A stretch of DNA of 64,000 nucleotides from Trueperaceae bacterium (GTDB taxonomy: Bacteria; Deinococcota; Deinococci; Deinococcales; Trueperaceae). Positions 1-64,000 of this stretch are shown one piece after another. Each line of letters begins with the position of its first letter. Within the stretch, counting starts at the first letter, position 1. The stretch is taken from NCBI GenBank assembly GCA_023954415.1, contig JAMLIB010000004.1, forward strand, positions 186,001 through 250,000, read 5' to 3'. Both the position numbers and the translations under genes were made by a program. A model generated the notes under the pieces. That model had not been told where the DNA came from and searched no databases. It saw only the letters and a list, made by a program, of their open reading frames with translations.

Positions 1-2236
<2,236 letters not shown>

Positions 2237-2418
2237 GGTGCCTCCCTAACACGCCGGGAGCGCGGGCGGTCTTCGCCGGCGCTGCAACGTGGCGGCGCTA
2301 AACGTGACAGTGTACCAGAGGTCCGCGGACCGGCTGTATGCCGGGAGGCCGGCCGCAGGCGCCGGGCTTCGCGGCGCGCTTGCTGCTAAGCTGGTTGCCA
2401 GCAACATAGGAGGCGGAA

Positions 2419-2772
2419 GTGGCAAGTGCGAGCATCTCACGTTCCCAGGAACCGGACAACACGGCCCTGCTCAGCCTGTACGGCATGATCCTCGGGTTCC
2501 TCGGCAGCTTGATCATCGGGGTCTTCTGGGCGATGGCCGCGAACCTGAAGGCCACGGGCAACGGCGGCACGATCGTCCAGCAGCAGTTGAGCGGGCTATG
2601 GAACACGCTCTTCTGGGCGTACCCCTTCGTCGTGGTCGGGGCCATCGTCGTCGGCATCGGCCTGTTCGCCATCAAGCGCTACAAGGAGGCCGCCGGCGTC
2701 GCCGCCCTCCCCATCCTCGGCGTCGTCGTCTACTACTTCGCGCTGGTCACGTTCCACGTCGGTCCGCGCTGA
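2419..2772 (+). CDS. Small three-helix membrane protein of unknown function
   Basis: Encodes 117 residues and I do not recognise a family. Three hydrophobic segments are visible: about residues 18-40 (LYGMILGFLGSLIIGVFW), 66-86 (LFWAYPFVVVGAIVVGIGLF) and 93-111, with a short glycine-rich loop between the first two. The GTG start at 2419 follows a clear ribosome site (ATAGGAGGCGGAA). It lies between uvrA, which is transcribed away from it, and a UPF0173 hydrolase that starts 26 bases after its stop, so the two probably share a message. The function is unknown; a bacterial envelope protein of this size could equally be an accessory subunit. Confidence 0.8.
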   Translation: MASASISRSQEPDNTALLSLYGMILGFLGSLIIGVFWAMAANLKATGNGGTIVQQQLSGLWNTLFWAYPFVVVGAIVVGIGLFAIKRYKEAAGVAALPILGVVVYYFALVTFHVGPR

Positions 2773-2798
2773 GTAGCGGGCGCAGGAGGTCGGCAGCC

Positions 2799-3473
2799 AT
2801 GAAGCTGCGTTATCTCGGCCACTCCGGCGTGCAGGTCGTAGCCGACGGCCACGAGGTCGTCTTCGACCCGTTCGTCACCCAGAACCCGCGCGCGGGCGTG
2901 ACGTTGGACGAGCTCGCGCCAGAGGCCGTCCTCATCACGCACGCTCACGGCGACCATTGGGGCGACACCCCGGAACTCGCGAAGCGTGCAGGCGCCCTCG
3001 TCGTCGGCACGGCCGAGGTGGCCGGCTACGCCGGGAAGCTGGGCCTCACCAACCACGCCATGAACATCGGGGGGAGCCGCTCGTTCCCGTTCGGGCGCGT
3101 CACCCTGACGCCGGCGTGGCACTCGAGCTCGTTCCCGGACGGCACGTACGGCGGCATGCCGACGGGCATCGTCCTCGAGTCGGCCGGCAAGCGCATCTAT
3201 CATGCCGGCGACACGGCGCTCTTCTCCGACATGCGGTTGATCGGCCGCAAGCCCCTCGACCTGGCGTTCGTTCCCATCGGCGACAACTTCACGATGGGCC
3301 CGGAAGACGCCGTAGAGGCCGTGAAGCTGCTGAACCCCCGCTACGTCGTGCCCGTCCATTACGGCACCTTCCCCCTGATCGCCCAGGACGCCGCCGCGTT
3401 CAAACGCGAGGTCGAGCTCTCCTCCAGGACGACGTGCGTGGTGCTGGCGCCCGGCGAGGAAGTATCGCTCTGA
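2799..3473 (+). CDS. UPF0173 family metal-dependent hydrolase (metallo-beta-lactamase fold)
   Basis: Encodes 224 residues, the usual length for UPF0173. The metal site is visible as HAHGDHWGD (about residues 47-55) and the later HAGDTALFSD and PVHYGTFP segments give the remaining ligands. The N-terminus MKLRYLGHSGVQV is the conserved first strand. The ATG at 2799 has AGGAGG eight bases upstream. The substrate is unknown for the family; activity against phosphodiester or ester bonds is only inferred from the fold. Its TGA overlaps the likely CTG start of the following kinase gene, suggesting translational coupling. Confidence 0.92.
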   Translation: MKLRYLGHSGVQVVADGHEVVFDPFVTQNPRAGVTLDELAPEAVLITHAHGDHWGDTPELAKRAGALVVGTAEVAGYAGKLGLTNHAMNIGGSRSFPFGRVTLTPAWHSSSFPDGTYGGMPTGIVLESAGKRIYHAGDTALFSDMRLIGRKPLDLAFVPIGDNFTMGPEDAVEAVKLLNPRYVVPVHYGTFPLIAQDAAAFKREVELSSRTTCVVLAPGEEVSL

Positions 3474-4510
3474 ACGAGAGCCGGCCCGCGCCGCCCTTCG
3501 TCCCGCCCGGTTACGAGGTCATGAACCGTCTGGGATCGGGGCAGACGGCGCACGTCTACGCGGCGCGGCACGCGGTGTTCGGCGACGTGGCCCTCAAGCT
3601 GCCGCGCCCCGAGCTGGCCCATCGGCCGGTCCTGCGCCGCATGTTCGAGAACGAGGTCGCCATCACGACCAAGCTCGCCTCGCCGCAGGTGGTGAGCGCG
3701 TACGAGGGGTTCCCGACCGGCCCCGGCGCGTTCCTCGCCCTCGAGTACTGCCGCGGCGGCACGCTCGACCAGCTCCTCCTCGAGAAGGGGCTCATGCCGC
3801 TCGACAGGTGTTACCGGTTCATCCTCGACGTCGCCGCCGGGCTGGCGCACAGCCACGAGCGCCAGGTCCTGCACCGCGACGTCAAGCCGGCCAACGTCTT
3901 CCTGACCTCGGAGGGCGCCGCGAAGCTCGGCGACTTCGGCACGGGCATGTTCATGAGCGACGACACCAGCGACCGCGTGGGTACGGCGTTCTACATGGCC
4001 CCGGAAGTGTTCGAGGGGAAGCCGGCCGGGATCAGGTCGGACATCTACTCGCTCGGTGTCCTCGCCTACGAGGTGATCGGCGGGGAGCGCCCGTTCACCG
4101 GGAACTCCTACGACGCGCTCATGGTGGCGCATAGGACGGGCGTGCCGAAGGACCTGCGCGGACTGCGGCAGGGGCTCTCGCCGGAAGTCGTCCGCGTGGT
4201 GGCTCTTGCCATGATGCGCGACCCGGCGAAGAGGTTCGCGAGCGCCGTAGAGTTCGGCGAGGCCCTCGGCTCGGTCACCGCGACGGCCTTGCGGCGGGAG
4301 TCGGCCTCCCGCTCCGGGACGGCGGAGCCGGCGCAGACGCGGGTGACCGGCCGCGGCAGCCGCGCGGTCGGGCGCGGCGGGGGGGAAGACGACGGCGGCG
4401 GGCGGCCCGACGAAGGTCGGCGGCGCGACCACGGCAAGGGTGCCGAGGGCGAGCGCGCGCGGCGCCCGAAGGGCGGCGTCTTCGGCTGGCTGAAACGCGG
4501 TCGGGGCTGA
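3470..4510 (+). CDS. Cytoplasmic Hanks-type Ser/Thr protein kinase
   Basis: About 346 residues. Kinase subdomains appear in order: glycine loop LGSGQTAHVY (about 21-30), catalytic lysine in ALKLP (about 43), HRDVKPAN (about 135-142), DFG (about 155-157) and MAPE (about 176-179). After about residue 275 the tail is low complexity and rich in Arg, Gly and Asp, ending FGWLKRGRG, with no membrane helix, PASTA or other sensor domain. No ATG, GTG or TTG lies upstream of strand beta-1. The first ATG (3521) would cut into GYEVMNRLGSG, so I place the start at CTG 3470, which overlaps the previous stop as CTGA and has GAGGAA upstream. The kinase call is firm; the start codon is inference. Confidence 0.88.
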   Translation: MNESRPAPPFVPPGYEVMNRLGSGQTAHVYAARHAVFGDVALKLPRPELAHRPVLRRMFENEVAITTKLASPQVVSAYEGFPTGPGAFLALEYCRGGTLDQLLLEKGLMPLDRCYRFILDVAAGLAHSHERQVLHRDVKPANVFLTSEGAAKLGDFGTGMFMSDDTSDRVGTAFYMAPEVFEGKPAGIRSDIYSLGVLAYEVIGGERPFTGNSYDALMVAHRTGVPKDLRGLRQGLSPEVVRVVALAMMRDPAKRFASAVEFGEALGSVTATALRRESASRSGTAEPAQTRVTGRGSRAVGRGGGEDDGGGRPDEGRRRDHGKGAEGERARRPKGGVFGWLKRGRG

Positions 4511-4625
4511 GGCCCGGTCGCGCCGTCGGTTCCGGGCGAGCGCGCCGCGACCGGCCGACTTGGTAGCCTTAAACCTAAGCGAGGCGCTCGGTGTTCCCAC
4601 CGCGCCCGCGAGAACCGATCCGAGT

Positions 4626-4631
4626 TAGAAT
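4626..4631 (+). promoter_or_regulatory. Possible -10 box of the suf operon
   Basis: TAGAAT lies about 93 bases before sufC, framed by CCGAT/ATCGG half-sites (4616-4620 and 4630-4634). No convincing -35 is seen at 16-18 bases, so this is tentative. Confidence 0.3.
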
Positions 4632-4723
4632 CGGAACGAGTCCAAGTTGTTGCCCTTGGTGGCGATCGCCGCTACACGACCCAGGCAACGAACAGCTCCG
4701 GACCTTCCGTGAGAGGTGTAGGT

Positions 4724-5485
4724 ATGAGTGACAAGCAACTGGAGATCCGAGGTCTGCGCGCTCGCATCGTCGGCGGGGAAGAGATCCTCAAGGGTGTAGA
4801 CCTCGTGGTGCCGCGCGGCGAGGTCCACGCGCTCATGGGGCCGAACGGCTCCGGCAAGTCCACGTTGGCCAAGGTCATCGCCGGCGACCCGCAGTACGAG
4901 ATCACGGAAGGCGACATCGTCCTCGAGGGCCAGTCGATCCTCGAGATGGAACCCGACGAGCGCGCCCGCGAGGGCCTCTACCTCGCCTTCCAATACCCCG
5001 TGGAAGTGCCAGGCGTCTCCATCGCGAACTTCCTGCGCCTCGCCCTCAACGCCCGCCGCGAGGAAGGCGACGAGATCGGCGTCATGGAGTTCTACAAGAA
5101 GCTCCAGCGCGCCGTGAAGGAGCTCAACTGGGACGACTCGATCATCGAGCGCAACCTCCACGAGGGCTTCTCGGGCGGCGAGAAGAAGCGCTCCGAGATC
5201 CTGCAGCTCCTCGTGCTGGAGCCCCGCTACGCCATCCTCGACGAGACCGACTCCGGCCTGGACGTCGACGCGCTCAAGGTCGTGTCGCAGGGCGTGAACG
5301 CGGCGCGCGGCCCGAACTTCGGCGCGCTCGTCATCACCCACTACCAGCGCCTCCTCAACCACATCGTCCCCGACAGGGTGCACGTGATGGTGAACGGCAG
5401 GGTCGTGCGCGAAGGCCCGAAGGAGCTCGCCATGGAGCTCGACCAGAAGGGCTACGAGTGGATCCGCGAGGCCGTCGGCGCCTGA
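4724..5485 (+). CDS. sufC: SufC, Fe-S cluster assembly ATPase
   Basis: Soluble ABC-type ATPase of the SufBCD scaffold that builds Fe-S clusters in the cytoplasm. The 253 residues carry Walker A GPNGSGKST (about 39-47), the signature FSGGEKKRSE with the SufC-typical EKKR, and Walker B YAILDETDSGLD. I chose ATG 4724 (MSDKQLEIRGL) over the in-frame GTG at 4709, because GTGAGAGG itself supplies the ribosome site. The gene heads sufC-sufB-sufD-Rieske. The cysteine desulfurase and SufU/SufE partners are not in this window and must be elsewhere. Confidence 0.96.
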   Translation: MSDKQLEIRGLRARIVGGEEILKGVDLVVPRGEVHALMGPNGSGKSTLAKVIAGDPQYEITEGDIVLEGQSILEMEPDERAREGLYLAFQYPVEVPGVSIANFLRLALNARREEGDEIGVMEFYKKLQRAVKELNWDDSIIERNLHEGFSGGEKKRSEILQLLVLEPRYAILDETDSGLDVDALKVVSQGVNAARGPNFGALVITHYQRLLNHIVPDRVHVMVNGRVVREGPKELAMELDQKGYEWIREAVGA

Positions 5486-5521
5486 TCGGCGACCGACGCG
5501 AAGGGCTGAAGGGACACCAGA

Positions 5522-6970
<1,449 letters not shown>

Positions 6971-6971
6971 C

Positions 6972-8294
6972 GTGGCTGCCCTGACAGACAACCCCGCCGT
7001 CGGTTCGGACGCGGTCGAGAGCATCGTCTCCGCCTACCGTGAGCCCGCGTGGCTGGCCGACGAGCGCCGCGCCGCGCTGCGCGCGTACGCCGAGCAGCCG
7101 TTCCCGACCGAGAAGACGGAGGAGTGGCGCTACACGCAGCTCAAGCGCTTCTCGTTCTCCGGGCTCGAGCTCGCCAAGGCGCCAAAGGACGAGAGCGTGC
7201 CCGAGCGCATCCGCATGCGCATCGCCGACTCCGACGCCGAGGGCGTCATCGTCCACAAGGGCAACAAGGTCGTCATGCACCAGGCCGCCATCAAGGAGGC
7301 CGGCGTCGTCTTCACGGACCTGCGCACGGCGCTCCGCGACCACGAGGCCCTCGTGCGTGAGCACCTCTACGACGTCGTCAACGCGCGCCAGACGAAGTTC
7401 ACGGCCCTCAACTCCGCCCTGTGGGAGAACGGCACCTTCGTGTACGTGCCCAAGGACGTCGAGGTCGAGCTGCCGCTCGGCGCCTTCACGACCGCCGACT
7501 CAGGCGGCATCGGCCTCGGGCGCACGCTCATCGTCGTCGACGTCAACGCGCGCCTCACCTTCATCGACGAGTACACGAGCGAGCCGTTCGCCGAACGCCT
7601 CTTCTTCGACGCCGCCACCGAGATCGTGCTGAAGGACGGCGCCAAGCTCCGCTACGTCAGCCTCCAGAACTGGGGCCGCAACGTCGCCCACATCAACAAG
7701 CTGCGGGCGCACCTTGGCAGGGACGCGCGCCTCGAGTCCGTGACCGTCAGCCTCGGCGCCGACGCGGCGCGTGCCGAGGTCGAGAGCCGCCTCGAGGGCC
7801 CCGGCTCCGAGAGCGAGATGCTCGGCCTCTACTTCGCCGACGAGGGCCAGCACTTCAACCAGTTCACGCTCCAGCATCACGCGACCCCGCGCGGCTTCTC
7901 GGACGTACTGTTCAAGGGCGCCGTGCGCGACGCGAGCCAGGCCGTCTACTCCGGCATGATCATCGTCGACCCGCACGCGCAGAAGACGGACGCCTACCAG
8001 ACGAACCGCAACCTCCTCCTCGACGAGGTGGCAGAGGTCGTGTCCATCCCGCAGCTCGAGATCGCGGCGAACGACGTCAAGTGCTCGCACGGCTCCACCA
8101 CCGGCCCGGTGCCGGAGGACCAGCGCTTCTACCTCATGAGCCGCGGCCTGCGGCCCGAGGTCGCCGAGCATGTGCTCGTGACGGGCTTTCTCTACGAGGT
8201 CATGAGCCGCGTGACGCTCCCGAAGGTGGCCGAGTACGTCGAGCGCGTCGTGCAGGCCAAGCTGGGCGTGCCAGGGGTGAAGGAGAAGCTGTGA
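6972..8294 (+). CDS. sufD: SufD, Fe-S cluster scaffold subunit
   Basis: A 440-residue partner of SufB in the SufBC2D complex. Diagnostic segments are EEWRYTQLKRFSFSGLEL near the N-terminus, TALNSALWENGTFVYVPKDVEVE, the beta-helix repeats, and SIPQLEIAANDVKCSHGSTTG with EDQRFYLMSRGL near the C-terminus. The GTG start at 6972 is one base past the sufB stop. Its own stop overlaps the GTG of the following Rieske gene by four bases, so all four genes look translationally coupled. Confidence 0.96.
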   Translation: MAALTDNPAVGSDAVESIVSAYREPAWLADERRAALRAYAEQPFPTEKTEEWRYTQLKRFSFSGLELAKAPKDESVPERIRMRIADSDAEGVIVHKGNKVVMHQAAIKEAGVVFTDLRTALRDHEALVREHLYDVVNARQTKFTALNSALWENGTFVYVPKDVEVELPLGAFTTADSGGIGLGRTLIVVDVNARLTFIDEYTSEPFAERLFFDAATEIVLKDGAKLRYVSLQNWGRNVAHINKLRAHLGRDARLESVTVSLGADAARAEVESRLEGPGSESEMLGLYFADEGQHFNQFTLQHHATPRGFSDVLFKGAVRDASQAVYSGMIIVDPHAQKTDAYQTNRNLLLDEVAEVVSIPQLEIAANDVKCSHGSTTGPVPEDQRFYLMSRGLRPEVAEHVLVTGFLYEVMSRVTLPKVAEYVERVVQAKLGVPGVKEKL

Positions 8295-8614
8295 GCATAG
8301 CCGCGGAGGCGTTCGACGTCGGAGCCTCCGAGGAGTTCCCCGAGGGCTCCATAACGGCGCGCGTCGTCGGGGACACCGAGATCGTGGTCATCAGGCAGGG
8401 CGGCGAGCTGTTCGCCCTGCCCGACCGCTGCACGCACCAGCGCTACCCCTTGAGCGACGGCGAGCTGGAGGACGGCAAGATCCGCTGCCTCCACCACGGC
8501 GCGACGTTCGACCTCCACACTGGCAGGGCGACGCTGCCGGCCGTGAAGAAGATCCAGCTCTTCCAGGCGTTCGAGGCGGACGGGCGCGTGGTCGTATCGT
8601 TGCAGGAGCTGTAG
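8291..8614 (+). CDS. Rieske [2Fe-2S] ferredoxin of the suf operon
   Basis: A 107-residue single-domain Rieske protein. The cluster ligands are plain: CTHQ (Cys45-Thr-His47) and CLHHG, separated by 16 residues, which is the C-x-H...C-x2-H pattern. There is no signal peptide or membrane anchor, so it is a soluble cytoplasmic electron carrier rather than a bc1-type subunit. The start is GTG 8291 overlapping the sufD stop as GTGA. In suf operons such a ferredoxin may feed electrons to cluster assembly; an oxygenase component is the main alternative, but no oxygenase gene is nearby. Confidence 0.92.
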   Translation: MSIAAEAFDVGASEEFPEGSITARVVGDTEIVVIRQGGELFALPDRCTHQRYPLSDGELEDGKIRCLHHGATFDLHTGRATLPAVKKIQLFQAFEADGRVVVSLQEL

Positions 8615-8670
8615 GGGCGGGTGCCGGGGGGCGCCGCCGTCAGGTGATGGGGGTCTGAGGCGCGTGCTTA

Positions 8671-8709
8671 TCCTTGTAAATTGAAAGTCAGACTTTTAAT
8701 ATGCAAGGA
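8671..8709. repeat. 19-bp imperfect inverted repeat over a promoter
   Basis: TCCTTGTAAATTGAAAGTC (8671-8689) pairs with GACTTTTAATATGCAAGGA (8691-8709) at 16 of 19 positions around a single central base. It spans the -35, the -10 and the first base of the start codon of the following ATPase gene, so it could be an operator. The A+T richness stands out from the surroundings. Confidence 0.75.
8674..8708 (+). promoter_or_regulatory. Leaderless promoter of the AAA_14 ATPase gene
   Basis: The -35 TTGTAA (8674-8679), a 17-base spacer and the -10 TAATAT (8697-8702) are followed by 6 bases and then ATG 8709. The transcript should begin at or next to the start codon. Confidence 0.75.
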
Positions 8710-9857
8710 TGAAGGTTCAGAGGCGCTTGCAGCCGACCGTCGAGAAGGCGCTGGCGCGCTTCCCCGTCGTCGCGCTGCTCGGCCCACGCCAGGTCGGGAA
8801 GACTACGTTGGCCGCCGCTATCGCCGAGCGCGCGGACCGTGATGTGCTCCGTCTCGATCTGGAGCTGCCGTCCCACGTGGCAAGGCTTGCCGACCCGGAA
8901 CTGTACTTGGGTCGCTATACAGAAGCCCTCGTGGTTCTGGACGAGATCCAACGGGTTCCCGAACTCTTCCCGGTGCTGCGCGCGCTGGTGGACGCCGACC
9001 GCCGCCCAGGGCGATTCCTACTCTTGGGCTCCGCCTCGCCCGAACTCCTGCGGCAGTCGGCGGAGACCTTGGCCGGCCGGATCCGCTATCTGGAGTTGGC
9101 GCCTTTCACGATCGACGAGGTAGGCCGTACGCAGGAGAACCTGCTGCGCCTGTGGCTGCGCGGAGGGTTCCCCGGGAGCTACCTCGCCGCCTCCGACGAG
9201 GAGTCGTCGGAGTGGCGCTCCGAGTTCATCCGCACCTACCTGGAGCGCGACGTGCCGGCGCTGGGCATAGACCTTCGTGCCGAGCCGTTGCGGAGGTTCT
9301 GGCGGATGCTGGCACACCGCCACGCACAGCTATGGAACGCGAGCGAGATGGCACGTAGTCTGGGCGTCAGCCCGCCGACGGTCGCGTCCTACCTGGATGT
9401 ACTGGTTGGAACGTTCCTGGCGCGGCGTTTGGAGCCGTACCAGGCGAACCTCGGCAAGCGCCTGGTCAAGTCGCCGAAGGTGTACATGCGCGACTCGGGG
9501 CTGCTGCACGCGCTCCTTGACATATCGGACCTGGACGACCTGCAAGGTCACCCCGTCGTCGGGGCGTCATGGGAGGGCTTCTTGATCGAGCAGCTCCTCA
9601 CCATCGACCAGCCGAGGGATGCGGCTTTCTATCGGACGGCCGCCGGCGCGGAACTGGACCTGGTGGTGTCCCGCGGGCGGCGACCGACACGGGGATACGA
9701 GATGAAGTACTCATCCGCACCGGCAGTTGCCAAGGGCTTCTGGCAGTCGCTGACCGACCTGGAGCTGAAGCGGGCCGACGTGCTGTACCCGGGCGAGGAG
9801 CGGTGGCCCCTGCGAGAGGGCGTCGAGGTGGTGCCGGCCGTATCGGTGGGGGAGTGA
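8709..9857 (+). CDS. AAA_14 ATPase with DUF4143 nuclease-like C-terminus
   Basis: Encodes 382 residues. Walker A is GPRQVGKT (25-32) and Walker B is ALVVLDE (73-79), followed by a sensor-like LLLGSASPELL. The middle holds a winged-helix-like segment (WNASEMARSLGVSPPTVASYLDVL), and the C-terminus carries a PD-(D/E)XK-like pattern (SWEGFLIEQLL, then AELDLVV, then YEMKY). This matches the widespread AAA_14-DUF4143 family, which is often transferred horizontally and has no firmly established role. The ATG at 8709 is fixed by the leaderless promoter. It stands alone, facing ispF across a short hairpin. Confidence 0.93.
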   Translation: MKVQRRLQPTVEKALARFPVVALLGPRQVGKTTLAAAIAERADRDVLRLDLELPSHVARLADPELYLGRYTEALVVLDEIQRVPELFPVLRALVDADRRPGRFLLLGSASPELLRQSAETLAGRIRYLELAPFTIDEVGRTQENLLRLWLRGGFPGSYLAASDEESSEWRSEFIRTYLERDVPALGIDLRAEPLRRFWRMLAHRHAQLWNASEMARSLGVSPPTVASYLDVLVGTFLARRLEPYQANLGKRLVKSPKVYMRDSGLLHALLDISDLDDLQGHPVVGASWEGFLIEQLLTIDQPRDAAFYRTAAGAELDLVVSRGRRPTRGYEMKYSSAPAVAKGFWQSLTDLELKRADVLYPGEERWPLREGVEVVPAVSVGE

Positions 9858-9874
9858 CGGGCCGTGCAGGCCCG
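9858..9874. terminator. Short hairpin between convergent genes
   Basis: CGGGCC (9858-9863), a five-base loop and GGCCCG (9869-9874) lie immediately after the ATPase stop and before the ispF stop. There is no clear T-run, so its role as a terminator is a guess. Confidence 0.35.
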
Positions 9875-9889
9875 GCCTCGGCGGTTTGC

Positions 9890-10369
9890 CTAAGCGATCA
9901 CGACGCCGAGCACGACGCTGGCCTGCACGTGATCGGGCGCGAGCCCCTCGCTCGTCTTGAACGTGATGCCAACGGCGTCGGGTCCTATGCCTAACAGTTT
10001 CGCCACGGACGCGGCGATCTCGTCCCGGTATCTGCCGAGCTTGGGCGCGTCGAGCGTGACCACGGCGGCGACGTTCGTAACGTGCGCGGCCCCGGCGCGC
10101 TCTTCGAGGTCGGTCAGGGCGCGCTTCACGATGGTCCGGCTGTCGAGGCCGGCGAAGGCCGGGTCCGTGGGCGGGAAGAGCTTGCCGATGTCACCGAGCG
10201 CGTGCGTGGAGAGGAGCGCGTCCGCCAGGGCGTGCAGGAGCACGTCGCCGTCCGAGTGGGCGTCGGCGCCGCGCTCGGAGGGGACCGTGATGCCGCCGAT
10301 CACTAGCGGCCTGCCCGGTGCGAGGCGGTGGGCATCCTGGCCGTGCCCGACGCGGAAAGCTGGTGACAT
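9890..10369 (-). CDS. ispF: IspF, 2-C-methyl-D-erythritol 2,4-cyclodiphosphate synthase
   Basis: Cyclises CDP-ME-2-phosphate to MEcPP in the non-mevalonate isoprenoid pathway and works as a zinc-dependent trimer. The 159 residues show the ligands Asp12 and His14 (GHGQDAHRL) and His46 ([13 protein letters not shown]), [13 protein letters not shown], and the C-terminal [11 protein letters not shown] six bases upstream (10375) is in frame, but a TAGCAT box exactly six bases before ATG 10369 points to that ATG. It is divergent from the carbamoyltransferase gene. Confidence 0.97.
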
Positions 10370-10381
10370 GACCACATGCTA
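10370..10381 (-). promoter_or_regulatory. Leaderless -10 box of ispF
   Basis: TAGCAT (10376-10381, minus strand) plus six bases (GTGGTC) precede ATG 10369. It decides between two in-frame starts. Confidence 0.65.
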
Positions 10382-10407
10382 GCAGCGCGTGGTCGCCCCG
10401 CATGAGT

Positions 10408-10419
10408 TAGCCTCGAGCC
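10408..10419 (+). promoter_or_regulatory. Leaderless -10 box of the carbamoyltransferase gene
   Basis: TAGCCT (10408-10413) is followed by six bases and ATG 10420. No ribosome site is seen. Confidence 0.65.
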
Positions 10420-11241
10420 ATGCGGCACCTGTTGCGCCTGGGCGACCTACTCTTTCGAGACCTGCACGAGCTGTTCGCGCTGGCCGAGGCGTACCGCGAC
10501 GGTGAGGGGCCGCGTTACGACGGCTGTGCCGCGCTGTTCTTCCCGCCCACCAGCCTCCGCACGCGCATGGCGTTCGAGCTGGGAGCCACGCGCATGGGGC
10601 TGCAACCGGTGACGTTCCCGCCGGAGACGCTCGACAAGCCCGAGGCGCCGGCCGACGTGGCCGGCTACCTCGCGCAGTGGGCCGACATCCTCGTGGCGCG
10701 CCACAAGGACATCGGCGTACTGGAAGGGCTGGCCGCCGCCGGGGCGCTGCCCGTCGTCAACGCCATGACGGACGTCAACCACCCGTGCGAGGTCCTGTCC
10801 GACCTCTTCGCGCTCTCCGCCACGGCCGACCCGCTGGGACTGCGCTACCTGTTCGTCGGCGCGGACGGCAACATCGCGAGGGGGTGGTCGGAGGCGGCGG
10901 CGGCGTTCGGGTTGGACCTAGTGCAGTGCTGCCCGCGGGAACTCGCCGTTCCGGGCGCGAGGTGGGAAGGCGACCTCGCGGACGCCGTTTCGCGGGCCGA
11001 CGTCATCGTCACGGACGCCCCAGGGCCTCACACCGAGGCGCTCGCCCCTTACCGAGTGACCGCGGCGGTCTTGAGCTTAGCGCCGGCCGGCGCGCGCTTC
11101 GCCCCATGCCCGCCGTTCGTGCGCGGGCGAGAGGTAGCGGCCGACGCCACCGCCCACCCCGCGTTCGTCGGGTACGAGTTCAAGGCCGCCCTGCTGCCTA
11201 TGCAGCAGGCGGTGATGGCGTTGCTCCTCGGTTCCGTCTAG
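10420..11241 (+). CDS. Divergent ornithine/aspartate carbamoyltransferase-family protein
   Basis: Encodes 273 residues, shorter than the usual 300-340. The carbamoyl phosphate loop is present as PPTSLRTRMAFE (42-53, SxRTR kept). The HPCQ motif is HPCE (121-124). The ornithine-side HCLPxxRGxEV motif reads APCPPFVRGREV (228-239), with the His replaced by Pro but Cys, RG and EV kept. The SMG loop of true ornithine enzymes is not visible; the equivalent stretch is VTDAPGPHTEAL. It is clearly of this fold, but I would not call it argF or pyrB. Substrate unknown, and catalysis may be altered. It is divergent from ispF and followed by an EamA transporter. Confidence 0.82.
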   Translation: MRHLLRLGDLLFRDLHELFALAEAYRDGEGPRYDGCAALFFPPTSLRTRMAFELGATRMGLQPVTFPPETLDKPEAPADVAGYLAQWADILVARHKDIGVLEGLAAAGALPVVNAMTDVNHPCEVLSDLFALSATADPLGLRYLFVGADGNIARGWSEAAAAFGLDLVQCCPRELAVPGARWEGDLADAVSRADVIVTDAPGPHTEALAPYRVTAAVLSLAPAGARFAPCPPFVRGREVAADATAHPAFVGYEFKAALLPMQQAVMALLLGSV

Positions 11242-11265
11242 CCGCCCCGTGCGATGATCGGACGC

Positions 11266-12159
11266 GTGTCTCCCACGGTCGGCGTCTTGTCGTTGGTTCT
11301 CGTGACGCTCATCTGGGGCAGCACCTTCGTCGTCGTCAAGGAGGCGCTCGACACCATCCCCGTGCCGCTCCTCCTGGCCTTACGCTTCACTCTCGCCGCG
11401 CTGCTGCTCTCATGGGCGAAGTGGGACCGGCGGGCTCTGGTGCCCGCCTTGGTGCTCGGGTCGTTGTCGTTCACCGGCTTCGCAGCTCAGACGGCCGGTC
11501 TCGCCATCACCAGCGCCTCGAACGCGGCCTTCATCACCGGGTTGTCTGTCATCCTCACGCCGATCGTGGCACGCGCCTGGCTCAAGAAGTCGCTCTCAGG
11601 CCGCGTCTACCTGGCGGCCGTCGTGGCGCTGGTAGGCCTCGCGCTCATGACGTTGCGTGAGGGCGTCGAGTCCGTCAACGCCGGCGACATCCTCATGCTG
11701 GCCACCGCCCTGTGCTACGCCCTCTACATCGTGTACCTGGGCGAGGTGGCAGGGAAGGTGCGCGGCACGTCGCTCGCCATGATGCAGCACCTGCCCATGG
11801 CGGCCCTGGCTTGGCTCTGGGCGGCGCCGCAGGCGGGCAAGCTGCCCACGGTCCCCGCGGAGACGTACCTGGCGATCGTCTACTTGGCGGTCGTGGCCAC
11901 GGCGCTGATCGCCATCGTCCAGACCTACGCCCAGCGCGTCGTGCCAGCCCACCTCGCCGCCCTGATCTTCGTGCTCGAGCCAGTCTTCGCCGCGGGCTTC
12001 GCGGCGGTGCTGCTGGGCGAGCGGCTGGGCACGCTGGGGTGGATCGGGGCCGCCCTGATCCTGCTCGCCATGCTCGTAGCCGAGCTGCGGCTGCCGGGGG
12101 CCGCGCGTGACCGGCTGGCGGCGCGGGATCGTCAGGATGCGGGTCGGGGCGAGAGGTAG
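11266..12159 (+). CDS. EamA (DMT superfamily) transporter
   Basis: Inner-membrane permease of about 297 residues with ten predicted helices in two EamA repeats. Repeat one opens with LSLVLVTLIWGSTFVVVKEAL and repeat two with ILMLATALCYALYIVYLGEV. The typical ending is LIFVLEPVFAAGFAAVLLGERL, then a basic tail. The family exports amino acids, metabolites or drugs; the substrate cannot be read from sequence. I chose GTG 11266 because GATGAT lies seven bases upstream; the in-frame ATG at 11254 is the alternative. It follows the carbamoyltransferase gene by 24 bases. Confidence 0.88.
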   Translation: MSPTVGVLSLVLVTLIWGSTFVVVKEALDTIPVPLLLALRFTLAALLLSWAKWDRRALVPALVLGSLSFTGFAAQTAGLAITSASNAAFITGLSVILTPIVARAWLKKSLSGRVYLAAVVALVGLALMTLREGVESVNAGDILMLATALCYALYIVYLGEVAGKVRGTSLAMMQHLPMAALAWLWAAPQAGKLPTVPAETYLAIVYLAVVATALIAIVQTYAQRVVPAHLAALIFVLEPVFAAGFAAVLLGERLGTLGWIGAALILLAMLVAELRLPGAARDRLAARDRQDAGRGER

Positions 12160-12265
12160 TACCTGTCGGAGTTCGGAACGGAGCCTAGAGCAGACCGACG
12201 TGACGTAAGGTCGAGTGAGCCCGGCGTCATCTGCTCCGAGCATCCACGCGGGACCCGCTGAGCTG

Positions 12266-12301
12266 TTGACCGCGGCTGCCCCGTGTCTCTATCGTGCCGC
12301 C
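12266..12301 (+). promoter_or_regulatory. Leaderless promoter of the toroid-repeat gene
   Basis: The -35 TTGACC (12266-12271), an 18-base spacer and the -10 TATCGT (12290-12295) are followed by six bases and ATG 12302. It is one of the most complete promoters in the window. Confidence 0.75.
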
Positions 12302-13225
12302 ATGCCTACTGAGAGCTCGACGGTGAACTGGCTGCTGCGCGGCGACCCAGCGATAAGGTGGCAGACCCTGCGCGACCTGGCGGGCGCGCCCGCGGAGCAG
12401 TATGCGCCGGAGCGCGCCGAAGTCGCTACGCGAGGCTGGGGCGCCGAGCTGCTGGCGCGCCAGCACGACGACGGTCAGTGGCGCGTCGCGAGGGCGGAGT
12501 GGCCGCTGGCGCCCACGCTTTACACGCTGCAGCTCCTCAGGCACTGCGGGCTCGACCCTCGGAGCGAGCAGGCGCGCCGCGCCGTCGCCAGGGTGCAGGC
12601 GGGCGTGCGCTGGGAGTTCTGGGGCAACGCCCCGTTCTTCGACGGCGAGGTGGAGCCGTGCATCAACGGCGGCGTCCTGGCCGTCGGGGCCTACTTCGGT
12701 GCGGCCTCCTCCAAGCTGGTCGACCGCCTGCTTAGCGAGCAGCTCGCCGACGGCGGCTGGAACTGCGAGGCCGAGAACGGCTCGGTCCGCTCGTCGTTCC
12801 ACACGACCATCTGCGTGCTCGAGGGTCTGCTCGAGTACGAGCGCTCGGTGCAGGCCGCGCCCGCCGTGACGGAAGCCCGGCTGCGTGCCGAGGAGTACCT
12901 TCTCGAACGGCGGCTCCTGAGGCGCGCCAGCACGGGCGAGGTCATCGACACGTACTGGACGCGCTTCCCGTTCCCCGCCTACTGGCGTTACGACGTGCTG
13001 CGCGCGCTCGAGCATCTGCGGGCCGCCGGGCGCGGGCGCGACCCGCGGCTGGACGAACCGCTGGACATCGTCAGGCGCAGGCGCCGCAAGGACGGCCGGT
13101 GGTCGTTGGGTGAGCCGTACAGCTTCGATCACCACGGCATCGCCCTCGACCCGGGCCGTGGCAAGCCCAGTCGCTGGGTGACGCTGCGGGCGGCGCGGGT
13201 GTTGGAGCGCTTCGGGGGCGCTTAG
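12302..13225 (+). CDS. Terpenoid-cyclase-like alpha/alpha toroid protein (QW repeats)
   Basis: Encodes 307 residues. At least three QW-type repeat cores are visible: RQHDDGQW, QLADGGWNCE and RRKDGRWSLG, as in squalene cyclase and prenyltransferase toroids. It lacks the DXDD protonation motif of squalene-hopene cyclases and is half their length, so it is unlikely to be a triterpene cyclase. There is no signal peptide. Proteins like this are widespread as hypotheticals, and the function is unknown. It has its own leaderless promoter and converges on pbpC 43 bases away. Confidence 0.78.
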   Translation: MPTESSTVNWLLRGDPAIRWQTLRDLAGAPAEQYAPERAEVATRGWGAELLARQHDDGQWRVARAEWPLAPTLYTLQLLRHCGLDPRSEQARRAVARVQAGVRWEFWGNAPFFDGEVEPCINGGVLAVGAYFGAASSKLVDRLLSEQLADGGWNCEAENGSVRSSFHTTICVLEGLLEYERSVQAAPAVTEARLRAEEYLLERRLLRRASTGEVIDTYWTRFPFPAYWRYDVLRALEHLRAAGRGRDPRLDEPLDIVRRRRRKDGRWSLGEPYSFDHHGIALDPGRGKPSRWVTLRAARVLERFGGA

Positions 13226-13268
13226 GGGTTCGCGCGTCTTGTCCTTCTCGGCGGCGGGAGCCGCGCGC

Positions 13269-15485
13269 TCAGCGCAACTCGACTTGCACCCGCGACGCGC
13301 GGCCTTCCGCGTCCACCACCGAGAGCGTAACGAAGCCGGGTCCGTCCAGCGCCAGGCGGGTCTCGCGCTCGTAGCTGCCGACCGCAACGGGCGCGCCGTC
13401 GGCGAACCAAGTGAACGGCGCGCGGCCGCGTTCGACGCGTGCCAGGACGCCGCCCGCCAAGGGGACTACGGCGGCCCCGTCCGGCGGGAAGACGAGTTTC
13501 GGAGCGTCGTCTACCGCGACCAGCCGCGCGCCGAACTGCCGCAGTGGCGGCGGTAACTCGCCGTTGGACGCCACGATGAGCGTTCCGGGAGGCGCGGGCG
13601 GCAGCGGCCTCGGCTTCGCTCCTAGGCGCGCGAAGACCTCGAACAGCACGGGCGTGGCCACGTCGGCCCCGGTGATGGCCGGCACCGGCGTGCCGTCCGC
13701 GCGGCCCACCCACACACCGGCCACGCGTGCGCCGTCGAAGCCGATGGCGAGGGCGTCACGGTGACCGCTCGACGTGCCCGTCTTGATCGCCAACTGCCAG
13801 TCGGGCAGCGGCGCGGCGCGGCGTATGCCCGCCAGGATGTCCGCCACCTGCCAGGCGGCCTGCGGGGTGAGCAGCCGCGCGGCCGCCCCTGGCGAGGCAT
13901 CGGCCGCGACGGCACCAGGCACCTGAGGTTCCGGGTCGGTCGCGCCGAGGGAACCCGTTGTCCGCGGCACCACACCGGGCGTGGCGTGGAGCGCCACCGC
14001 CTCACCGCCACGCGCGATCGTGGCGTAGAGCTGCACCAGCCCCTGCAGGCTCACGCCGATACCGCCGAGGGTGATGGCCAGGCCCGGCGTGCCGCCAGGC
14101 ACCTCGGCCTCTATGCCCGCCTGCCGTAACGCCGCGAGCACGCGCGCCGGGCCCAGCGCATCGGCCAGCGCCACCACCGGGAGGTTCAGCGAGGCCCGCA
14201 GCGCCCCGCGGGCGCTGACCGGCCCCCTGAAGGTGCCGTCGAAGTTCTGCGGCGCATAGCCGCCATAGTCCTCCGGCCGGTCGTCGAGGAGCGTATCGGG
14301 GTGCAAGATCCCGTCCGAGAAGGCCAGGCCGTACACGAGCGGCTTGAGGGTGGAGCCGGGCGAGCGCAGCGCCTGCGTCATGTCCACGAAGCCGCGGCGC
14401 TCCTCGCTCGTGTAGTCGGCCGAGCCGACGCTGGCGAGGATGGCCCCGCTGTCGGGGTCGGCGACGAGCAGCGCGAGCGTCGCCTGCGCCGGCAGGTCGC
14501 GCAGCGCAGTGACGGCGACCTCCTCGAGCGCGGCTTGCAGGTCGGCGTCCAGCGTCGTCAGGTGCACCTGCCGGTCGGGCTCGGTCGCGCGCAGCCGGTC
14601 CGCCAGGTGCGGGGCGAGGCTCGGGAACGGCCGGCGCGCCGTCGGAAGCGCCTCACGGGCCGCCGCCGCGGCGGCCTCCCGCGGGACGATACCGAGCGTG
14701 GTGACCCGCTCCAGCACCCGGTCGCGCGCCGCCGCGGCGGCATCCGGGTGCTCGTCCGGCGCGCGGAGGCCGGGCGCCTGCGGCAGCGCTATCAGCAGCG
14801 CCGCCTGGGCCTCCGTCAGGCGCTCCGGCTCCTTCCCGAACCAGGCGAGGCTGCCGGCGCGCACGCCCTCGAGGTTGCCGCCCATGGGCGCCAGCTGCAG
14901 GTACAGGGCGAGGACCTGGTCCTTGGACAACACCCGTTCCAGCGCCAGCGCCACGCGCACCTGCCGCAACTTGCCGGACCACGAGCCCGTGGCGCCGTCC
15001 TCGAGCAGGCGTGCGACCTGCATCGTGAGCGTCGAGCCGCCCGAGACCACGTGCCCGTGCAGCACGATCTGGACGGCGGCGCGCGCCGCGGAGCGCAGGT
15101 CCACGCCATGATGCTGGTAGAAGCGTCGGTCCTCGTAGGCGACCAGCATGGCCAGGTAGCGCTGGTCCACCTGCTCGGGCGCCACCCCGAGCCGCCACCG
15201 CCCGTCGCCGACGGTGAAGGCGCGCAGCAGCCTGCCGTCGCGCGCCAGCACCTCGACGGAGGTGGGGACAGGCAACGGCGGCAGGATCGTCGTCGCCACC
15301 CATCGGTCGAAGGCGAGCCGACCGCCGAGGGCGAGCGCCAGCACGACGAGCGTAGCTAGGCCGAGGCGCGCCCGGCGCGAGGCCCGCCCCGATGCTTGGT
15401 CAGGCGCGGTGGGACGGCGTGCCGGCTCGCCGGGCACCTGGCTGCCCGGACCAGCCGAGCGCCTGGCGAGCGCGCGCGGGCTCAC
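13269..15485 (-). CDS. pbpC: PbpC, penicillin-binding protein 1C
   Basis: Bifunctional peptidoglycan synthase of 738 residues. A single membrane anchor lies at about 41-58. The glycosyltransferase domain shows EDRRFYQHHGVD (catalytic Glu about 118) and GGSTLTMQ (about 149-156). The transpeptidase domain shows the SxxK serine in SPGSTLKP, SLN and IKTGTSSG. The C-terminal 90 residues form the small domain typical of 1C-type PBPs. The GTG start at 15485 overlaps the macroglobulin stop as GTGA. Pairing with alpha-2-macroglobulin is well known in proteobacteria, where the two are thought to repair the wall while trapping invading proteases. Confidence 0.95.
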   Translation of the reverse strand: MSPRALARRSAGPGSQVPGEPARRPTAPDQASGRASRRARLGLATLVVLALALGGRLAFDRWVATTILPPLPVPTSVEVLARDGRLLRAFTVGDGRWRLGVAPEQVDQRYLAMLVAYEDRRFYQHHGVDLRSAARAAVQIVLHGHVVSGGSTLTMQVARLLEDGATGSWSGKLRQVRVALALERVLSKDQVLALYLQLAPMGGNLEGVRAGSLAWFGKEPERLTEAQAALLIALPQAPGLRAPDEHPDAAAAARDRVLERVTTLGIVPREAAAAAAREALPTARRPFPSLAPHLADRLRATEPDRQVHLTTLDADLQAALEEVAVTALRDLPAQATLALLVADPDSGAILASVGSADYTSEERRGFVDMTQALRSPGSTLKPLVYGLAFSDGILHPDTLLDDRPEDYGGYAPQNFDGTFRGPVSARGALRASLNLPVVALADALGPARVLAALRQAGIEAEVPGGTPGLAITLGGIGVSLQGLVQLYATIARGGEAVALHATPGVVPRTTGSLGATDPEPQVPGAVAADASPGAAARLLTPQAAWQVADILAGIRRAAPLPDWQLAIKTGTSSGHRDALAIGFDGARVAGVWVGRADGTPVPAITGADVATPVLFEVFARLGAKPRPLPPAPPGTLIVASNGELPPPLRQFGARLVAVDDAPKLVFPPDGAAVVPLAGGVLARVERGRAPFTWFADGAPVAVGSYERETRLALDGPGFVTLSVVDAEGRASRVQVELR

Positions 15486-18400
15486 GGCCGGATCGTCACG
15501 ACGTCCGTGGCGCTGAGCGCGTAGTTGCCCGGCCGGTACATGTCCTCGACCTTGGCCGCCGGGTAGCGGAACGTGCCCGGCGAGACCGCGCGCATGACGT
15601 ACGCGAGCCGCAGCGGCTCCTCGGACGTCCACGTCCCCGCCGCCAGGAAGCGCTCGGAACGCGCCTCGGTCATGTCCGCGGTGAACGGCACGCTCAACCA
15701 GTCGAAGGCGCGGATGTCGCCCTCGCGCAGGAGGTTGGCGTTGTCGATCTCGAAGCCGGCCGCGAGCGCGTCGTCGATCATCAGCCGCCCGCCGGCCACG
15801 CCGCGGTCCGGCCGCACCTCCAGGACGACGACGAGGCGGTCGCCCACCTTCACGGCGCCGAGGTCGGCCGGCGCGCCGTCCGGGGTGTAGTGGCTGCGAG
15901 TGATGGTGTAGCCCACGCCCCCGGCCTCCGGCGCCACCTCGGGCACCCCGAAGGTCGTCAGCGTGACCAGCACGTCCTCGGCGCCGTCGTTGCGCAGGAT
16001 GGCGGGCGCGCCGGCGTAGAGCCGCACGACGTTGCCCGCCACGGGCCGATCGTCCACGACGAGCCCTTGGCTCTGCTCGCCGAGCGCGACCGCGGCCCGC
16101 AGCGCCCATGCCGCCTCCTGCGTGGAGAGGAGGTTGGCAGGCGCCCCGTTGGCGACGAGGTTGGCGAGCCGCACGCGGTCGACGACCTTGCTACCGGCCT
16201 CGACCGCCAGCGCCAGGAGCCCGGCGCGGTCGCGCAGCGTCGTGCCGTAGTCGGCCCGCCAGCCGCCGTCGTCGGTAGGGGCGAGCGCCAGGTCTTGCGC
16301 GCGGGCGAACAGCGCCTCGGAGCGCTCCACCTCGCCGTAGGCCGCCAGCGCGGCACCCAGGTGCGCCGCCGCCAGGGGCGTGTCGAAGCGTTCCGCGAGT
16401 GTGTCGGCGTAGTAGCGGAGGTCGCCGATGGCGGCCTCGCCGGCGCGCGCCAGCACGTAGAAAGCGTAGGCGTAGCCGGCGGCGCCGCCCTGCAGGGTCC
16501 CAGCCTGCGCCACCTCGTTGCGCAGGTTGTCGAGCGCCATGCGCATGGGCGTAGCCGGCACGCTCAGCCCTTGCGCCTCGGCGCGCAGCAGCACGTCGGT
16601 GGTGTAGACGTCCAGCCATAGGTCGTAGTCGTAGTCGCCGGCACCCCACAGGCCGAAGCTTCCCGTGCGCCCTTGGCGCGTGAGGATGCGGTCGACGGCG
16701 TCTTGCGCCCTGCTTCGCGCCTCGGCGTCCGTGAGGAGCCCCAGCTCGCGTACCGTGCCGGGTGCCCACAGGAGGGGCGCGAGCGTGGAGGCGAGCTGCT
16801 CCGTGCAGCCGTACGGGTAGGCGAGCAGGCGCTGCACGAGGCCGGGCTGGTCGAGCGCCGCGCCGGCGCCGGCGAAGAGGGTCGCGCGCGCGGTGCCGGG
16901 CCGGAAGCCGGCGAGCGCGGCCGCGTCGAAGAGGAACGTCTCGCCGGGCGCCAGCACGAACTGCTCGGTGCGCGCCGTCTCCGGGTCGGTATGGCGGACG
17001 CTCAAGCGCACCTCGCGCTCCAGCACGCGCCCGTCGGGCGTGGTGAGGGCGATGCGGTACGTGTACTCGCCCGCCTCCGCCGGCTGCAGCGGCACGTCCA
17101 CGACGGCGCGCCCGCCGGCGGCCAGCGTGACGGCGGCAGGCGCCTCGCCCAGGCCGTACCCTTCGACGCTGAGGCCCATCTCGCCCGCCGGCCCGCTCGC
17201 GTGGGTGAGCTCGATGCGCAGGCGGCTCGCGTCGCCGGGCGTCATGAAGCGCGGCAGGCTCGGCTGCACCACGACCGGGTCGCGCACGAGCACGTCGGCC
17301 TGCGCCTGCCCGACGGCCGCCTCGCTCCACACCACGGCCATCAGGCGCACGGTGCCGTTGAAGGCCGGCAGGTCGAACCCGAGCTCCGCGCGCCCGTCCA
17401 CCAGCGTGATTGGGCCGGAGAACAGCGCCAGCAGCTCCTCGGCCGGCGCCGGGCCGGCGTTCACGGCCTCGGTCTCGGCGCCACCGCCGGAGCGCACCTG
17501 GCCGAGCGCGCCCTGGCTCGCGTCGATCAGGCGCCCGTAGAGGTCGCGGACGGCCACGCCGAGGCGGCGCTGGCCGAAGAAGTAACCCTGCGGGTCGGGG
17601 GCGGCGAAGCCCGTGAGGTTGAGCACCCCGACGTCCACCGCCGCGACGGTGGCGAACGCCTGGCCGTCCGGCACGTCGGGCACGCTCAGCACCACGTTCA
17701 GCCGCCCGCGCGGGTCGGCTGCTGCCGGCGCGGTCAGGGTCACGTCCAGCGCGCGCTCGCCGGGCGCCACCGCCGCGTGCGCCACGCCCAGGCTCCTGGC
17801 GGGCACGTGGCCCGCGGCACCGCTCGGGCGCACGAGGCTGGCGACCACGTAGGCGCCCGTGCCCCACTCCTCCGTCACGTTCAGGTCTACGGTCGTCTCG
17901 CCGTCCACGTCGACGAGGCGCAGGTCGACCACCTGGTCGGAGAGCACGGCCACCAGCGCGGTGCCGGCGCCTTCCGGCACGATGCGCAGGCGCGCGACGT
18001 CGCCGGGGGCGTAGCTGGCCGCGTCGAGCGACACCTCGAGCAGGTCGGGCGTGTCGCGCGTGGCGTCGACGCCGTACCAGCCGGCGGAGAAGGCCACGGA
18101 GGCGGTCGCGAAGCTCCCCGCCTGACGGGTGGACGCCTGCGGCTGACCGGCGGACGTGCCACCGTCGTAGGTGGCGCGCAGTTCGTACTGGCCCCACGTG
18201 ACGGGCACGGAGACGTGGCCCGGGCCGCCCACCACGCTCACAGTGCCCTCGCCGACGCGCTGGCGTTCGGTGACCGGTTCCCAGAACCAGCGTCCGTCGA
18301 CCGCGTACCACTGGTAACGGGTCAGCACGCGATCGACCTGCCAGCGCAACTCGCCGTCCAGCACGGCGCCGTCCGGCGCCACCAGCACGAGGTCGAAGCC

Positions 18401-20917
18401 CGCCTCGCCGTTCTCCGGCACGGCGCCGTCGAAGCTCGGGCGGATGCCGACGACCGGGCCGGTCGGGCGCAAGGGGAGCGTGAGGTCGCGTTCGACGGGG
18501 CGGGAGGAGCCGTCGAGGAGCAGGGCCTGGACGGTCAACGTGTAGGGGCGGGCGTCGAGCTCGAGGCCGGCGAGCGGCAACGGCGCTGCCAGCCGCCCGG
18601 CGGCGTCCGTCGTCAGGCCCGCGGGGAACACGCGCCGTTGCGTGTCGACGCGCTGGTCGTGGCGCCCGAAGGAGTAGCCGGGCCAGTCGGCCAGCTCGGA
18701 GGTCGTGGCCACGCCGACGCTGCCCGACAGGGTCAGGCCCGCGGCCGGCGCGCCGAAGAGGTAGCGCGCCTCCAGGCTGAGGTCGGGCGGGGCAGAGACG
18801 TCAACCGGCGCGCCGTCGCCGAGCGTCAGCGTGAAGTCGCTCCGCTCCGGCAGGAAGTCCTCGACCAGCACGGTCTTGGCCGCCAGCGCCGGGGCGTCCG
18901 GATCGGCGTAGGTCTCTAGGCGCCACACGCCGCGCGGCACGTCGCTCCCGAGCGAGAACGCCGCCACGTGCCCGCCCGCCACGCCGCCGTCCGTGACGAC
19001 GCGCGCGTGCTCGACGCCGTCCGGCCTGACGAGCAGCACAGTCAGCGGCAGACCGCTGACGGCGCGCGCGCCCGCGTCGCGCACGAGGGCCGTGAGGTGG
19101 ACGGTCTCGCTGGGGCGGTAGGCGCCACGGTCGGTGGTCATGAACACGTCCAGCGGGCCGGGGGAGAGGCGCCCGGCGACGCCCCGGTCCGAGAGGTCGA
19201 ACTCCGGTTCCTCGAGCGACAGCACCGCCAGGTCGTCGGCGCCCTCGACGAGCACGAGAGCCGGGGCGGCGTTGCCCGTGCCACGCGCCAGGCCAGCCGG
19301 GAACATCGCGTGCCCCTCGGCGTCGGTCGAACCCTCGCCGAGCACGCGGTTCGAGCGCGCCACCAGCTCGACGTGCAAGCCAGCGACCGGCCGTCCGTCC
19401 GACAGGCGCTGCACGACCACGTGCAGGCCGTCCGTACCGGCCAGGGTGGTCACGCCCAGATCGGAGACGAGGAACCACTGCGTGGCGGGCGGGGTGTCGT
19501 ACGGGTCCGCGCCGGGCACGCTCGCGCGCAGCACGTAGACGCCGGGGGCGAGCGCCCCGACGTCGTCGAGCGGCAGTAGCGACGTCGTGGTGTTGTTCAG
19601 GTCGCCGATCAGCTGGGCCTCGCCGTCCCAGACGGGCTCGGTCAGCAGGTCCTCGAAGCGCGCGCCGTCCCAGGCGCTCAGTGCCTGGAGGAAGCTGCCC
19701 TGCCGGATGGCGGTGACGACGTTCCGGTCCGACACGCGTAGGAGGCGCAGCTCCAGGCGGTCGGCGTTGACGGTCTCCACCGGTAGCGCGCGGGGGCCGG
19801 CGGCGGGCAGCACGTAGGTCCGGCCGGGGAAGCGCACCGTCGGTTCGCGGTCGCGCACGTAGACGGTCAGCGGCACGTCGCGTGCCAGGGAGTCGCCGCC
19901 GGCGCTCGGCAGGCCGGCGCGCAGCGTGAGGTCGTAGGTCTTGCCGTAGACCGCGCCGGTGACGCAGAGTTGCTGCCCCTCGACCTCGAGCGCCAGCGCG
20001 GTCGCCGTGCGGCGCACGAAGGGCGCGTAGTCGCGGGCCGGTGAGAGGTCCTCGGAGAACGTCACGCAGATGCGCGGCGCGGCGGTGCTGGCGTCGACGT
20101 CGTGCGAGAGGACGCGGAAGCCGAACGCCTCGCGCAGGCGCGCGAGCTCCTCGGGGGCGACGCCCGGGGTGAGACGGTCGGCCAGGCGCATGGCCTCCAG
20201 CGCGGCCTGGCCGCGGAAGGTCGCCTCCAGGGTCTGCGAGAGCACGACAAGCGCGGCCGCGCGGTCCGACTCGGGCAGGCGCAGCGTGGCGTTGAGCGCG
20301 GCCAGGAAGGCGCGGCGGTTCAGCGTGTAACGCCTGTCCGGGTCCTTGGCGGCCTGAGCTGCGAGGGCGCGGGCGTGCGCGAGCCAAGCCGGGCCGCTGT
20401 CCGCCACGGTCACGGCGGCGCCGGTCGCGGCCACGGCGTCGGCGGGCTCCTGAGCCTGGGCGGCGGCCAGCCAGTCTGCCTCCGTCCGCCCTTCTGCTTG
20501 GTAGCTCTCGGCCAGCGTCTCAGCCTGCTCGCGGGCGGCGGTGAGGTCGCTCGTGTCCAGGAAGGTGAGCGTCGCGGCGGCGGCCTCGGCCCGTTGCAGC
20601 GCGTCCGCCGGTTGTCCGGTGATAACGCCGGAGAGCGCGCCGACGAACGGCACCGGCTCGCCGAGGTTCTCCTTGAGGAAGCAGGCGCCCTGGCGAACGT
20701 TGAACGTGAAGGCCACGCACCCGCCCTCGCGCAGGCAGTTGGCCTGGCACTGCTCCAGCGTCACGTCGAAGAGCGAGGCGATGTCGTTGCCGGGGTAGTC
20801 GGTGTCCGACACCGTGGTGGCGTAACGCTCGGGGATGGTGGAGCCTTGCGCCGAGGCGCTCGGTGCCAGCCACGGGAGCGTCAGGATGAGTGCGAGCGCT
20901 AGTTTCGACCAAGGCAT
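15482..20917 (-). CDS. Bacterial alpha-2-macroglobulin with N-terminal PAN/apple domain
   Basis: A secreted protease trap of 1811 residues. The signal peptide is MPWSKLALALILTLPWL followed by a SASAQG cleavage region; there is no lipobox Cys, so it is not a lipoprotein like E. coli YfhM. Residues about 40-110 form a PAN-like domain (Cys57, 61, 67 and 79 in LEQCQANCLREGGCVAFTF). MG and bait regions follow, then the thioester motif GCTEQ (Cys1371) and the alpha/alpha toroid, and a receptor-like C-terminus. ATG 20917 has GGAGG upstream, whereas the longer ORF start would disrupt the signal peptide. It is the first gene of the pair with pbpC. Confidence 0.95.
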   Translation of the reverse strand: MPWSKLALALILTLPWLAPSASAQGSTIPERYATTVSDTDYPGNDIASLFDVTLEQCQANCLREGGCVAFTFNVRQGACFLKENLGEPVPFVGALSGVITGQPADALQRAEAAAATLTFLDTSDLTAAREQAETLAESYQAEGRTEADWLAAAQAQEPADAVAATGAAVTVADSGPAWLAHARALAAQAAKDPDRRYTLNRRAFLAALNATLRLPESDRAAALVVLSQTLEATFRGQAALEAMRLADRLTPGVAPEELARLREAFGFRVLSHDVDASTAAPRICVTFSEDLSPARDYAPFVRRTATALALEVEGQQLCVTGAVYGKTYDLTLRAGLPSAGGDSLARDVPLTVYVRDREPTVRFPGRTYVLPAAGPRALPVETVNADRLELRLLRVSDRNVVTAIRQGSFLQALSAWDGARFEDLLTEPVWDGEAQLIGDLNNTTTSLLPLDDVGALAPGVYVLRASVPGADPYDTPPATQWFLVSDLGVTTLAGTDGLHVVVQRLSDGRPVAGLHVELVARSNRVLGEGSTDAEGHAMFPAGLARGTGNAAPALVLVEGADDLAVLSLEEPEFDLSDRGVAGRLSPGPLDVFMTTDRGAYRPSETVHLTALVRDAGARAVSGLPLTVLLVRPDGVEHARVVTDGGVAGGHVAAFSLGSDVPRGVWRLETYADPDAPALAAKTVLVEDFLPERSDFTLTLGDGAPVDVSAPPDLSLEARYLFGAPAAGLTLSGSVGVATTSELADWPGYSFGRHDQRVDTQRRVFPAGLTTDAAGRLAAPLPLAGLELDARPYTLTVQALLLDGSSRPVERDLTLPLRPTGPVVGIRPSFDGAVPENGEAGFDLVLVAPDGAVLDGELRWQVDRVLTRYQWYAVDGRWFWEPVTERQRVGEGTVSVVGGPGHVSVPVTWGQYELRATYDGGTSAGQPQASTRQAGSFATASVAFSAGWYGVDATRDTPDLLEVSLDAASYAPGDVARLRIVPEGAGTALVAVLSDQVVDLRLVDVDGETTVDLNVTEEWGTGAYVVASLVRPSGAAGHVPARSLGVAHAAVAPGERALDVTLTAPAAADPRGRLNVVLSVPDVPDGQAFATVAAVDVGVLNLTGFAAPDPQGYFFGQRRLGVAVRDLYGRLIDASQGALGQVRSGGGAETEAVNAGPAPAEELLALFSGPITLVDGRAELGFDLPAFNGTVRLMAVVWSEAAVGQAQADVLVRDPVVVQPSLPRFMTPGDASRLRIELTHASGPAGEMGLSVEGYGLGEAPAAVTLAAGGRAVVDVPLQPAEAGEYTYRIALTTPDGRVLEREVRLSVRHTDPETARTEQFVLAPGETFLFDAAALAGFRPGTARATLFAGAGAALDQPGLVQRLLAYPYGCTEQLASTLAPLLWAPGTVRELGLLTDAEARSRAQDAVDRILTRQGRTGSFGLWGAGDYDYDLWLDVYTTDVLLRAEAQGLSVPATPMRMALDNLRNEVAQAGTLQGGAAGYAYAFYVLARAGEAAIGDLRYYADTLAERFDTPLAAAHLGAALAAYGEVERSEALFARAQDLALAPTDDGGWRADYGTTLRDRAGLLALAVEAGSKVVDRVRLANLVANGAPANLLSTQEAAWALRAAVALGEQSQGLVVDDRPVAGNVVRLYAGAPAILRNDGAEDVLVTLTTFGVPEVAPEAGGVGYTITRSHYTPDGAPADLGAVKVGDRLVVVLEVRPDRGVAGGRLMIDDALAAGFEIDNANLLREGDIRAFDWLSVPFTADMTEARSERFLAAGTWTSEEPLRLAYVMRAVSPGTFRYPAAKVEDMYRPGNYALSATDVVTIRP

Positions 20918-20992
20918 GGTCCGCCTCCTACACCTGAGGTGGGACCAAGCTAGCACGGGTCGTCGGTCGCTAAAGACCCGTGCCGGCGCCGT

Positions 20993-21376
20993 TCAGCGGA
21001 CGAGCTCGATCTCCACTGCGATGCCGGCCAGTCCGCTCCAACCGCGGTCGGCGGTGACGGCTACGGCTCCATCGACCGTCGCTAACGCGAGGCAGGCGCG
21101 ATCGCCGAGGGAGAGACCGGCTTCGCGGGTCGGTACACGGAGGTAGCCGCAGATGCGTGCCTGGTCTTCCGTGAAGGGGGCGACCTGCAAGCCTAGTCCG
21201 GCCAGCGCATCCTGGATGGCGTCTGCCGGCATGCCGTAGTCAGAGAGCTTGCTGACGACCTCGGCGTAGTTGACGCTGCTGATACTGGCGCCGCCCTCCA
21301 GATGGCGCGCTACCGACTCCGCTCCTGGCTCGTCGTTCAGGAGCGCCAGGACGGCCGAGGCGTCCAGCACGCTCAT
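20993..21376 (-). CDS. VapC-like PIN-domain toxin
   Basis: Encodes 127 residues, typical for VapC ribonucleases that cleave tRNA or rRNA. The acidic residues expected for the metal site are all present: Asp5 (SVLDASAVLALL), Glu39 (NYAEVVSKL), Asp92 (LSLGDRACLALA) and Asp110 (VTADRGW). The toxin therefore looks catalytically intact. Its ATG at 21376 overlaps the antitoxin stop as ATGA. RNA target unknown. Confidence 0.93.
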   Translation of the reverse strand: MSVLDASAVLALLNDEPGAESVARHLEGGASISSVNYAEVVSKLSDYGMPADAIQDALAGLGLQVAPFTEDQARICGYLRVPTREAGLSLGDRACLALATVDGAVAVTADRGWSGLAGIAVEIELVR

Positions 21377-21624
21377 GAGGCCTTGGCCGCTTCCTCGCGC
21401 CGTTCGGCGATGAGCTCGTCGACCAGCTTGGCTTCCTTCGGCACGTACTGCCTCACGAGCGCCTGTGCGTGTCGGATGCCGACCGCGGCGGTGCTTATGC
21501 GCAACTCACCCCCCTCGAGCCGGATGAAGAGGTCATCGCCTTCGCTCACGCCAAGGCCCTTGCGGTACTCGGCAGGGATGACGAGCCTGCCATTCGAGCC
21601 GAGCCTTACCCGCGACCGTTCCAT
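21373..21624 (-). CDS. AbrB/SpoVT-type antitoxin (VapB-like)
   Basis: Encodes 83 residues with an N-terminal swapped-hairpin DNA-binding domain (VRLGSNGRLVIPAEYRKGLGVSEGDDLFI) and a C-terminal helix (KEAKLVDELIAERREEAAK) expected to bind the toxin. An upstream in-frame ATG at 21651 is rejected because TACATT lies exactly six bases before ATG 21624. It probably represses its own promoter together with VapC. Confidence 0.92.
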   Translation of the reverse strand: MERSRVRLGSNGRLVIPAEYRKGLGVSEGDDLFIRLEGGELRISTAAVGIRHAQALVRQYVPKEAKLVDELIAERREEAAKAS

Positions 21625-21636
21625 ACCGGCAATGTA
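21625..21636 (-). promoter_or_regulatory. Leaderless -10 box of the vapBC-like operon
   Basis: TACATT (21631-21636, minus strand) plus six bases precede ATG 21624 and set the antitoxin start. Confidence 0.65.
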
Positions 21637-21738
21637 GCACGATACTGGCAAGTCTTCAGTAGCATGGTAGCTGGCCCGGTCGTGGCGCGGCTCGCGCCGA
21701 CAGTGTTCTACCGCTTGGGTTGCGGTCGCTTCTGGCCG

Positions 21739-21963
21739 TCAACGCCCCTTGGCCGCCCTGAACGCCTCGCCTTTCATCGGCCTCCCGACGATCGGCGCCA
21801 ACAGGCAGACATCGAGCGCGCCGACCAGGACGAACAGGGCGCCGAGGGCGGCGAGGAGCCACAGCCACCCGCCGTTGACGACGCCCAGCACGATCAGGGC
21901 TGCTCCGGCGATCATCCGCGTCCAGCGGCCGGCCGGTGAGGCGAGGAAGTCTAGGATGCTCAT
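21739..21963 (-). CDS. DUF2892 (YgaP-like) membrane protein
   Basis: Encodes 74 residues with two hydrophobic helices (RMIAGAALIVLGVVNG and LWLLAALGALFVLVGALDV) and the conserved small-residue pattern of DUF2892. That domain is also found fused to rhodanese in YgaP and is linked to sulfane sulfur. The Cys in DVCLLAPIVGRP is typical of the family. The ATG has AGGAGA upstream, and the message has an 85-base leader starting near a TATAAT box inside a CsoR-like palindrome. A role in sulfide or sulfane-sulfur handling is inference. Confidence 0.87.
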   Translation of the reverse strand: MSILDFLASPAGRWTRMIAGAALIVLGVVNGGWLWLLAALGALFVLVGALDVCLLAPIVGRPMKGEAFRAAKGR

Positions 21964-22046
21964 GCTGGTCTCCTCTTTTCGAAGTGCTCGTGTCGGACCT
22001 GGCGCGTCGGGCGTGACGGACCCGCTCGGCTTGCCAGCCGCACGAT

Positions 22047-22066
22047 ATTATACCCCTATGGGTATA
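22047..22066 (-). promoter_or_regulatory. CsoR/CstR-like palindromic operator with overlapping -10 box
   Basis: TATACCC-CTAT-GGGTATA (22049-22066) is a perfect 7-bp-arm palindrome resembling operators of the CsoR/CstR/FrmR family (copper, persulfide or formaldehyde sensors). On the minus strand a consensus TATAAT (22047-22052) overlaps one arm, so bound repressor would block transcription of the DUF2892 gene. No CsoR-family gene is in the window. Confidence 0.6.
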
Positions 22067-22143
22067 TTGACGCTCGGGCCTATCAACGAGTTCGAGGTGG
22101 AGATGCTCCCTCAGGCCCTAGTCGAGGGTGCCCCGCGACGCGC

Positions 22144-22470
22144 CTAGAGCGCGAGGTGGAGCCTGAGGGCGGCTTCCAACGCCAGCGTCTCCTCGGGCGA
22201 GAGTCGCGCGATCACCGAGCCCGAGAGGCGGTCCTTGCTGACGGTTCGCACTTGATTGGCCTGGGCTTTGGACGGGCGGTCGAGCGTGGCCGGCAACGCA
22301 ACGTCGAAGGGGTAGACCTTGCCGATGTTGGAGGTGATCGGTACGACGGTGAGGATGGGGGCGACCCGGTTGCTCGCGTCTCGCGAGACGATCACGCAGG
22401 GCCTGAGCTTGTTGGCTTCGGAGCCGCGGGTCGGTTCGAGGTCGACCCAGTAGATGTCTCCGCGCTTCAC
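22144..22470 (-). CDS. MazF/PemK-family endoribonuclease toxin
   Basis: Encodes 108 residues. It opens with the hallmark KRGDIYWVDLEPTRGSEANKLRPCVIVSRD and contains VVPITSN and QVRTVSKDRL, so the conserved catalytic Arg and Thr/Ser positions of the mRNA interferase fold are present. GTG 22470 overlaps the last base of the antitoxin stop (TAGTG) and gives the normal MKRGDIYW start. A TTG six bases upstream is the alternative. Confidence 0.93.
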   Translation of the reverse strand: MKRGDIYWVDLEPTRGSEANKLRPCVIVSRDASNRVAPILTVVPITSNIGKVYPFDVALPATLDRPSKAQANQVRTVSKDRLSGSVIARLSPEETLALEAALRLHLAL

Positions 22471-22694
22471 TACCAAGTCTCTTCCGGGAGGCCGTCGGCC
22501 AGAGTGCTGTCCCAGGCCGGGTCGATCTCGCTCGCCGCTTCCGCGTAAGCCTTCTCGAGCTCCTGCTCCCTGAGCAGGGTCAGGGCGCGCTCGACGACCT
22601 CGGACTTGGTCTTGAGCGCGTGGTCGCGTTTGTACGCCTCGACGAAGCTCGCGATCGTCTCTGGAACGGATACCGAAAGCTTCCGAGGGTTCAT
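22470..22694 (-). CDS. Ribbon-helix-helix antitoxin of the MazEF-like pair
   Basis: Encodes 74 residues. The N-terminal 45 (KLSVSVPETIASFVEAYKRDH, then KTKSEVVERALTLL) form a ribbon-helix-helix DNA-binding domain, as in MazE types with CopG-like folds. The acidic, Trp-containing tail (IDPAWDSTLADGLPEETW) is the likely toxin-binding arm. A TATAAT box lies seven bases before ATG 22694, fixing the start. It should autorepress from the heptamer repeats upstream. Confidence 0.9.
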   Translation of the reverse strand: MNPRKLSVSVPETIASFVEAYKRDHALKTKSEVVERALTLLREQELEKAYAEAASEIDPAWDSTLADGLPEETW

Positions 22695-22707
22695 ACTCCA
22701 GATTATA
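22695..22707 (-). promoter_or_regulatory. Leaderless -10 box of the mazEF-like operon
   Basis: A perfect TATAAT (22702-22707, minus strand) sits seven bases before ATG 22694. Confidence 0.75.
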
Positions 22708-22711
22708 CGCC

Positions 22712-22730
22712 CAAATGGATTATCAAATGG
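22712..22730. repeat. Two CAAATGG heptamers, candidate antitoxin operator
   Basis: CAAATGG occurs at 22712-22718 and 22724-22730, 12 bases apart in the same orientation and just upstream of the mazEF-like -10 box. Ribbon-helix-helix repressors bind such tandem sites. Confidence 0.45.
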
Positions 22731-22763
22731 CAGATAGATCCCAGGCGGGCGCTTTGAGTGACC

Positions 22764-22775
22764 GATAATGGGGTC
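22764..22775 (+). promoter_or_regulatory. Probable leaderless -10 box of the phosphotransferase gene
   Basis: GATAAT (22764-22769) is followed by six bases and ATG 22776. It differs from TANNNT at the first base. Confidence 0.5.
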
Positions 22776-23726
22776 ATGGCGAACTCCAAGAGCGCCGGCT
22801 CTCACGCGCCACTGCACGCCGACGAGCTACCGATCGATGGCGCGCTGGTGCGTGCGCTGCTCGACCGCGACCTGCCCGAGCACGCGGGCCTGCCGCTGGC
22901 ACCGCTACGTGCAGCCGGCTCTACGAACGCCCTGTTCCGCCTCGGGGACGACCTGCTCGTCCGGCTGCCGAGGCAGCCCGGCGGTGGCGAGAGCATCCTC
23001 AAGGAGGCCCGCCTGGCGCCGCTGCTGGCGGCGGCCCTGCCCGTCGCGGTGCCGGAGGTCGTTGCTGTCGGCGGCCCGGGTTTCGGGTACCCGGAGCACT
23101 GGTCGGTGACCCGGTGGCTCGCAGGGGAGCATCCGACCTGCGCCGGGCTGGGCCGGAGAGCGGCGCCCGAGCGCCTGGCCCTAGCCGAGGACCTGGCCGA
23201 TGTGGTTCGCGCGCTGCGCGAGGTCGACGTGCCGGAGCCGGTGGACGGCGAGCTGCGCTGGTACCGGGGCGGCGCCCTAAATGACTTCGACGTCTCGGTG
23301 CGCCACTACCTTGCCCTCTGCCGCGGCATCCGCGGCCTCGATCTGGACCTGGACAAGGCCGAGGCCATGTGGGAGAAGGCGCTCGCGTTGCCGGGCGCCG
23401 CCGAGCCCGGCCCCGACCGCTGGTTCCACGGCGACCTGGTCGCCGAGAACCTGCTGGTGGCCGATGGCCGGCTCGCGGCGGTCCTCGACCTCGGCGCGGT
23501 CTCGGTCGGCGACCCGACCGTCGACCTCCACGGCGCGTGGGAGGTGCTCGATGCGCCGGCCCGCAACCGGTTCGCCGCGCGGCTCGGCGTCGACGAAGCC
23601 GAGTGGCTGCGTGGGCGGGCCTGGGCGCTTGGCATCGCGCTCGGCGCGTTGTCGTACTACTGGGAGAGCATGCCCGGTCGGCGAAGCGATCGGTTGGCTA
23701 TGGCGCGGAACGTGCTCACTGATTGA
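22776..23726 (+). CDS. Aminoglycoside/macrolide phosphotransferase-family kinase
   Basis: Encodes 316 residues of the APH fold. The catalytic loop is HGDLVAENLLV (about 221-231) and the metal-binding VLDLGAVSVGDPTVDLHGAW matches the D-x-G region with Asp and Asp-Pro. The N-lobe has RLGDDLLVRLPRQPGG and a Glu-bearing ILKEARLAPLL. The ATG at 22776 is preferred over the in-frame GTG at 22758 because of the GATAAT box. Members phosphorylate antibiotics or small metabolites; resistance should not be assumed. Confidence 0.88.
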   Translation: MANSKSAGSHAPLHADELPIDGALVRALLDRDLPEHAGLPLAPLRAAGSTNALFRLGDDLLVRLPRQPGGGESILKEARLAPLLAAALPVAVPEVVAVGGPGFGYPEHWSVTRWLAGEHPTCAGLGRRAAPERLALAEDLADVVRALREVDVPEPVDGELRWYRGGALNDFDVSVRHYLALCRGIRGLDLDLDKAEAMWEKALALPGAAEPGPDRWFHGDLVAENLLVADGRLAAVLDLGAVSVGDPTVDLHGAWEVLDAPARNRFAARLGVDEAEWLRGRAWALGIALGALSYYWESMPGRRSDRLAMARNVLTD

Positions 23727-23800
23727 CTCGGTTCATTTGACGGCCCAGCCCGCACCATGCTTGGAAATGGCGTTCGCGCTGCCTGCCTTCCCCGCAGGCC

Positions 23801-25057
23801 TCATAAGAGGCGAAACGCGATGGCAGCGACGAGGGTAGGGAGTAGCGCTGCCACCAAGAGGCCTAGGGGGCTGACGACTCCACCGGCGACGTGCTTACGC
23901 AAGATGGCGACGCCCGCCGGGTTAGGGGCGTTGGCGATGATGGTCAGTCCCCCACCGGTTACCGCTCCGGCCACGAGGGCGTACTTGAACTCTTGAGACA
24001 GGCCTTGCACGAGTGAGCCCAAGTAGGTGAGCGCAGCGTTGTCCGTGAAGGCGGTGAGGGCCGTGGCGCCGAAGAACACCTGATCGGCGGTCATGCGGGT
24101 GAGTAACGGTTGCAGCCACCAGGACTGCATACCGCCGAGTACGACGAGCCCGGCAAGGAAGAACGCGACCAGCAAGCCCTCCCGCAAGATGAGGCGGTCC
24201 TGATGTCGTTCGTAGGCGGCGGCGACGCCGAGGAAGAGGAGGAAGATGCCCATGAACATGGCCGGGTGATGGGCGAAGACGACGACGCCCGCCAGGAAGC
24301 CGATATGGGTCAAGACGAGAGGCAGGGGCACGGGGTTCTTGCCTGAGCTACCTGCGGGCGCTAGGCGCAAGAGCTCCTTCCGGAAAAGCAGGGTGGCGCC
24401 TGCGGCGTTCGCCAGAACCGCCAAGGCTGCTTTCCAGCCGAAGTTGCTCAACATGAAGCTAAGGCTCCAGTCCCATGTGCCGGCTACCATCAGCACCGGT
24501 GGGGCGGCGAAGTTGGTAAGTGTGCCGCCGATCGAGACGTTGACGAATAGAACGCCGAGCGTGGCGTATTTGAGCCGGTTCGAGACCTGTCGGCTGAACA
24601 GACTGTTGGCGAGGACCAAGGCCGCGAGCGTCATGGCAGCCGGCTCTGTGATAAAGGAGCCTAGCACCGGTACTACGGAGAGGACGACGAAGTAAAGCCC
24701 CGCGCTGCCCGGTAGCGGTATGGCGCGCGACAGGAGGCGTACGAGGCGCATGGCCGTCTGTATGATCGGTCGCGTTCCGGCGATGACCATGATCGCGAAT
24801 ACGAACATCGGCTCCGTGAAGTTACGCGAGTCCACATAATCGGTGGCGGCTTTCGGGCCTTCGGCCGCGACTATCGCCACGATGAGCACCATGGCCCAGA
24901 ACCCGAACACCACTTCGACTTCGCCGAGCAGGTGCCATACCCCGGCATGCCGGGGGTTCGAGCGTTCTAGACGCGAGAAGATCTGAGCGGAGAACGTATG
25001 CAGAATAGCGACGCCAAACAGGACGGCGGCGATCAACTCTACGGTCGTAGGCGTCAT
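23801..25057 (-). CDS. Putative Na+/H+ antiporter (Na_H_antiport_3-like)
   Basis: A polytopic membrane protein of 418 residues with about 11 hydrophobic segments. It begins VELIAAVLFGVAILHTFSAQIFSRLERSNPRHAGVWHLLGEVEVVFGFW. Charged or polar membrane motifs include GSFITEPAAMTLAALV, GGTLTNFAAPPVLMV and FTDNAALTYLGSLVQG, with the internal pseudo-symmetry of ion-transporter folds. This matches the putative Na+/H+ antiporter family; ion specificity is not provable here. No ribosome site or TANNNT box is clear upstream of ATG 25057. Confidence 0.8.
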   Translation of the reverse strand: MTPTTVELIAAVLFGVAILHTFSAQIFSRLERSNPRHAGVWHLLGEVEVVFGFWAMVLIVAIVAAEGPKAATDYVDSRNFTEPMFVFAIMVIAGTRPIIQTAMRLVRLLSRAIPLPGSAGLYFVVLSVVPVLGSFITEPAAMTLAALVLANSLFSRQVSNRLKYATLGVLFVNVSIGGTLTNFAAPPVLMVAGTWDWSLSFMLSNFGWKAALAVLANAAGATLLFRKELLRLAPAGSSGKNPVPLPLVLTHIGFLAGVVVFAHHPAMFMGIFLLFLGVAAAYERHQDRLILREGLLVAFFLAGLVVLGGMQSWWLQPLLTRMTADQVFFGATALTAFTDNAALTYLGSLVQGLSQEFKYALVAGAVTGGGLTIIANAPNPAGVAILRKHVAGGVVSPLGLLVAALLPTLVAAIAFRLL

Positions 25058-25206
25058 GGTGGGGCATCCGTCACGGCAGCCAACTTACCACTCGCGGTCC
25101 GAATCCAAGATCTCGGATGGCGTGGAAGTCCGGCGTGGGTGAAAGAAAAGCGACTGCTTGCGATGAGACTCCTTACGGAGTTCCTCACGGGGTCGCGCTT
25201 AGGCTC

Positions 25207-27153
<1,947 letters not shown>

Positions 27154-27336
27154 GGGTTCTCCCGAGGATCGTGGAGTCTGTGGCGTGGCGTTCGAGATGA
27201 GTCTTGCGCGCGCCTGACAGCGAGTCTGTTCGTCGTTGAGGAGCATAGCCCAGTAGCGGGTGCGTGGCAAACGCCGTTCTCACGGTGCGCGCGGCTGCTC
27301 CCGCCGGCCCACCGTGCGGTGATCGGCCGGCCCTTG

Positions 27337-27355
27337 CTAGGCGGCGACCGCCTAG
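27337..27355. terminator. Hairpin after the trk operon
   Basis: CTAGGCGG-CGA-CCGCCTAG is a perfect 8-bp stem 21 bases beyond the stop of the last trkH gene. There is no T-run, so terminator function is uncertain. Confidence 0.35.
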
Positions 27356-27376
27356 GACCCCGCCCGGAGCCGCTGG

Positions 27377-28879
27377 TCAGGCCCGGGGGCGCCGCCGCGG
27401 CAACTGCCACCATCCGGGCGTGAAGATGACGAACACCGTTACGACCTCGAGGCGCCCCGCGCACATCACGAACATGAGCACGAGCTTGCCTAGGACGGGT
27501 AGATGGTCGAGTTCGCCTATGGGGGCGAAGTTGTTGAGGCCCGGCCCCGTGTTGCCCAGCGTGGCGATGGCGGTGCTGAAGGCGGCCGTGAAGTCAGCGC
27601 CGAGGAACACGAGCACTACGGCCGTGAACGCGAACAGCCCGATGTACAGAGTGAGAAACGCCGCGACCGCCCGCAGGGCGTCCTCGGGGATGATGCGGCC
27701 GCCGATGCGGATGGGCATGACGGCGCGCGGGTGCAGCGCCCGCCGCACCTCGCGGCCCGTGATCTTGGCGACCATCAGCCAGCGCAGCACCTTCACGCCG
27801 CCGCTTGCCGAGCCGGCGCTGCCGCCGACGAACATGAGCGCCAGGAGCACGGCTTGCGCGGGGGTACTCCAAGTCTGATAGTCGAGAGAGGCGAAACCGG
27901 CGGTAACGACCATGCTAGTAGCTTGAAAGAGTCCGTGGCGGATGGCATCGAGGGGCGCGAGGTTCTCTCCAAGCAGCAATACGGCAAGCAGGGCCCCCGC
28001 CACGAGCTGTATGGCCAGGTAGACGCGGAACTCGGCGTCGCGCAGCACGTTGTGCTTACGGCCCGTGATGGTGCCGTAGACGAGGAAGAAGCTCGTACCG
28101 GAGAGAAACATGAAGATCACGGCGACCCATTGGGTGGCCGCGCCGTAACCGATGAAGCTCTCGGCGTTCGGGCTGAACCCCCCGGCTGCCAGCGTTCCAA
28201 GGGCGTGAGCGGCGGCGTCGAACGGTCCCATCCCGGTCAAGTAGTACGCGATGGAGCATACGAAGGTGAGGGCCATGTAAAGCCCAACGACCGCCATAGC
28301 CGTCTGTCGCAGTTTGGGTGTCAGGCGTTCTTCCTGCGGGCTAGGCACCTCGGCGTTGAAGAGCTGCCGCCCGGCGATCGCGAGTTGCGGGAAGACCGCA
28401 AGGAAGAGGACGAGGATGCCTACTCCGCCCACCCACTGCGTCAACGCGCGCCACAGCAGCAGGGAGGGGGCCACGGCTGAGAAGTCGGTGATAGTAGTAG
28501 CGCCGGTCGTAGTGAAGCCGCTGACGGATTCGAACGCGGCGTTCAGTAGTGACATATGGTGACCAAGCGCGTACGGCAGAGCGCCAAGAGCCGGAAGCAC
28601 GACCCACGAGAGCATCACCGCCGCGAGGGCTTCCCGGCGGCTCGGTTCGGCGTTGGCGTTGCCGGCGCTGCGCAACCACCAGCCCAGTGGCACGCCGACC
28701 ACGACGACCGCCAGGAAGCCGAGCGCGGGTTGCCGATCGATCGACGCGTAGGCGGTGAAGATGGCGGCAGCCATGCTGAGAGCGTGCACACCCGTTCCAA
28801 GGACGTAAGGCAAGAAGCGTCCTCGGCCACTATCCGATCTAGTCAACGGGCGGACAGGCAGCCTGACCGGGGGTATCAA
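27377..28879 (-). CDS. TrkH/KtrB-type potassium channel subunit, second copy
   Basis: A polytopic K+ translocating subunit of 500 residues. The four selectivity-filter loops are visible: ESVSGFTTTGAT, LAAGGFSPNAES, VVTAGFASLDY and LGNTGPGLNNF. A long membrane core with GGSAGSASGGVKVLRW between loops three and four is typical of TrkH. Start TTG 28879 overlaps the upstream trkH stop as TTGA, with GAGGAGGG nearby. It is the last gene of trkA-trkH-trkH and is closely related to the preceding copy, so it probably arose by tandem duplication. Confidence 0.93.
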   Translation of the reverse strand: MIPPVRLPVRPLTRSDSGRGRFLPYVLGTGVHALSMAAAIFTAYASIDRQPALGFLAVVVVGVPLGWWLRSAGNANAEPSRREALAAVMLSWVVLPALGALPYALGHHMSLLNAAFESVSGFTTTGATTITDFSAVAPSLLLWRALTQWVGGVGILVLFLAVFPQLAIAGRQLFNAEVPSPQEERLTPKLRQTAMAVVGLYMALTFVCSIAYYLTGMGPFDAAAHALGTLAAGGFSPNAESFIGYGAATQWVAVIFMFLSGTSFFLVYGTITGRKHNVLRDAEFRVYLAIQLVAGALLAVLLLGENLAPLDAIRHGLFQATSMVVTAGFASLDYQTWSTPAQAVLLALMFVGGSAGSASGGVKVLRWLMVAKITGREVRRALHPRAVMPIRIGGRIIPEDALRAVAAFLTLYIGLFAFTAVVLVFLGADFTAAFSTAIATLGNTGPGLNNFAPIGELDHLPVLGKLVLMFVMCAGRLEVVTVFVIFTPGWWQLPRRRPRA

Positions 28880-30399
28880 CTCGCCGCCCTCCTCATGCTG
28901 CTCGCTGCGTCTTCGCGTCTTGAACTACTCCTCGGCACCGAGGTGCGCCTATGTGGTGACCTCCACCAGCCTGGGGTGAAGACCACGAACACGGTCACCA
29001 CCTCGAGCCGCCCCGCGTACATGACGAAGGTGAGCAGACCGCGACTGATGGGGTGCAAGTCCGCGAAGCTTGCCATCGGGCCGATGCTCTCCAAGCCCGG
29101 CCCGACGTTACCTAGGCAGGAGATCGCCGCCGTGAACGCCACTACGAAGTCGGCCCCCAGCATGACCAGGACCAGGGTAGTGACTGCGAACAACCCGATG
29201 TATAGGGTGAGGAACGCCGCCACGGCACGCACTACCTCCTCGGGCACAGTGCGTGCGCCGACTCTCACCGGCAGCACGGCACGCGGGTGTAGGGCGTGGA
29301 TCAACTCGCGGCTCGTGCCCTTGGCTAGCACGAGCCAGCGCATGACCTTCACTCCGCCACTAGCCGAGCCCGCGCAGCCGCCTACGAACATCAAGATCAC
29401 CAGCAACATCTGGGCCGGTAGGGACCATAGGGCGAAGTCGGCGGAGGCGTAGCCGGTGCTTGTCACGATGCTAGCCACCTGGAATAACGAGTGCCGGATC
29501 GCGTCGAGAGAAGAGTAACGGCCCACCAGTAACAGCGTGAGCACGCCGCTCGCGGTCAGAAGTATGAGCGTGTAGGTGCGGAGTTCGGCGTCGCGAAGGA
29601 GGTCGCGTGGCCGTCCGGTGGCGGCGCGGTAGAGCAGCGCGAAGTTGGCGCCGGCGAAGAACATGAACAGGATGGCGACCCATTCCATGCCGCTGCTCTG
29701 GAACCCCGCGAAGCTGAGCCCGTTGGGGCTGAAACCTCCCGCGGCGAGAGTGGTGAGGGCGTGGGCGACCGCGTCGTAAGAGCTCATCCCGGCGAGCCTG
29801 TAGCCGATCGCGCAGGCCAGCGTGAGTGCCGAGTAGACGCTCAGGACTGCCACTGCTGTGTTCCGTAGGCGCGGAGTCAGACGCTCCTCGGTCGGTCCGG
29901 GCGCTTCCGTGAAGAAGAGCTGCCGCCCGGCGATGGCCAATTGGGGGAACACGGCGATGAACAGCACCAGGATGCCGATGCCGCCCACCCACTGCGACGA
30001 GGCGCGCCACATGAACAGCGCCTTCCCGAACGTGGAGAAGTCTGTCAGGACGGTGGCGCCCGTGGTGGTGAACCCGCTCATGGACTCGAACACGGCGTTC
30101 AGAACGGACATGCCGCCGTCGATGACGTACGGTGCCGCGGAGAGCGTCGGTAGCAAGAGCCACGACACCAGCACGGCGACGAGCGCTTCGCGGCGGCTCG
30201 GCTCGGCGCCGCTCCGACCCCGGCCTCTCAGCATCAAGCCTAGTGGGAGCGTCACGATGGTCGTAGCCGCGAACCCTAGGAAGCGCTCGCGCAACAGCAC
30301 TGCATACAGGGTGAACACCGCGGCGCCGAGGGCCAGGGCGAGCAGGCCCGCCCCGAGGACGTAAGGCACGAACCGTCCTCGGACATCGGCGTTCGGCAT
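28876..30399 (-). CDS. trkH: TrkH/KtrB-type potassium channel subunit, first copy
   Basis: Encodes 507 residues with the same architecture as its downstream paralogue. Filter loops are ESMSGFTTTGAT, LAAGGFSPNGLS, VTSTGYASADF and LGNVGPGLES; loop three has TGY where the second copy has AGF, so the pores differ. ATG 30399 shares one base with the trkA stop (TGATG), implying coupled translation. An in-frame upstream start at 30438 would overlap trkA by 40 bases and is less likely. The C-terminus is unusually basic and Ser/Arg rich ([14 protein letters not shown]). Confidence 0.94.
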   Translation of the reverse strand: MPNADVRGRFVPYVLGAGLLALALGAAVFTLYAVLLRERFLGFAATTIVTLPLGLMLRGRGRSGAEPSRREALVAVLVSWLLLPTLSAAPYVIDGGMSVLNAVFESMSGFTTTGATVLTDFSTFGKALFMWRASSQWVGGIGILVLFIAVFPQLAIAGRQLFFTEAPGPTEERLTPRLRNTAVAVLSVYSALTLACAIGYRLAGMSSYDAVAHALTTLAAGGFSPNGLSFAGFQSSGMEWVAILFMFFAGANFALLYRAATGRPRDLLRDAELRTYTLILLTASGVLTLLLVGRYSSLDAIRHSLFQVASIVTSTGYASADFALWSLPAQMLLVILMFVGGCAGSASGGVKVMRWLVLAKGTSRELIHALHPRAVLPVRVGARTVPEEVVRAVAAFLTLYIGLFAVTTLVLVMLGADFVVAFTAAISCLGNVGPGLESIGPMASFADLHPISRGLLTFVMYAGRLEVVTVFVVFTPGWWRSPHRRTSVPRSSSRREDAASSMRRAAS

Positions 30400-31751
30400 C
30401 AGGGCACCGGCGTCTTGGCCCGCCGCGCGTCCAGCCACTCCTCTACCTCGTCCACCTGGTCAGGAGTGGTCACGAGGTAGAGGTGGTCGCCGGGTTGCAC
30501 CACGGTGTCGCCGCCCGGCACCATCACGCGCCCATCGCGCTCTATGGCGCCTATCAGCATGGCTTCCGGCGTACCGAGGTCCCTGACGCGTCCGCCGAGG
30601 GAGCCTTCCGGGAAGGTGACCTCCATGACCTCCGCCCGGTCCTCGATCGTGGCCAGGTGCTCGACCTCGTCGACTTGGAGCCAGTTGATCACCTCTTGGA
30701 CGGCGGCGGCACGCGGGGTCAGCGGCGCGTCGATGCCGACACGCGTGAACAGGCGGCGGTTGCGGGTACGGCCGACACGCGTGATGACCTTCGGGATGCC
30801 GAGCTGCTTACTCATCAAGGACACGAGGAGGTTCTTGGCGTCATCGTCGGTGACGGCGACCATCACGTCGGCGTCCTCCGCACGCTCCTGTTCGAGTAGT
30901 TCCAAGTCGGTGCCGTCACCCTTGAGTACGAGCGCGCGCGGCAACAACTGGGCGAGTTTCTCACAGCGCTCGGGGTCTTCCTCGATGATCGTGATGTTGG
31001 CCCTGTCTGTCATCAACTGCTGCGCGACCATGAACCCGACGTTGCCGCCGCCCACGATCACCACTCTGGGAGAGCGCTTATGCGGCGCGAAGCGCCGTTG
31101 TAGTTCTCGCATGCGCTCGGTGGTGCCCATGAACACGACCCTATCGCCGGCCTCGAACACCGTCGCGCCGGTCGGGATGATGAAGTCCTCACCTTTGATG
31201 GCGCCCACGGCGAGCACGCCCTGCGGCAAGGCCAGGGAAGAGAGGTTCTCGCCACGGAAGGGGTCGTGGGGCTCCAGGAGGAACTCCAGGAGCGTGATCC
31301 GCCCGTTGGCGAAGCGTGCGCTGTCCACCGCGCGGGGTGCGCGCACGATGTCGGCGATCTGGTGCGCGAGGATCCGCTGGGGCCACAGCACGCGGTCGAT
31401 GAGCAACCCGACGGACTCGAAGGCGCCGTCACGCTTGAAGGCGTCGACGTAGCGCTGGCGGGTGACGAAAGCGAGTGTCAGCTTGGCGCCAAGACCTTTG
31501 GCCGCGAGGCAGGCCAGGACGTTGACGTCGTCCGATGCCGTGCAGGCGATGAACGCCCTGGCGCGGTCAACCTGAGCGGTGCGTAGGTCGTCCGGGTCCG
31601 TGCCGTTGCCGCGCACGAACTGCACGTCTAGCGAGGCGAAGGCGGCCTCGCGCTCCGGATCCTGATCGATCACGATGACACCGTGGGTACGGTGCAGGGC
31701 GGCCGCGAGCAGAGCGCCGATCTCGCCACCACCTACGATGACTACCTGCAT
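30399..31751 (-). CDS. trkA: TrkA, regulatory NAD(H)-binding subunit of potassium uptake
   Basis: Cytoplasmic RCK gating subunit of 450 residues with two RCK_N/RCK_C repeats. Rossmann loops are VVIVGGGEIG (residues 3-12) and VVIVGGGNVGFMV (about 228-240), each followed by an acidic end of strand two (VIDQDPE, IIEEDPE). TrkA_C domains follow each. It heads the three-gene operon and would bind one or both TrkH pores as a ring. Its promoter has TTGCAG and TAGTAT with 16-base spacing, leaving a leader of about two bases. Confidence 0.96.
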   Translation of the reverse strand: MQVVIVGGGEIGALLAAALHRTHGVIVIDQDPEREAAFASLDVQFVRGNGTDPDDLRTAQVDRARAFIACTASDDVNVLACLAAKGLGAKLTLAFVTRQRYVDAFKRDGAFESVGLLIDRVLWPQRILAHQIADIVRAPRAVDSARFANGRITLLEFLLEPHDPFRGENLSSLALPQGVLAVGAIKGEDFIIPTGATVFEAGDRVVFMGTTERMRELQRRFAPHKRSPRVVIVGGGNVGFMVAQQLMTDRANITIIEEDPERCEKLAQLLPRALVLKGDGTDLELLEQERAEDADVMVAVTDDDAKNLLVSLMSKQLGIPKVITRVGRTRNRRLFTRVGIDAPLTPRAAAVQEVINWLQVDEVEHLATIEDRAEVMEVTFPEGSLGGRVRDLGTPEAMLIGAIERDGRVMVPGGDTVVQPGDHLYLVTTPDQVDEVEEWLDARRAKTPVP

Positions 31752-31788
31752 AGGTCGCTCATACTACAGTTACGCGCTCCGACTGCAA
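31752..31788 (-). promoter_or_regulatory. Promoter of the trk operon
   Basis: On the minus strand TTGCAG (31783-31788), 16 bases, TAGTAT (31761-31766) and then nine bases to ATG 31751. The leader would be near zero. Confidence 0.6.
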
Positions 31789-31842
31789 GGGGATCGGCCT
31801 CTTTACCAAGACTGAGTGAAGCGGAGTATCCGGCGAACCATG

Positions 31843-33420
31843 TCAGGCGCTTGGCGGACCGTGCCGCCGTGCCGTGACCGTCCCGATGGCCGCGACGAGC
31901 ACTGCCCAAACCAGGAGCACGACGGGCGTCCACGCCCCGTAGCGCACCCAGAACGTGAGGCTGGGGCCCGTGTAGAACGACACGGCCAGGGTGGTCGCGA
32001 CCCCGCGCGGGGCCTCGGCCGTCACGCGCCCCCACGGGTCGACGGCGGCCGTGATCCCGTCGTTGCCGGCGCGGAGCAGCCAGCGCCGCGTCTCGATGGC
32101 GCGCATGCGGCCCATGTCGAAGTGCTGGCGCGCGCCCGTGCCGACCCCGAACCACGCGTCGTTGGTCCCGAGGACCAGCACGCCGGCGCCGCGCTCGACC
32201 AGCAGGCGCTGCACCTGGGGGAACACGGACTCGTAGCACACGAAGGCGCCGAGCGGCCCGAGCGGCGTGGCGAGCGGCTCGATGGCCTCACCCTGCGCGG
32301 TGCTGGCGAGCATGGGGAGGCCGAACGCCCTGAACACGGCGGCGTAGAGCCCGCTCAACGTGTCGATGAGGGGCCACCGCTCGCCGAAGGGCACGAGGTA
32401 GTGCTTGTCGTAATGCCCGAGGGCCGCGTCCGAGCGCAACGCGATGAGCGAGTTGTAGTTGCCGCCGCCCTCGTACACGCGTCCGCCCACCACGAAGGTG
32501 GCTCCGGGCGCGGTGTCCGTGATGGTCTCGCGCAGGCCGCCGGCGTCGCCCGCCGTCAGGTCGTAGCCGATGACGGCGCCCTCGGGCCATACGACGAGGT
32601 CGAACGGACCGCTGCCGTCGCTCGCCGCGGCGAGCGAGCCTTCCTCCGTGAGGCGCAGGTGGATGCCCAGCTCCTGCGCGGACGAGGCGGCGCGCGCGAA
32701 CGGGTCCACGTTGCCCTGCACGAGCAGCGCCCGGTAAGGGGCCGTCGCCTCGACGGTCAGGCTCGGCAGCCCGCGCTGGACGGCCGCGCCCCGGTCGAAC
32801 GCGCCGAGGACGAGCGCGGCGGCCGCGAGCACGGCGGCCGCTACGCCGGGGACGAGCCACCTGCGCGCGAGCGCCGCCCAGGGCCAGGCTAGGACCGCGG
32901 CGGGCACGGTGACGACGAGGCTCAGCCCGTAGACGCCGCCGAACTCCGCGAGCTGCGCCACCGGCGTCTCGAGCCAGGCGTAGCCGAGCGTGCCCCAGGG
33001 GAACGCGAAGTAGCCCTGGGTGCGCGCCCATTCGACCAGCACCCACGCCACTGGGAGGAGCAGGAGGACGCGAGCAGCCCTGGCGCGTGGTGAGGAGGCG
33101 CCACCGGCGAGGCCGGCGACGCGCCAGGTGCCCCACGTGGTCAGGCCCCAGAACGTGGCGAGGATCAGGAGGAGGAACGGGTAGACGAACCAGAAGGCCG
33201 GGCCGAAGAGCACGGCGAACGAGCGCGGCAACCACAGGATGTAGAGGGCGAAGAACGGCAGGCCGAACGCCGCGCCCACCCTGAACGCCGCGCCGGCGTC
33301 CTTGGCGCGCGCGACGAGCGCGAAGACGGGCGCCGCCGCGAACGCGAACGGCCACCACCCCAAGGGCGGCAGCGCGAGCGTGAGGAGCAGGCCGCAGACT
33401 GCGGCCAGCAGCAGTGGCAC
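31843..33420 (-). CDS. lnt: Lnt, apolipoprotein N-acyltransferase
   Basis: Membrane enzyme of 525 residues that adds the third acyl chain to lipoproteins. The N-terminal 215 residues hold about six helices. The nitrilase-like domain carries the catalytic triad Glu280 (VVWPEGAVIGYD), Lys339 (HYDKHYLVPFGERWP) and Cys395 (FVCYESVFP). All key residues are present. The start is GTG 33420, six bases after the M20 peptidase stop, so the two are co-transcribed. A full Lnt is consistent with a diderm-like envelope. Confidence 0.94.
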   Translation of the reverse strand: MPLLLAAVCGLLLTLALPPLGWWPFAFAAAPVFALVARAKDAGAAFRVGAAFGLPFFALYILWLPRSFAVLFGPAFWFVYPFLLLILATFWGLTTWGTWRVAGLAGGASSPRARAARVLLLLPVAWVLVEWARTQGYFAFPWGTLGYAWLETPVAQLAEFGGVYGLSLVVTVPAAVLAWPWAALARRWLVPGVAAAVLAAAALVLGAFDRGAAVQRGLPSLTVEATAPYRALLVQGNVDPFARAASSAQELGIHLRLTEEGSLAAASDGSGPFDLVVWPEGAVIGYDLTAGDAGGLRETITDTAPGATFVVGGRVYEGGGNYNSLIALRSDAALGHYDKHYLVPFGERWPLIDTLSGLYAAVFRAFGLPMLASTAQGEAIEPLATPLGPLGAFVCYESVFPQVQRLLVERGAGVLVLGTNDAWFGVGTGARQHFDMGRMRAIETRRWLLRAGNDGITAAVDPWGRVTAEAPRGVATTLAVSFYTGPSLTFWVRYGAWTPVVLLVWAVLVAAIGTVTARRHGPPSA

Positions 33421-33426
33421 GTCGGG

Positions 33427-34575
33427 TCAGTCGCTCGCGGACGATCCTACGAGTAAGCCCGCGACGAGGGCCACGCGCTCGAGCGACTCGCGCACGCGGA
33501 CGTGCTCGTGGCGGGCGTGCGGGCCGCCCCCGACCGAGCCGAGGCCGTCCAACGTCGGAACGCCGATGGCCGAAGTGAAGTTGCCGTCCGAGCCGCCGCC
33601 GACCACGCCCCCGTCGAACTCGAGGCCGAGGGCGTTACCGACGGCCTGCGCGCGCTCGAACAGGGCCCGGTTGGCCGGGGTGAGCTCTAGCGGCGGGCGG
33701 TTGAGGCCGCCCGTCACGGTGAGGGTCACGCGCGAGTCGCGCGGCGTGTAGTCGTGGATGGCGTTCGTCACCCGCTCGGCCTCGCTCGCCTTGAGCACGC
33801 GGAAGTCGACGAACGCCTCCGCCTCCTCCGCGATCACGTTGGTGGCGAAGCCGGCGCGCGCCACGGTCACGTTGACGGTCGTACCGGCCACGTCGTCGCT
33901 CAGGTCCTCGATGAACACGAGCATGTGCGCCAGCTCACGAAGGGCGCTCGCGCCGTCCGAGGGGTTGTTGCCCGCGTGCGCCGACCGGCCGCGGAACTGG
34001 AGCCTGAAGCCCCCGACGCCCTTGCGCCCGACCTTCAGCGCGCCATCGTCACGCCCAGGTTCCAACACGAAGACGCGGTCGTGATCCCTCGCCAGACGCT
34101 CTATCAGCTCGCACGAGGCGTGGGAGCCCGTCTCCTCGTCGCTCGTGAGGAGGAGCGTGACGTCGCCGGCCAACCCGAGGCCGAGCTCAGGGACGAGCCT
34201 CAGTGCCGTGAGGGCGTTGGCGATGCCCGCCTTCATGTCGAGGGCGCCCGGCCCGGAGACCTTGTCGCCCGAGCGGACGAACGGCATGGCGCCCAGGGTG
34301 CCGATGGGCCAGACGGTGTCGTAGTGGCAGAGCAGGAGCGTCTTCTCGCCGCCCGCGCCGCGCGCGCGGCCTTCCAGGACGTCGCCGACGCCCTGGCGCT
34401 CGTGGCGCTCGACCGCCAGGCCGCTCGCGCGCATGTGGTCGGCGAGGCGCGTGGCAAGCACGTCGCAGGCGGCCTTGTCGTCGGTCGGGCTCTCGTGCGT
34501 GACGAGGTCGGCGAGCAGCTCCAGGTACTGGGCCTCGGCGGCGTAGGCGGCTTGCAGGATGGCGGACTCGCTCAT
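33427..34575 (-). CDS. M20 family metallopeptidase (carboxypeptidase G2-like)
   Basis: Encodes 382 residues. The metal-site motifs are LLLCHYDTVWPIG, GPGALDMKAGIA, TSDEETGSHAS, FVLEPGRDDG and, near the end, a conserved His in GGGPHARHEHVRV. The dimerisation domain with GRSAHAGNNPSDG lies in the middle. This pattern fits glutamate carboxypeptidase-like M20 enzymes, which cleave C-terminal Glu from folates or peptides; the actual substrate is unknown. TAACAT lies seven bases before ATG 34575. Confidence 0.92.
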   Translation of the reverse strand: MSESAILQAAYAAEAQYLELLADLVTHESPTDDKAACDVLATRLADHMRASGLAVERHERQGVGDVLEGRARGAGGEKTLLLCHYDTVWPIGTLGAMPFVRSGDKVSGPGALDMKAGIANALTALRLVPELGLGLAGDVTLLLTSDEETGSHASCELIERLARDHDRVFVLEPGRDDGALKVGRKGVGGFRLQFRGRSAHAGNNPSDGASALRELAHMLVFIEDLSDDVAGTTVNVTVARAGFATNVIAEEAEAFVDFRVLKASEAERVTNAIHDYTPRDSRVTLTVTGGLNRPPLELTPANRALFERAQAVGNALGLEFDGGVVGGGSDGNFTSAIGVPTLDGLGSVGGGPHARHEHVRVRESLERVALVAGLLVGSSASD

Positions 34576-34588
34576 GGCGCCGATGTTA
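34576..34588 (-). promoter_or_regulatory. Leaderless -10 box of the M20 peptidase-lnt operon
   Basis: TAACAT (34583-34588, minus strand) and seven bases precede ATG 34575. It lies in the 21-base gap after the RGG-tailed gene. Confidence 0.65.
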
Positions 34589-34596
34589 CCCCCCTG

Positions 34597-35181
34597 CTAC
34601 CCCCCGTGGGCGCCTCCCTGGCCGCCGCTCTGGTTGCCGCCCTGGCCGCCGCCGCGCCGCCCGCGCCGGTTGCCGCGCTTGGGCTTCTGATCGGGGCCCG
34701 CACTGCGCCGGTCCTCGCCCCGCCGGTCTTCACCCCGGCGGTCCTCGCCCCCTGCGCCCGGACGATCGTCTGACTGGTTGCCGCCCTGGGCGTCGGCGCG
34801 TCCGCCGCCCCGAGCGGGCGGGCGCCGCCGGTTGCCGTCGCCGTTCGGACCGCGGGGCGGTACGACGGGCGGCCGCAACATGCGCTCTTGCCAGAGGCCC
34901 TCGGCGAGCTGCCTCACGGTGGGCTCGAACGTCGTGCGCGCGTAGCTGTAGCCGAGGCGCAGGTCGCTGTCGGCCTTCAACGGGTCCGAGTCGCGGCCGA
35001 GCTGGTAGCGGGAGAGGTAGACCTGGGCGAGCAGGACATCGCGCATGCGTTGCGGCTTGACGGCGTGCAGGTCCTTGAGCGCGTCCTCGAAGGCGACCAT
35101 GGCGCCACGCGAGTCGCCACGCTCGCTCAACGCCTTGCCGCGCTTGAAGTGCTTGGCGGCGTTGTAGAGGAGCTCGCGCAT
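34597..35181 (-). CDS. Helical-repeat protein with arginine/glycine-rich tail
   Basis: Encodes 194 residues in two parts. Residues 1-105 are helical and TPR-like (LLYNAAKHFKRGKALSERGD, then GAMVAFEDALKDLHAV). From about 110 to the end the chain is disordered and basic, with three GEDRR repeats and NRRGRRGGG followed by GGNQSGG units, like RGG-type RNA-binding tails. There is no signal peptide or membrane segment. TATGAT six bases before ATG 35181 sets the start and excludes a longer one at 35205. RNA binding is inference; no family is recognised. Confidence 0.8.
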   Translation of the reverse strand: MRELLYNAAKHFKRGKALSERGDSRGAMVAFEDALKDLHAVKPQRMRDVLLAQVYLSRYQLGRDSDPLKADSDLRLGYSYARTTFEPTVRQLAEGLWQERMLRPPVVPPRGPNGDGNRRRPPARGGGRADAQGGNQSDDRPGAGGEDRRGEDRRGEDRRSAGPDQKPKRGNRRGRRGGGQGGNQSGGQGGAHGG

Positions 35182-35193
35182 GACGGCATCATA
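35182..35193 (-). promoter_or_regulatory. Leaderless -10 box of the RGG-tailed protein gene
   Basis: TATGAT (35188-35193, minus strand) plus six bases precede ATG 35181. Confidence 0.65.
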
Positions 35194-35291
35194 AGGTGCC
35201 GGCACGCTGCGGTTGCGACCCTCGCGTTCGGCCGCCGGCAGCGCCGGCGGGGTTCACGCCCATCAAGAACCCCGCGGCTGCGGTCGCGACC

Positions 35292-36074
35292 TTAGCGCTC
35301 TTCGCCGCCCACCGCACCCTTGCCCCTGCCGGCCGCGTACGCCGCCAGCGAGACGGCGACCGCTAGGTTGAGCGACTCGACGTGTGGCCGCGAGGCGATC
35401 CTGACACTCGTGCCGGGCGGCGGTTCGTCGGGCGCCCCCGCGCCCGGCCATTCGGGGCCGAACCACAGCGCGAACGGCGAGCCGAACTCCACGCTCGCGA
35501 GCTCCGCGTCGCCGTAGGCGCTGAACGAGTACACCCGGTGGTCCGGGTGGGCGGCAAGGTAGGCGGCGGGGCTCGCCACCACCTGACAGCGCATGGCGAA
35601 GCGCATGCCGACGGACGCGCGCAGCACGTGCGGGCTCCAGGCGTCCACCTTGGGTGAGACGAGCACGACGTCGTCGATGCCGAACGCCGCCAGGCTGCGC
35701 AGCGCGCTGCCGACGTTGCCCGCTTGGCTGGCCGCGACGAGCACGGCGTGGTCGCGCTCCGGCCGCACCGTGTCGGTCGCCTTGCGTACGACCGCCAGGC
35801 ACCCGACCTGGGCGTTACGCCGGAGCCGGGTCACGCCGGCGTCGTCTTGCTCGCACGGCACGCCGGCGGTGCCGGCCGCGCTCTCAAGCTCGAGGCGCCA
35901 GCGGGGCTCGAGCCCGCCGTGGACGAGCACGGCGCGCACGTCGGCTGGTCGGTGCCTGAGCGCCTCCAGAGCGGTGAAGTGACCGAAGGCGTACGTGTAC
36001 GGCAGCGCGGTCCGGTACGGCTCGAGCCCCTGACCGACCGGCGGCCGGCGAGCTGTTAGCGAGCCGTGGCTCAT
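35292..36074 (-). CDS. SpoU/TrmH-family RNA 2'-O-methyltransferase
   Basis: Encodes 260 residues with a substrate-binding N-terminal domain and a C-terminal SPOUT knot. The three SpoU motifs are visible: LVAASQAGNVGSALRSLAAFG, LWFGPEWPGAG and VESLNLAVAVSLAAY. In motif one the usual catalytic Asn is replaced in context by Ser-Gln, though Asn of GNVGS and a basic Arg remain. It should methylate a ribose in rRNA or tRNA using SAM; the site is unknown. ATG 36074 overlaps the upstream gene's stop as ATGA. Confidence 0.9.
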   Translation of the reverse strand: MSHGSLTARRPPVGQGLEPYRTALPYTYAFGHFTALEALRHRPADVRAVLVHGGLEPRWRLELESAAGTAGVPCEQDDAGVTRLRRNAQVGCLAVVRKATDTVRPERDHAVLVAASQAGNVGSALRSLAAFGIDDVVLVSPKVDAWSPHVLRASVGMRFAMRCQVVASPAAYLAAHPDHRVYSFSAYGDAELASVEFGSPFALWFGPEWPGAGAPDEPPPGTSVRIASRPHVESLNLAVAVSLAAYAAGRGKGAVGGEER

Positions 36075-37156
36075 CGTGCGTCCGCGCCGCCTTCGCCGGC
36101 CTGCGCCTCGGCGTGGCGCGGCTCCACCGTGCCGAACGCCTCTCTGATACCCGCGGCGGCCGCTTCGACCGCCTCGGCCGGGGCGAAGTCGAGGGCGAGC
36201 ACCCCGCGGTAGGAGCGCAACGCCGCCTGGCGGTCGCCGACGAGGTCGTAGACCTGGCCGATGCGTGCCAGGAGGAAGCCCGGCAGGTAGTAGGGCTCGG
36301 CGAAGTCCGAGCGCAGCGCGAGCTCGAGCACGGCGAGCGCGTCGGCGAGCTCGCCGTGCTCCAGGATGAGGTTCGCCTCGTGGTAGCGGGCCTCGGGCGC
36401 GTCCACCGCCCTCAGGGCGCCGAGGAGCGCCTCCGGGTCGTTCGTGTCGCCGAGCATCGCCACGTCGAGGAGGGAGCGCGTGCGTTCCTCGGCGCCCGGC
36501 TCCGCGGGGAGGGCGGCGTCCGGGTACTCCAGGCGCGGCGGGGAGCTCATGGCCGCCAGGGCCTTGCGCAGTTCCGGCACGTCGTCCACGCCGGCCAGGA
36601 GCGCGACGCGGCGGTAGGGCAGGGCCGCGACGCGTTCGGCCACGACGGCGGAGCGTGCGGCGAGCCACCCGGTGCCCGGACCCTCGCCGAACTCGGCGGC
36701 GCGGCGCGCCTGGTGGGCGTCGATGGCCGGCAGCAGCTCTGCGAGGATGCGCTTCAGGTCTAGCGGGGTCCGCAGCAGCTCCTCGAGCGGCGCCTGCGTG
36801 CCCCGTACGCGCCTCACGCGCTCGGCCCCCGCCTCGAACTGCTCCAGGTAGGCGACGAAGTCGCGCTCGTCGTCTGCCTCGCCGGGCTCGCCTGGCAGAC
36901 CTGGGAAGCTGCCGACGGTGTGAACGGGCATGCCGTGCCGCACGGCCCACGGCACGACGGCCAGGGGGAGGGCCAGCTCGTGGGTGCCTTGCCAGCCGGG
37001 GTCGGCCAGCGCCCCGGGCGGGAGGGCGGCGACGGCCAGCGCCTCGACCTCGGCAGCCCGCACGACCTCCCTCACCCTCACGGCGTTGTAGCGCGGGAAG
37101 CGGGTGTGGAACGGGCCGACCAGGGGGACGACGACGACCTCCGAGGGTCGGTTCAT
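36071..37156 (-). CDS. TPR-containing protein of unknown function
   Basis: Encodes 361 residues and I do not recognise a family. The first 60 residues resemble an alpha/beta opening (SEVVVVPLVGPFHTRFPRYNAV). The middle is helical and Glu/Arg rich. The last 110 contain two or three TPR-like helical pairs (YHEANLILEHGELADALAVLELAL, GQVYDLVGDRQAALRSYRGVLALD). There is no signal peptide. TAGCAT six bases upstream selects ATG 37156 over GTG 37162. It is coupled by a four-base overlap to the SpoU methyltransferase, hinting at a shared RNA or ribosome role. Confidence 0.75.
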   Translation of the reverse strand: MNRPSEVVVVPLVGPFHTRFPRYNAVRVREVVRAAEVEALAVAALPPGALADPGWQGTHELALPLAVVPWAVRHGMPVHTVGSFPGLPGEPGEADDERDFVAYLEQFEAGAERVRRVRGTQAPLEELLRTPLDLKRILAELLPAIDAHQARRAAEFGEGPGTGWLAARSAVVAERVAALPYRRVALLAGVDDVPELRKALAAMSSPPRLEYPDAALPAEPGAEERTRSLLDVAMLGDTNDPEALLGALRAVDAPEARYHEANLILEHGELADALAVLELALRSDFAEPYYLPGFLLARIGQVYDLVGDRQAALRSYRGVLALDFAPAEAVEAAAAGIREAFGTVEPRHAEAQAGEGGADAR

Positions 37157-37168
37157 GGCCACATGCTA
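37157..37168 (-). promoter_or_regulatory. Leaderless -10 box of the TPR-SpoU operon
   Basis: TAGCAT (37163-37168, minus strand), GTGGCC and ATG 37156. The 15-base stretch is identical to the ispF promoter/start except for one base. Confidence 0.65.
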
Positions 37169-37250
37169 CGTTCTCGCGCGGGTCGGAGGCGGCGGGGTAA
37201 GGTGGCGGAGTGATCGCCATCGCGGCCCACGACCTCTCGGACGGCCCATG

Positions 37251-37326
37251 TGTACCGGACCGTATAGACAAGCGTCCTGCCGGCAAGACGCAATGGACGG
37301 CGTAGATGTACCGGACCGATAGACAA
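37251..37326 (+). repeat. Direct repeat at the start of the 480-residue membrane protein gene
   Basis: TGTACCGGACCG followed by ATAGACAA occurs at 37251-37270 (with one extra T) and at 37307-37326, where it encodes the first residues of the gene. The spacing is 56 bases. It looks like a local duplication of the gene start. Confidence 0.6.
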
Positions 37327-38748
37327 CCCGCTTGGCAGCGCGACCTCGCCTGGGCGAGCGCGGTGCTCCTCGCCGTGTCCGTCGCGGTGGGTGCCGCCCT
37401 GTTCAGCCTGGCCCGTTCCAGCGGCCCGCAGACGGGCGTCGACCTGATAGAGAGCGTGGTGCGCCTCACCTTGAGGCCGGGCGACGGCGGCGCGTCCGTC
37501 GGCGTCTCCACTCTCACGGAGTACCGGGCGGGCGAGCGGCTCAGGCTCCTCCCGGGGCTCGACGTGTACGCGGACGCCACCGAGATCCCCGAGTTCACCG
37601 CAGAGGCGGCCGTCAACCGCGGCGCCGGCGTCCTCAGCGACGAGTTCGTCACTGGCGGCGCGGCCGCCGTCCTCGCCTCCGTCACAGACCCGGCGCTGAG
37701 CGCCCAGCTCGAGCTGGCGCTGAACGGTCCGATCGCCGCCCTCGTCAACGCCGACCTGAGCCGCGAGCTGCTCGGGGCGGGGCTCGACGACGGCACGCGC
37801 CTGGCCGACTGGCCCGCCCAGGCCGCCGCCAACCCCGGCGAGCGGGTCCAACCCATCGTGGGCGTGTTCGTGACCTTCCCGCCGCGTGAGCTGCAGGGCG
37901 CGACCAACCGCGAGATCGGCACGGCCGTCGTGGCGGCCCTAGCAGACGAGGTGATGCAGGGCGGCCTGCCGCAGGCGCTCGCCGTTGTCACGAACGACAA
38001 CCTGAGGGCGCGCCTGACGCGAGCGGTGGACACGAACTTCAGGGCGCAGGCCCACGAGCTCTTCTCGGCGGTGCTCGCCGGCTACGCCTCGACGATGACC
38101 ACGCGCCTGGCGGAGGCGAGCAGCGTGCTTGCCGGCGCCGCCGACGTGGAGGGCGGCAGCCTCAGCGGGCTGCTGCCGGCTTCCGCCCTCGCGGGCCTCA
38201 CGGCCCAGCAGGCCGACGCGCGCATCATCGAGGCGTTGGCGGAGCGGGCGTACGCGGCCGGCGGCGTGGCGGCGGCCCAGCAGCTCACGGGTGCCGGCCA
38301 GGCCCAGCGCGTGCGGCGGGTCGCGCCGCTCATAGACGCCTTCGGCTCGGCCGCGCATCGCCGCTACCTGGTGTACACCTACCTCGCCGGCGCCGTGACG
38401 CTGCTCCTGATCGTCGCCCTGGTCGCGTTCTCACGCGGCTTCCAGCGCCTCGTGAACCCCGGCATCGCCATCATGATCGGCGCGGCGCCGCTGGCCTACG
38501 CCCTCGATAGGGTGCGCGCCTGGATGACACCGGACGCCACGCTGCCCCCTGGCGCCGGCGCGGAAGGTGTGCCGGCCACGCTCACGGGCCTGGCGGCCTA
38601 CGCGCTGGCCGCGCTGCCGCCCGGGGCGGTGTCCGGCCCGCTGCGTTACCACGTCGTACTCCTGCTGGTCGGCGCCGCGCTAGTGGTGCTGGCGCTCCTG
38701 CTGTGGCTCCTGCGCGGCCTGCGCCCGCGGCGGCGGGGGTACCGCTAG
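37306..38748 (+). CDS. Membrane protein with large extracytoplasmic domain, unknown
   Basis: Encodes 480 residues. One N-terminal helix (about 13-35, LAWASAVLLAVSVAVGAALFSL) is followed by about 310 residues rich in Ala, Leu and Thr that should be outside. Then come a helix at about 349-368 (YLAGAVTLLLIVALVAFSR), a weaker one, and a C-terminal helix (YHVVLLLVGAALVVLALLLWLL) with a basic end. The exterior part has helical coiled character (TAQQADARIIEALAERAYAAGGVAAAQQL). No enzyme motif is seen and no family is recognised. ATG 37306 has neither a TANNNT box nor a good ribosome site. Confidence 0.72.
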   Translation: MYRTDRQPAWQRDLAWASAVLLAVSVAVGAALFSLARSSGPQTGVDLIESVVRLTLRPGDGGASVGVSTLTEYRAGERLRLLPGLDVYADATEIPEFTAEAAVNRGAGVLSDEFVTGGAAAVLASVTDPALSAQLELALNGPIAALVNADLSRELLGAGLDDGTRLADWPAQAAANPGERVQPIVGVFVTFPPRELQGATNREIGTAVVAALADEVMQGGLPQALAVVTNDNLRARLTRAVDTNFRAQAHELFSAVLAGYASTMTTRLAEASSVLAGAADVEGGSLSGLLPASALAGLTAQQADARIIEALAERAYAAGGVAAAQQLTGAGQAQRVRRVAPLIDAFGSAAHRRYLVYTYLAGAVTLLLIVALVAFSRGFQRLVNPGIAIMIGAAPLAYALDRVRAWMTPDATLPPGAGAEGVPATLTGLAAYALAALPPGAVSGPLRYHVVLLLVGAALVVLALLLWLLRGLRPRRRGYR

Positions 38749-38820
38749 CGGGAACGCCCGGCCCGGCTTCGGCGGTTGAGGCTACGGTCGAACGGCGGTT
38801 TCGGACGGTCGGACGCCGAT

Positions 38821-38847
38821 CGGTCTGGCGCTGTCGGTCTGGCGCTG
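38821..38847. repeat. Two-copy 14-bp tandem repeat
   Basis: CGGTCTGGCGCTG occurs at 38821-38833 and 38835-38847, immediately before the stop codon of the convergent DUF3298 gene. No role is evident. Confidence 0.6.
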
Positions 38848-38848
38848 G

Positions 38849-39973
38849 TCAATCGAACACCGTGGGCAAGGCCGCGTCCCGGAAGGCGGCCAGCGGCCCG
38901 TCCTCCCGCCCGAGCCCCGCCAGGCTGGCGTACGGCAGCGTCACCTCGAACGCGCCTTGGGCGTACGGCCCGACGGCGTACGGCCCGAACATGAACGACA
39001 GGCCCGTAGGCCCGAGCGTGAAGGTCTCGAGGTCGGCGATGGTGAGGGTCACGGCCAACGTACTGTCCGTGTCTTCCTCCAGCCACGCCGCCCCCTGGGC
39101 CTGCAGGTCCGCGGTGACGAGCGCGAGGACGGGCGTCTCCCAGTCGACTGTTTCGTCGAACAGGTCGTCCAGGTACAGGTAGCCGCTCGTGCCGGTGTCG
39201 AAGAGGGTCGAGTCGTACCCGGTGTTCGGGTGCGCCCCGCCCGTGTAGTTGGTCGTGCTCCGCAGGATGCTCACGTAGGCGCCGGCCACGCCCATGACGT
39301 CGCGGTACGTGTCCTCCGTCCAGCCCCAGCCGAGCTCGAGGGAGTCTGCGGTGGCCCGGCCGTCGGCAACGAAGGCGCGGAGCTGGCTGTAGCCGTCCGA
39401 CTCCTGCTCCTGCTCGAGGTCCTTCAGCGCGGCGCTGGAGAAGCGCGGCCACACGGCGCTCGCCTCGATGCGCCCCTCGGAGAGCGAGAGGTAGGCGTAC
39501 TGCGCGGCGCGGGCGAGGTCGCCTTCCAGCGTCGCGGCGTCCTCCGTAGCCGCCGTGAAGGTGAGCGCGGTGCTCAGCACGGCGCCGTCGTCCGTCCACT
39601 CGTCGTGCCTGACGGCCTGCAGGTGGGCGATCACCTGGCCGGTGGCGGGCTGCTCGTCGGGGAGCATGCCGTAGAGGACGGCGAAGCTCGGGGAGTCGCG
39701 GAGGTCGGTGGCCCGCAGGTCGATCGCGATCGTGCCGTCCTCCGCCTCCGTGCCGGACCCGGAGAGGGAGAGCCCCCTGGCCTGCAGGAGCACTCTGGCC
39801 GAGGCGCTGTCGTCGCCGAAGCGGGTCAGGTCCACGAGCACGTACTCGCCGCCGAGCTGACCGGCGTACACGGCGCGCCACGGCTCCGGGGCGGCCATGG
39901 CCACGGCGAGCAGGAGGGCGAGGCCGATGGCGACCAGGGGCCGCGCGAAGAGGTTGCGTGAGGGGGTGACCAT
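38849..39973 (-). CDS. Secreted DUF3298 (RsiV-like) domain protein
   Basis: Encodes 374 residues. A signal peptide is clear (FARPLVAIGLALLLAVAMAAPEP). The C-terminal 160 residues match the DUF3298/RsiV-type fold: YTGGAHPNTGYDSTLFDT, YLYLDDLFDE and LSFMFGPYAVGPYAQGAFEVTLPY are its hallmarks. There is no transmembrane anti-sigma region, so it is not RsiV itself but a secreted relative. In Firmicutes this domain binds lysozyme; lysozyme binding here is inference. TACACT lies six bases before ATG 39973. Confidence 0.85.
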   Translation of the reverse strand: MVTPSRNLFARPLVAIGLALLLAVAMAAPEPWRAVYAGQLGGEYVLVDLTRFGDDSASARVLLQARGLSLSGSGTEAEDGTIAIDLRATDLRDSPSFAVLYGMLPDEQPATGQVIAHLQAVRHDEWTDDGAVLSTALTFTAATEDAATLEGDLARAAQYAYLSLSEGRIEASAVWPRFSSAALKDLEQEQESDGYSQLRAFVADGRATADSLELGWGWTEDTYRDVMGVAGAYVSILRSTTNYTGGAHPNTGYDSTLFDTGTSGYLYLDDLFDETVDWETPVLALVTADLQAQGAAWLEEDTDSTLAVTLTIADLETFTLGPTGLSFMFGPYAVGPYAQGAFEVTLPYASLAGLGREDGPLAAFRDAALPTVFD

Positions 39974-39985
39974 GCGATCAGTGTA
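39974..39985 (-). promoter_or_regulatory. Leaderless -10 box of the DUF3298 gene
   Basis: TACACT (39980-39985, minus strand) plus six bases precede ATG 39973. Confidence 0.65.
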
Positions 39986-40028
39986 ATGCGCGTCCGCGCC
40001 GGGCCGGGTTCGCGCGTGACGGGCGGTC

Positions 40029-40039
40029 TATCGTGATGC
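40029..40039 (+). promoter_or_regulatory. Probable leaderless -10 box of the membrane hydrolase gene
   Basis: TATCGT (40029-40034) is followed by five bases and ATG 40040, one base shorter than the usual spacing. Confidence 0.5.
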
Positions 40040-41596
40040 ATGACACGAGACGGGGTGGGGGAGGGCGGGTCCGTCGAGCGCGTCGGCGGACCCGCCGAGC
40101 AAGCCATCAATGGGGCGGAGGGCTCCGCCGAACCGCGTTCCGCGCGTGGGGCCGCGCTCGTGGTCGTCCACGGCATCGGGGCTCAGCCGCCGCTGCGCAC
40201 GCTCGGCCTCTTCGCGCAAGGGCTGGCGCGAGCGACCGGCCCGGACGGTGCGCGGTTCGGACCGCCGGAACTGCGGGCCGCCATCGTGGGCGGCCGCCTG
40301 CGGCCCTGCGTGCGCTTCGAGGAGCGGCGGCACGGCGGCGCGCCGCGCACCGTGGACGTGTTCGAGTACCACTGGGCGGAGCACTCCGTCGAGGGCATGA
40401 GCGTCTTCGGCAGCTTCGCCTGGCTGCTCGGCGTGAACCTGGCCGGTCTCGACCTGCGCAGGCAGGTCCCCTTCATCGCTCACGCGACCGAGCCCGGGCA
40501 CCTCGGCGGGCGCCTCGCGCGCCAGCTCCTGCACGTCGTCGGCCTCGCCGGGTTGGCCGTCGGCTTGCTGGTCGTGGCGCTCCTAGCGCTGTCCGGCGCG
40601 GGCGGTCTGCTCGCGGCGCTCGAGGCGGCCTGGAACGCCCTGCCTGCCCTCGGCGCCCTGCAGGCCGTCCAGCTCTTCGCCTTCCTCAGCCTCGGTGCCA
40701 CGCTCTGCGTGCTGGGCCGCGACGGCTGGCTGGCTTGGCGGGAGGGCGCGCGGGTGGCGCGCCTGCACGCGGGCGGAAGCGCCCCCGCGTGGCGCGGTAT
40801 GTACGCGGCGGCGGCGCGGGCCTGGCGCGGCCCGGCCCTGGTGGGCGCCGTGATCGTTCTGGCGGCCCTCGCGCTCGTTGCCGCGTGGGCGCGCGGGCCG
40901 CTGCTGGCGTTCGCGGACGCCCTGGAGGTGCTCGTCCGCCAGCCGAGCGTCCTCCTGAGCGGCTTTGGCCTGGCGGTCGCGCTCGCGGCGCGGTGGGTGC
41001 TGCGGCGCTACGTGAACGACATCGCCCTCTACGTCACGAGCGACCGCGTCTCCAAACGCGCCCGCACCCGGCGCGCCATCCTCGACGAGGGCGAGGCCTT
41101 CCTGCGTGACCTGCTCGCCGGCGAGCATGCCGAGGTCTACCTGGCCGGCCACTCCCTCGGCAGCGTCATCGCCGTCGACCTCATCGACCGCCTCGCGCGG
41201 CGCCCCGACGCGCTCGCCGACCCGACCCTCGGCCGCCTGCGCGGCCTGCTCACGTTCGGTTCGCCGCTCGACAAGGTGGCGTACTTCTTCAGGCAGCGCC
41301 CCGGGGAGGGCGAGGCCGTGCGCGCCCAGCTCCTCTCGTTCCTCCACGGCGTGAGGCGCAGGGGCAACCTGCGCGATTACGGCCCGTACCAGGCGCGGCC
41401 GTACGAGCTGCCGTTCGGCGCGTTGAGCTGGTGGCAGGTTCACGCTCCTGGCGACCTGCTCAGCGACCGGCTCATCCACTACCGGGTAGACAGGCGCGTC
41501 ATCCTCCGGCGCTCCAACCCGTTCACCGCCCACGGCGCCTACTGGTCCGACGCCACGTTCTTCAGGGTGGCGCTCGACTGGATGGGGTTCGGTTGA
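40040..41596 (+). CDS. Membrane-embedded alpha/beta hydrolase (lipase-like)
   Basis: Encodes 518 residues. The fold opens at ALVVVHGIGAQPP (about 39-51), where HGIG is an oxyanion-hole type motif. A membrane region of about four hydrophobic segments (roughly 165-330, including VVGLAGLAVGLLVVALLAL and VGAVIVLAALALVAAW) then interrupts the fold. The nucleophile elbow GHSLGS follows at 370-375 (Ser372), with LLTFGSPLDKVAYFF like class-3 lipases and a late conserved FTAHGAYWSD that may give the catalytic His. The insert position is unusual. Substrate, probably lipid, is inference. Confidence 0.83.
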   Translation: MTRDGVGEGGSVERVGGPAEQAINGAEGSAEPRSARGAALVVVHGIGAQPPLRTLGLFAQGLARATGPDGARFGPPELRAAIVGGRLRPCVRFEERRHGGAPRTVDVFEYHWAEHSVEGMSVFGSFAWLLGVNLAGLDLRRQVPFIAHATEPGHLGGRLARQLLHVVGLAGLAVGLLVVALLALSGAGGLLAALEAAWNALPALGALQAVQLFAFLSLGATLCVLGRDGWLAWREGARVARLHAGGSAPAWRGMYAAAARAWRGPALVGAVIVLAALALVAAWARGPLLAFADALEVLVRQPSVLLSGFGLAVALAARWVLRRYVNDIALYVTSDRVSKRARTRRAILDEGEAFLRDLLAGEHAEVYLAGHSLGSVIAVDLIDRLARRPDALADPTLGRLRGLLTFGSPLDKVAYFFRQRPGEGEAVRAQLLSFLHGVRRRGNLRDYGPYQARPYELPFGALSWWQVHAPGDLLSDRLIHYRVDRRVILRRSNPFTAHGAYWSDATFFRVALDWMGFG

Positions 41597-41656
41597 GAGA
41601 GTCCGGCCGAAGCCAGGTGGACGCCGGCTAGTACCGCCGCGGTCCGACTCCGGTGC

Positions 41657-41669
41657 TAGGCTGACCCGC
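41657..41669 (+). promoter_or_regulatory. Leaderless -10 box of trmFO
   Basis: TAGGCT (41657-41662) is followed by seven bases and ATG 41670. Confidence 0.65.
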
Positions 41670-43031
41670 ATGGAAGCCACCCACAAGCGCATCACCGTCG
41701 TCGGCGCCGGCATGGCAGGCAGCGAGGCCGCGCTGGCCGCCGCCCGCCTCGGGGTGGCGGTCGACCTGATCGAGATGCGTCCGACGAAGCTCACCCCGGC
41801 GCACAAGACGGGTGCTTTCGCCGAGCTCGTCTGCTCCAACTCCTTCGGCGGCGAGGGCGAGAGCAACGCCAAGGGCCTGCTGCAGGCCGAGATGCTCAGG
41901 GCCGGCGGCGTCGTGATGGGCAGCGCCCACGCGAACCGCGTCCCGGCCGGCGCGGCGCTGGCCGTTGACCGCGAGCCGTTCTCCCGGTCCGTGACCGCCG
42001 CCGTGCGTGCGCACCCGCTCATCACGGTTCACGAGCGCGAGCTGACGAAGGTGCCCGACGGCATCGTCGTCCTCGCCACGGGGCCGCTGACCGCCGACGC
42101 CTTGGCGGCCGACATCAAGGGCCTCCTCGGCGACGAGTTCCTCGGCTTCTACGACGCCGCCGCGCCCGTGATCGCCTACGACTCGATCGACATGACCATC
42201 GCCTACCGCAAGGGCCGGTACGGCCAGGCGGCCGACTACATCAACCTGCCCTTCACGCCAGAGGAGTACGGCGCGTTCTACGCCGCGCTCGAGGCCGCGC
42301 GCTCGCACACGCCGCACGATTGGGAGAAGCTGGAGTTCTTCGAGGGGTGCATGCCCGTCGAGGAGATCGGACGGCGCGGCCGCGACACCCTCCGTTTCGG
42401 CCCCATGAAGCCCGTCGGGCTCGAGCATCCGGAGACGGGCAAGCGGCCGTACGCCGCCGTGCAGCTCCGGCAGGAGGACGCCGAGGGGCGCATGTGGTCG
42501 CTCGTCGGCTTCCAGACGGGCCTCAAGTGGGGTGACCAGAAGGCGGTCGTGCAGCTCATCCCCGGTCTGCAGGACGCCGAGATCGTGCGCTACGGCGTCA
42601 TGCACCGCAACACGTACCTCAACGCCCCGCGGCTCCTCGCGCCCACGCTCGGCATGCGCGACCACCCACGGCTGTTCGTGGCCGGCGTGCTGGCCGGCAC
42701 CGAGGGGTACCTGGAGTCCTCCGCCACCGGCTGGTTGGCCGGCAGCAACGCCGCGCGCCAGGCGCTCGGCCTGCCCGGCGTCGTCCCGCCGGTCGAGAGC
42801 ATGCTCGGCGGCCTCGTGCGCTACCTCGCCACGGCGAACCCGCAAGGCTTCCAGCCGATGAACGCGAACTGGGGCCTCGTGCCCGACGTCGAGAAGGTCA
42901 AGGGCCAAGGCAAGCGCGAGCGGCGCGAGGCCATGTACCGGCGCGGGCTGGCGGCGTTCGAGGCTTGGTTGCCGGAGGTGGGCGGTTCCGCCGAACCGGC
43001 CGGCGCGGGCCAGGTGCTGGTACCGGCCTAG
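41670..43031 (+). CDS. trmFO: TrmFO, folate-dependent tRNA uracil-54 C5-methyltransferase
   Basis: Forms ribothymidine-54 in the tRNA T-loop using methylenetetrahydrofolate and FADH2. The 453 residues start with the FAD-binding VVGAGMAGSEAALAAARLG. They contain the diagnostic FAELVCSNSFGGEGESNAKGLLQAEM (catalytic Cys in VCSNS), the second essential-Cys region EGCMPVEEIGRRG, and TPMAMNANWG-like QPMNANWGLVPD near the end. Length and motifs are normal. It replaces SAM-dependent TrmA in many Gram-positive and Deinococcota genomes. A GNAT gene follows after 16 bases. Confidence 0.96.
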   Translation: MEATHKRITVVGAGMAGSEAALAAARLGVAVDLIEMRPTKLTPAHKTGAFAELVCSNSFGGEGESNAKGLLQAEMLRAGGVVMGSAHANRVPAGAALAVDREPFSRSVTAAVRAHPLITVHERELTKVPDGIVVLATGPLTADALAADIKGLLGDEFLGFYDAAAPVIAYDSIDMTIAYRKGRYGQAADYINLPFTPEEYGAFYAALEAARSHTPHDWEKLEFFEGCMPVEEIGRRGRDTLRFGPMKPVGLEHPETGKRPYAAVQLRQEDAEGRMWSLVGFQTGLKWGDQKAVVQLIPGLQDAEIVRYGVMHRNTYLNAPRLLAPTLGMRDHPRLFVAGVLAGTEGYLESSATGWLAGSNAARQALGLPGVVPPVESMLGGLVRYLATANPQGFQPMNANWGLVPDVEKVKGQGKRERREAMYRRGLAAFEAWLPEVGGSAEPAGAGQVLVPA

Positions 43032-43047
43032 ATCGCTCCGGCGCCGC

Positions 43048-43929
43048 GTGAGGATCCAGAGGTACTACGAACAGCCGGACCGGCTGCTGACGGCCACGCT
43101 GGAGGCGCTCGCGCTCGCCGGCGCGGCGACCGACGGCTTCAAGTCGCCCATAGACGTCGACGCGGCCATGAACGTGGCGAAGGAGATGCCCGTCCTGTAC
43201 GTGGCCGAGGAGGACGGCACCCCCACCGGCTTCCTGTACGTCTTCGCCCCGCGGCGCGACGAGATCGAGGTGAACGCCCTGGTGGCTCCCGGTTGGCGCC
43301 GCAAGGGCGTGTTCACTGCGCTACTGCGCGAGGCGGTGGCCAACGCCGCCCTGGCCGGGTACCGCAAGGGGCTGCTCGTGTGCGACGCGCGCTCCGCGAC
43401 CGGCAAGGCCGTGCTGGAGCGCTGGGGCGTGCCGTTCGAGCACGCCGAGCAGCAGATGGTGCTCGCTGTCACGGCCCGACCAGGTCCGGTGAGGGAAGGC
43501 CTGACGCTGACGGAAGCGCACCTGGATGAGCTGCCGGAGCTTGCGGTCCTGAGCTCGGCCGCCTTCGGGCTCGACGTGGTTGCCACGACCTCACTTCTCG
43601 AGAACAGCATCCGCTCGGAGGAGCGCACGCAGTGGGTCTTGAGCGACGCCGGCAGGCAGGTCGGCGTATGCGCCAAGGTCGAGAAGGGCGGCGCCTATGA
43701 GCTATACGGACTGGGCGTTCACCCTGATGAGAGGCGCCGGGGGTACGCGCGGGCGCTACTCGACCTCGCGGTGGAGCGGGCCTGGGGCTCGGGGGTTAGG
43801 AGCGTGCTCCTGGACGTAGATAGCGCGAACATTGCGGCGTTGGCTCTGTACCACGGCTACGGTTTCGAGCGGGCTCAGAGCACGCTATATCACGTGTTCG
43901 AGTTCGCTCGGTTCCGGGGCGGTCGCTGA
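43048..43929 (+). CDS. Tandem-domain GNAT acetyltransferase
   Basis: Encodes 293 residues forming two GNAT folds, as in MshD-like or double-GNAT proteins. The first has VNALVAPGWRRKGVFTALL (Q/RxxGxG/A-like acetyl-CoA loop, somewhat weak). The second has the stronger LYGLGVHPDERRRGYARALLDLAVERA and LDVDSANIAALALYHGYGFERA. The second domain is therefore the likely catalytic one. Start GTG 43048 lies 16 bases after trmFO. The last 45 bases overlap hicB on the opposite strand. The substrate is unknown. Confidence 0.88.
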   Translation: MRIQRYYEQPDRLLTATLEALALAGAATDGFKSPIDVDAAMNVAKEMPVLYVAEEDGTPTGFLYVFAPRRDEIEVNALVAPGWRRKGVFTALLREAVANAALAGYRKGLLVCDARSATGKAVLERWGVPFEHAEQQMVLAVTARPGPVREGLTLTEAHLDELPELAVLSSAAFGLDVVATTSLLENSIRSEERTQWVLSDAGRQVGVCAKVEKGGAYELYGLGVHPDERRRGYARALLDLAVERAWGSGVRSVLLDVDSANIAALALYHGYGFERAQSTLYHVFEFARFRGGR

Positions 43930-44277
43930 CTCGGCGTCCTTGTCCTCGTTCAGCGTACGTTCGACGGCGCGGATCACCAGTGAGTTGATGCTGATCGCGT
44001 TGTTTTCGGCGCGCTGGGCCAATCTGCGATGCAGGCCAGGATCCATACGGATGACGACCTTGCCCGAGTACGGCTTCTCCGGCGCTTCTCCAAGTTCGCG
44101 GCACCATTCCAGGTACTCGTCGACCGAGTCGTGGAAGGCTTGTTCGGCGTCGCGGACAGTGTTTCCCTCGAAGTGGATCACGTCCCTGAGTCCGATGACC
44201 GTTCCGCTTAACACCCCTGCGGCGATGTCTATGTCCAGCGCGGCCGTATAGCCCTTGTACGGCGTTAGCTTAGCCAT
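43885..44277 (-). CDS. HicB-family antitoxin with ribbon-helix-helix domain
   Basis: Encodes 130 residues. The N-terminal HicB fold includes YKGYTAALDIDIAAGVLSGTVIGL, IHFEGNTVRDAEQAFHDSVDEYL and EKPYSGKVVIR; the C-terminal ribbon-helix-helix follows (MDPGLHRRLAQRAENNAISINSLVIRAVERTL). This is the standard long HicB that neutralises HicA and represses the operon. The ATG at 44277 overlaps the hicA stop by eight bases. Its last 45 bases are antisense to the end of the GNAT gene, leaving no room for a terminator. Confidence 0.93.
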   Translation of the reverse strand: MAKLTPYKGYTAALDIDIAAGVLSGTVIGLRDVIHFEGNTVRDAEQAFHDSVDEYLEWCRELGEAPEKPYSGKVVIRMDPGLHRRLAQRAENNAISINSLVIRAVERTLNEDKDAESATAPEPSELEHVI

Positions 44278-44536
44278 TCCAGTCCTCCAGGAAAGACCTG
44301 AGGCGAGCGATAAGTATCTTGCTGCACTCGTCGTCCGGGTGGGGCCGGTGCACGACGAGTTTTCTGCCGCTTGGGGCTAACATACGGAACCTCGATTCTT
44401 TCGCGCCGGTTACTGAGCACCCGATGGCTTCCAGAAGGCTTACCGCCTCGGCCCACCGTATGGTTGCCGCCGTTGGCGTGATGCCTATGCGCCGCAAGGT
44501 GTCCAAGTGCCTGTTGCTCAGCTTGCTATGCGGCAT
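44270..44536 (-). CDS. HicA-family toxin
   Basis: Encodes 88 residues placed directly before hicB, the usual order. HicA features are AVSLLEAIGCSVTGAKESRFRM (helix then strand) and LVVHRPHPDDECSKILIARLRSFL, where the His in VVHRPH is at the catalytic position. The N-terminus is about 30 residues longer than a minimal HicA. I chose ATG 44536, with AAAGGG ten bases upstream, because the other in-frame ATG (44566) falls inside the tandem palindromes. Target mRNAs are unknown. Confidence 0.87.
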   Translation of the reverse strand: MPHSKLSNRHLDTLRRIGITPTAATIRWAEAVSLLEAIGCSVTGAKESRFRMLAPSGRKLVVHRPHPDDECSKILIARLRSFLEDWNG

Positions 44537-44557
44537 CCGTCCCAGGCCCTTTCGGAA

Positions 44558-44578
44558 TGCTAGCATGAAGTGCTAGCA
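44558..44578. promoter_or_regulatory. Two TGCTAGCA palindromes upstream of hicA
   Basis: TGCTAGCA occurs at 44558-44565 and 44571-44578, 13 bases centre to centre. On the minus strand a TAGCAT -10-like box lies within the repeat. The arrangement fits an operator for the ribbon-helix-helix HicB. Confidence 0.55.
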
Positions 44579-44709
44579 TCTGAGCTTCGTCACCGGCGCA
44601 TGGCTGGGCGGCTCCTACGAGCGACCTGGCATGGCCTCGTGATGCTTGTTCGATTCATACGACGACGCGACGGCGGCCCCCACGGCTCGGAGCCTAGGGT
44701 GCATAGGCA

Positions 44710-44721
44710 TAGAATGCCGCC
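44710..44721 (+). promoter_or_regulatory. Leaderless -10 box of the threonine aldolase gene
   Basis: TAGAAT (44710-44715) is followed by six bases and ATG 44722. Confidence 0.65.
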
Positions 44722-45762
44722 ATGTTCGCCGTCGACCTGCGCTCAGATACCGTCACCGTCCCCACTCCCGAGATGCGCGCCGCGATGGCGGCCGCCGAGG
44801 TGGGCGACGACGTCTACGCCGAGGACCCCACCGTCAACCGCCTGCAGGAGACGGCGGCGGAGCTGACCGGCTTCGAAGGCGCCCTGTACGTCCCCTCGGG
44901 CACGATGAGCAACCAGATCGCGCTGGCCGTGCACACGCGGCGCGGGTCCGAGGTGATCGTGCCCGAGGGCGCGCACATCTACGAGTACGAGCCCGGGGCG
45001 ATGGCCGTGCTGTCCGGCGCGCTGCCGCGCTTCGCGCCCGCCGTCCGCGGCGCCCCGACCGCCGAGGGGGTGCGAGCCGCCATCCGCCGCAGCCCGCACC
45101 AAGCGCCCACGGGCCTCATCACGTTGGAGAACACGCACAACCTGGCGGGCGGCGCGGTGGTGCCGCTCGCCACCCAGGCCGCCATCCAGTCCGTGGCGCG
45201 CGAGGAGGGGATTCCCGTCCACCTCGACGGCGCGCGGGCGTTCAACGCCGCAACCGCCCTCGGGGTCGGCATCGCCGACGTCACGCGCGGGTTCGACAGC
45301 GTGTCGATCTGCCTCTCCAAGGGCCTCGGCGCCCCCGTCGGCAGCCTCCTCCTCGGCAGTCGGGCATTCCTCGCCGAGGCTCACCGCTACCGCAAGCTCC
45401 TTGGCGGAGGCATGCGCCAGGCGGGCGTGCTTGCCGCGGCCGGCCTCATCGCGCTCACGCGCATGCCGGCCGGGCTCGCGGCCGACCATGCGCGCGCCAA
45501 GCGCCTCGCCGAAGCGCTAGCTGGCGCTCCTGGCATGACGCTCGACCCGGCCCGCGTCGAGACGAACATGGTCTTCATCGAGGTGGGCGACGCGGCGGGC
45601 CTCGTGCAGCGCTGCGCGGCGCGCGGAGTCGGCCTGAGCAGCATGGGGCCGCGCACGGTGCGGCTTGTCACGCACCACCAGGTGGACGACGCGGGCATAG
45701 CTCTGGCCGTCGACGCGATCGTGGCCGCTGCCGGCTCCATGGCGCGCGCCGCGCGGGCCTAG
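44722..45762 (+). CDS. ltaE: Low-specificity L-threonine aldolase (PLP enzyme)
   Basis: Cleaves L-threonine or allo-threonine to glycine and acetaldehyde using PLP. The 346 residues begin with [19 protein letters not shown], the family signature, followed by [16 protein letters not shown]. The [14 protein letters not shown] and [11 protein letters not shown] segments hold substrate and cofactor contacts (Asp of LDGAR binds the pyridine N). The PLP lysine is in [14 protein letters not shown]. All key residues are present. aroE follows after 58 bases and may be co-transcribed. Confidence 0.94.
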
Positions 45763-45820
45763 CCATGGCGGGGAACGCCGCGGCGAGCCGCTCAGCGCCA
45801 TCACGTGCGCGCGGCCCGGC

Positions 45821-46753
45821 GTGAGACGCGCCTACGTCATCGCCTACCCGGCCGGCCACTCGCTCAGCCCCGCCATGCACACGGCCGCGTTCGCGGCCCT
45901 CGGCCTCCCCGCCACCTACGAGGCGTGGGCGGTGCCTCCCGACGAGCTCCCCGCCGCCTTCGAGCGGCTGAGGCTGCCTGACGCCTACGGCGCCAACGTC
46001 ACCGTGCCCCACAAGGAGGCCGCCGCCGGGCTCGTGGACGAGCTGACGAGCGAGGCGCGCGCGCTCGGCGCGGTCAACACGGTCGTGAACATGGGAGGTC
46101 GGCTCCTCGGCGCGAACACCGACCCGGACGGCTTCGCTGCGAGCCTCGCCGCCGTGCTGCCGGGCTACCCGGACGCGCTGCCGCGCGACCTGCGCACGCT
46201 CGTGCTCGGCGCGGGCGGCGCGGCGCGGGCCGTCGTCTGGACGTTGCTCGAGCGCGGCGTCCACGTGGATGTCCTGAACCGCGAACAGGAGAGGGCGAAG
46301 AGGCTGGTGGCACAGTTCGACCCGGGTGGCCGGCGTGCCGGGGTGGTCGAGCGCCTGCCGTCGGGAGACCCCGCCGCTCGTGACCGCGCCACGGGGGTCG
46401 AGCGCGATGGGGGCGGTGATCCGCGTCCAGCCATGCTCGACCTCTCCCGGTACGCCCTCCTCGTCAACACGACGAGCGTCGGCATGGCCGGCGGTCCCGA
46501 CCCGGACGGTCTGCCGTTGATCACGCGCGCCGAGCTGGCGACGGCGCGGCAGGGCTGCGCCGCCATCGACCTTGTCTACCGGCCCGCGACCACGCCCCTC
46601 CTCTCGGCGGCTGCCGAGCTAGGGCTGAAGACCGAGAACGGCGTGACGATGCTGGTCGGGCAGGGGGCCCGGTCGTTCGGCATGTGGACCGGCGTCGAGG
46701 CGCCCGTCGCCGTCATGCGGCAGGCCGTGGAGGTGGGTCTGGCGGGGCGCTGA
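45821..46753 (+). CDS. aroE: Shikimate dehydrogenase
   Basis: NADPH-dependent reduction of 3-dehydroshikimate in aromatic amino acid synthesis. The 310 residues are slightly long. Shikimate-binding motifs are HSLSPAMH, ANVTVPHKE (catalytic Lys) and GANTDPDGF (Asp). The nucleotide loop is VLGAGGAARAV, and NTTSVGM plus IDLVYRPATTPLL complete the domain. An insertion of about 25 residues rich in Gly, Asp and Arg lies before LLVNTTSVGM (GGRRAGVVERLPSGDPAARD), which explains the length. Start GTG 45821 lacks a clear ribosome site. Confidence 0.93.
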   Translation: MRRAYVIAYPAGHSLSPAMHTAAFAALGLPATYEAWAVPPDELPAAFERLRLPDAYGANVTVPHKEAAAGLVDELTSEARALGAVNTVVNMGGRLLGANTDPDGFAASLAAVLPGYPDALPRDLRTLVLGAGGAARAVVWTLLERGVHVDVLNREQERAKRLVAQFDPGGRRAGVVERLPSGDPAARDRATGVERDGGGDPRPAMLDLSRYALLVNTTSVGMAGGPDPDGLPLITRAELATARQGCAAIDLVYRPATTPLLSAAAELGLKTENGVTMLVGQGARSFGMWTGVEAPVAVMRQAVEVGLAGR

Positions 46754-46866
46754 GGGGGCGGAGGGACGCTGCCGAGCCGGACCCCGCCTCGCCCGAGCGC
46801 CGGAGGCGCCGCCGAGCGCGATGAGCGGTCGCCGATGCCCGACGCCGCCCCGCTTGTGCGCCTTGG

Positions 46867-46879
46867 TACTATCACCCAC
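46867..46879 (+). promoter_or_regulatory. Leaderless -10 box of the metallophosphoesterase gene
   Basis: TACTAT (46867-46872) plus seven bases precede GTG 46880 and select it over an in-frame ATG at 46835. Confidence 0.65.
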
Positions 46880-47761
46880 GTGAGGGTAGCCATCTTCGCC
46901 GACGTCCACGGCAACCTCCCGGCGCTCGAGGCCGTGCTGGACGACCTCGGACGCCAGGACGTCGACCGCGTGATCATCAACGGCGACTCCGTGAACAGGG
47001 GACCGCAGAGCGCCGAGGTGGCGCGCCTCCTCGCCGGCTTCCCTCACGAGGCCACCCTCGGCAACCACGACGACCTCATGGTCATGGTCAACGAGCGCGA
47101 CCCGTCCCTCGGCGAGACGCTCGTAGACCCGTTCTGGTCCTCCACGCGCATGACGGCGGCGAGCCTCGCGCCAGGCGGCTTCCTCGAGGCGGTGAAGACG
47201 CTGCCCATGACGCTGCGCATCGAGCTGCCGGGCGCGCCGAGCGTCCTCGTGTCGCACGGCAGCCCGCGGCACTACCGGGAGGGGTACGGCCCGGCGCTGA
47301 CGTCCGAGACGATCTCCGAGATCGTCGAGGAGTACCCGGCGGACGTCTTCGTCGGCTCGCACACGCACCGCCCGCACTTGCAGGGGTGGGCGCGGTACAC
47401 GGTCATCAACACCGGCTCGGTCGGGGCCCCCTTCAACGGCGACCCACGCGCGCAGTACCTGATCCTCACGCTGACCGGAGGCGCCTGGGAGCACGAGTTC
47501 AGGCGCGTGCCCTACGACCTCGACGAGGCGGTGGCCGCCTACGCGGACTCCGGCCTCCTGGAGGAGGGCGGCCTCTCGGCGCACATCTTCCGGGACGAGC
47601 TCGCGCATGCCCGGTCGTACATCGTGCCGTTCCTCATGCGGTGCGAGGAGGGTGCGCTCGAGCGCACGTGGGAAGGCTGGGAGGCCTACAAGCGTATGCG
47701 TCCGGAGCGGTTCGTGCCGCCGGTGCGGTCAGTGGAGATCGGGTCCAGCACGGAGCCTTAG
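46880..47761 (+). CDS. Calcineurin-like metallophosphoesterase (YfcE/MJ0936-like)
   Basis: Encodes 293 residues. The dinuclear metal motifs are in order: FADVHGNLPAL (DxH), INGDSVNRGP (GDxxxRG variant), TLGNHDD (GNHD), LVSHGSPR and GSHTHRPHL (GHTH-like). A C-terminal extension of about 70 residues (YDLDEAVAAYADSGL onward) goes beyond the minimal fold and is helical. It is a cytoplasmic phosphodiesterase or phosphatase of unknown substrate. Using GTG 46880 gives the normal MRVAIFADVHGN start. Confidence 0.9.
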   Translation: MRVAIFADVHGNLPALEAVLDDLGRQDVDRVIINGDSVNRGPQSAEVARLLAGFPHEATLGNHDDLMVMVNERDPSLGETLVDPFWSSTRMTAASLAPGGFLEAVKTLPMTLRIELPGAPSVLVSHGSPRHYREGYGPALTSETISEIVEEYPADVFVGSHTHRPHLQGWARYTVINTGSVGAPFNGDPRAQYLILTLTGGAWEHEFRRVPYDLDEAVAAYADSGLLEEGGLSAHIFRDELAHARSYIVPFLMRCEEGALERTWEGWEAYKRMRPERFVPPVRSVEIGSSTEP

Positions 47762-47824
47762 GAGCTCGAGCGGTACCGTAGGGACCTCGTGGAGCTGGTT
47801 CGCGAGGACCTTACGGAAGGCCTC

Positions 47825-47860
47825 TGAGGCTCCAGCCCTGGTCCGAGACCCGGAGCCTCA
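47825..47860. terminator. Hairpin between convergent metallophosphoesterase and disulfide oxidase genes
   Basis: TGAGGCTCC (47825-47833) pairs with GGAGCCTCA (47852-47860), with an inner GGTC/GACC stem. The second arm includes the stop codon of the bdbC-like gene. No T-run; possibly a bidirectional terminator. Confidence 0.4.
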
Positions 47861-48277
47861 ACGCCCCGCACTACGCCGCGCGACGAGCGTGAGCATCACC
47901 GTGGTCATGATGAACGCCACGAACGCCAGCGTCGGGATCGTGATGAACCCTAACCAGTCGATGTACTTGAGGCTGCACGGCACCCCGCTCGAGCACACCC
48001 CGTGGCCGAAGCCCGGGATGCGCTCGACGAGGATGTGATAGCCGCTCACTAGGATGCCGAGGGCGCTCAAGGGGAGCGCGTAGCGCACGACCTTCGTGTC
48101 CTGCGTGAAGCTCGCCACCCCGAGGACGAGCACGAGCGGGTACATCAGGATGCGCTGGTACCAGCAGAGGGTGCAGGGCACGAAGTGCCTGATCTCCGAG
48201 AAGTACAGCGACCCGAGGGTGGCCACGATGGCCACCAGCCAGGCCGGGTAGATGAGGCTCGAAGAGCCTTGTTTCAC
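47858..48277 (-). CDS. BdbC/DsbB-type disulfide oxidoreductase
   Basis: An inner-membrane quinone-coupled thiol oxidase of 139 residues with four helices. The first catalytic pair is CTLC (35-38) in RHFVPCTLCWYQRILMYPL, and the second is Cys95 and Cys101 (GVCSSGVPCSLKYIDWLGF), the BdbC pattern. It should reoxidise the DsbA-like partner encoded just upstream. Start GTG 48277 overlaps that gene's stop as GTGA. Confidence 0.94.
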   Translation of the reverse strand: MKQGSSSLIYPAWLVAIVATLGSLYFSEIRHFVPCTLCWYQRILMYPLVLVLGVASFTQDTKVVRYALPLSALGILVSGYHILVERIPGFGHGVCSSGVPCSLKYIDWLGFITIPTLAFVAFIMTTVMLTLVARRSAGR

Positions 48278-48915
48278 TGGAGGGCGTTCTCGATGGCGCG
48301 GCTGATGTTGGCCACGGTGGGGTTGGACACGAGCACGCCGTTCACGAGCACGGAGGGCGTGCCGGTGAGGTTGGCCTGGCGGGCCGCGGCCTCGTCGGCC
48401 GTGACATCGCGCGCCGTCTCGCTGCCGCTGACGCACTGGCGGAGCTGGTCGGCGGCGAGCTGCGGCGCGTACTGGATGGCGAGGTCTAGGGCACGGCTCG
48501 TGTTGCGGGCGATGTCGTTCTGCGCGCGCATGAGGATGGGCTCGAGGGTCACGAAGGCCTCGTTGCTCTGCTGGTAGACGCACTCGCCGAGGACGGCCAT
48601 GTAACGGGAGCGTACGGCCGGGTCGATCACGGGGAAGTTCAGGTAGTAGAAGGCGGCCTTACCGGTGTCTGCGAAATCCCGCAACAGCTGCGGGGCGATG
48701 TTCTCGCTGAACTCGGCGCAGTGCGGGCAGAGGAAGTCGATGAAGACCGCGACCTTGACCGGCGCGTCCGCGCTGCCTGCGCGCGGCTGCGAGGCGTAGT
48801 CGATGGTGGCGACGGGCGCGGCCGACGACGAGGTCAGGCGCGGAACGATTACGGCGGCTAGCACCACGAGCACGGCCACGACGATCGTCAGCAACGTCAG
48901 ACGTTGAGAGTTCAT
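48274..48915 (-). CDS. DsbA-like thiol-disulfide oxidoreductase, membrane-anchored
   Basis: Encodes 213 residues. An uncleaved-looking anchor or signal lies at 7-27 (TLLTIVVAVLVVLAAVIVPRL), followed by a thioredoxin_4-type domain exported to the cell surface. The active site is FLCPHCAEFS (Cys63, Cys66), the CPHC of DsbA, and the cis-Pro loop is LTGTPSVLVNG. It introduces disulfides into exported proteins. TACACT lies seven bases before ATG 48915. It is operonic with the BdbC-type oxidase. Confidence 0.94.
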   Translation of the reverse strand: MNSQRLTLLTIVVAVLVVLAAVIVPRLTSSSAAPVATIDYASQPRAGSADAPVKVAVFIDFLCPHCAEFSENIAPQLLRDFADTGKAAFYYLNFPVIDPAVRSRYMAVLGECVYQQSNEAFVTLEPILMRAQNDIARNTSRALDLAIQYAPQLAADQLRQCVSGSETARDVTADEAAARQANLTGTPSVLVNGVLVSNPTVANISRAIENALQ

Positions 48916-48928
48916 GCTGCGCAGTGTA
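48916..48928 (-). promoter_or_regulatory. Leaderless -10 box of the disulfide-oxidase operon
   Basis: TACACT (48923-48928, minus strand) plus seven bases precede ATG 48915. Confidence 0.65.
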
Positions 48929-48974
48929 ACGGACGACGTATGAGGACGCTGCGGCCTGCGAGTGGCGGCGAGGC

Positions 48975-48986
48975 TAAGATCGGCGC
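48975..48986 (+). promoter_or_regulatory. Leaderless -10 box of the AcuI-like reductase gene
   Basis: TAAGAT (48975-48980) is followed by six bases and ATG 48987. It is divergent from the disulfide-oxidase operon 59 bases away. Confidence 0.65.
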
Positions 48987-50000
48987 ATGGCCGCCTTCGT
49001 TCCCCCCGCCACCTACCGCGCGCTGCGCGTGAGCCTGGAGGACGGCGCGGCCCGGCGCGCGGTGCTCGACGTGCCGTGGTCCGTGCTGCCCGACCACGAC
49101 GTCACGGTGCGCGTCAGCCACTCGAGCCTCAACTACAAGGACGCCCTCTCCGCCAGCGGCAACCGCGGCGTGACGCGCGACTACCCGCACACGCCGGGGA
49201 TCGACGCCGCCGGCACCGTCGTCGCGTCGCGCGACCCGCGCTTCGCCGAGGGCGACGCCGTGGTGTGCACGGGCTTCGACCTCGGCATGGGCACGGCCGG
49301 CGGGCTCGCGAAGTACGTGCGCGTGCCCGGCGACTGGCTCGTGCGCCGGCCTGCCGCCCTGAGCGCGCGCGACGCGATGGCGCTCGGGACCGCCGGCCTC
49401 ACGGCCGCGCTCGCCGTTGACCGGATGGCGGCGGCCGGAGCGACGGCGGACCTCGGTCCGGCCGTGGTGACTGGCGCCTCCGGTGGGGTCGGCAGCCTGG
49501 CCGTCGCGCTGCTCGCCGGCGCCGGTTACGAGGTCGTGGCCAGCACGGGGAAGGCTGCTGCTGCCGAGCTGCTCGGGCGCCTCGGCGCGGCGCGTACGCT
49601 CCCTCGGGCGGAGCTCGCGACCGAGTCGCAGCGGCCGCTCCTCTCGGCCCAGTACGCGGGTGGGGTCGACACGGTCGGCGGAGCCACCCTCGCCAACCTC
49701 CTCAAGAGCACCGCGATCGGTGGCGCCGTCGCGGCCTGCGGCCTGGTCGGCGGGTCCGACGTGCCCCTGACGGCGTTCCCGTTCATCCTGCGGGGCGTCG
49801 CGCTCCTCGGCGTCGACTCGCAGCACGCGCCCATGGCCGTGCGCGAGGCGGTGTGGGAGCGGCTCGCCACGGACGCGCGGCTGCTCGGCCTCGTTCAGGA
49901 CGCGGAACTCGTGCGGGAGACCGGGCTGGACGCCCTCGAGGAGCCGTTCGCCGCGTTGCTCGCGGGCGGCGTGACGGGCAGGATCGTCGTGCGGCTGTAA
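48987..50000 (+). CDS. AcuI/YhdH-type acryloyl-CoA reductase (MDR family)
   Basis: An NADPH-dependent medium-chain reductase without zinc, 337 residues. The YhdH/AcuI pattern is SSLNYKDALSASGNRGVTRDYPHTPGIDAAGTV in the catalytic domain, then the Rossmann loop VTGASGGVGSLAV, ASTGK (NADPH phosphate) and VDTVGGATLANLLKS. The C-terminal FPFILRGVALLGVDSQHAPM is also typical. Such enzymes reduce acryloyl-CoA to propionyl-CoA or detoxify it; generic quinone reduction is the alternative. Confidence 0.92.
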   Translation: MAAFVPPATYRALRVSLEDGAARRAVLDVPWSVLPDHDVTVRVSHSSLNYKDALSASGNRGVTRDYPHTPGIDAAGTVVASRDPRFAEGDAVVCTGFDLGMGTAGGLAKYVRVPGDWLVRRPAALSARDAMALGTAGLTAALAVDRMAAAGATADLGPAVVTGASGGVGSLAVALLAGAGYEVVASTGKAAAAELLGRLGAARTLPRAELATESQRPLLSAQYAGGVDTVGGATLANLLKSTAIGGAVAACGLVGGSDVPLTAFPFILRGVALLGVDSQHAPMAVREAVWERLATDARLLGLVQDAELVRETGLDALEEPFAALLAGGVTGRIVVRL

Positions 50001-50031
50001 CGCCTCGACCGGGGCGCGGCGCCCGCGCTGC

Positions 50032-50037
50032 TAGACT
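50032..50037 (+). promoter_or_regulatory. Possible -10 box of sodA
   Basis: TAGACT lies 71 bases before sodA. Unlike most genes here, sodA has a real leader and a ribosome site (AAGGAG, eight bases before ATG). Confidence 0.4.
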
Positions 50038-50108
50038 CGCTTGAAGAAGTCGCGCCCTCCCGACCCGGTGGAACGGGCCGCGGGCGAACATCGAAAGGAG
50101 CCCCCACC

Positions 50109-50720
50109 ATGGCCTTCAAGCTTCCCGACCTGCCGTACGCCACCGACGCTCTCGAGCCGAACATCGACGCACGCACGATGGAGATCCACCACGACAAGCA
50201 CCACGCGGCCTACACGAACAACCTGAACGCCGCCATCGAGAAGCACCCGGAGCTCGCCGACAAGAGCGCCGAGGACCTCGTCAAGAACCTCGCCCAGGTG
50301 CCGGACGACATCCGGACGGCCGTGCAGAACAACGGCGGCGGGTACCTCAACCACAACCTGTTCTGGGAGATCATGGGCCCGAAGGGCGGCGGCGAGCCAA
50401 GCGGCGCCCTGGCCAGCGAGATCGAGAAGGCGTTCGGCTCGTTCTCGGCCTTCCAGGAGAAGTTCGCCGCCGCCGCGGCCGGGCGCTTCGGCTCCGGCTG
50501 GGCCTGGCTGGTCGTCGGCAAGGACGGCGCCCTGAAGGTCTACTCGACGGCCAATCAGGACTCGCCCCTCATGCAAGGCGACACGCCCGTGCTCGGCCTC
50601 GACGTCTGGGAGCACGCCTACTACCTCAACTACCAGAACCGGCGCCCCGACTACATCAAGGCGTTCTGGAACGTCGTCGACTGGGGAGCGGTAGGCAAGA
50701 AGCTCGCGGCTGCGCGCTGA
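50109..50720 (+). CDS. sodA: Manganese-type superoxide dismutase
   Basis: Cytoplasmic dismutation of superoxide to O2 and H2O2. The 203 residues are full length. Metal ligands are His27 (EIHHDKHH), His82 ([11 protein letters not shown]), Asp165 and His169 ([11 protein letters not shown]). [11 protein letters not shown] and Gln150 in TANQDSP, rather than an early Gln, favour Mn over Fe. ATG 50109 follows AAGGAG with eight-base spacing. It stands alone and ends before a strong terminator. A manganese SOD fits an oxidation-tolerant Deinococcota. Confidence 0.96.
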
Positions 50721-50822
50721 GGCGGGGCCGGCCGTGTGCCGCGTGCCGCCCTGGGTGTGCGGGCGTAGCGGTCGATAACGCGCCGGCTGCGGCCGCCCGC
50801 TGACCGAGCACCACTAGGCAAG

Positions 50823-50860
50823 AGCCCACGCGGAACGAGCGTCCGCGTGGGCTTCTTCGT
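50823..50860 (+). terminator. Intrinsic terminator after sodA
   Basis: AGCCCACGCGGA (50823-50834), a seven-base loop and TCCGCGTGGGCT (50842-50853) form a perfect 12-bp stem followed by TCTTCGT. It is the best terminator in the window and ends where the comEA promoter begins. Confidence 0.8.
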
Positions 50861-50871
50861 AGCGTCGCGGC
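50860..50871 (+). promoter_or_regulatory. Leaderless -10 box of comEA
   Basis: TAGCGT (50860-50865) is followed by six bases and ATG 50872, right at the tail of the sodA terminator. Confidence 0.65.
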
Positions 50872-51372
50872 ATGCGCGTCCTGCGCCGCGACCCACTTGC
50901 CCGCATCCTGGCCCTCGCCTGCCTCGGCCTGGCGCTGGCCGTCGGCCTGGGCACGTTCGCCCGCCGTCCGGTCGCGCCGCGGGTGGTGAGGCCGCCCATC
51001 ACGGTCTCCGTGTCCGGCGAGGTCGTGCGGCCGGGCAGCTACGAGGTCGAGTTCGGCGCGCGCGTCGAGGAGCTGCTGCGGCTCGCCGGCGGCTTCCTGC
51101 CGACCGCGGCGCGCGCGCTCGTCCAGCTCGCGGCGCCGCTGACGGACGGCCAGGCCGTAGTGGTGCCGGCGCTTGCGGCACCGGGCGGGTCCGCGCGCGT
51201 CTCGCTCAACTCGGCCGACGCCGCCCAGCTCGAGACTCTGCCGGGCGTCGGCCCGGCCACGTCGCGGCGCATCATCGAGCACCGGCCCTACGCGCGGGTC
51301 GACGACCTGCTGCGCGTCCCTGGCATCGGGCCGAAGAAGCTGGAGCGCCTCAGGCCGTTGGTGACGTTGTGA
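50872..51372 (+). CDS. comEA: ComEA-like competence DNA receptor
   Basis: Encodes 166 residues: an N-terminal membrane anchor (about 10-28, ILALACLGLALAVGLGTF), an SLBB domain (ITVSVSGEVVRPGSYEV, about 43-100) and a C-terminal double helix-hairpin-helix (LNSADAAQLETLPGVGPATSRRIIEH, LLRVPGIGPKKLERL). It binds incoming double-stranded DNA outside the membrane during natural transformation. Its stop overlaps the comEC start, so the pair is coupled. Confidence 0.95.
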   Translation: MRVLRRDPLARILALACLGLALAVGLGTFARRPVAPRVVRPPITVSVSGEVVRPGSYEVEFGARVEELLRLAGGFLPTAARALVQLAAPLTDGQAVVVPALAAPGGSARVSLNSADAAQLETLPGVGPATSRRIIEHRPYARVDDLLRVPGIGPKKLERLRPLVTL

Positions 51373-53708
51373 CGGGTACGTTCGTGCCGTGGCCGCTCCC
51401 GCTCGCCGTCGGGGCGGTGCTCGGGGTGGTCGTTACCGCGCCGCTCGGCCCTGGGGCCACGTGGGTGGTGGTCGCGGGGCTGGCGGCGGCCGGCACGCTT
51501 GCCTGGCGAAGGTGCGGTTGGCGCTGGCCGCACGTGGTGGCGCATGCCGGGATCGTCGGCCTCGCGCCGTTCTTACCCGTCGTGGCGCTAGCCGCCGCCG
51601 TCGGTGCCGCCCGCATGCAGGCCTGGCAGGCGGGGCCGAGCGAGCGCCAGCGGGCCGTGCTCGCCGCGGAGTACGCCGGCGCTGAGCACGAGTGGCGGGG
51701 GCGGTCAGACGGCGAGTTCCTGAGCACCACGGCGCCCGTCGCGGCTCGGCTCGCCATCGTCATGCCGCGCGGCGCGGCGGTGCCGGTCGGCGACGTCATG
51801 CTCGTCGGCACGGCCGAGCCCGCGCCCGGCAAGCGGAACCCGGGCGGCTTCGACTACGCCTCACACCTCGCCAGGCGCGGCGTGGCCGGGCAGCTCTTCG
51901 TGCGCGGAGCGGTCGCTCCGACCGACAGCACGTTCCGCCTGATCGACCGCCTGGCCGCCGGGGTCGGTGCCGGCCTGCCGGAGCCGGCGGCGGGGCTGAT
52001 GCTCGCGCTGACCCTCGGGAAGCGCGAAGACCTCGGGGGCCTGCGCGAGACGTTCGGGGCCGCCGGTATGGCCCACCTGCTGGCGCTCTCCGGCCTCCAC
52101 GTCGGCATTCTGCTGCTCGCCCTCGGCAGGTCGTTGAGCCGCCTGCCCACCGCGCGGTTGCCCGTGCTGGCAGCGGCCACCCTCGGGTTCGTCCTCCTCG
52201 TCGGCCCCAGCCCGAGCGTGGTGCGCGCGGCCACTATGTCGCTCGCCGCGCTGGCCGCCACCGCGCTCGGGAGCGGGCGGGCGCACGCCTGGGCCACGCT
52301 CGGCCTCGCCGCGCTACTAGGCACCTTGAGCGCTCCCCAGATGGTCCTCGACCTCGGCTTCCAGCTCTCCTACCTGGCCGTGGCGGGCATGCTCGTCTTC
52401 TTGCCGCCCTGGACCAAGGCGCTGACCGGCCCGGGGCTGGGCGGCCGTTCGCTTGGCGGCGGGGCTCCCACGAGATCGCGCGGCCGGCTCGCGCGGCTGG
52501 GCGGCGCCCTCGTGAACGGCGGCCTGGTGAGCGTGGCGGCGCAGTTGCCGACGCTCTCCCTCGTGGCGGGCACGTTCGGCGGCGTGCCGGTGGCGTCGCC
52601 GCTCGTGAACGTCGTCGCCGTGCCACTAGCGGGCCTGCTCGTGCCGCTCGGCTTCCTGGCCGCCGCCGCTGGGCTCGTCGCCACGCCGCTGGCGGCGCTC
52701 GTGAACCACGTCACCGGTCCGTTGGCGGGAGCCCTCATCGGCGCAGCCGAGCTCGGCGCGCGCCTGCCGTTCGCGGTGTGGGGCGAGATCGGGTCGGTGG
52801 GGCACGTCGCGTGGGTGGGCGCATGCGTCGGCATGGCCGCGTGGGCGCACGGGCGGTTGCGGGCGGCTCAGGCGCTCGCCGTGGTCCTCCTGTGCGGCGG
52901 CGCCACCGTGGCCCTGACCCCGCGCCACGGCGTGCCGGACGTCTGGTTCCTAGACGTCGGGCAGGGCGATGCCGCGCTCATCCGCCTGCCCGGCGGCACG
53001 GGCGTGCTCGTAGACGGTGGGGGCACCCCGTTCTCCGACTACGACGTCGGCAAGCGCGTGGTGCTGCCGGCGTTGCGCGCCCTGGGCGTGCGGCGGCTCG
53101 ACGCCGTCGTCTCCACCCACCCGGACGCCGACCACCTGGAGGGGCTCCTCACCGTCCTCGGCGCCATGCCCGTCGGCCTGCTCGTGGCCGGGCCGCCCGT
53201 ACCCGATAACGCTTTGGATGTGGCGCTGCGCGAGCTGGCGGCCGCGCGCAACGTCGAGGTCCACGAGGCGTGGCGCGGTGAGCGCCTGGTCGTCGGCCGC
53301 GCCGGCCGTGTAGTCCTCGACGTCCTCAACCCGGCCCGCGGCCCCGATCCGCCCGCCGGCAACGACGCCTCCGTGGCGCTCGTGCTGCGCCTGGACGGCG
53401 TCGCCAGGGCCGTGTTCCTGGGAGACATCGGCGTGGCCGTGGAGCCGGAACTGCCCGTGCCGCCCGTCGACGTGCTGATGGTGGGCCACCACGGTTCTCG
53501 AGGCAGCACCGGCGAGGGGCTCGTGCGGGCGGCGAGCCCCTCGCTCGCCGTCATCTCCGTCGGCAGGAACTCGTACGGTCATCCGACGGCCGAGGTCGTG
53601 GACCGCCTCGCGGCCCACGGCGTGACGGTGCTGACCACCCAGGAGCGCGGCGCCGTGCGCGTCGGGCTGCGCGGCAGCACGACGTGGTCGACGATGGTGG
53701 GGCCGTGA
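51369..53708 (+). CDS. comEC: ComEC, DNA uptake channel
   Basis: Competence channel of 779 residues. The N-terminal OB-like region contains RNPGGFDYASHLARRGVAGQ. The Competence domain has GLGMAHLLALSGLHVGILLLALG-like AAGMAHLLALSGLHVGIL and multiple helices, with VGPSPSVVRAATMSLAAL. The C-terminal metallo-beta-lactamase domain has LDVGQGDAALIRLPGG, STHPDADHLEGL and VGHHGSRGSTGE. GTG 51369 overlaps the comEA TGA. It is intact, so the strain is probably transformable if the pilus genes exist elsewhere. Confidence 0.95.
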   Translation: MTGTFVPWPLPLAVGAVLGVVVTAPLGPGATWVVVAGLAAAGTLAWRRCGWRWPHVVAHAGIVGLAPFLPVVALAAAVGAARMQAWQAGPSERQRAVLAAEYAGAEHEWRGRSDGEFLSTTAPVAARLAIVMPRGAAVPVGDVMLVGTAEPAPGKRNPGGFDYASHLARRGVAGQLFVRGAVAPTDSTFRLIDRLAAGVGAGLPEPAAGLMLALTLGKREDLGGLRETFGAAGMAHLLALSGLHVGILLLALGRSLSRLPTARLPVLAAATLGFVLLVGPSPSVVRAATMSLAALAATALGSGRAHAWATLGLAALLGTLSAPQMVLDLGFQLSYLAVAGMLVFLPPWTKALTGPGLGGRSLGGGAPTRSRGRLARLGGALVNGGLVSVAAQLPTLSLVAGTFGGVPVASPLVNVVAVPLAGLLVPLGFLAAAAGLVATPLAALVNHVTGPLAGALIGAAELGARLPFAVWGEIGSVGHVAWVGACVGMAAWAHGRLRAAQALAVVLLCGGATVALTPRHGVPDVWFLDVGQGDAALIRLPGGTGVLVDGGGTPFSDYDVGKRVVLPALRALGVRRLDAVVSTHPDADHLEGLLTVLGAMPVGLLVAGPPVPDNALDVALRELAAARNVEVHEAWRGERLVVGRAGRVVLDVLNPARGPDPPAGNDASVALVLRLDGVARAVFLGDIGVAVEPELPVPPVDVLMVGHHGSRGSTGEGLVRAASPSLAVISVGRNSYGHPTAEVVDRLAAHGVTVLTTQERGAVRVGLRGSTTWSTMVGP

Positions 53709-53864
53709 GGTTCGCCGGCTTGCGTCGGCTGGTGCGGCCGTCGTGTGCCGGGGAACGCCCGTCGCGATCGTCGGTAAGTGTGCCGCGAAGGTGCGGCCGC
53801 CCGCGTGACCGACGAGGAGCCGGGGTAGGGGGTATGCGCGGCTGCCGCGCGCGGAGGTGCGTGA

Positions 53865-53877
53865 TAGATTGCCCACA
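53865..53877 (+). promoter_or_regulatory. Leaderless -10 box of the minimal kinase gene
   Basis: TAGATT (53865-53870) plus seven bases precede GTG 53878. Confidence 0.65.
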
Positions 53878-54633
53878 GTGTTGCTGACGGTTCGTGTGCT
53901 ATCGGAGCAGGGTCCCGTGCGGGTCGAGCTCGCACGCTGGGAGGACCGGCTCGTGGTCGTGAAGCGCCTCCTCGGCACCCACCCCGTCGCCAGCCAGCGC
54001 CTCGAGCGCGAGGCGGCCGTGGTCGGCAGGCTCCGCCACGAGAACATCGTTCCCCTGCTCGGCATCTCCGGCGACGCATCGCTCATCTACGCCTACTGCC
54101 CGGGCGTGTCGCTCGAAGCCGCGCTCGAGCGCGGGCCGCTGCGGCCGCGCCGGGCCATGAAGATCGCGCGGGACGTCCTGAGTGCGCTGGCCTACGCCCA
54201 CGCCGAGGGCGTCCTGCACCTGGACGTGAAGCCGGCCAACATCCTGGTGAAGGGCGAGACGGCCCTCCTCACGGACTTCGGCTTCGCCAAGGACCTGGGC
54301 CTCACGGCCATCACCACGCAGGACATGCTGCTGGGCACACCGAGCTTCATGGCGCCCGAGCAGTTCAAGGGCGTGCGCACGGACCACCGCTCCGACCTGT
54401 ACGCCACGGGCGCTGTCATCTACCACATGCTCACGGGGGCCCCGCCGTTCGGCGGTCAGGTCGTGCGCTGGCTCGCCGGCGACGACCGGGTGCCGCTCGA
54501 CCCGCTCCCCGAGTCGGTCGCGCAGTACGAGCCCATCGTGGCGAAGGCGCTTGCCCGCGACCCGGACGAGCGCTACTCCTGCGCCGAGGAGTTCCTGGCC
54601 GCGCTCGAGGACGTCGCCTTGGCCGCGACGTAA
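53878..54633 (+). CDS. Minimal Ser/Thr protein kinase lacking a glycine-rich loop
   Basis: A single kinase domain of 251 residues with nothing attached. Present are the catalytic lysine (VVVKRLL, Lys29), the alpha-C Glu region (RLEREAAVV), HLDVKPANIL (114-123), DFGFAKD (133-139), and GTPSFMAPEQ. The N-terminus LLTVRVLSEQGPVRVELARWED has no GxGxxG, so the nucleotide loop is missing or replaced, and HRD reads HLD. It may be a weak kinase or pseudokinase. It sits directly before holA, whose promoter overlaps its stop. Confidence 0.87.
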   Translation: MLLTVRVLSEQGPVRVELARWEDRLVVVKRLLGTHPVASQRLEREAAVVGRLRHENIVPLLGISGDASLIYAYCPGVSLEAALERGPLRPRRAMKIARDVLSALAYAHAEGVLHLDVKPANILVKGETALLTDFGFAKDLGLTAITTQDMLLGTPSFMAPEQFKGVRTDHRSDLYATGAVIYHMLTGAPPFGGQVVRWLAGDDRVPLDPLPESVAQYEPIVAKALARDPDERYSCAEEFLAALEDVALAAT

Positions 54634-54643
54634 GCTCGGACCC
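54631..54643 (+). promoter_or_regulatory. Leaderless -10 box of holA within the kinase stop codon
   Basis: TAAGCT (54631-54636) includes the kinase TAA stop; seven bases later ATG 54644 starts holA. Confidence 0.65.
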
Positions 54644-55603
54644 ATGATCAGCTCGTTCACCGGCGACCCGTTCCTGGCGCGCCGCGCCGCGCGTGCGGCG
54701 ATCCTCGAGGCCGGCCTCGACCCCGCCGGGGTTACGGAGCTGGGCGAGGGCATGAGCGCTCAGACCGTGCTCGAGCTCGCTAGTCAGGGCGGCCTGTTCG
54801 CGCAGGCGGCGCTGTTACTCGACTTCGACGCGGCCTTCCAGGGCCAGGCCGGGGTGAAGCCTCGCAACGAGGTCATGAGGGCGCTCGAGTCCGTCGGCGA
54901 CGGCGCGGTGGTGTTCGTGCTCGACCCGAGCGCCACCCCGGCCCGGCAGAAGGCCCTGAAGGCACTCGGCAAGCAGACGCACCTCGCCCTGCCACGCGGC
55001 GACCAGCTCGCGCGGTGGGTGGGGAACGAGCTGAAGGCGGCCGACGTCGCCTTCGAGCCCGCCGTGGCCACCTACCTGGCGGAGACGTTCGGGGACGACG
55101 CGGCCAACATCGTCTCCGAGATCCAGAAGCTCGCGGCGCTGGACGAGAAGATCGGCCTGGAGCGGGCGAAGGCGGTCGTGAACGTCATGGCGACGTACTC
55201 GGCCTTCGACCTCATCGAGCGCGTCGCCAAGGGCGACGTGGCCGGCAGCCTGAGCATCGCTCGGAGCCTGGTCGAGGGGGGAGAGGCCGTGCCGCGCGTG
55301 TTCGGCGCCCTCACGTGGCAGTTCATGCTCGTCGCCAAGGCGGCCGGGCTGCTGGAGCGCAGCGGAGGCAAGCGCGTGAGCGGGGCGCAGGCGGCCGGCG
55401 AGCTCGGTGCGGCGCCTTACGCGGCCGAGAAGGCCCTGCGCCTGGCGGCCGGTCTGGACGAGGGAGCCGTGCGTGAGTGCCTGGGCGGGCTCCTCGCCGC
55501 GGACGTGGCCGCCAAGTCGGGCGGCTCTCCCGAGCTGGCGTTGGAGGCGGCCGTGATCGATCTCGCGCAGAGGTGGCGGGGTGGGTTGGGTGCGCGTAGG
55601 TGA
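54644..55603 (+). CDS. holA: HolA, DNA polymerase III delta subunit
   Basis: Clamp-loader wrench subunit, 319 residues. It starts ISSFTGDPFLARRAARAAI, like the delta N-terminus that handles the P-loop-like FTGDPFL. FVLDPSATPARQKALKAL, LARWVGNELKAADVAFEPAVATYLAETFGDDAANIVSEIQKLA and AFDLIERVAKGDVAGSL are the recognisable domain II and III segments. Delta opens the beta clamp and does not itself hydrolyse ATP. No other replication gene is in the window. Confidence 0.88.
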   Translation: MISSFTGDPFLARRAARAAILEAGLDPAGVTELGEGMSAQTVLELASQGGLFAQAALLLDFDAAFQGQAGVKPRNEVMRALESVGDGAVVFVLDPSATPARQKALKALGKQTHLALPRGDQLARWVGNELKAADVAFEPAVATYLAETFGDDAANIVSEIQKLAALDEKIGLERAKAVVNVMATYSAFDLIERVAKGDVAGSLSIARSLVEGGEAVPRVFGALTWQFMLVAKAAGLLERSGGKRVSGAQAAGELGAAPYAAEKALRLAAGLDEGAVRECLGGLLAADVAAKSGGSPELALEAAVIDLAQRWRGGLGARR

Positions 55604-55677
55604 GACGGTCCGCGTGCTGCTATGCCGCGAGGGAGATGTTCAGAGGAGTGTTCGGATAATCGGCTCGAACGAGTAGC

Positions 55678-56892
55678 TCAGGCGCCGCGACCGACCTTCA
55701 CCCAGACAGACCCCCCAGCCTGCGACGCCACAGCCGCCTCGATGAACGCCACGCCGCGGGCGCCGTCGCTCACGCTCGGGTAGTCCGGCACCGCGCTGCT
55801 TAGGCCTGCGTCGCTTGGGCTCGCACCGCCCGAGCTTGGCGCACCGGTGTCCGCCGAGCGCTCACGCAGCCTTATCGCCTCCGCCACGTTCCGATAGACC
55901 TCGGCGAACGCCTCGATGAACCCTTCCGGGTGGCCGGACGGGATGCGCGTGGCGGCAGCCGCGGCGGCGCCGAGGTACGGCCCGCCCGCCCGGGTGAGCA
56001 CCTGCGTCGGCGCGTTCAGCAGGTGGACGACCAGGCGGTTCGGGTCCTCCTGGCGCCAGTGCAGGCTGCCGCGGCTGCCGTTCACCGTGAGGCGCAGGTC
56101 GTTCTCGGCACCGATGGCGACCTGTGACGCCACCAGCACGCCCTTCACGCCGCCCGTGAAGCGCAGGAGCACGTTCGCGTCGTCGTCGAGCCGCCTGCCC
56201 GGCACCACGGGGGTCAGGTCGGCGCAGAGCTCCTCCACGTGTAGGCCCGTGACCGAGGCAGCCAGGTTCTCAGCGTGGCTCCCGATGTCGCCGATGGCGC
56301 CGCCCGTGCCGGCCAGCGCGGGGTTCGCGCGCCACGCCGCCTGTTTGTTGCCGTCCTCCTCCAGGCGCGTGGCCAGCCAGCCCTGGTGGTACTCGATGAC
56401 GACCTTCCGCAGCTCACCGAGCGCACCCGAAGCGACGAGGCGGCGCGCCTCCTTCACCAGCGGGTAGCCCGTGTAGTTGTAGGTGACGCCGAACACGACG
56501 CCGCTCGCCGCGACCGCGGCCTCCAGGGCGCGCGCCTGGGCCGAGTCCACCGTCATCGGCTTGTCGCAGATGACGTTGAAGCCCGCCTCCACGAACGCGC
56601 GCGCGACCGGGTAGTGCATGTGGTTCGGGGTGACGATGCTGACGGCCTCGATGCGCTCGGCGGGGTCGAGCGCGTTCTCGGCCCCGAGCATCTCCTCCCA
56701 CGTGCCGTAGGCGCGCCGCAGGCCGAACTCGGCACCACTCGCGAGCGACCGCTCCGGCGTGCTCGAGAGGGCGCCCGCCACGAGCTCGAAGCGTCCGTCC
56801 AGCCGAGCCGCCATGCGGTGCACCGCGCCGATGAAGGCGCCCGTTCCGCCGCCGACCATGCCGAGGCGTACGGGTGCGGGGTTCTTGGTCAT
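55678..56892 (-). CDS. Gfo/Idh/MocA-family oxidoreductase
   Basis: Encodes 404 residues. The nucleotide fold is [20 protein letters not shown] (about 9-28), followed by [23 protein letters not shown] and the conserved [14 protein letters not shown] (Lys of the EKP-like DKP). [15 protein letters not shown] carries the Asp and His of the active-site region. Family members oxidise sugars or inositols with NAD(P). ATG 56892 follows GGAGG by 11 bases; GTG 56904 overlaps that site and is less likely. Confidence 0.9.
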
Positions 56893-57114
56893 GTGACGTC
56901 GCACCTCCTCAAGTGAACGTGCGTGAGCCTAAGGTAGTTACTAGGGTACCCGACGGGCCTGCTTCGCTCCGGATAGTGAGGTCCGCCTGACTGCTCGGCA
57001 CCGTACCGCGTGTTGTCGCCGAGGTATTGCGGTTGGTCACCAGCGTAGACGAGGCCGCGCGCACCGGCTTGACGCGGTACGTGACTTTGCCAAGATGGGT
57101 AGCGAGTGACCAAA

Positions 57115-58454
57115 ATGCGGAGTGACATATTGATCGCTCTTACTGCGGCCCTGGCTGCTGCCGTGGTGTTCGCTCAGGCACCGGTTCCTGCGATCGGTCC
57201 TGGTTCTACCGTCGCGGCGGTGGCGCTGCGTGCGGATGGAGCCATCATCGTTGCCGGCACGACGCAGGGCAGCCAAGGGGGGCAGTCCAGCCAGGGTGGC
57301 TTGGATGCCTTCATCGCGTGGCTGACGCCTGAGGGGCTTCTGGAGCGCGTCTTGCAGTTCGGGACGTCTGGTGATGAGCGTGTCGGTTCGCTCATCCTCG
57401 ATGAGCAGGGGAATATCTATGTGACGGGCGACACCAATATGCAACTCTCGTTCGCCGTCGGTACCGGCGCACAGTTCGTCGTAAAGTTCACGCCCGAAGG
57501 CCAACTCCTGTGGGCAAAGAACTTTGGTGGCAACGAGTCGTATTCACCGCCGGTCATTGCGTTGGACGGCGCAGGTGATGTCATCGTCGCCGGTTCACAA
57601 CCGAGCGGCAGGACGAAGTCCTATGGGAGGCTGGGGCAACAGCCGTTCTACGAGGCGTACTTGGCCGTTCTCACGCTGGACGGAGAGTTGATTGATGACC
57701 ATGTCTTCACAGTAGATGAAACCCAGGCGCCCACGGAAGCCTTGCCGTTGTCAGACGGAAGCTTAGTGATCTTGGGGCTGCAGTCTCTCGAGCTCTTGGC
57801 GGCGATGGCCCGGAGTCACACGGTTTCGCTGCCCGCATGAGCAGGAATGGCGAGGTAATCCATCAAGTGGCTCTCACTCGCCGAGGTGACAACACGTTTC
57901 CCGTTAGAGGTCTGTTACTGGGGCATGGGGAAGTGGTCATAACGACGGGTACGGGTATAGGCATCGGCGAGATGGATGGCAAGCCGGGTGGCATTAGCTA
58001 CTATGCTGCCATCGGCATACTCAATCAAAACTTTGAGCCGGTTTGGATGAAATCCTTCGGCGAAGCTCGGAGCTACGTTGGTACTGGCGTCGCCGTGAGT
58101 CCTGTAGGAGAGCTGGTTCTGGTCGGTTCTGGTAACGGTGATGTTGGTGGTGAACCCCAAGGTGCTAGTGATGTTTTTCTTGGCGCCTATACGATTGAAG
58201 GCGTGAGGCTTTGGCTCACCCAGTACGGTACTCATAACTTTGATCTCGCCAAGGCAGTGGCCGTTACTGCAGAGGGGACGATTATCGTTGTTGGCTCGTG
58301 GAATGGAGACTGGAAGCATATCGTATATGGATTGCCAGGCAACATACTTGAATTGGGCGAATCGTGGTTCATCGCCGCTCATGCTCCTGACGGTGAGATG
58401 CTCTGGATGAGGACGTTCACTGCGAGTGACGCGGACTCAGGTGAAGGCCCTTAG
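57115..58454 (+). pseudogene. Frameshifted secreted beta-propeller (SBBP-like repeat) gene
   Basis: Two ORFs make one protein. The first (57115 to the TGA ending at 57840) has a signal peptide (ILIALTAALAAAVVFAQ) and repeats such as DEQGNIYVTGDT and DGAGDVIVAGSQ. Near 57785 the frame shifts by -1: the other frame reads ALGGDGPESHGFAARMSRNG and joins the second ORF (from ATG 57837), which goes on with SPVGELVLVGSGNGD and TAEGTIIVVGSWNG. These are SBBP-type propeller blades. The DNA is AT-richer than its neighbours and the end looks cut short. A decayed acquired gene is likely; a sequencing error cannot be excluded. Confidence 0.75.
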
Positions 58455-58525
58455 CCAGACTGCTTATGAACTACGAACACCCACTGCCGACGCACCTCAT
58501 GCGCGCAGGCGCAAGATTGCGGCAC

Positions 58526-58553
58526 CACTAGCGCGCCCTCCGCGCTGCTAGTG
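58526..58553. terminator. Imperfect hairpin between the propeller gene and meaB
   Basis: CACTAGCGCG pairs imperfectly with CGCGCTGCTAGTG (one bulge). There is no T-run. Confidence 0.35.
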
Positions 58554-58610
58554 AGCGGCATGGGCAGGTTGGCGCCTTCGTTGAGTCGCCTGCTAGACGC
58601 TGCAGTAGGT

Positions 58611-58622
58611 TAGCCTCATCTG
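58611..58622 (+). promoter_or_regulatory. Leaderless -10 box of meaB
   Basis: TAGCCT (58611-58616) is followed by six bases and ATG 58623. Confidence 0.65.
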
Positions 58623-59552
58623 ATGGAACCGCTATTGGAGCGCCTCCTGGCCGGCAACGAACGGGCCGTAGCTCGCGCCATCACCCTGGTCGAATCTGAC
58701 GACCCGCGCGGCCGCGAACTGCTCAAGCGCGCGCGGCCGCGCACGGGCCGGGCGGCCGTCGTCGGCATCACCGGCTCGCCCGGTAGCGGCAAGAGCACGT
58801 TGACGGACGGCCTAATCGCGGCGGCTCGTGCGGCGGGGCGCAAGGTGGGCGTCGTGGCCATCGATCCGACGTCGCCGTTCAGCGGCGGCGCCATCCTGGG
58901 CGACCGCATCCGCATGACGCGCTGGCACTCGGACTCCGGGGTGTTCATCCGCTCGATGGCGACGCGCGGTCACCTCGGCGGCCTCGCCGCGGCCACCCTG
59001 CAGGCCGTTGCCCTCCTCGACGCCGCGGGGTTCGACACGGTGTTCATCGAGACGGTCGGCGTCGGCCAGTCCGAGGTGGAGATCGTGACGGCGGCCGACA
59101 CCACCGTCGTGGTGCTGACACCCGGCCAGGGCGACGCCGTGCAGGCGTTCAAGGCCGGCATCATGGAGATCGCCGACGTGTTCTGCGTCAACAAGTACGA
59201 CCACCCCGGCGGCGACCGGTTGCGCAGGGAGATCCGGGCCGCGCAGGAGCTCGGCGAGCACGGCGAGTGGCTGGCGCCGGTGGCCACCACCGTCGCGTCG
59301 AAAGGCGAGGGCGTCGATGACCTCATGCGCCTGGTGGACGAGCACCGCGCCTACCTGGTCGCGAGCGGCGGGCTCGAGGCCGCGCGCAGGCGCAGGGTGC
59401 GCTCCGAGGTGAGGTCCGCGCTAGGGGAGAGGCTGCGCCGCCAGCTCGTGGACGGCGAGGAAGAGGCCGTCGACGCCGTCCTGGCGGGCCGCCTCTCACC
59501 CGAGGAGGTCGTGGACGACCTGCTGCGCGATGTCCTCTTCCGCTCACCCTGA
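58623..59552 (+). CDS. meaB: MeaB/ArgK-type G-protein chaperone of methylmalonyl-CoA mutase
   Basis: A GTPase of 309 residues that gates cobalamin delivery to methylmalonyl-CoA mutase. G1 is GITGSPGSGKSTL (48-60), followed by AIDPTSPFSGGAILGDRIRM with Switch residues, FIETVGVGQSEVE as G3 and CVNKYDHPGG as the NKxD-like G4. The C-terminal arm for dimerisation is present (RRRVRSEVRSALGERLRRQL). The mutase genes are not in the window. With the AcuI-type reductase it hints at propionyl/acryloyl-CoA metabolism, but that is inference. Confidence 0.93.
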   Translation: MEPLLERLLAGNERAVARAITLVESDDPRGRELLKRARPRTGRAAVVGITGSPGSGKSTLTDGLIAAARAAGRKVGVVAIDPTSPFSGGAILGDRIRMTRWHSDSGVFIRSMATRGHLGGLAAATLQAVALLDAAGFDTVFIETVGVGQSEVEIVTAADTTVVVLTPGQGDAVQAFKAGIMEIADVFCVNKYDHPGGDRLRREIRAAQELGEHGEWLAPVATTVASKGEGVDDLMRLVDEHRAYLVASGGLEAARRRRVRSEVRSALGERLRRQLVDGEEEAVDAVLAGRLSPEEVVDDLLRDVLFRSP

Positions 59553-59566
59553 GTGGCGAGGGCCGC

Positions 59567-60064
<498 letters not shown>

Positions 60065-60167
60065 GCGTTCGCTGCGCGGGATTGGGACCCGCCCGCACCG
60101 CTACGGCGCGCCGGTGGTCGAGGGGCGCGCGCAGCCCAGGGCACGCCGTCGCCGCCCTGACTGCCCA

Positions 60168-60173
60168 TATACT
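60168..60173 (+). promoter_or_regulatory. Possible -10 box of hslO
   Basis: TATACT lies about 72 bases before hslO, in line with that gene having a leader and a ribosome site (GAGAGGAAG). No clear -35 was found. Confidence 0.35.
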
Positions 60174-60245
60174 CTCTGGTCGCGCCCACGGGCGCCCCTG
60201 TCCGCCGGGCGCCACGGGCTGCCCGAGCGGCACGAGAGGAAGTCC

Positions 60246-61238
60246 ATGTCTTACTTGCTTCGTGGCGTCGCCGCGGGCGGCGGCATCCGCGTGGTCGCGG
60301 CCGACACCACGGCCTTGGTGAGCGGGGCCGTGGAGAAGCACGGCGCCACCCCCACGGCGGGCGCCGCCCTCGGGCGTACGCTCACCGGTGCGCTGCTCCT
60401 GTCGCACGTCCTGCTCAAGAACAGCCGCGACCGCGTGACGCTCCGCCTGCGCGGCGACGGCCCGCTGGGCGGCGTCATCGCCGACGCCGGCCTGGACGGC
60501 ACCGTGCGCGGCTACGTCAACAACCCGCACGTCGACCTGCCGCTGAGGCAGGACGGCAAGCTCGACGTTGGTGGCGGCATCGGGAGGCAGGGTGAGATCA
60601 GCGTCGTGCGCTCGCACGCCCCTTACGGCGACCCGTACGGCAGCTCGAGCGACCTCGTCAGCGGCGAGGTGGCGGAGGACATCGCCACGTACCTGGCCGT
60701 CTCCGAGCAGGTCCCCTCCGCCGTCCTCCTCGGCGTCTACTTCGACGGGCACAGGCGCGTGAAGCGCTCCGGCGGGGTCATCCTCCAGGCGCTCCCCGGC
60801 GCCGACGAGGGCGCGCTGACCCTCCTCGAGGCCAACGTCAAGGCGCTCGGGCAGCTCACGACGGCCATGGCCGACGCGCCCATCCTGGACGTGGTGCGCG
60901 ACCAGCTCCTGTGGGGCATGGACTTCGAGCTCCTCACCGACCCGCCCTTGGGCGTGGCGTTCGCCTGCCGCTGCTCGGACGAGAAGGCGCTGGCGGCCCT
61001 CGCCTACTTCACACCGGCGGAGCGCCGGCAGATGGCAGCCGAGGACGGCGGCGCGGAGGTCGTGTGCCACTGGTGCGGCGAGAAGCGCTGGGTCGGCGCG
61101 GAGGCCATCCTCGGCATCTCCGGCGCCGAGGTGCGCTGCCCCGATTGCGGTACCCTCTGGTACCGGGACGGCCAGACGCGCATGGTGCGGGACGCCGAGC
61201 TGTGCACCTGCGGCCGTCCGGTGGTCTTGCCCAACTGA
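60246..61238 (+). CDS. hslO: Hsp33 redox chaperone with an extra C-terminal cysteine module
   Basis: Holdase activated by oxidation and unfolding, 330 residues against about 290 in most Hsp33. The canonical zinc site is CRC (241-243) and CHWC (274-277), 30 residues apart. The chain continues with a second set: CPDC (298-301) and CTC (320-322), the mirror order. That extension (VRCPDCGTLWYRDGQTRMV) resembles a zinc ribbon. ATG 60246 with GAGAGGAAG upstream gives the normal MSYLLRG. The extension may bind a second zinc or tune the redox switch; this is inference. Confidence 0.93.
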   Translation: MSYLLRGVAAGGGIRVVAADTTALVSGAVEKHGATPTAGAALGRTLTGALLLSHVLLKNSRDRVTLRLRGDGPLGGVIADAGLDGTVRGYVNNPHVDLPLRQDGKLDVGGGIGRQGEISVVRSHAPYGDPYGSSSDLVSGEVAEDIATYLAVSEQVPSAVLLGVYFDGHRRVKRSGGVILQALPGADEGALTLLEANVKALGQLTTAMADAPILDVVRDQLLWGMDFELLTDPPLGVAFACRCSDEKALAALAYFTPAERRQMAAEDGGAEVVCHWCGEKRWVGAEAILGISGAEVRCPDCGTLWYRDGQTRMVRDAELCTCGRPVVLPN

Positions 61239-61270
61239 GCTGCGTCAGATCGACCTAGCGGAGGCGCTTA

Positions 61271-62155
61271 GTGCGGCCCGGTCTCGTACTGCTACTGCTC
61301 TTCCAAATGGTGCTTTGGGGATCCGCTTACCCGATGATCAAGCTCGGTCTGGGCGGCATGTCGGCCGACCACCTGACGCTCCTCAGGCACCTCGTGGCGT
61401 CGGTGGCGTTCCTGCCCATCCTCCTCGCCATGCGCTCCCGGCTTTTGCCGCGGCGGCAGGACGTGCCGTACCTCTTCCTGCTCGGCCTGCTCGGTTACAC
61501 CATCTACCACTTGGCGCTGAACTTCGGCGAGCTGCACGTGAGCGCCGGCGCCGCGAGCCTGATCATCGGGACGGCGCCCGCCATGACGGCGCTCCTCGCC
61601 ACGGTCATGATGCGCGAGAGGCTCCCGGCGCTCGGCTGGCTCGGGTCCCTCGTCTCGTTCGTCGGCGTCGCCTTCATAGTGCTCGGCGACGCGGGCGGCG
61701 GGGTCTCGTTCAACGCCTGGTCGTGGCTCGTGGTGATCTCGGCGGTCGCGTCGTCCTTCTACACCGTCCTGCAGAAGCGGCTGTTCACGGTCTACCGGCC
61801 CATCGAGGTGGCGGCCTACGCGACCTGGGCGGGCACCATCCCGCTCCTGGTCTTCCTACCCGGCCTGGGCGCGGACGTGGCCGACGCCCCCTGGCAGGCC
61901 CTGGCGGCCACGCTCTACATCGGCGTTTTCCCGTCGACCATCGCCTACAGCATCTACGCCTATGCCCTGTCGAAGGTGCCTGTCACGCTCGTGACGGCCT
62001 TCCTCTACCTCGTGCCGGTCATGAGCCTGCTGTTCGCCTGGGTCATGCTCGGCGAGGTGCCGGCGCTCGTCACGGCCGTTGGTGGCGCGGTGGCCATCGG
62101 CGGGATCGTGTTACTCAATTATGCGAAGGCGCGGGCTACCAGTCGGACGGTTTAG
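61271..62155 (+). CDS. EamA (DMT superfamily) transporter
   Basis: Inner-membrane permease of 294 residues with ten helices in two repeats: FQMVLWGSAYPMIKLGLGGM opens the first and WSWLVVISAVASSFYTVLQKRLF the second. LITGTAPAMTALLATVMMRERL-like AASLIIGTAPAMTALLATV and LVPVMSLLFAWVMLGEVPAL are family hallmarks. GTG 61271 has GGAGG upstream, 32 bases after hslO. The last 20 bases overlap the NYN gene on the other strand. Substrate unknown; it is not obviously a close paralogue of the transporter near 11.3 kb. Confidence 0.89.
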   Translation: MRPGLVLLLLFQMVLWGSAYPMIKLGLGGMSADHLTLLRHLVASVAFLPILLAMRSRLLPRRQDVPYLFLLGLLGYTIYHLALNFGELHVSAGAASLIIGTAPAMTALLATVMMRERLPALGWLGSLVSFVGVAFIVLGDAGGGVSFNAWSWLVVISAVASSFYTVLQKRLFTVYRPIEVAAYATWAGTIPLLVFLPGLGADVADAPWQALAATLYIGVFPSTIAYSIYAYALSKVPVTLVTAFLYLVPVMSLLFAWVMLGEVPALVTAVGGAVAIGGIVLLNYAKARATSRTV

Positions 62156-62606
62156 CGATCGGACCCTTGGTCGAACCCACGGGGTCCGGGAACTGGCATC
62201 TGCTCAGTGACGGTTTTATATGCCTGACGTCGCTCACTAGCCGTGCCAAGCTTCCGACTGGCCTGTTCTCCGGAGTAAGCAGAATGACTGGCAAGCCCAC
62301 CTCTTTGACCACGATGCGGACAGGCTCTGCAAGGTCGGAGTCGTTGGTGATGATCGCCGCCTGCTCGAACGCACCCAAGAAGGCATCGCGGACCAGATGC
62401 GCGCCGAAGTAGAACTGTTGCCTACGCGGCATGTCAGGGTCCCGCTTACCGGAAACACGAGCCGTGTAGTAGTTGATGCGCTCAACAACGGCGGAGGACG
62501 GCAGCACCGCCTCAGACAGCTTCAGGAGATCAAGCCACTTGTGGTGTGTGCCCTTAAGGGCACGGTAGTACAGGTTGAAGCCGTCGACATACACGAAGGT
62601 GCGCAC
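62136..62606 (-). CDS. NYN-domain (LabA/DUF88-like) protein with internal deletion
   Basis: Encodes 156 residues. The N-terminus VYVDGFNLYYRALKGTHHKWLDL (Asp8) and ITNDSDLAEPV (Asp89, Asp91) are clear NYN ribonuclease motifs. In intact relatives about 50-60 residues lie between the RQQFY strand and the GAHLVRDAF helix, carrying the conserved EEKGxDVNL acid. Here they join directly (QQFYFGAHLVRDAF near residue 67). One metal-binding Asp is therefore missing although the frame is kept. GTG 62606 has AGGAG upstream. It may be a fresh in-frame deletion or an inactive form. Confidence 0.75.
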   Translation of the reverse strand: MRTFVYVDGFNLYYRALKGTHHKWLDLLKLSEAVLPSSAVVERINYYTARVSGKRDPDMPRRQQFYFGAHLVRDAFLGAFEQAAIITNDSDLAEPVRIVVKEVGLPVILLTPENRPVGSLARLVSDVRHIKPSLSRCQFPDPVGSTKGPIAKPSDW

Positions 62607-62623
62607 GTCGTGTCTCCTATAGC

Positions 62624-62657
62624 AGGAGAGCCCGCAGTTAGCGCTGCGGGCTCTCCT
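62624..62657. repeat. Perfect 14-bp hairpin upstream of the NYN gene
   Basis: AGGAGAGCCCGCAG (62624-62637), loop TTAGCG and CTGCGGGCTCTCCT (62644-62657). It lies 17 bases before the NYN start and about 115 bases after the plsY stop. Without a T-run it may be a plsY terminator or a leader structure. Confidence 0.7.
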
Positions 62658-62660
62658 GAG

Positions 62661-62678
62661 CCTACGGCACGCCGTAGG
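62661..62678. repeat. Perfect palindrome next to the hairpin
   Basis: CCTACGGC-AC-GCCGTAGG, an 8-bp-arm palindrome three bases from the hairpin; possible operator or second stem. Confidence 0.55.
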
Positions 62679-62771
62679 TGGGTTGGTTCAGAGTAGACGG
62701 TCGTATCTGATGATGTCAATGAGCCATAAACAATCTCGCTTGCAGAGGTGTCTTGCTAGGAGGCGACCGGT

Positions 62772-63383
62772 TCAGGACTTCGCCGACCGGTCTCCCAGCC
62801 GGCGCTCGTTGCCGGCCACCAGCCGCTGGATGTTGCTGGAGTGGCGGTAGACGGCCAGCCCGAGCAGGGCGGCCGCCAGTAGGAGCCGCGGGCCGATGTA
62901 CTCGCCCTGCACGATGACGAAGAGGGGCAGCGCCGCCATGCCGACTAGCGAGCCGAGCGACACGTAACGGCTCAGCAGGATGGTGAAGACCCCGAGCACG
63001 AGGCACATGAGCGTCGTGAGCGGGTCGATGACCATGAACACGCCGATGCTCGTGGCGATGCCCTTGCCGCCCTTCATGCGTAGGAGGACGTTGAAGTCGT
63101 TGCCGAGCACGGCCGCGAGGCCGGCGAGCGCCGTGACCCATGGGCCCAGGCCGACGATGCCGGGCAGGAGCGTGGCCAGCGCGCCCTTCAGCGGGTCGAG
63201 GATGACGACGATGACGGCCGGCACCACGCCCAGCGCCCTGAGCACGTTCGTGGCGCCGATGTTGCCGGACCCGACCTGCTGGATGTTCACGCCCCGCACC
63301 TTGGCCACCAGGTACCCGGACGGGATGGTGCCGAGGAAGTACGCGACGACGATGGTGATTGCGGCCAACAGCACGTCCAGCAA
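62772..63383 (-). CDS. plsY: PlsY, acyl-phosphate:glycerol-3-phosphate acyltransferase
   Basis: Membrane enzyme that acylates glycerol-3-phosphate with acyl-phosphate, starting phospholipid synthesis. The 203 residues show the three PlsY motifs: GTIPSGYLVAKVRGVNIQQVGSGNIGATN (motif 1), KGGKGIATSIGVF (motif 2), and the motif-3 region with LSRYVSLGSLVG. I chose TTG 63383 with GGAGG six bases upstream, giving LDVLLAAITIVVAYFLG; a longer GTG start at 63455 would add a basic non-membrane leader and is less likely. Confidence 0.93.
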   Translation of the reverse strand: MLDVLLAAITIVVAYFLGTIPSGYLVAKVRGVNIQQVGSGNIGATNVLRALGVVPAVIVVILDPLKGALATLLPGIVGLGPWVTALAGLAAVLGNDFNVLLRMKGGKGIATSIGVFMVIDPLTTLMCLVLGVFTILLSRYVSLGSLVGMAALPLFVIVQGEYIGPRLLLAAALLGLAVYRHSSNIQRLVAGNERRLGDRSAKS

Positions 63384-63526
63384 GGAAACCCTCCGGGTCC
63401 CGCCACTCGCATGTGCGGACCGTTCCTGATTGTAACGACTGCGCCTGCCCGCCACGGTGCCTCGGTGAGTGGACCTCGCTACCGGGCGGTGAGATAGGCC
63501 GCCTAGGTCCGAGGCGAGCGCCGCGT

Positions 63527-63538
63527 TACCATCTGGCG
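63527..63538 (+). promoter_or_regulatory. Leaderless -10 box of the gene at the right edge
   Basis: TACCAT (63527-63532) is followed by six bases and ATG 63539. Confidence 0.65.
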
Positions 63539-64000
63539 ATGACCACGGCCACCCTCTTCGCGTTCGTAGTGGCGGTGACTGGCGCGTCGACCGTGCGCTG
63601 GGCCACGCGCATGGCGCCGCTGCCCGGCGAGTTCCCGCTCAAGACGCTGCTGGGTGCCATCGCCGCGGCGGCCGTCGCCGTCGCCGGCCTGGGCGACCAG
63701 CCCCTGCCGAGCACCGTTCAGTGGGCGGTGCTGGCGGTCGCCGCGTTGTACGTCTTCGCCCCCCTCGCGCTCGTCGCGGCCGTCCGCTCGGGCGCCTGGC
63801 GCTTGGCGAGGGCCGCCACCTCGCTCATGTACTGGACCCCGGGAGGCCGAGCGTCCGTCGGGCGCCTCTTGGCCCAAGCGGCCCTGCAGCAGGGCGACTC
63901 CGAGGCGGCGTTGGCCCTCACCACGCGCCACGACGCCGTCCTCCTCTCCCAGGCCCGACTCGCGAGCGGCGACTACGCCGGTGTGCTGGAGCTCGAGGAG
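63539..64000 (+). CDS. Membrane protein with TPR-like region, incomplete at right edge
   Basis: An open frame of 154 residues with no stop before the window ends. Three hydrophobic segments (about 2-17, 36-53 and 61-80: ATLFAFVVAVTGAS, LLGAIAAAAVAVAGLG, WAVLAVAALYVFAPLALVAAV) are followed by helical repeat-like sequence (LLAQAALQQGDSEAALALTTRHD, LASGDYAGVLELEE) typical of TPR. The leaderless box supports the start. No family can be named from this fragment. Confidence 0.72.
   Translation, partial: MTTATLFAFVVAVTGASTVRWATRMAPLPGEFPLKTLLGAIAAAAVAVAGLGDQPLPSTVQWAVLAVAALYVFAPLALVAAVRSGAWRLARAATSLMYWTPGGRASVGRLLAQAALQQGDSEAALALTTRHDAVLLSQARLASGDYAGVLELEE

Follow-up and report, generated by a model that had tools for sequence, protein, structure and literature searches.

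A third transcarbamylase-fold protein in a Trueperaceae genome belongs to a separate family with HPCE and PCPP in place of the superfamily motifs

The analysed window is a 64,000-nucleotide stretch of the genome of a Trueperaceae bacterium. A short gene of the carbamoyltransferase family, supported by Pfam domains, the family alignment and a structure model, lies on its forward strand at positions 10420–11241, starts with ATG and encodes a product of 273 amino acids. Upstream it is flanked by ispF on the reverse strand (9890–10375; TIGR00151, 156 bits, cut-off 116.45) and downstream by a gene for an EamA-type transporter on the forward strand (11254–12159), which adjoins ispF in species that do not have the carbamoyltransferase gene. 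Past the EamA gene, a forward-strand open reading frame of 336 residues (12215–13225) gave no Pfam match at E 0.001.

The 273-residue product contains both transcarbamylase domains above the Pfam cut-offs (OTCace_N 87.8 bits, OTCace 41.6 bits). Together with the predicted structure, this places it in the transcarbamylase superfamily, as proposed in the preliminary description, which was made from the sequence alone. Against every matching NCBIfam transcarbamylase model the product scores far below the cut-off. The nearest model is that of ornithine carbamoyltransferase (OTC; NF001986, 121.8 bits versus 306), and a further OTC model, TIGR00658, gives 105.8 bits versus 280.85. The models of aspartate carbamoyltransferase (NF002032, 55.5 versus 263), putrescine carbamoyltransferase (PTC; TIGR04384, 73.6 versus 500) and acetylornithine carbamoyltransferase (NF003384, 40.7 versus 288) are more distant, and the NCBIfam search at E 0.001 returned no match to the YgeW model. 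In the host genome (3.2 Mb, 96% complete), PF02729 is found at three places, namely ArgF on contig C11 (DVWISMG; 340 bits, cut-off 280.85), PyrB on contig C10 (350.7 bits, cut-off 263) and the gene at 10420–11241. The genome also carries ArgG. Since ArgF and PyrB are encoded separately, the gene is a third paralogue, which agrees with the earlier statement that it matches neither of the two.

The catalytic residues were located in a residue map of the family against E. coli ArgI and PyrB. The map contains 29 rows of branch A, which includes the window protein, 33 rows of branches A and B together (both branches are described below) and 21 OTC rows; OTC L089, YgeW and the host PyrB were left out. 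The carbamoyl-phosphate phosphate-binding motif SLRTR (codons 45–49, 10552–10566; S45-L-R47-T48-R49) is kept, as the preliminary description states for SxRTR. The equivalents of ArgI S55, R57, T58, R106, H133, N167, D231, C273 and P275 are retained in all 29 branch A rows. Among them, the arginine at codon 94 (10699–10701) corresponds to R106 and is kept in 33/33 rows, Asn151 (10870–10872) to the ornithine-binding N167, and Asp199 of the Thr-Asp pair at codons 198–199 (11011–11016) to D231. Four positions are changed in all 33 rows of both branches: Q136 to Glu, H272 and L274 to Pro, and R319 to Leu. As a result, the superfamily motif HPxQ is replaced by HPCE (codons 121–124, 10780–10791), in which E124 stands for Q136, and HCLP (H272-C273-L274-P275) is replaced by PCPP (P229-C230-P231-P232; 11104–11115). 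The 21 OTC rows all have Gln at the former position, partly by selection because 11 of them (11 of 22 in the tree) were located by the motifs S.RTR and HP.Q. The equivalent of K53 is not retained in the family. The SMG expected after Asp199 is missing (S235-M236-G237, absent from 29/29 branch A rows), in agreement with the earlier remark on the ornithine loop. An invariant lysine, Lys255 of the Phe-Lys pair at codons 254–255 (11179–11184), precedes the position of the lost R319 by three residues in 33/33 rows.

Across the 42 aligned family members, 41 columns are invariant. They include S45, R47, T48, R49, R94, H121, P122, C123, E124, N151, T198-D199, P229–F233 (PCPPF), G236, E238 and F254-K255. 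HPCE and PCPP, the two altered motifs pointed out from the sequence alone, are thus present in 42/42 members, and identical substitutions of this kind are not due to chance. Signatures of other transcarbamylases were sought in the 273-residue product. Neither RxQxER and HP(L/G)P of aspartate carbamoyltransferase nor the (Y/W)(G/W)(V/L/I)x loop and the C-terminal extension of about 20 residues of PTC are present. HDLP and (T/S)RWQ(T/S)(T/M)G of the diaminopropionate and diaminobutyrate enzymes are absent, with PCPP and TDAPG instead. The alignment to E. coli ArgI, made without YgeW, contains no insertions corresponding to the proline-rich loop and the extended 120's loop of the knotted type.

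AlphaFold2 run on the family alignment predicted an unknotted OTC-like fold (pLDDT 95.3, pTM 0.92) with confidence along the full length except for the last residues. The product had been described as short, and it is; the model indicates that this reflects compact loops rather than truncation. Of the best 50 Foldseek matches, the top 49 are OTCs (TM-score by query 0.86–0.92), and a putrescine carbamoyltransferase takes rank 50. VIA-align superposed the model on M. tuberculosis ArgF with Z 34.5 and an rmsd of 1.9 over 272 residues; the best putrescine and aspartate enzymes reached Z 32.4 and 30.9, respectively. The function of the protein does not follow from the fold it is predicted to share with these enzymes.

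Relatives were searched in one genome per species, and 60 loci were returned. Before alignment, 12 of them were dropped as partial, frameshifted or plain OTC (5), leaving 49 full-length sequences including that of the window, 42 of which entered the family and structure alignment. The close relatives (60–94% identity) come from Trueperaceae, Arthrobacter, Paeniglutamicibacter, Plantibacter, Frigoribacterium, Curtobacterium, Oerskovia and Bifidobacterium psychraerophilum, followed by Paraoerskovia (51–52%) and by Lachnospiraceae and other Clostridia (41–48%). The family is therefore distributed over Trueperaceae, Micrococcales/Bifidobacterium and Clostridia. Five deltaproteobacterial loci with 25–26% identity were set aside as OTC-like, and the two of them used in the tree group with or beside the OTCs. 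In a tree of 58 rows, the 29 rows of branch A form one clade (support 100/99), and branches A and B together form one clade separate from the OTCs (100/99); the long-branch OTC row L089 lies outside the other 21. Long branches, among them that of L099 and the stem of branch B, are flagged in the tree, and the grouping of A with B therefore rests also on the shared HPCE and PCPP. No clade of characterised enzymes carrying these residues was found, either in this tree, which was built without reference PTC, AOTC, SOTC, DPTC, DBTC and UGTC (for which curated models and motifs served as the only comparison), or in the published motif table discussed below. Within the genus of the window, dN/dS calculated by NG86 is 0.207 for the pair with L034 and 0.259 for the pair with L035. 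The motif changes are fixed in a distinct family under purifying selection and are not signs of decay.

Branch B is a plasmid-borne sister group from Proteobacteria (Rhizobium, Variovorax and Pantoea) that was obtained by tblastn against plasmids. Its members L095, L096, L097 and L099 (from about position 7001 on) share HPCE and PCPP; the truncated members L098 and L100 were excluded from the tree. In branch B, SxRT is replaced by GWRN, the equivalents of S55 and T58 are lost and the phosphate site is altered, and part of the wider clade may for this reason be inactive or use another donor. Transposases, toxin–antitoxin genes and a fosfomycin-resistance homologue surround the branch B genes on their plasmids. 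Plasmid pPAT9B01 of Pantoea sp. At-9b (L098) carries two carbamoyltransferase-like genes with duplicated neighbours: the gene at 7001 has no start region, and the second one (3388–4251), annotated as OTC, comes after a FosA-like gene.

A viral origin was considered and rejected. The scan of IMG/VR with the family profile yielded no relatives (46 stretches matched a pattern, none was confirmed), and the nine records matched in the phage collection all have less than 31% identity. One of these, L102, was inspected; its sequence resembles an ordinary OTC set in bacterial chromosomal surroundings. This record (CAKLQH020000012.1) is labelled Acinetobacter phage; it contains glnL/glnG, fumC, ispF and argF and resembles a bacterial chromosome rather than a phage.

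The history of the locus was traced within the genus of the window. The carbamoyltransferase gene lies between ispF and the EamA gene in the window and in genome G005. In G003 it adjoins the EamA gene, and ispF is about 1.15 kb away. In G001 and G002, ispF adjoins the EamA gene and the carbamoyltransferase gene is absent. In G004, a fragment matching residues 22–124 remains beside ispF (L115/L120), and comparison of a 3.5 kb stretch at this remnant did not detect the EamA gene. In the tree, the window gene and two relatives nest inside the actinobacterial members (98/99). A conserved-peptide pattern of the family was detected in 3 of 111 Deinococcota genomes, all three in the genus of the window, in 3 of 200 sampled genomes from the family of a lachnospiraceal bearer and in 2 of 198 genomes from the order of an Arthrobacter bearer; the last two counts include the centre genome, and exact pattern matching misses variants. 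No transposon ends were recognised, and the repeats around the gene are only short and chance-like. The nesting in the actinobacterial part of the tree, the empty ispF–EamA site in two sister species and the remnant in one read as the horizontal acquisition of a single gene, inserted between ispF and EamA and subsequently decayed in one species.

The all-against-all comparison of flanking open reading frames at the 60 loci did not reveal a conserved operon. Apart from the family itself, the only neighbour cluster common to more than a few loci has 20 members in 16 loci, and the one member scanned (L068:8856–10793) is an ABC ATPase. That no partner gene is consistently present agrees with a modifying enzyme that works alone. 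Some clostridial loci contain arginine genes. Among the 32 genomes with an argC match (34 searched), argC lies within 5 kb of the family gene in 3 (expected 0.13; crude post hoc P 3e-4). At L048, argF-carA-carB are found directly upstream; argC and argF surround the family gene at L079, L081 and L088; argG and argC lie upstream at L064; and argC is 3.4 kb away at L073. The proximity of arginine genes in this subset of Clostridia is a weak signal. At L048, one open frame of 1344 residues (3871–7905) directly upstream of the family gene scores as the carbamoyl-phosphate synthase large subunit followed by DapF (diaminopimelate epimerase), possibly a fusion.

GNAT domains (Acetyltransf_1) are enriched close to the family genes of Clostridia, where they occur in 14 of 134 near and 3 of 133 far neighbours (Fisher test, P 0.010). 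This tally covers 34 of 36 clostridial loci, two near-duplicates having been dropped, and the far set is a sample of 134 out of 172 from which one very long open reading frame was omitted. At the G+C-rich actinobacterial loci the gene calls were too uncertain for such a tally; of 19 hand-picked actinobacterial open reading frames and one from Trueperaceae, 2 are GNATs and the functions are otherwise mixed. Genes for NUDIX and GrpB proteins, aminoglycoside-modifying enzymes and exporters are likewise present near family genes. This neighbourhood of resistance and GNAT genes is suggestive only. It is a decidedly doubtful proposal that the family is a mobile accessory enzyme acting on toxic or antibiotic amines or amino acids, which it would carbamoylate as a counterpart of the neighbouring GNATs, with an HPCE/PCPP active site departing from the motifs regarded as universal for transcarbamylases.

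We propose that the protein is probably an active transcarbamylase of an uncharacterised, horizontally spread unknotted subfamily, which would carbamoylate an amino-acid-like amine distinct from ornithine and aspartate. The confident fold, the conserved active-site core, the clade apart from OTC, the purifying selection and the presence of true ArgF and PyrB in the same genome argue for this. The intact donor site of branch A, the retained acceptor core of N151, D199 and C230 and the lost lid suggest transfer to an amine other than ornithine. Use of another amine, one of the two options of the preliminary description, is the best-supported reading. Carbamoyl phosphate would be bound at SLRTR, R94 and H121. 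Lys255 may, judging by its position in the sequence only, substitute for the lost Arg319, and Glu124 may take the hydrogen bond of the carbamoyl NH2 that is normally accepted by Gln. Main-chain carbonyls of PCPP would position donor and acceptor, Asn151 and Asp199, retained from OTC, would grip the alpha-amino/carboxyl end of an amino-acid-like acceptor, and loss of the SMG lid would open the pocket to acceptors other than ornithine. Attack of the amine on the carbamoyl carbon would then give a ureido product and phosphate. Lysine carbamoyltransferase (EC 2.1.3.8), to our knowledge an activity without a sequence, could be a candidate. Several observations speak against the proposal of an active enzyme with a new acceptor: HPxQ is given for every family of the published table and Glu could abolish transfer, R319 of OTC is lost, branch B has no equivalents of S55 and T58, no operon is conserved, and two of 34 genomes have ArgG and no other OTC above cut-off.

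These two genomes, G078 and G083, speak for the otherwise unlikely reading of the protein as a divergent OTC, either a second or conditional ArgF or a catabolic enzyme. The retained N167, D231 and C273 equivalents, the best NCBIfam model, though under its cut-off, and the argC and argF genes near some clostridial members point the same way. However, the SMG loop, K53, the Gln of HPxQ and R319 are all lost, a separate OTC scores above the curated cut-off in 32 of the 34 family-bearing genomes, and G078 and G083 are metagenome assemblies, from which argF may be missing by incompleteness. A further reading is a pseudoenzyme or a sensor of carbamoyl phosphate, which would bind the donor or become part of ArgF trimers and transfer nothing. 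Two altered superfamily motifs and the GWRN of branch B are in its favour. In branch A, however, the donor- and acceptor-binding residues, including S45/R47/T48, R94 and H121, are invariant in three phyla, dN/dS is 0.21–0.26, and the genes stand alone in varied contexts with no constant partner; loss of activity, the other option of the preliminary description, is unsupported for this branch, and we consider a pseudoenzyme or sensor rather unlikely. E124 in 33/33 rows and the altered phosphate motif of branch B could also mean that the Gln-to-Glu change has recoded the site of the carbamoyl NH2 and that carbamoyl phosphate is not the donor. Branch A, however, retains the contacts to phosphate and carbonyl, and Glu could accept the same hydrogen bond, which makes another donor very unlikely. 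Membership in a described minor family (putrescine, acetyl- or succinylornithine, YgeW, diaminopropionate/diaminobutyrate or ureidoglycine transcarbamylase) is barely plausible: superfamily and fold are common to all, but the putrescine and acetylornithine scores are far too low, YgeW is not matched, HDLP, H(S/T)LP and the PTC loop are missing, and the published table has HPxQ for all families listed.

Shi et al. (PMC4581275), as far as the text of their review was available, describe HPxQ and HxLP as common to all known transcarbamylases and state that a considerable number of sequences from bacteria have no essential motifs and may be novel transcarbamylases; an uncharacterised branch is thus to be expected in general. 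The motif table accompanying the superfamily tree of Barba et al. 2013 (PMC4016543) gives HPxQ for every family, which puts HPCE/PCPP outside all those listed there. With OTC (ArgF/ArgI, EC 2.1.3.3) the family shares the unknotted fold, SxRT and the R106, H133, N167, D231 and C273 equivalents; unlike OTC, it has HPCE and PCPP, lacks the SMG loop, K53 and R319, is roughly 30–60 residues shorter and forms its own clade. PTC resembles it in an OTC-like fold with an altered 230/SMG loop; according to the part of PMC3282769 available, PTC has HPxQ, HCLP and a C-terminal helix extension, whereas the window protein has no extension. The 'unknown carbamoyltransferases' (UTC) of Naumoff et al. 2004 are likewise OTC-annotated sequences branching outside OTC, and the HPCE/PCPP family would fall in this informal class. 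UTC is, however, a provisional label for several clusters (PMC514541); the accessible text of that paper does not contain HPCE, and its clusters could include the present family. The pseudo-ATCases, among them ureidoglycine transcarbamylase, are also extra paralogues with altered HxLP, but they belong to the ATCase side and keep HPTQ in the available part of PMC4016543, whereas the HPCE family is on the OTC side. The open-access literature, to which the search was confined with subscription papers outside it, yielded no description of an HPCE/PCPP transcarbamylase.

Transcarbamylases belong to the textbook enzymes, and HPxQ and HxLP serve to define their superfamily; a conserved clade replaces both and keeps most other catalytic residues, so that this definition is too narrow. 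The clade offers a set of proteins at hand in which a new ureido-forming reaction could be sought. It also reveals a misannotation, as public records label the Frondihabitans, Rhizobium and Pantoea members ornithine carbamoyltransferase. The host ArgF itself (L001:1468–2409, on contig C11 of G000) has DxxxSMG and HPCQ, yet HDLP where HCLP is expected. HDLP is described in the accessible text of PMC4581275 as characteristic of diaminopropionate/diaminobutyrate transcarbamylases; among the mapped OTCs, Asp occupies this position in 3 of 21 rows.
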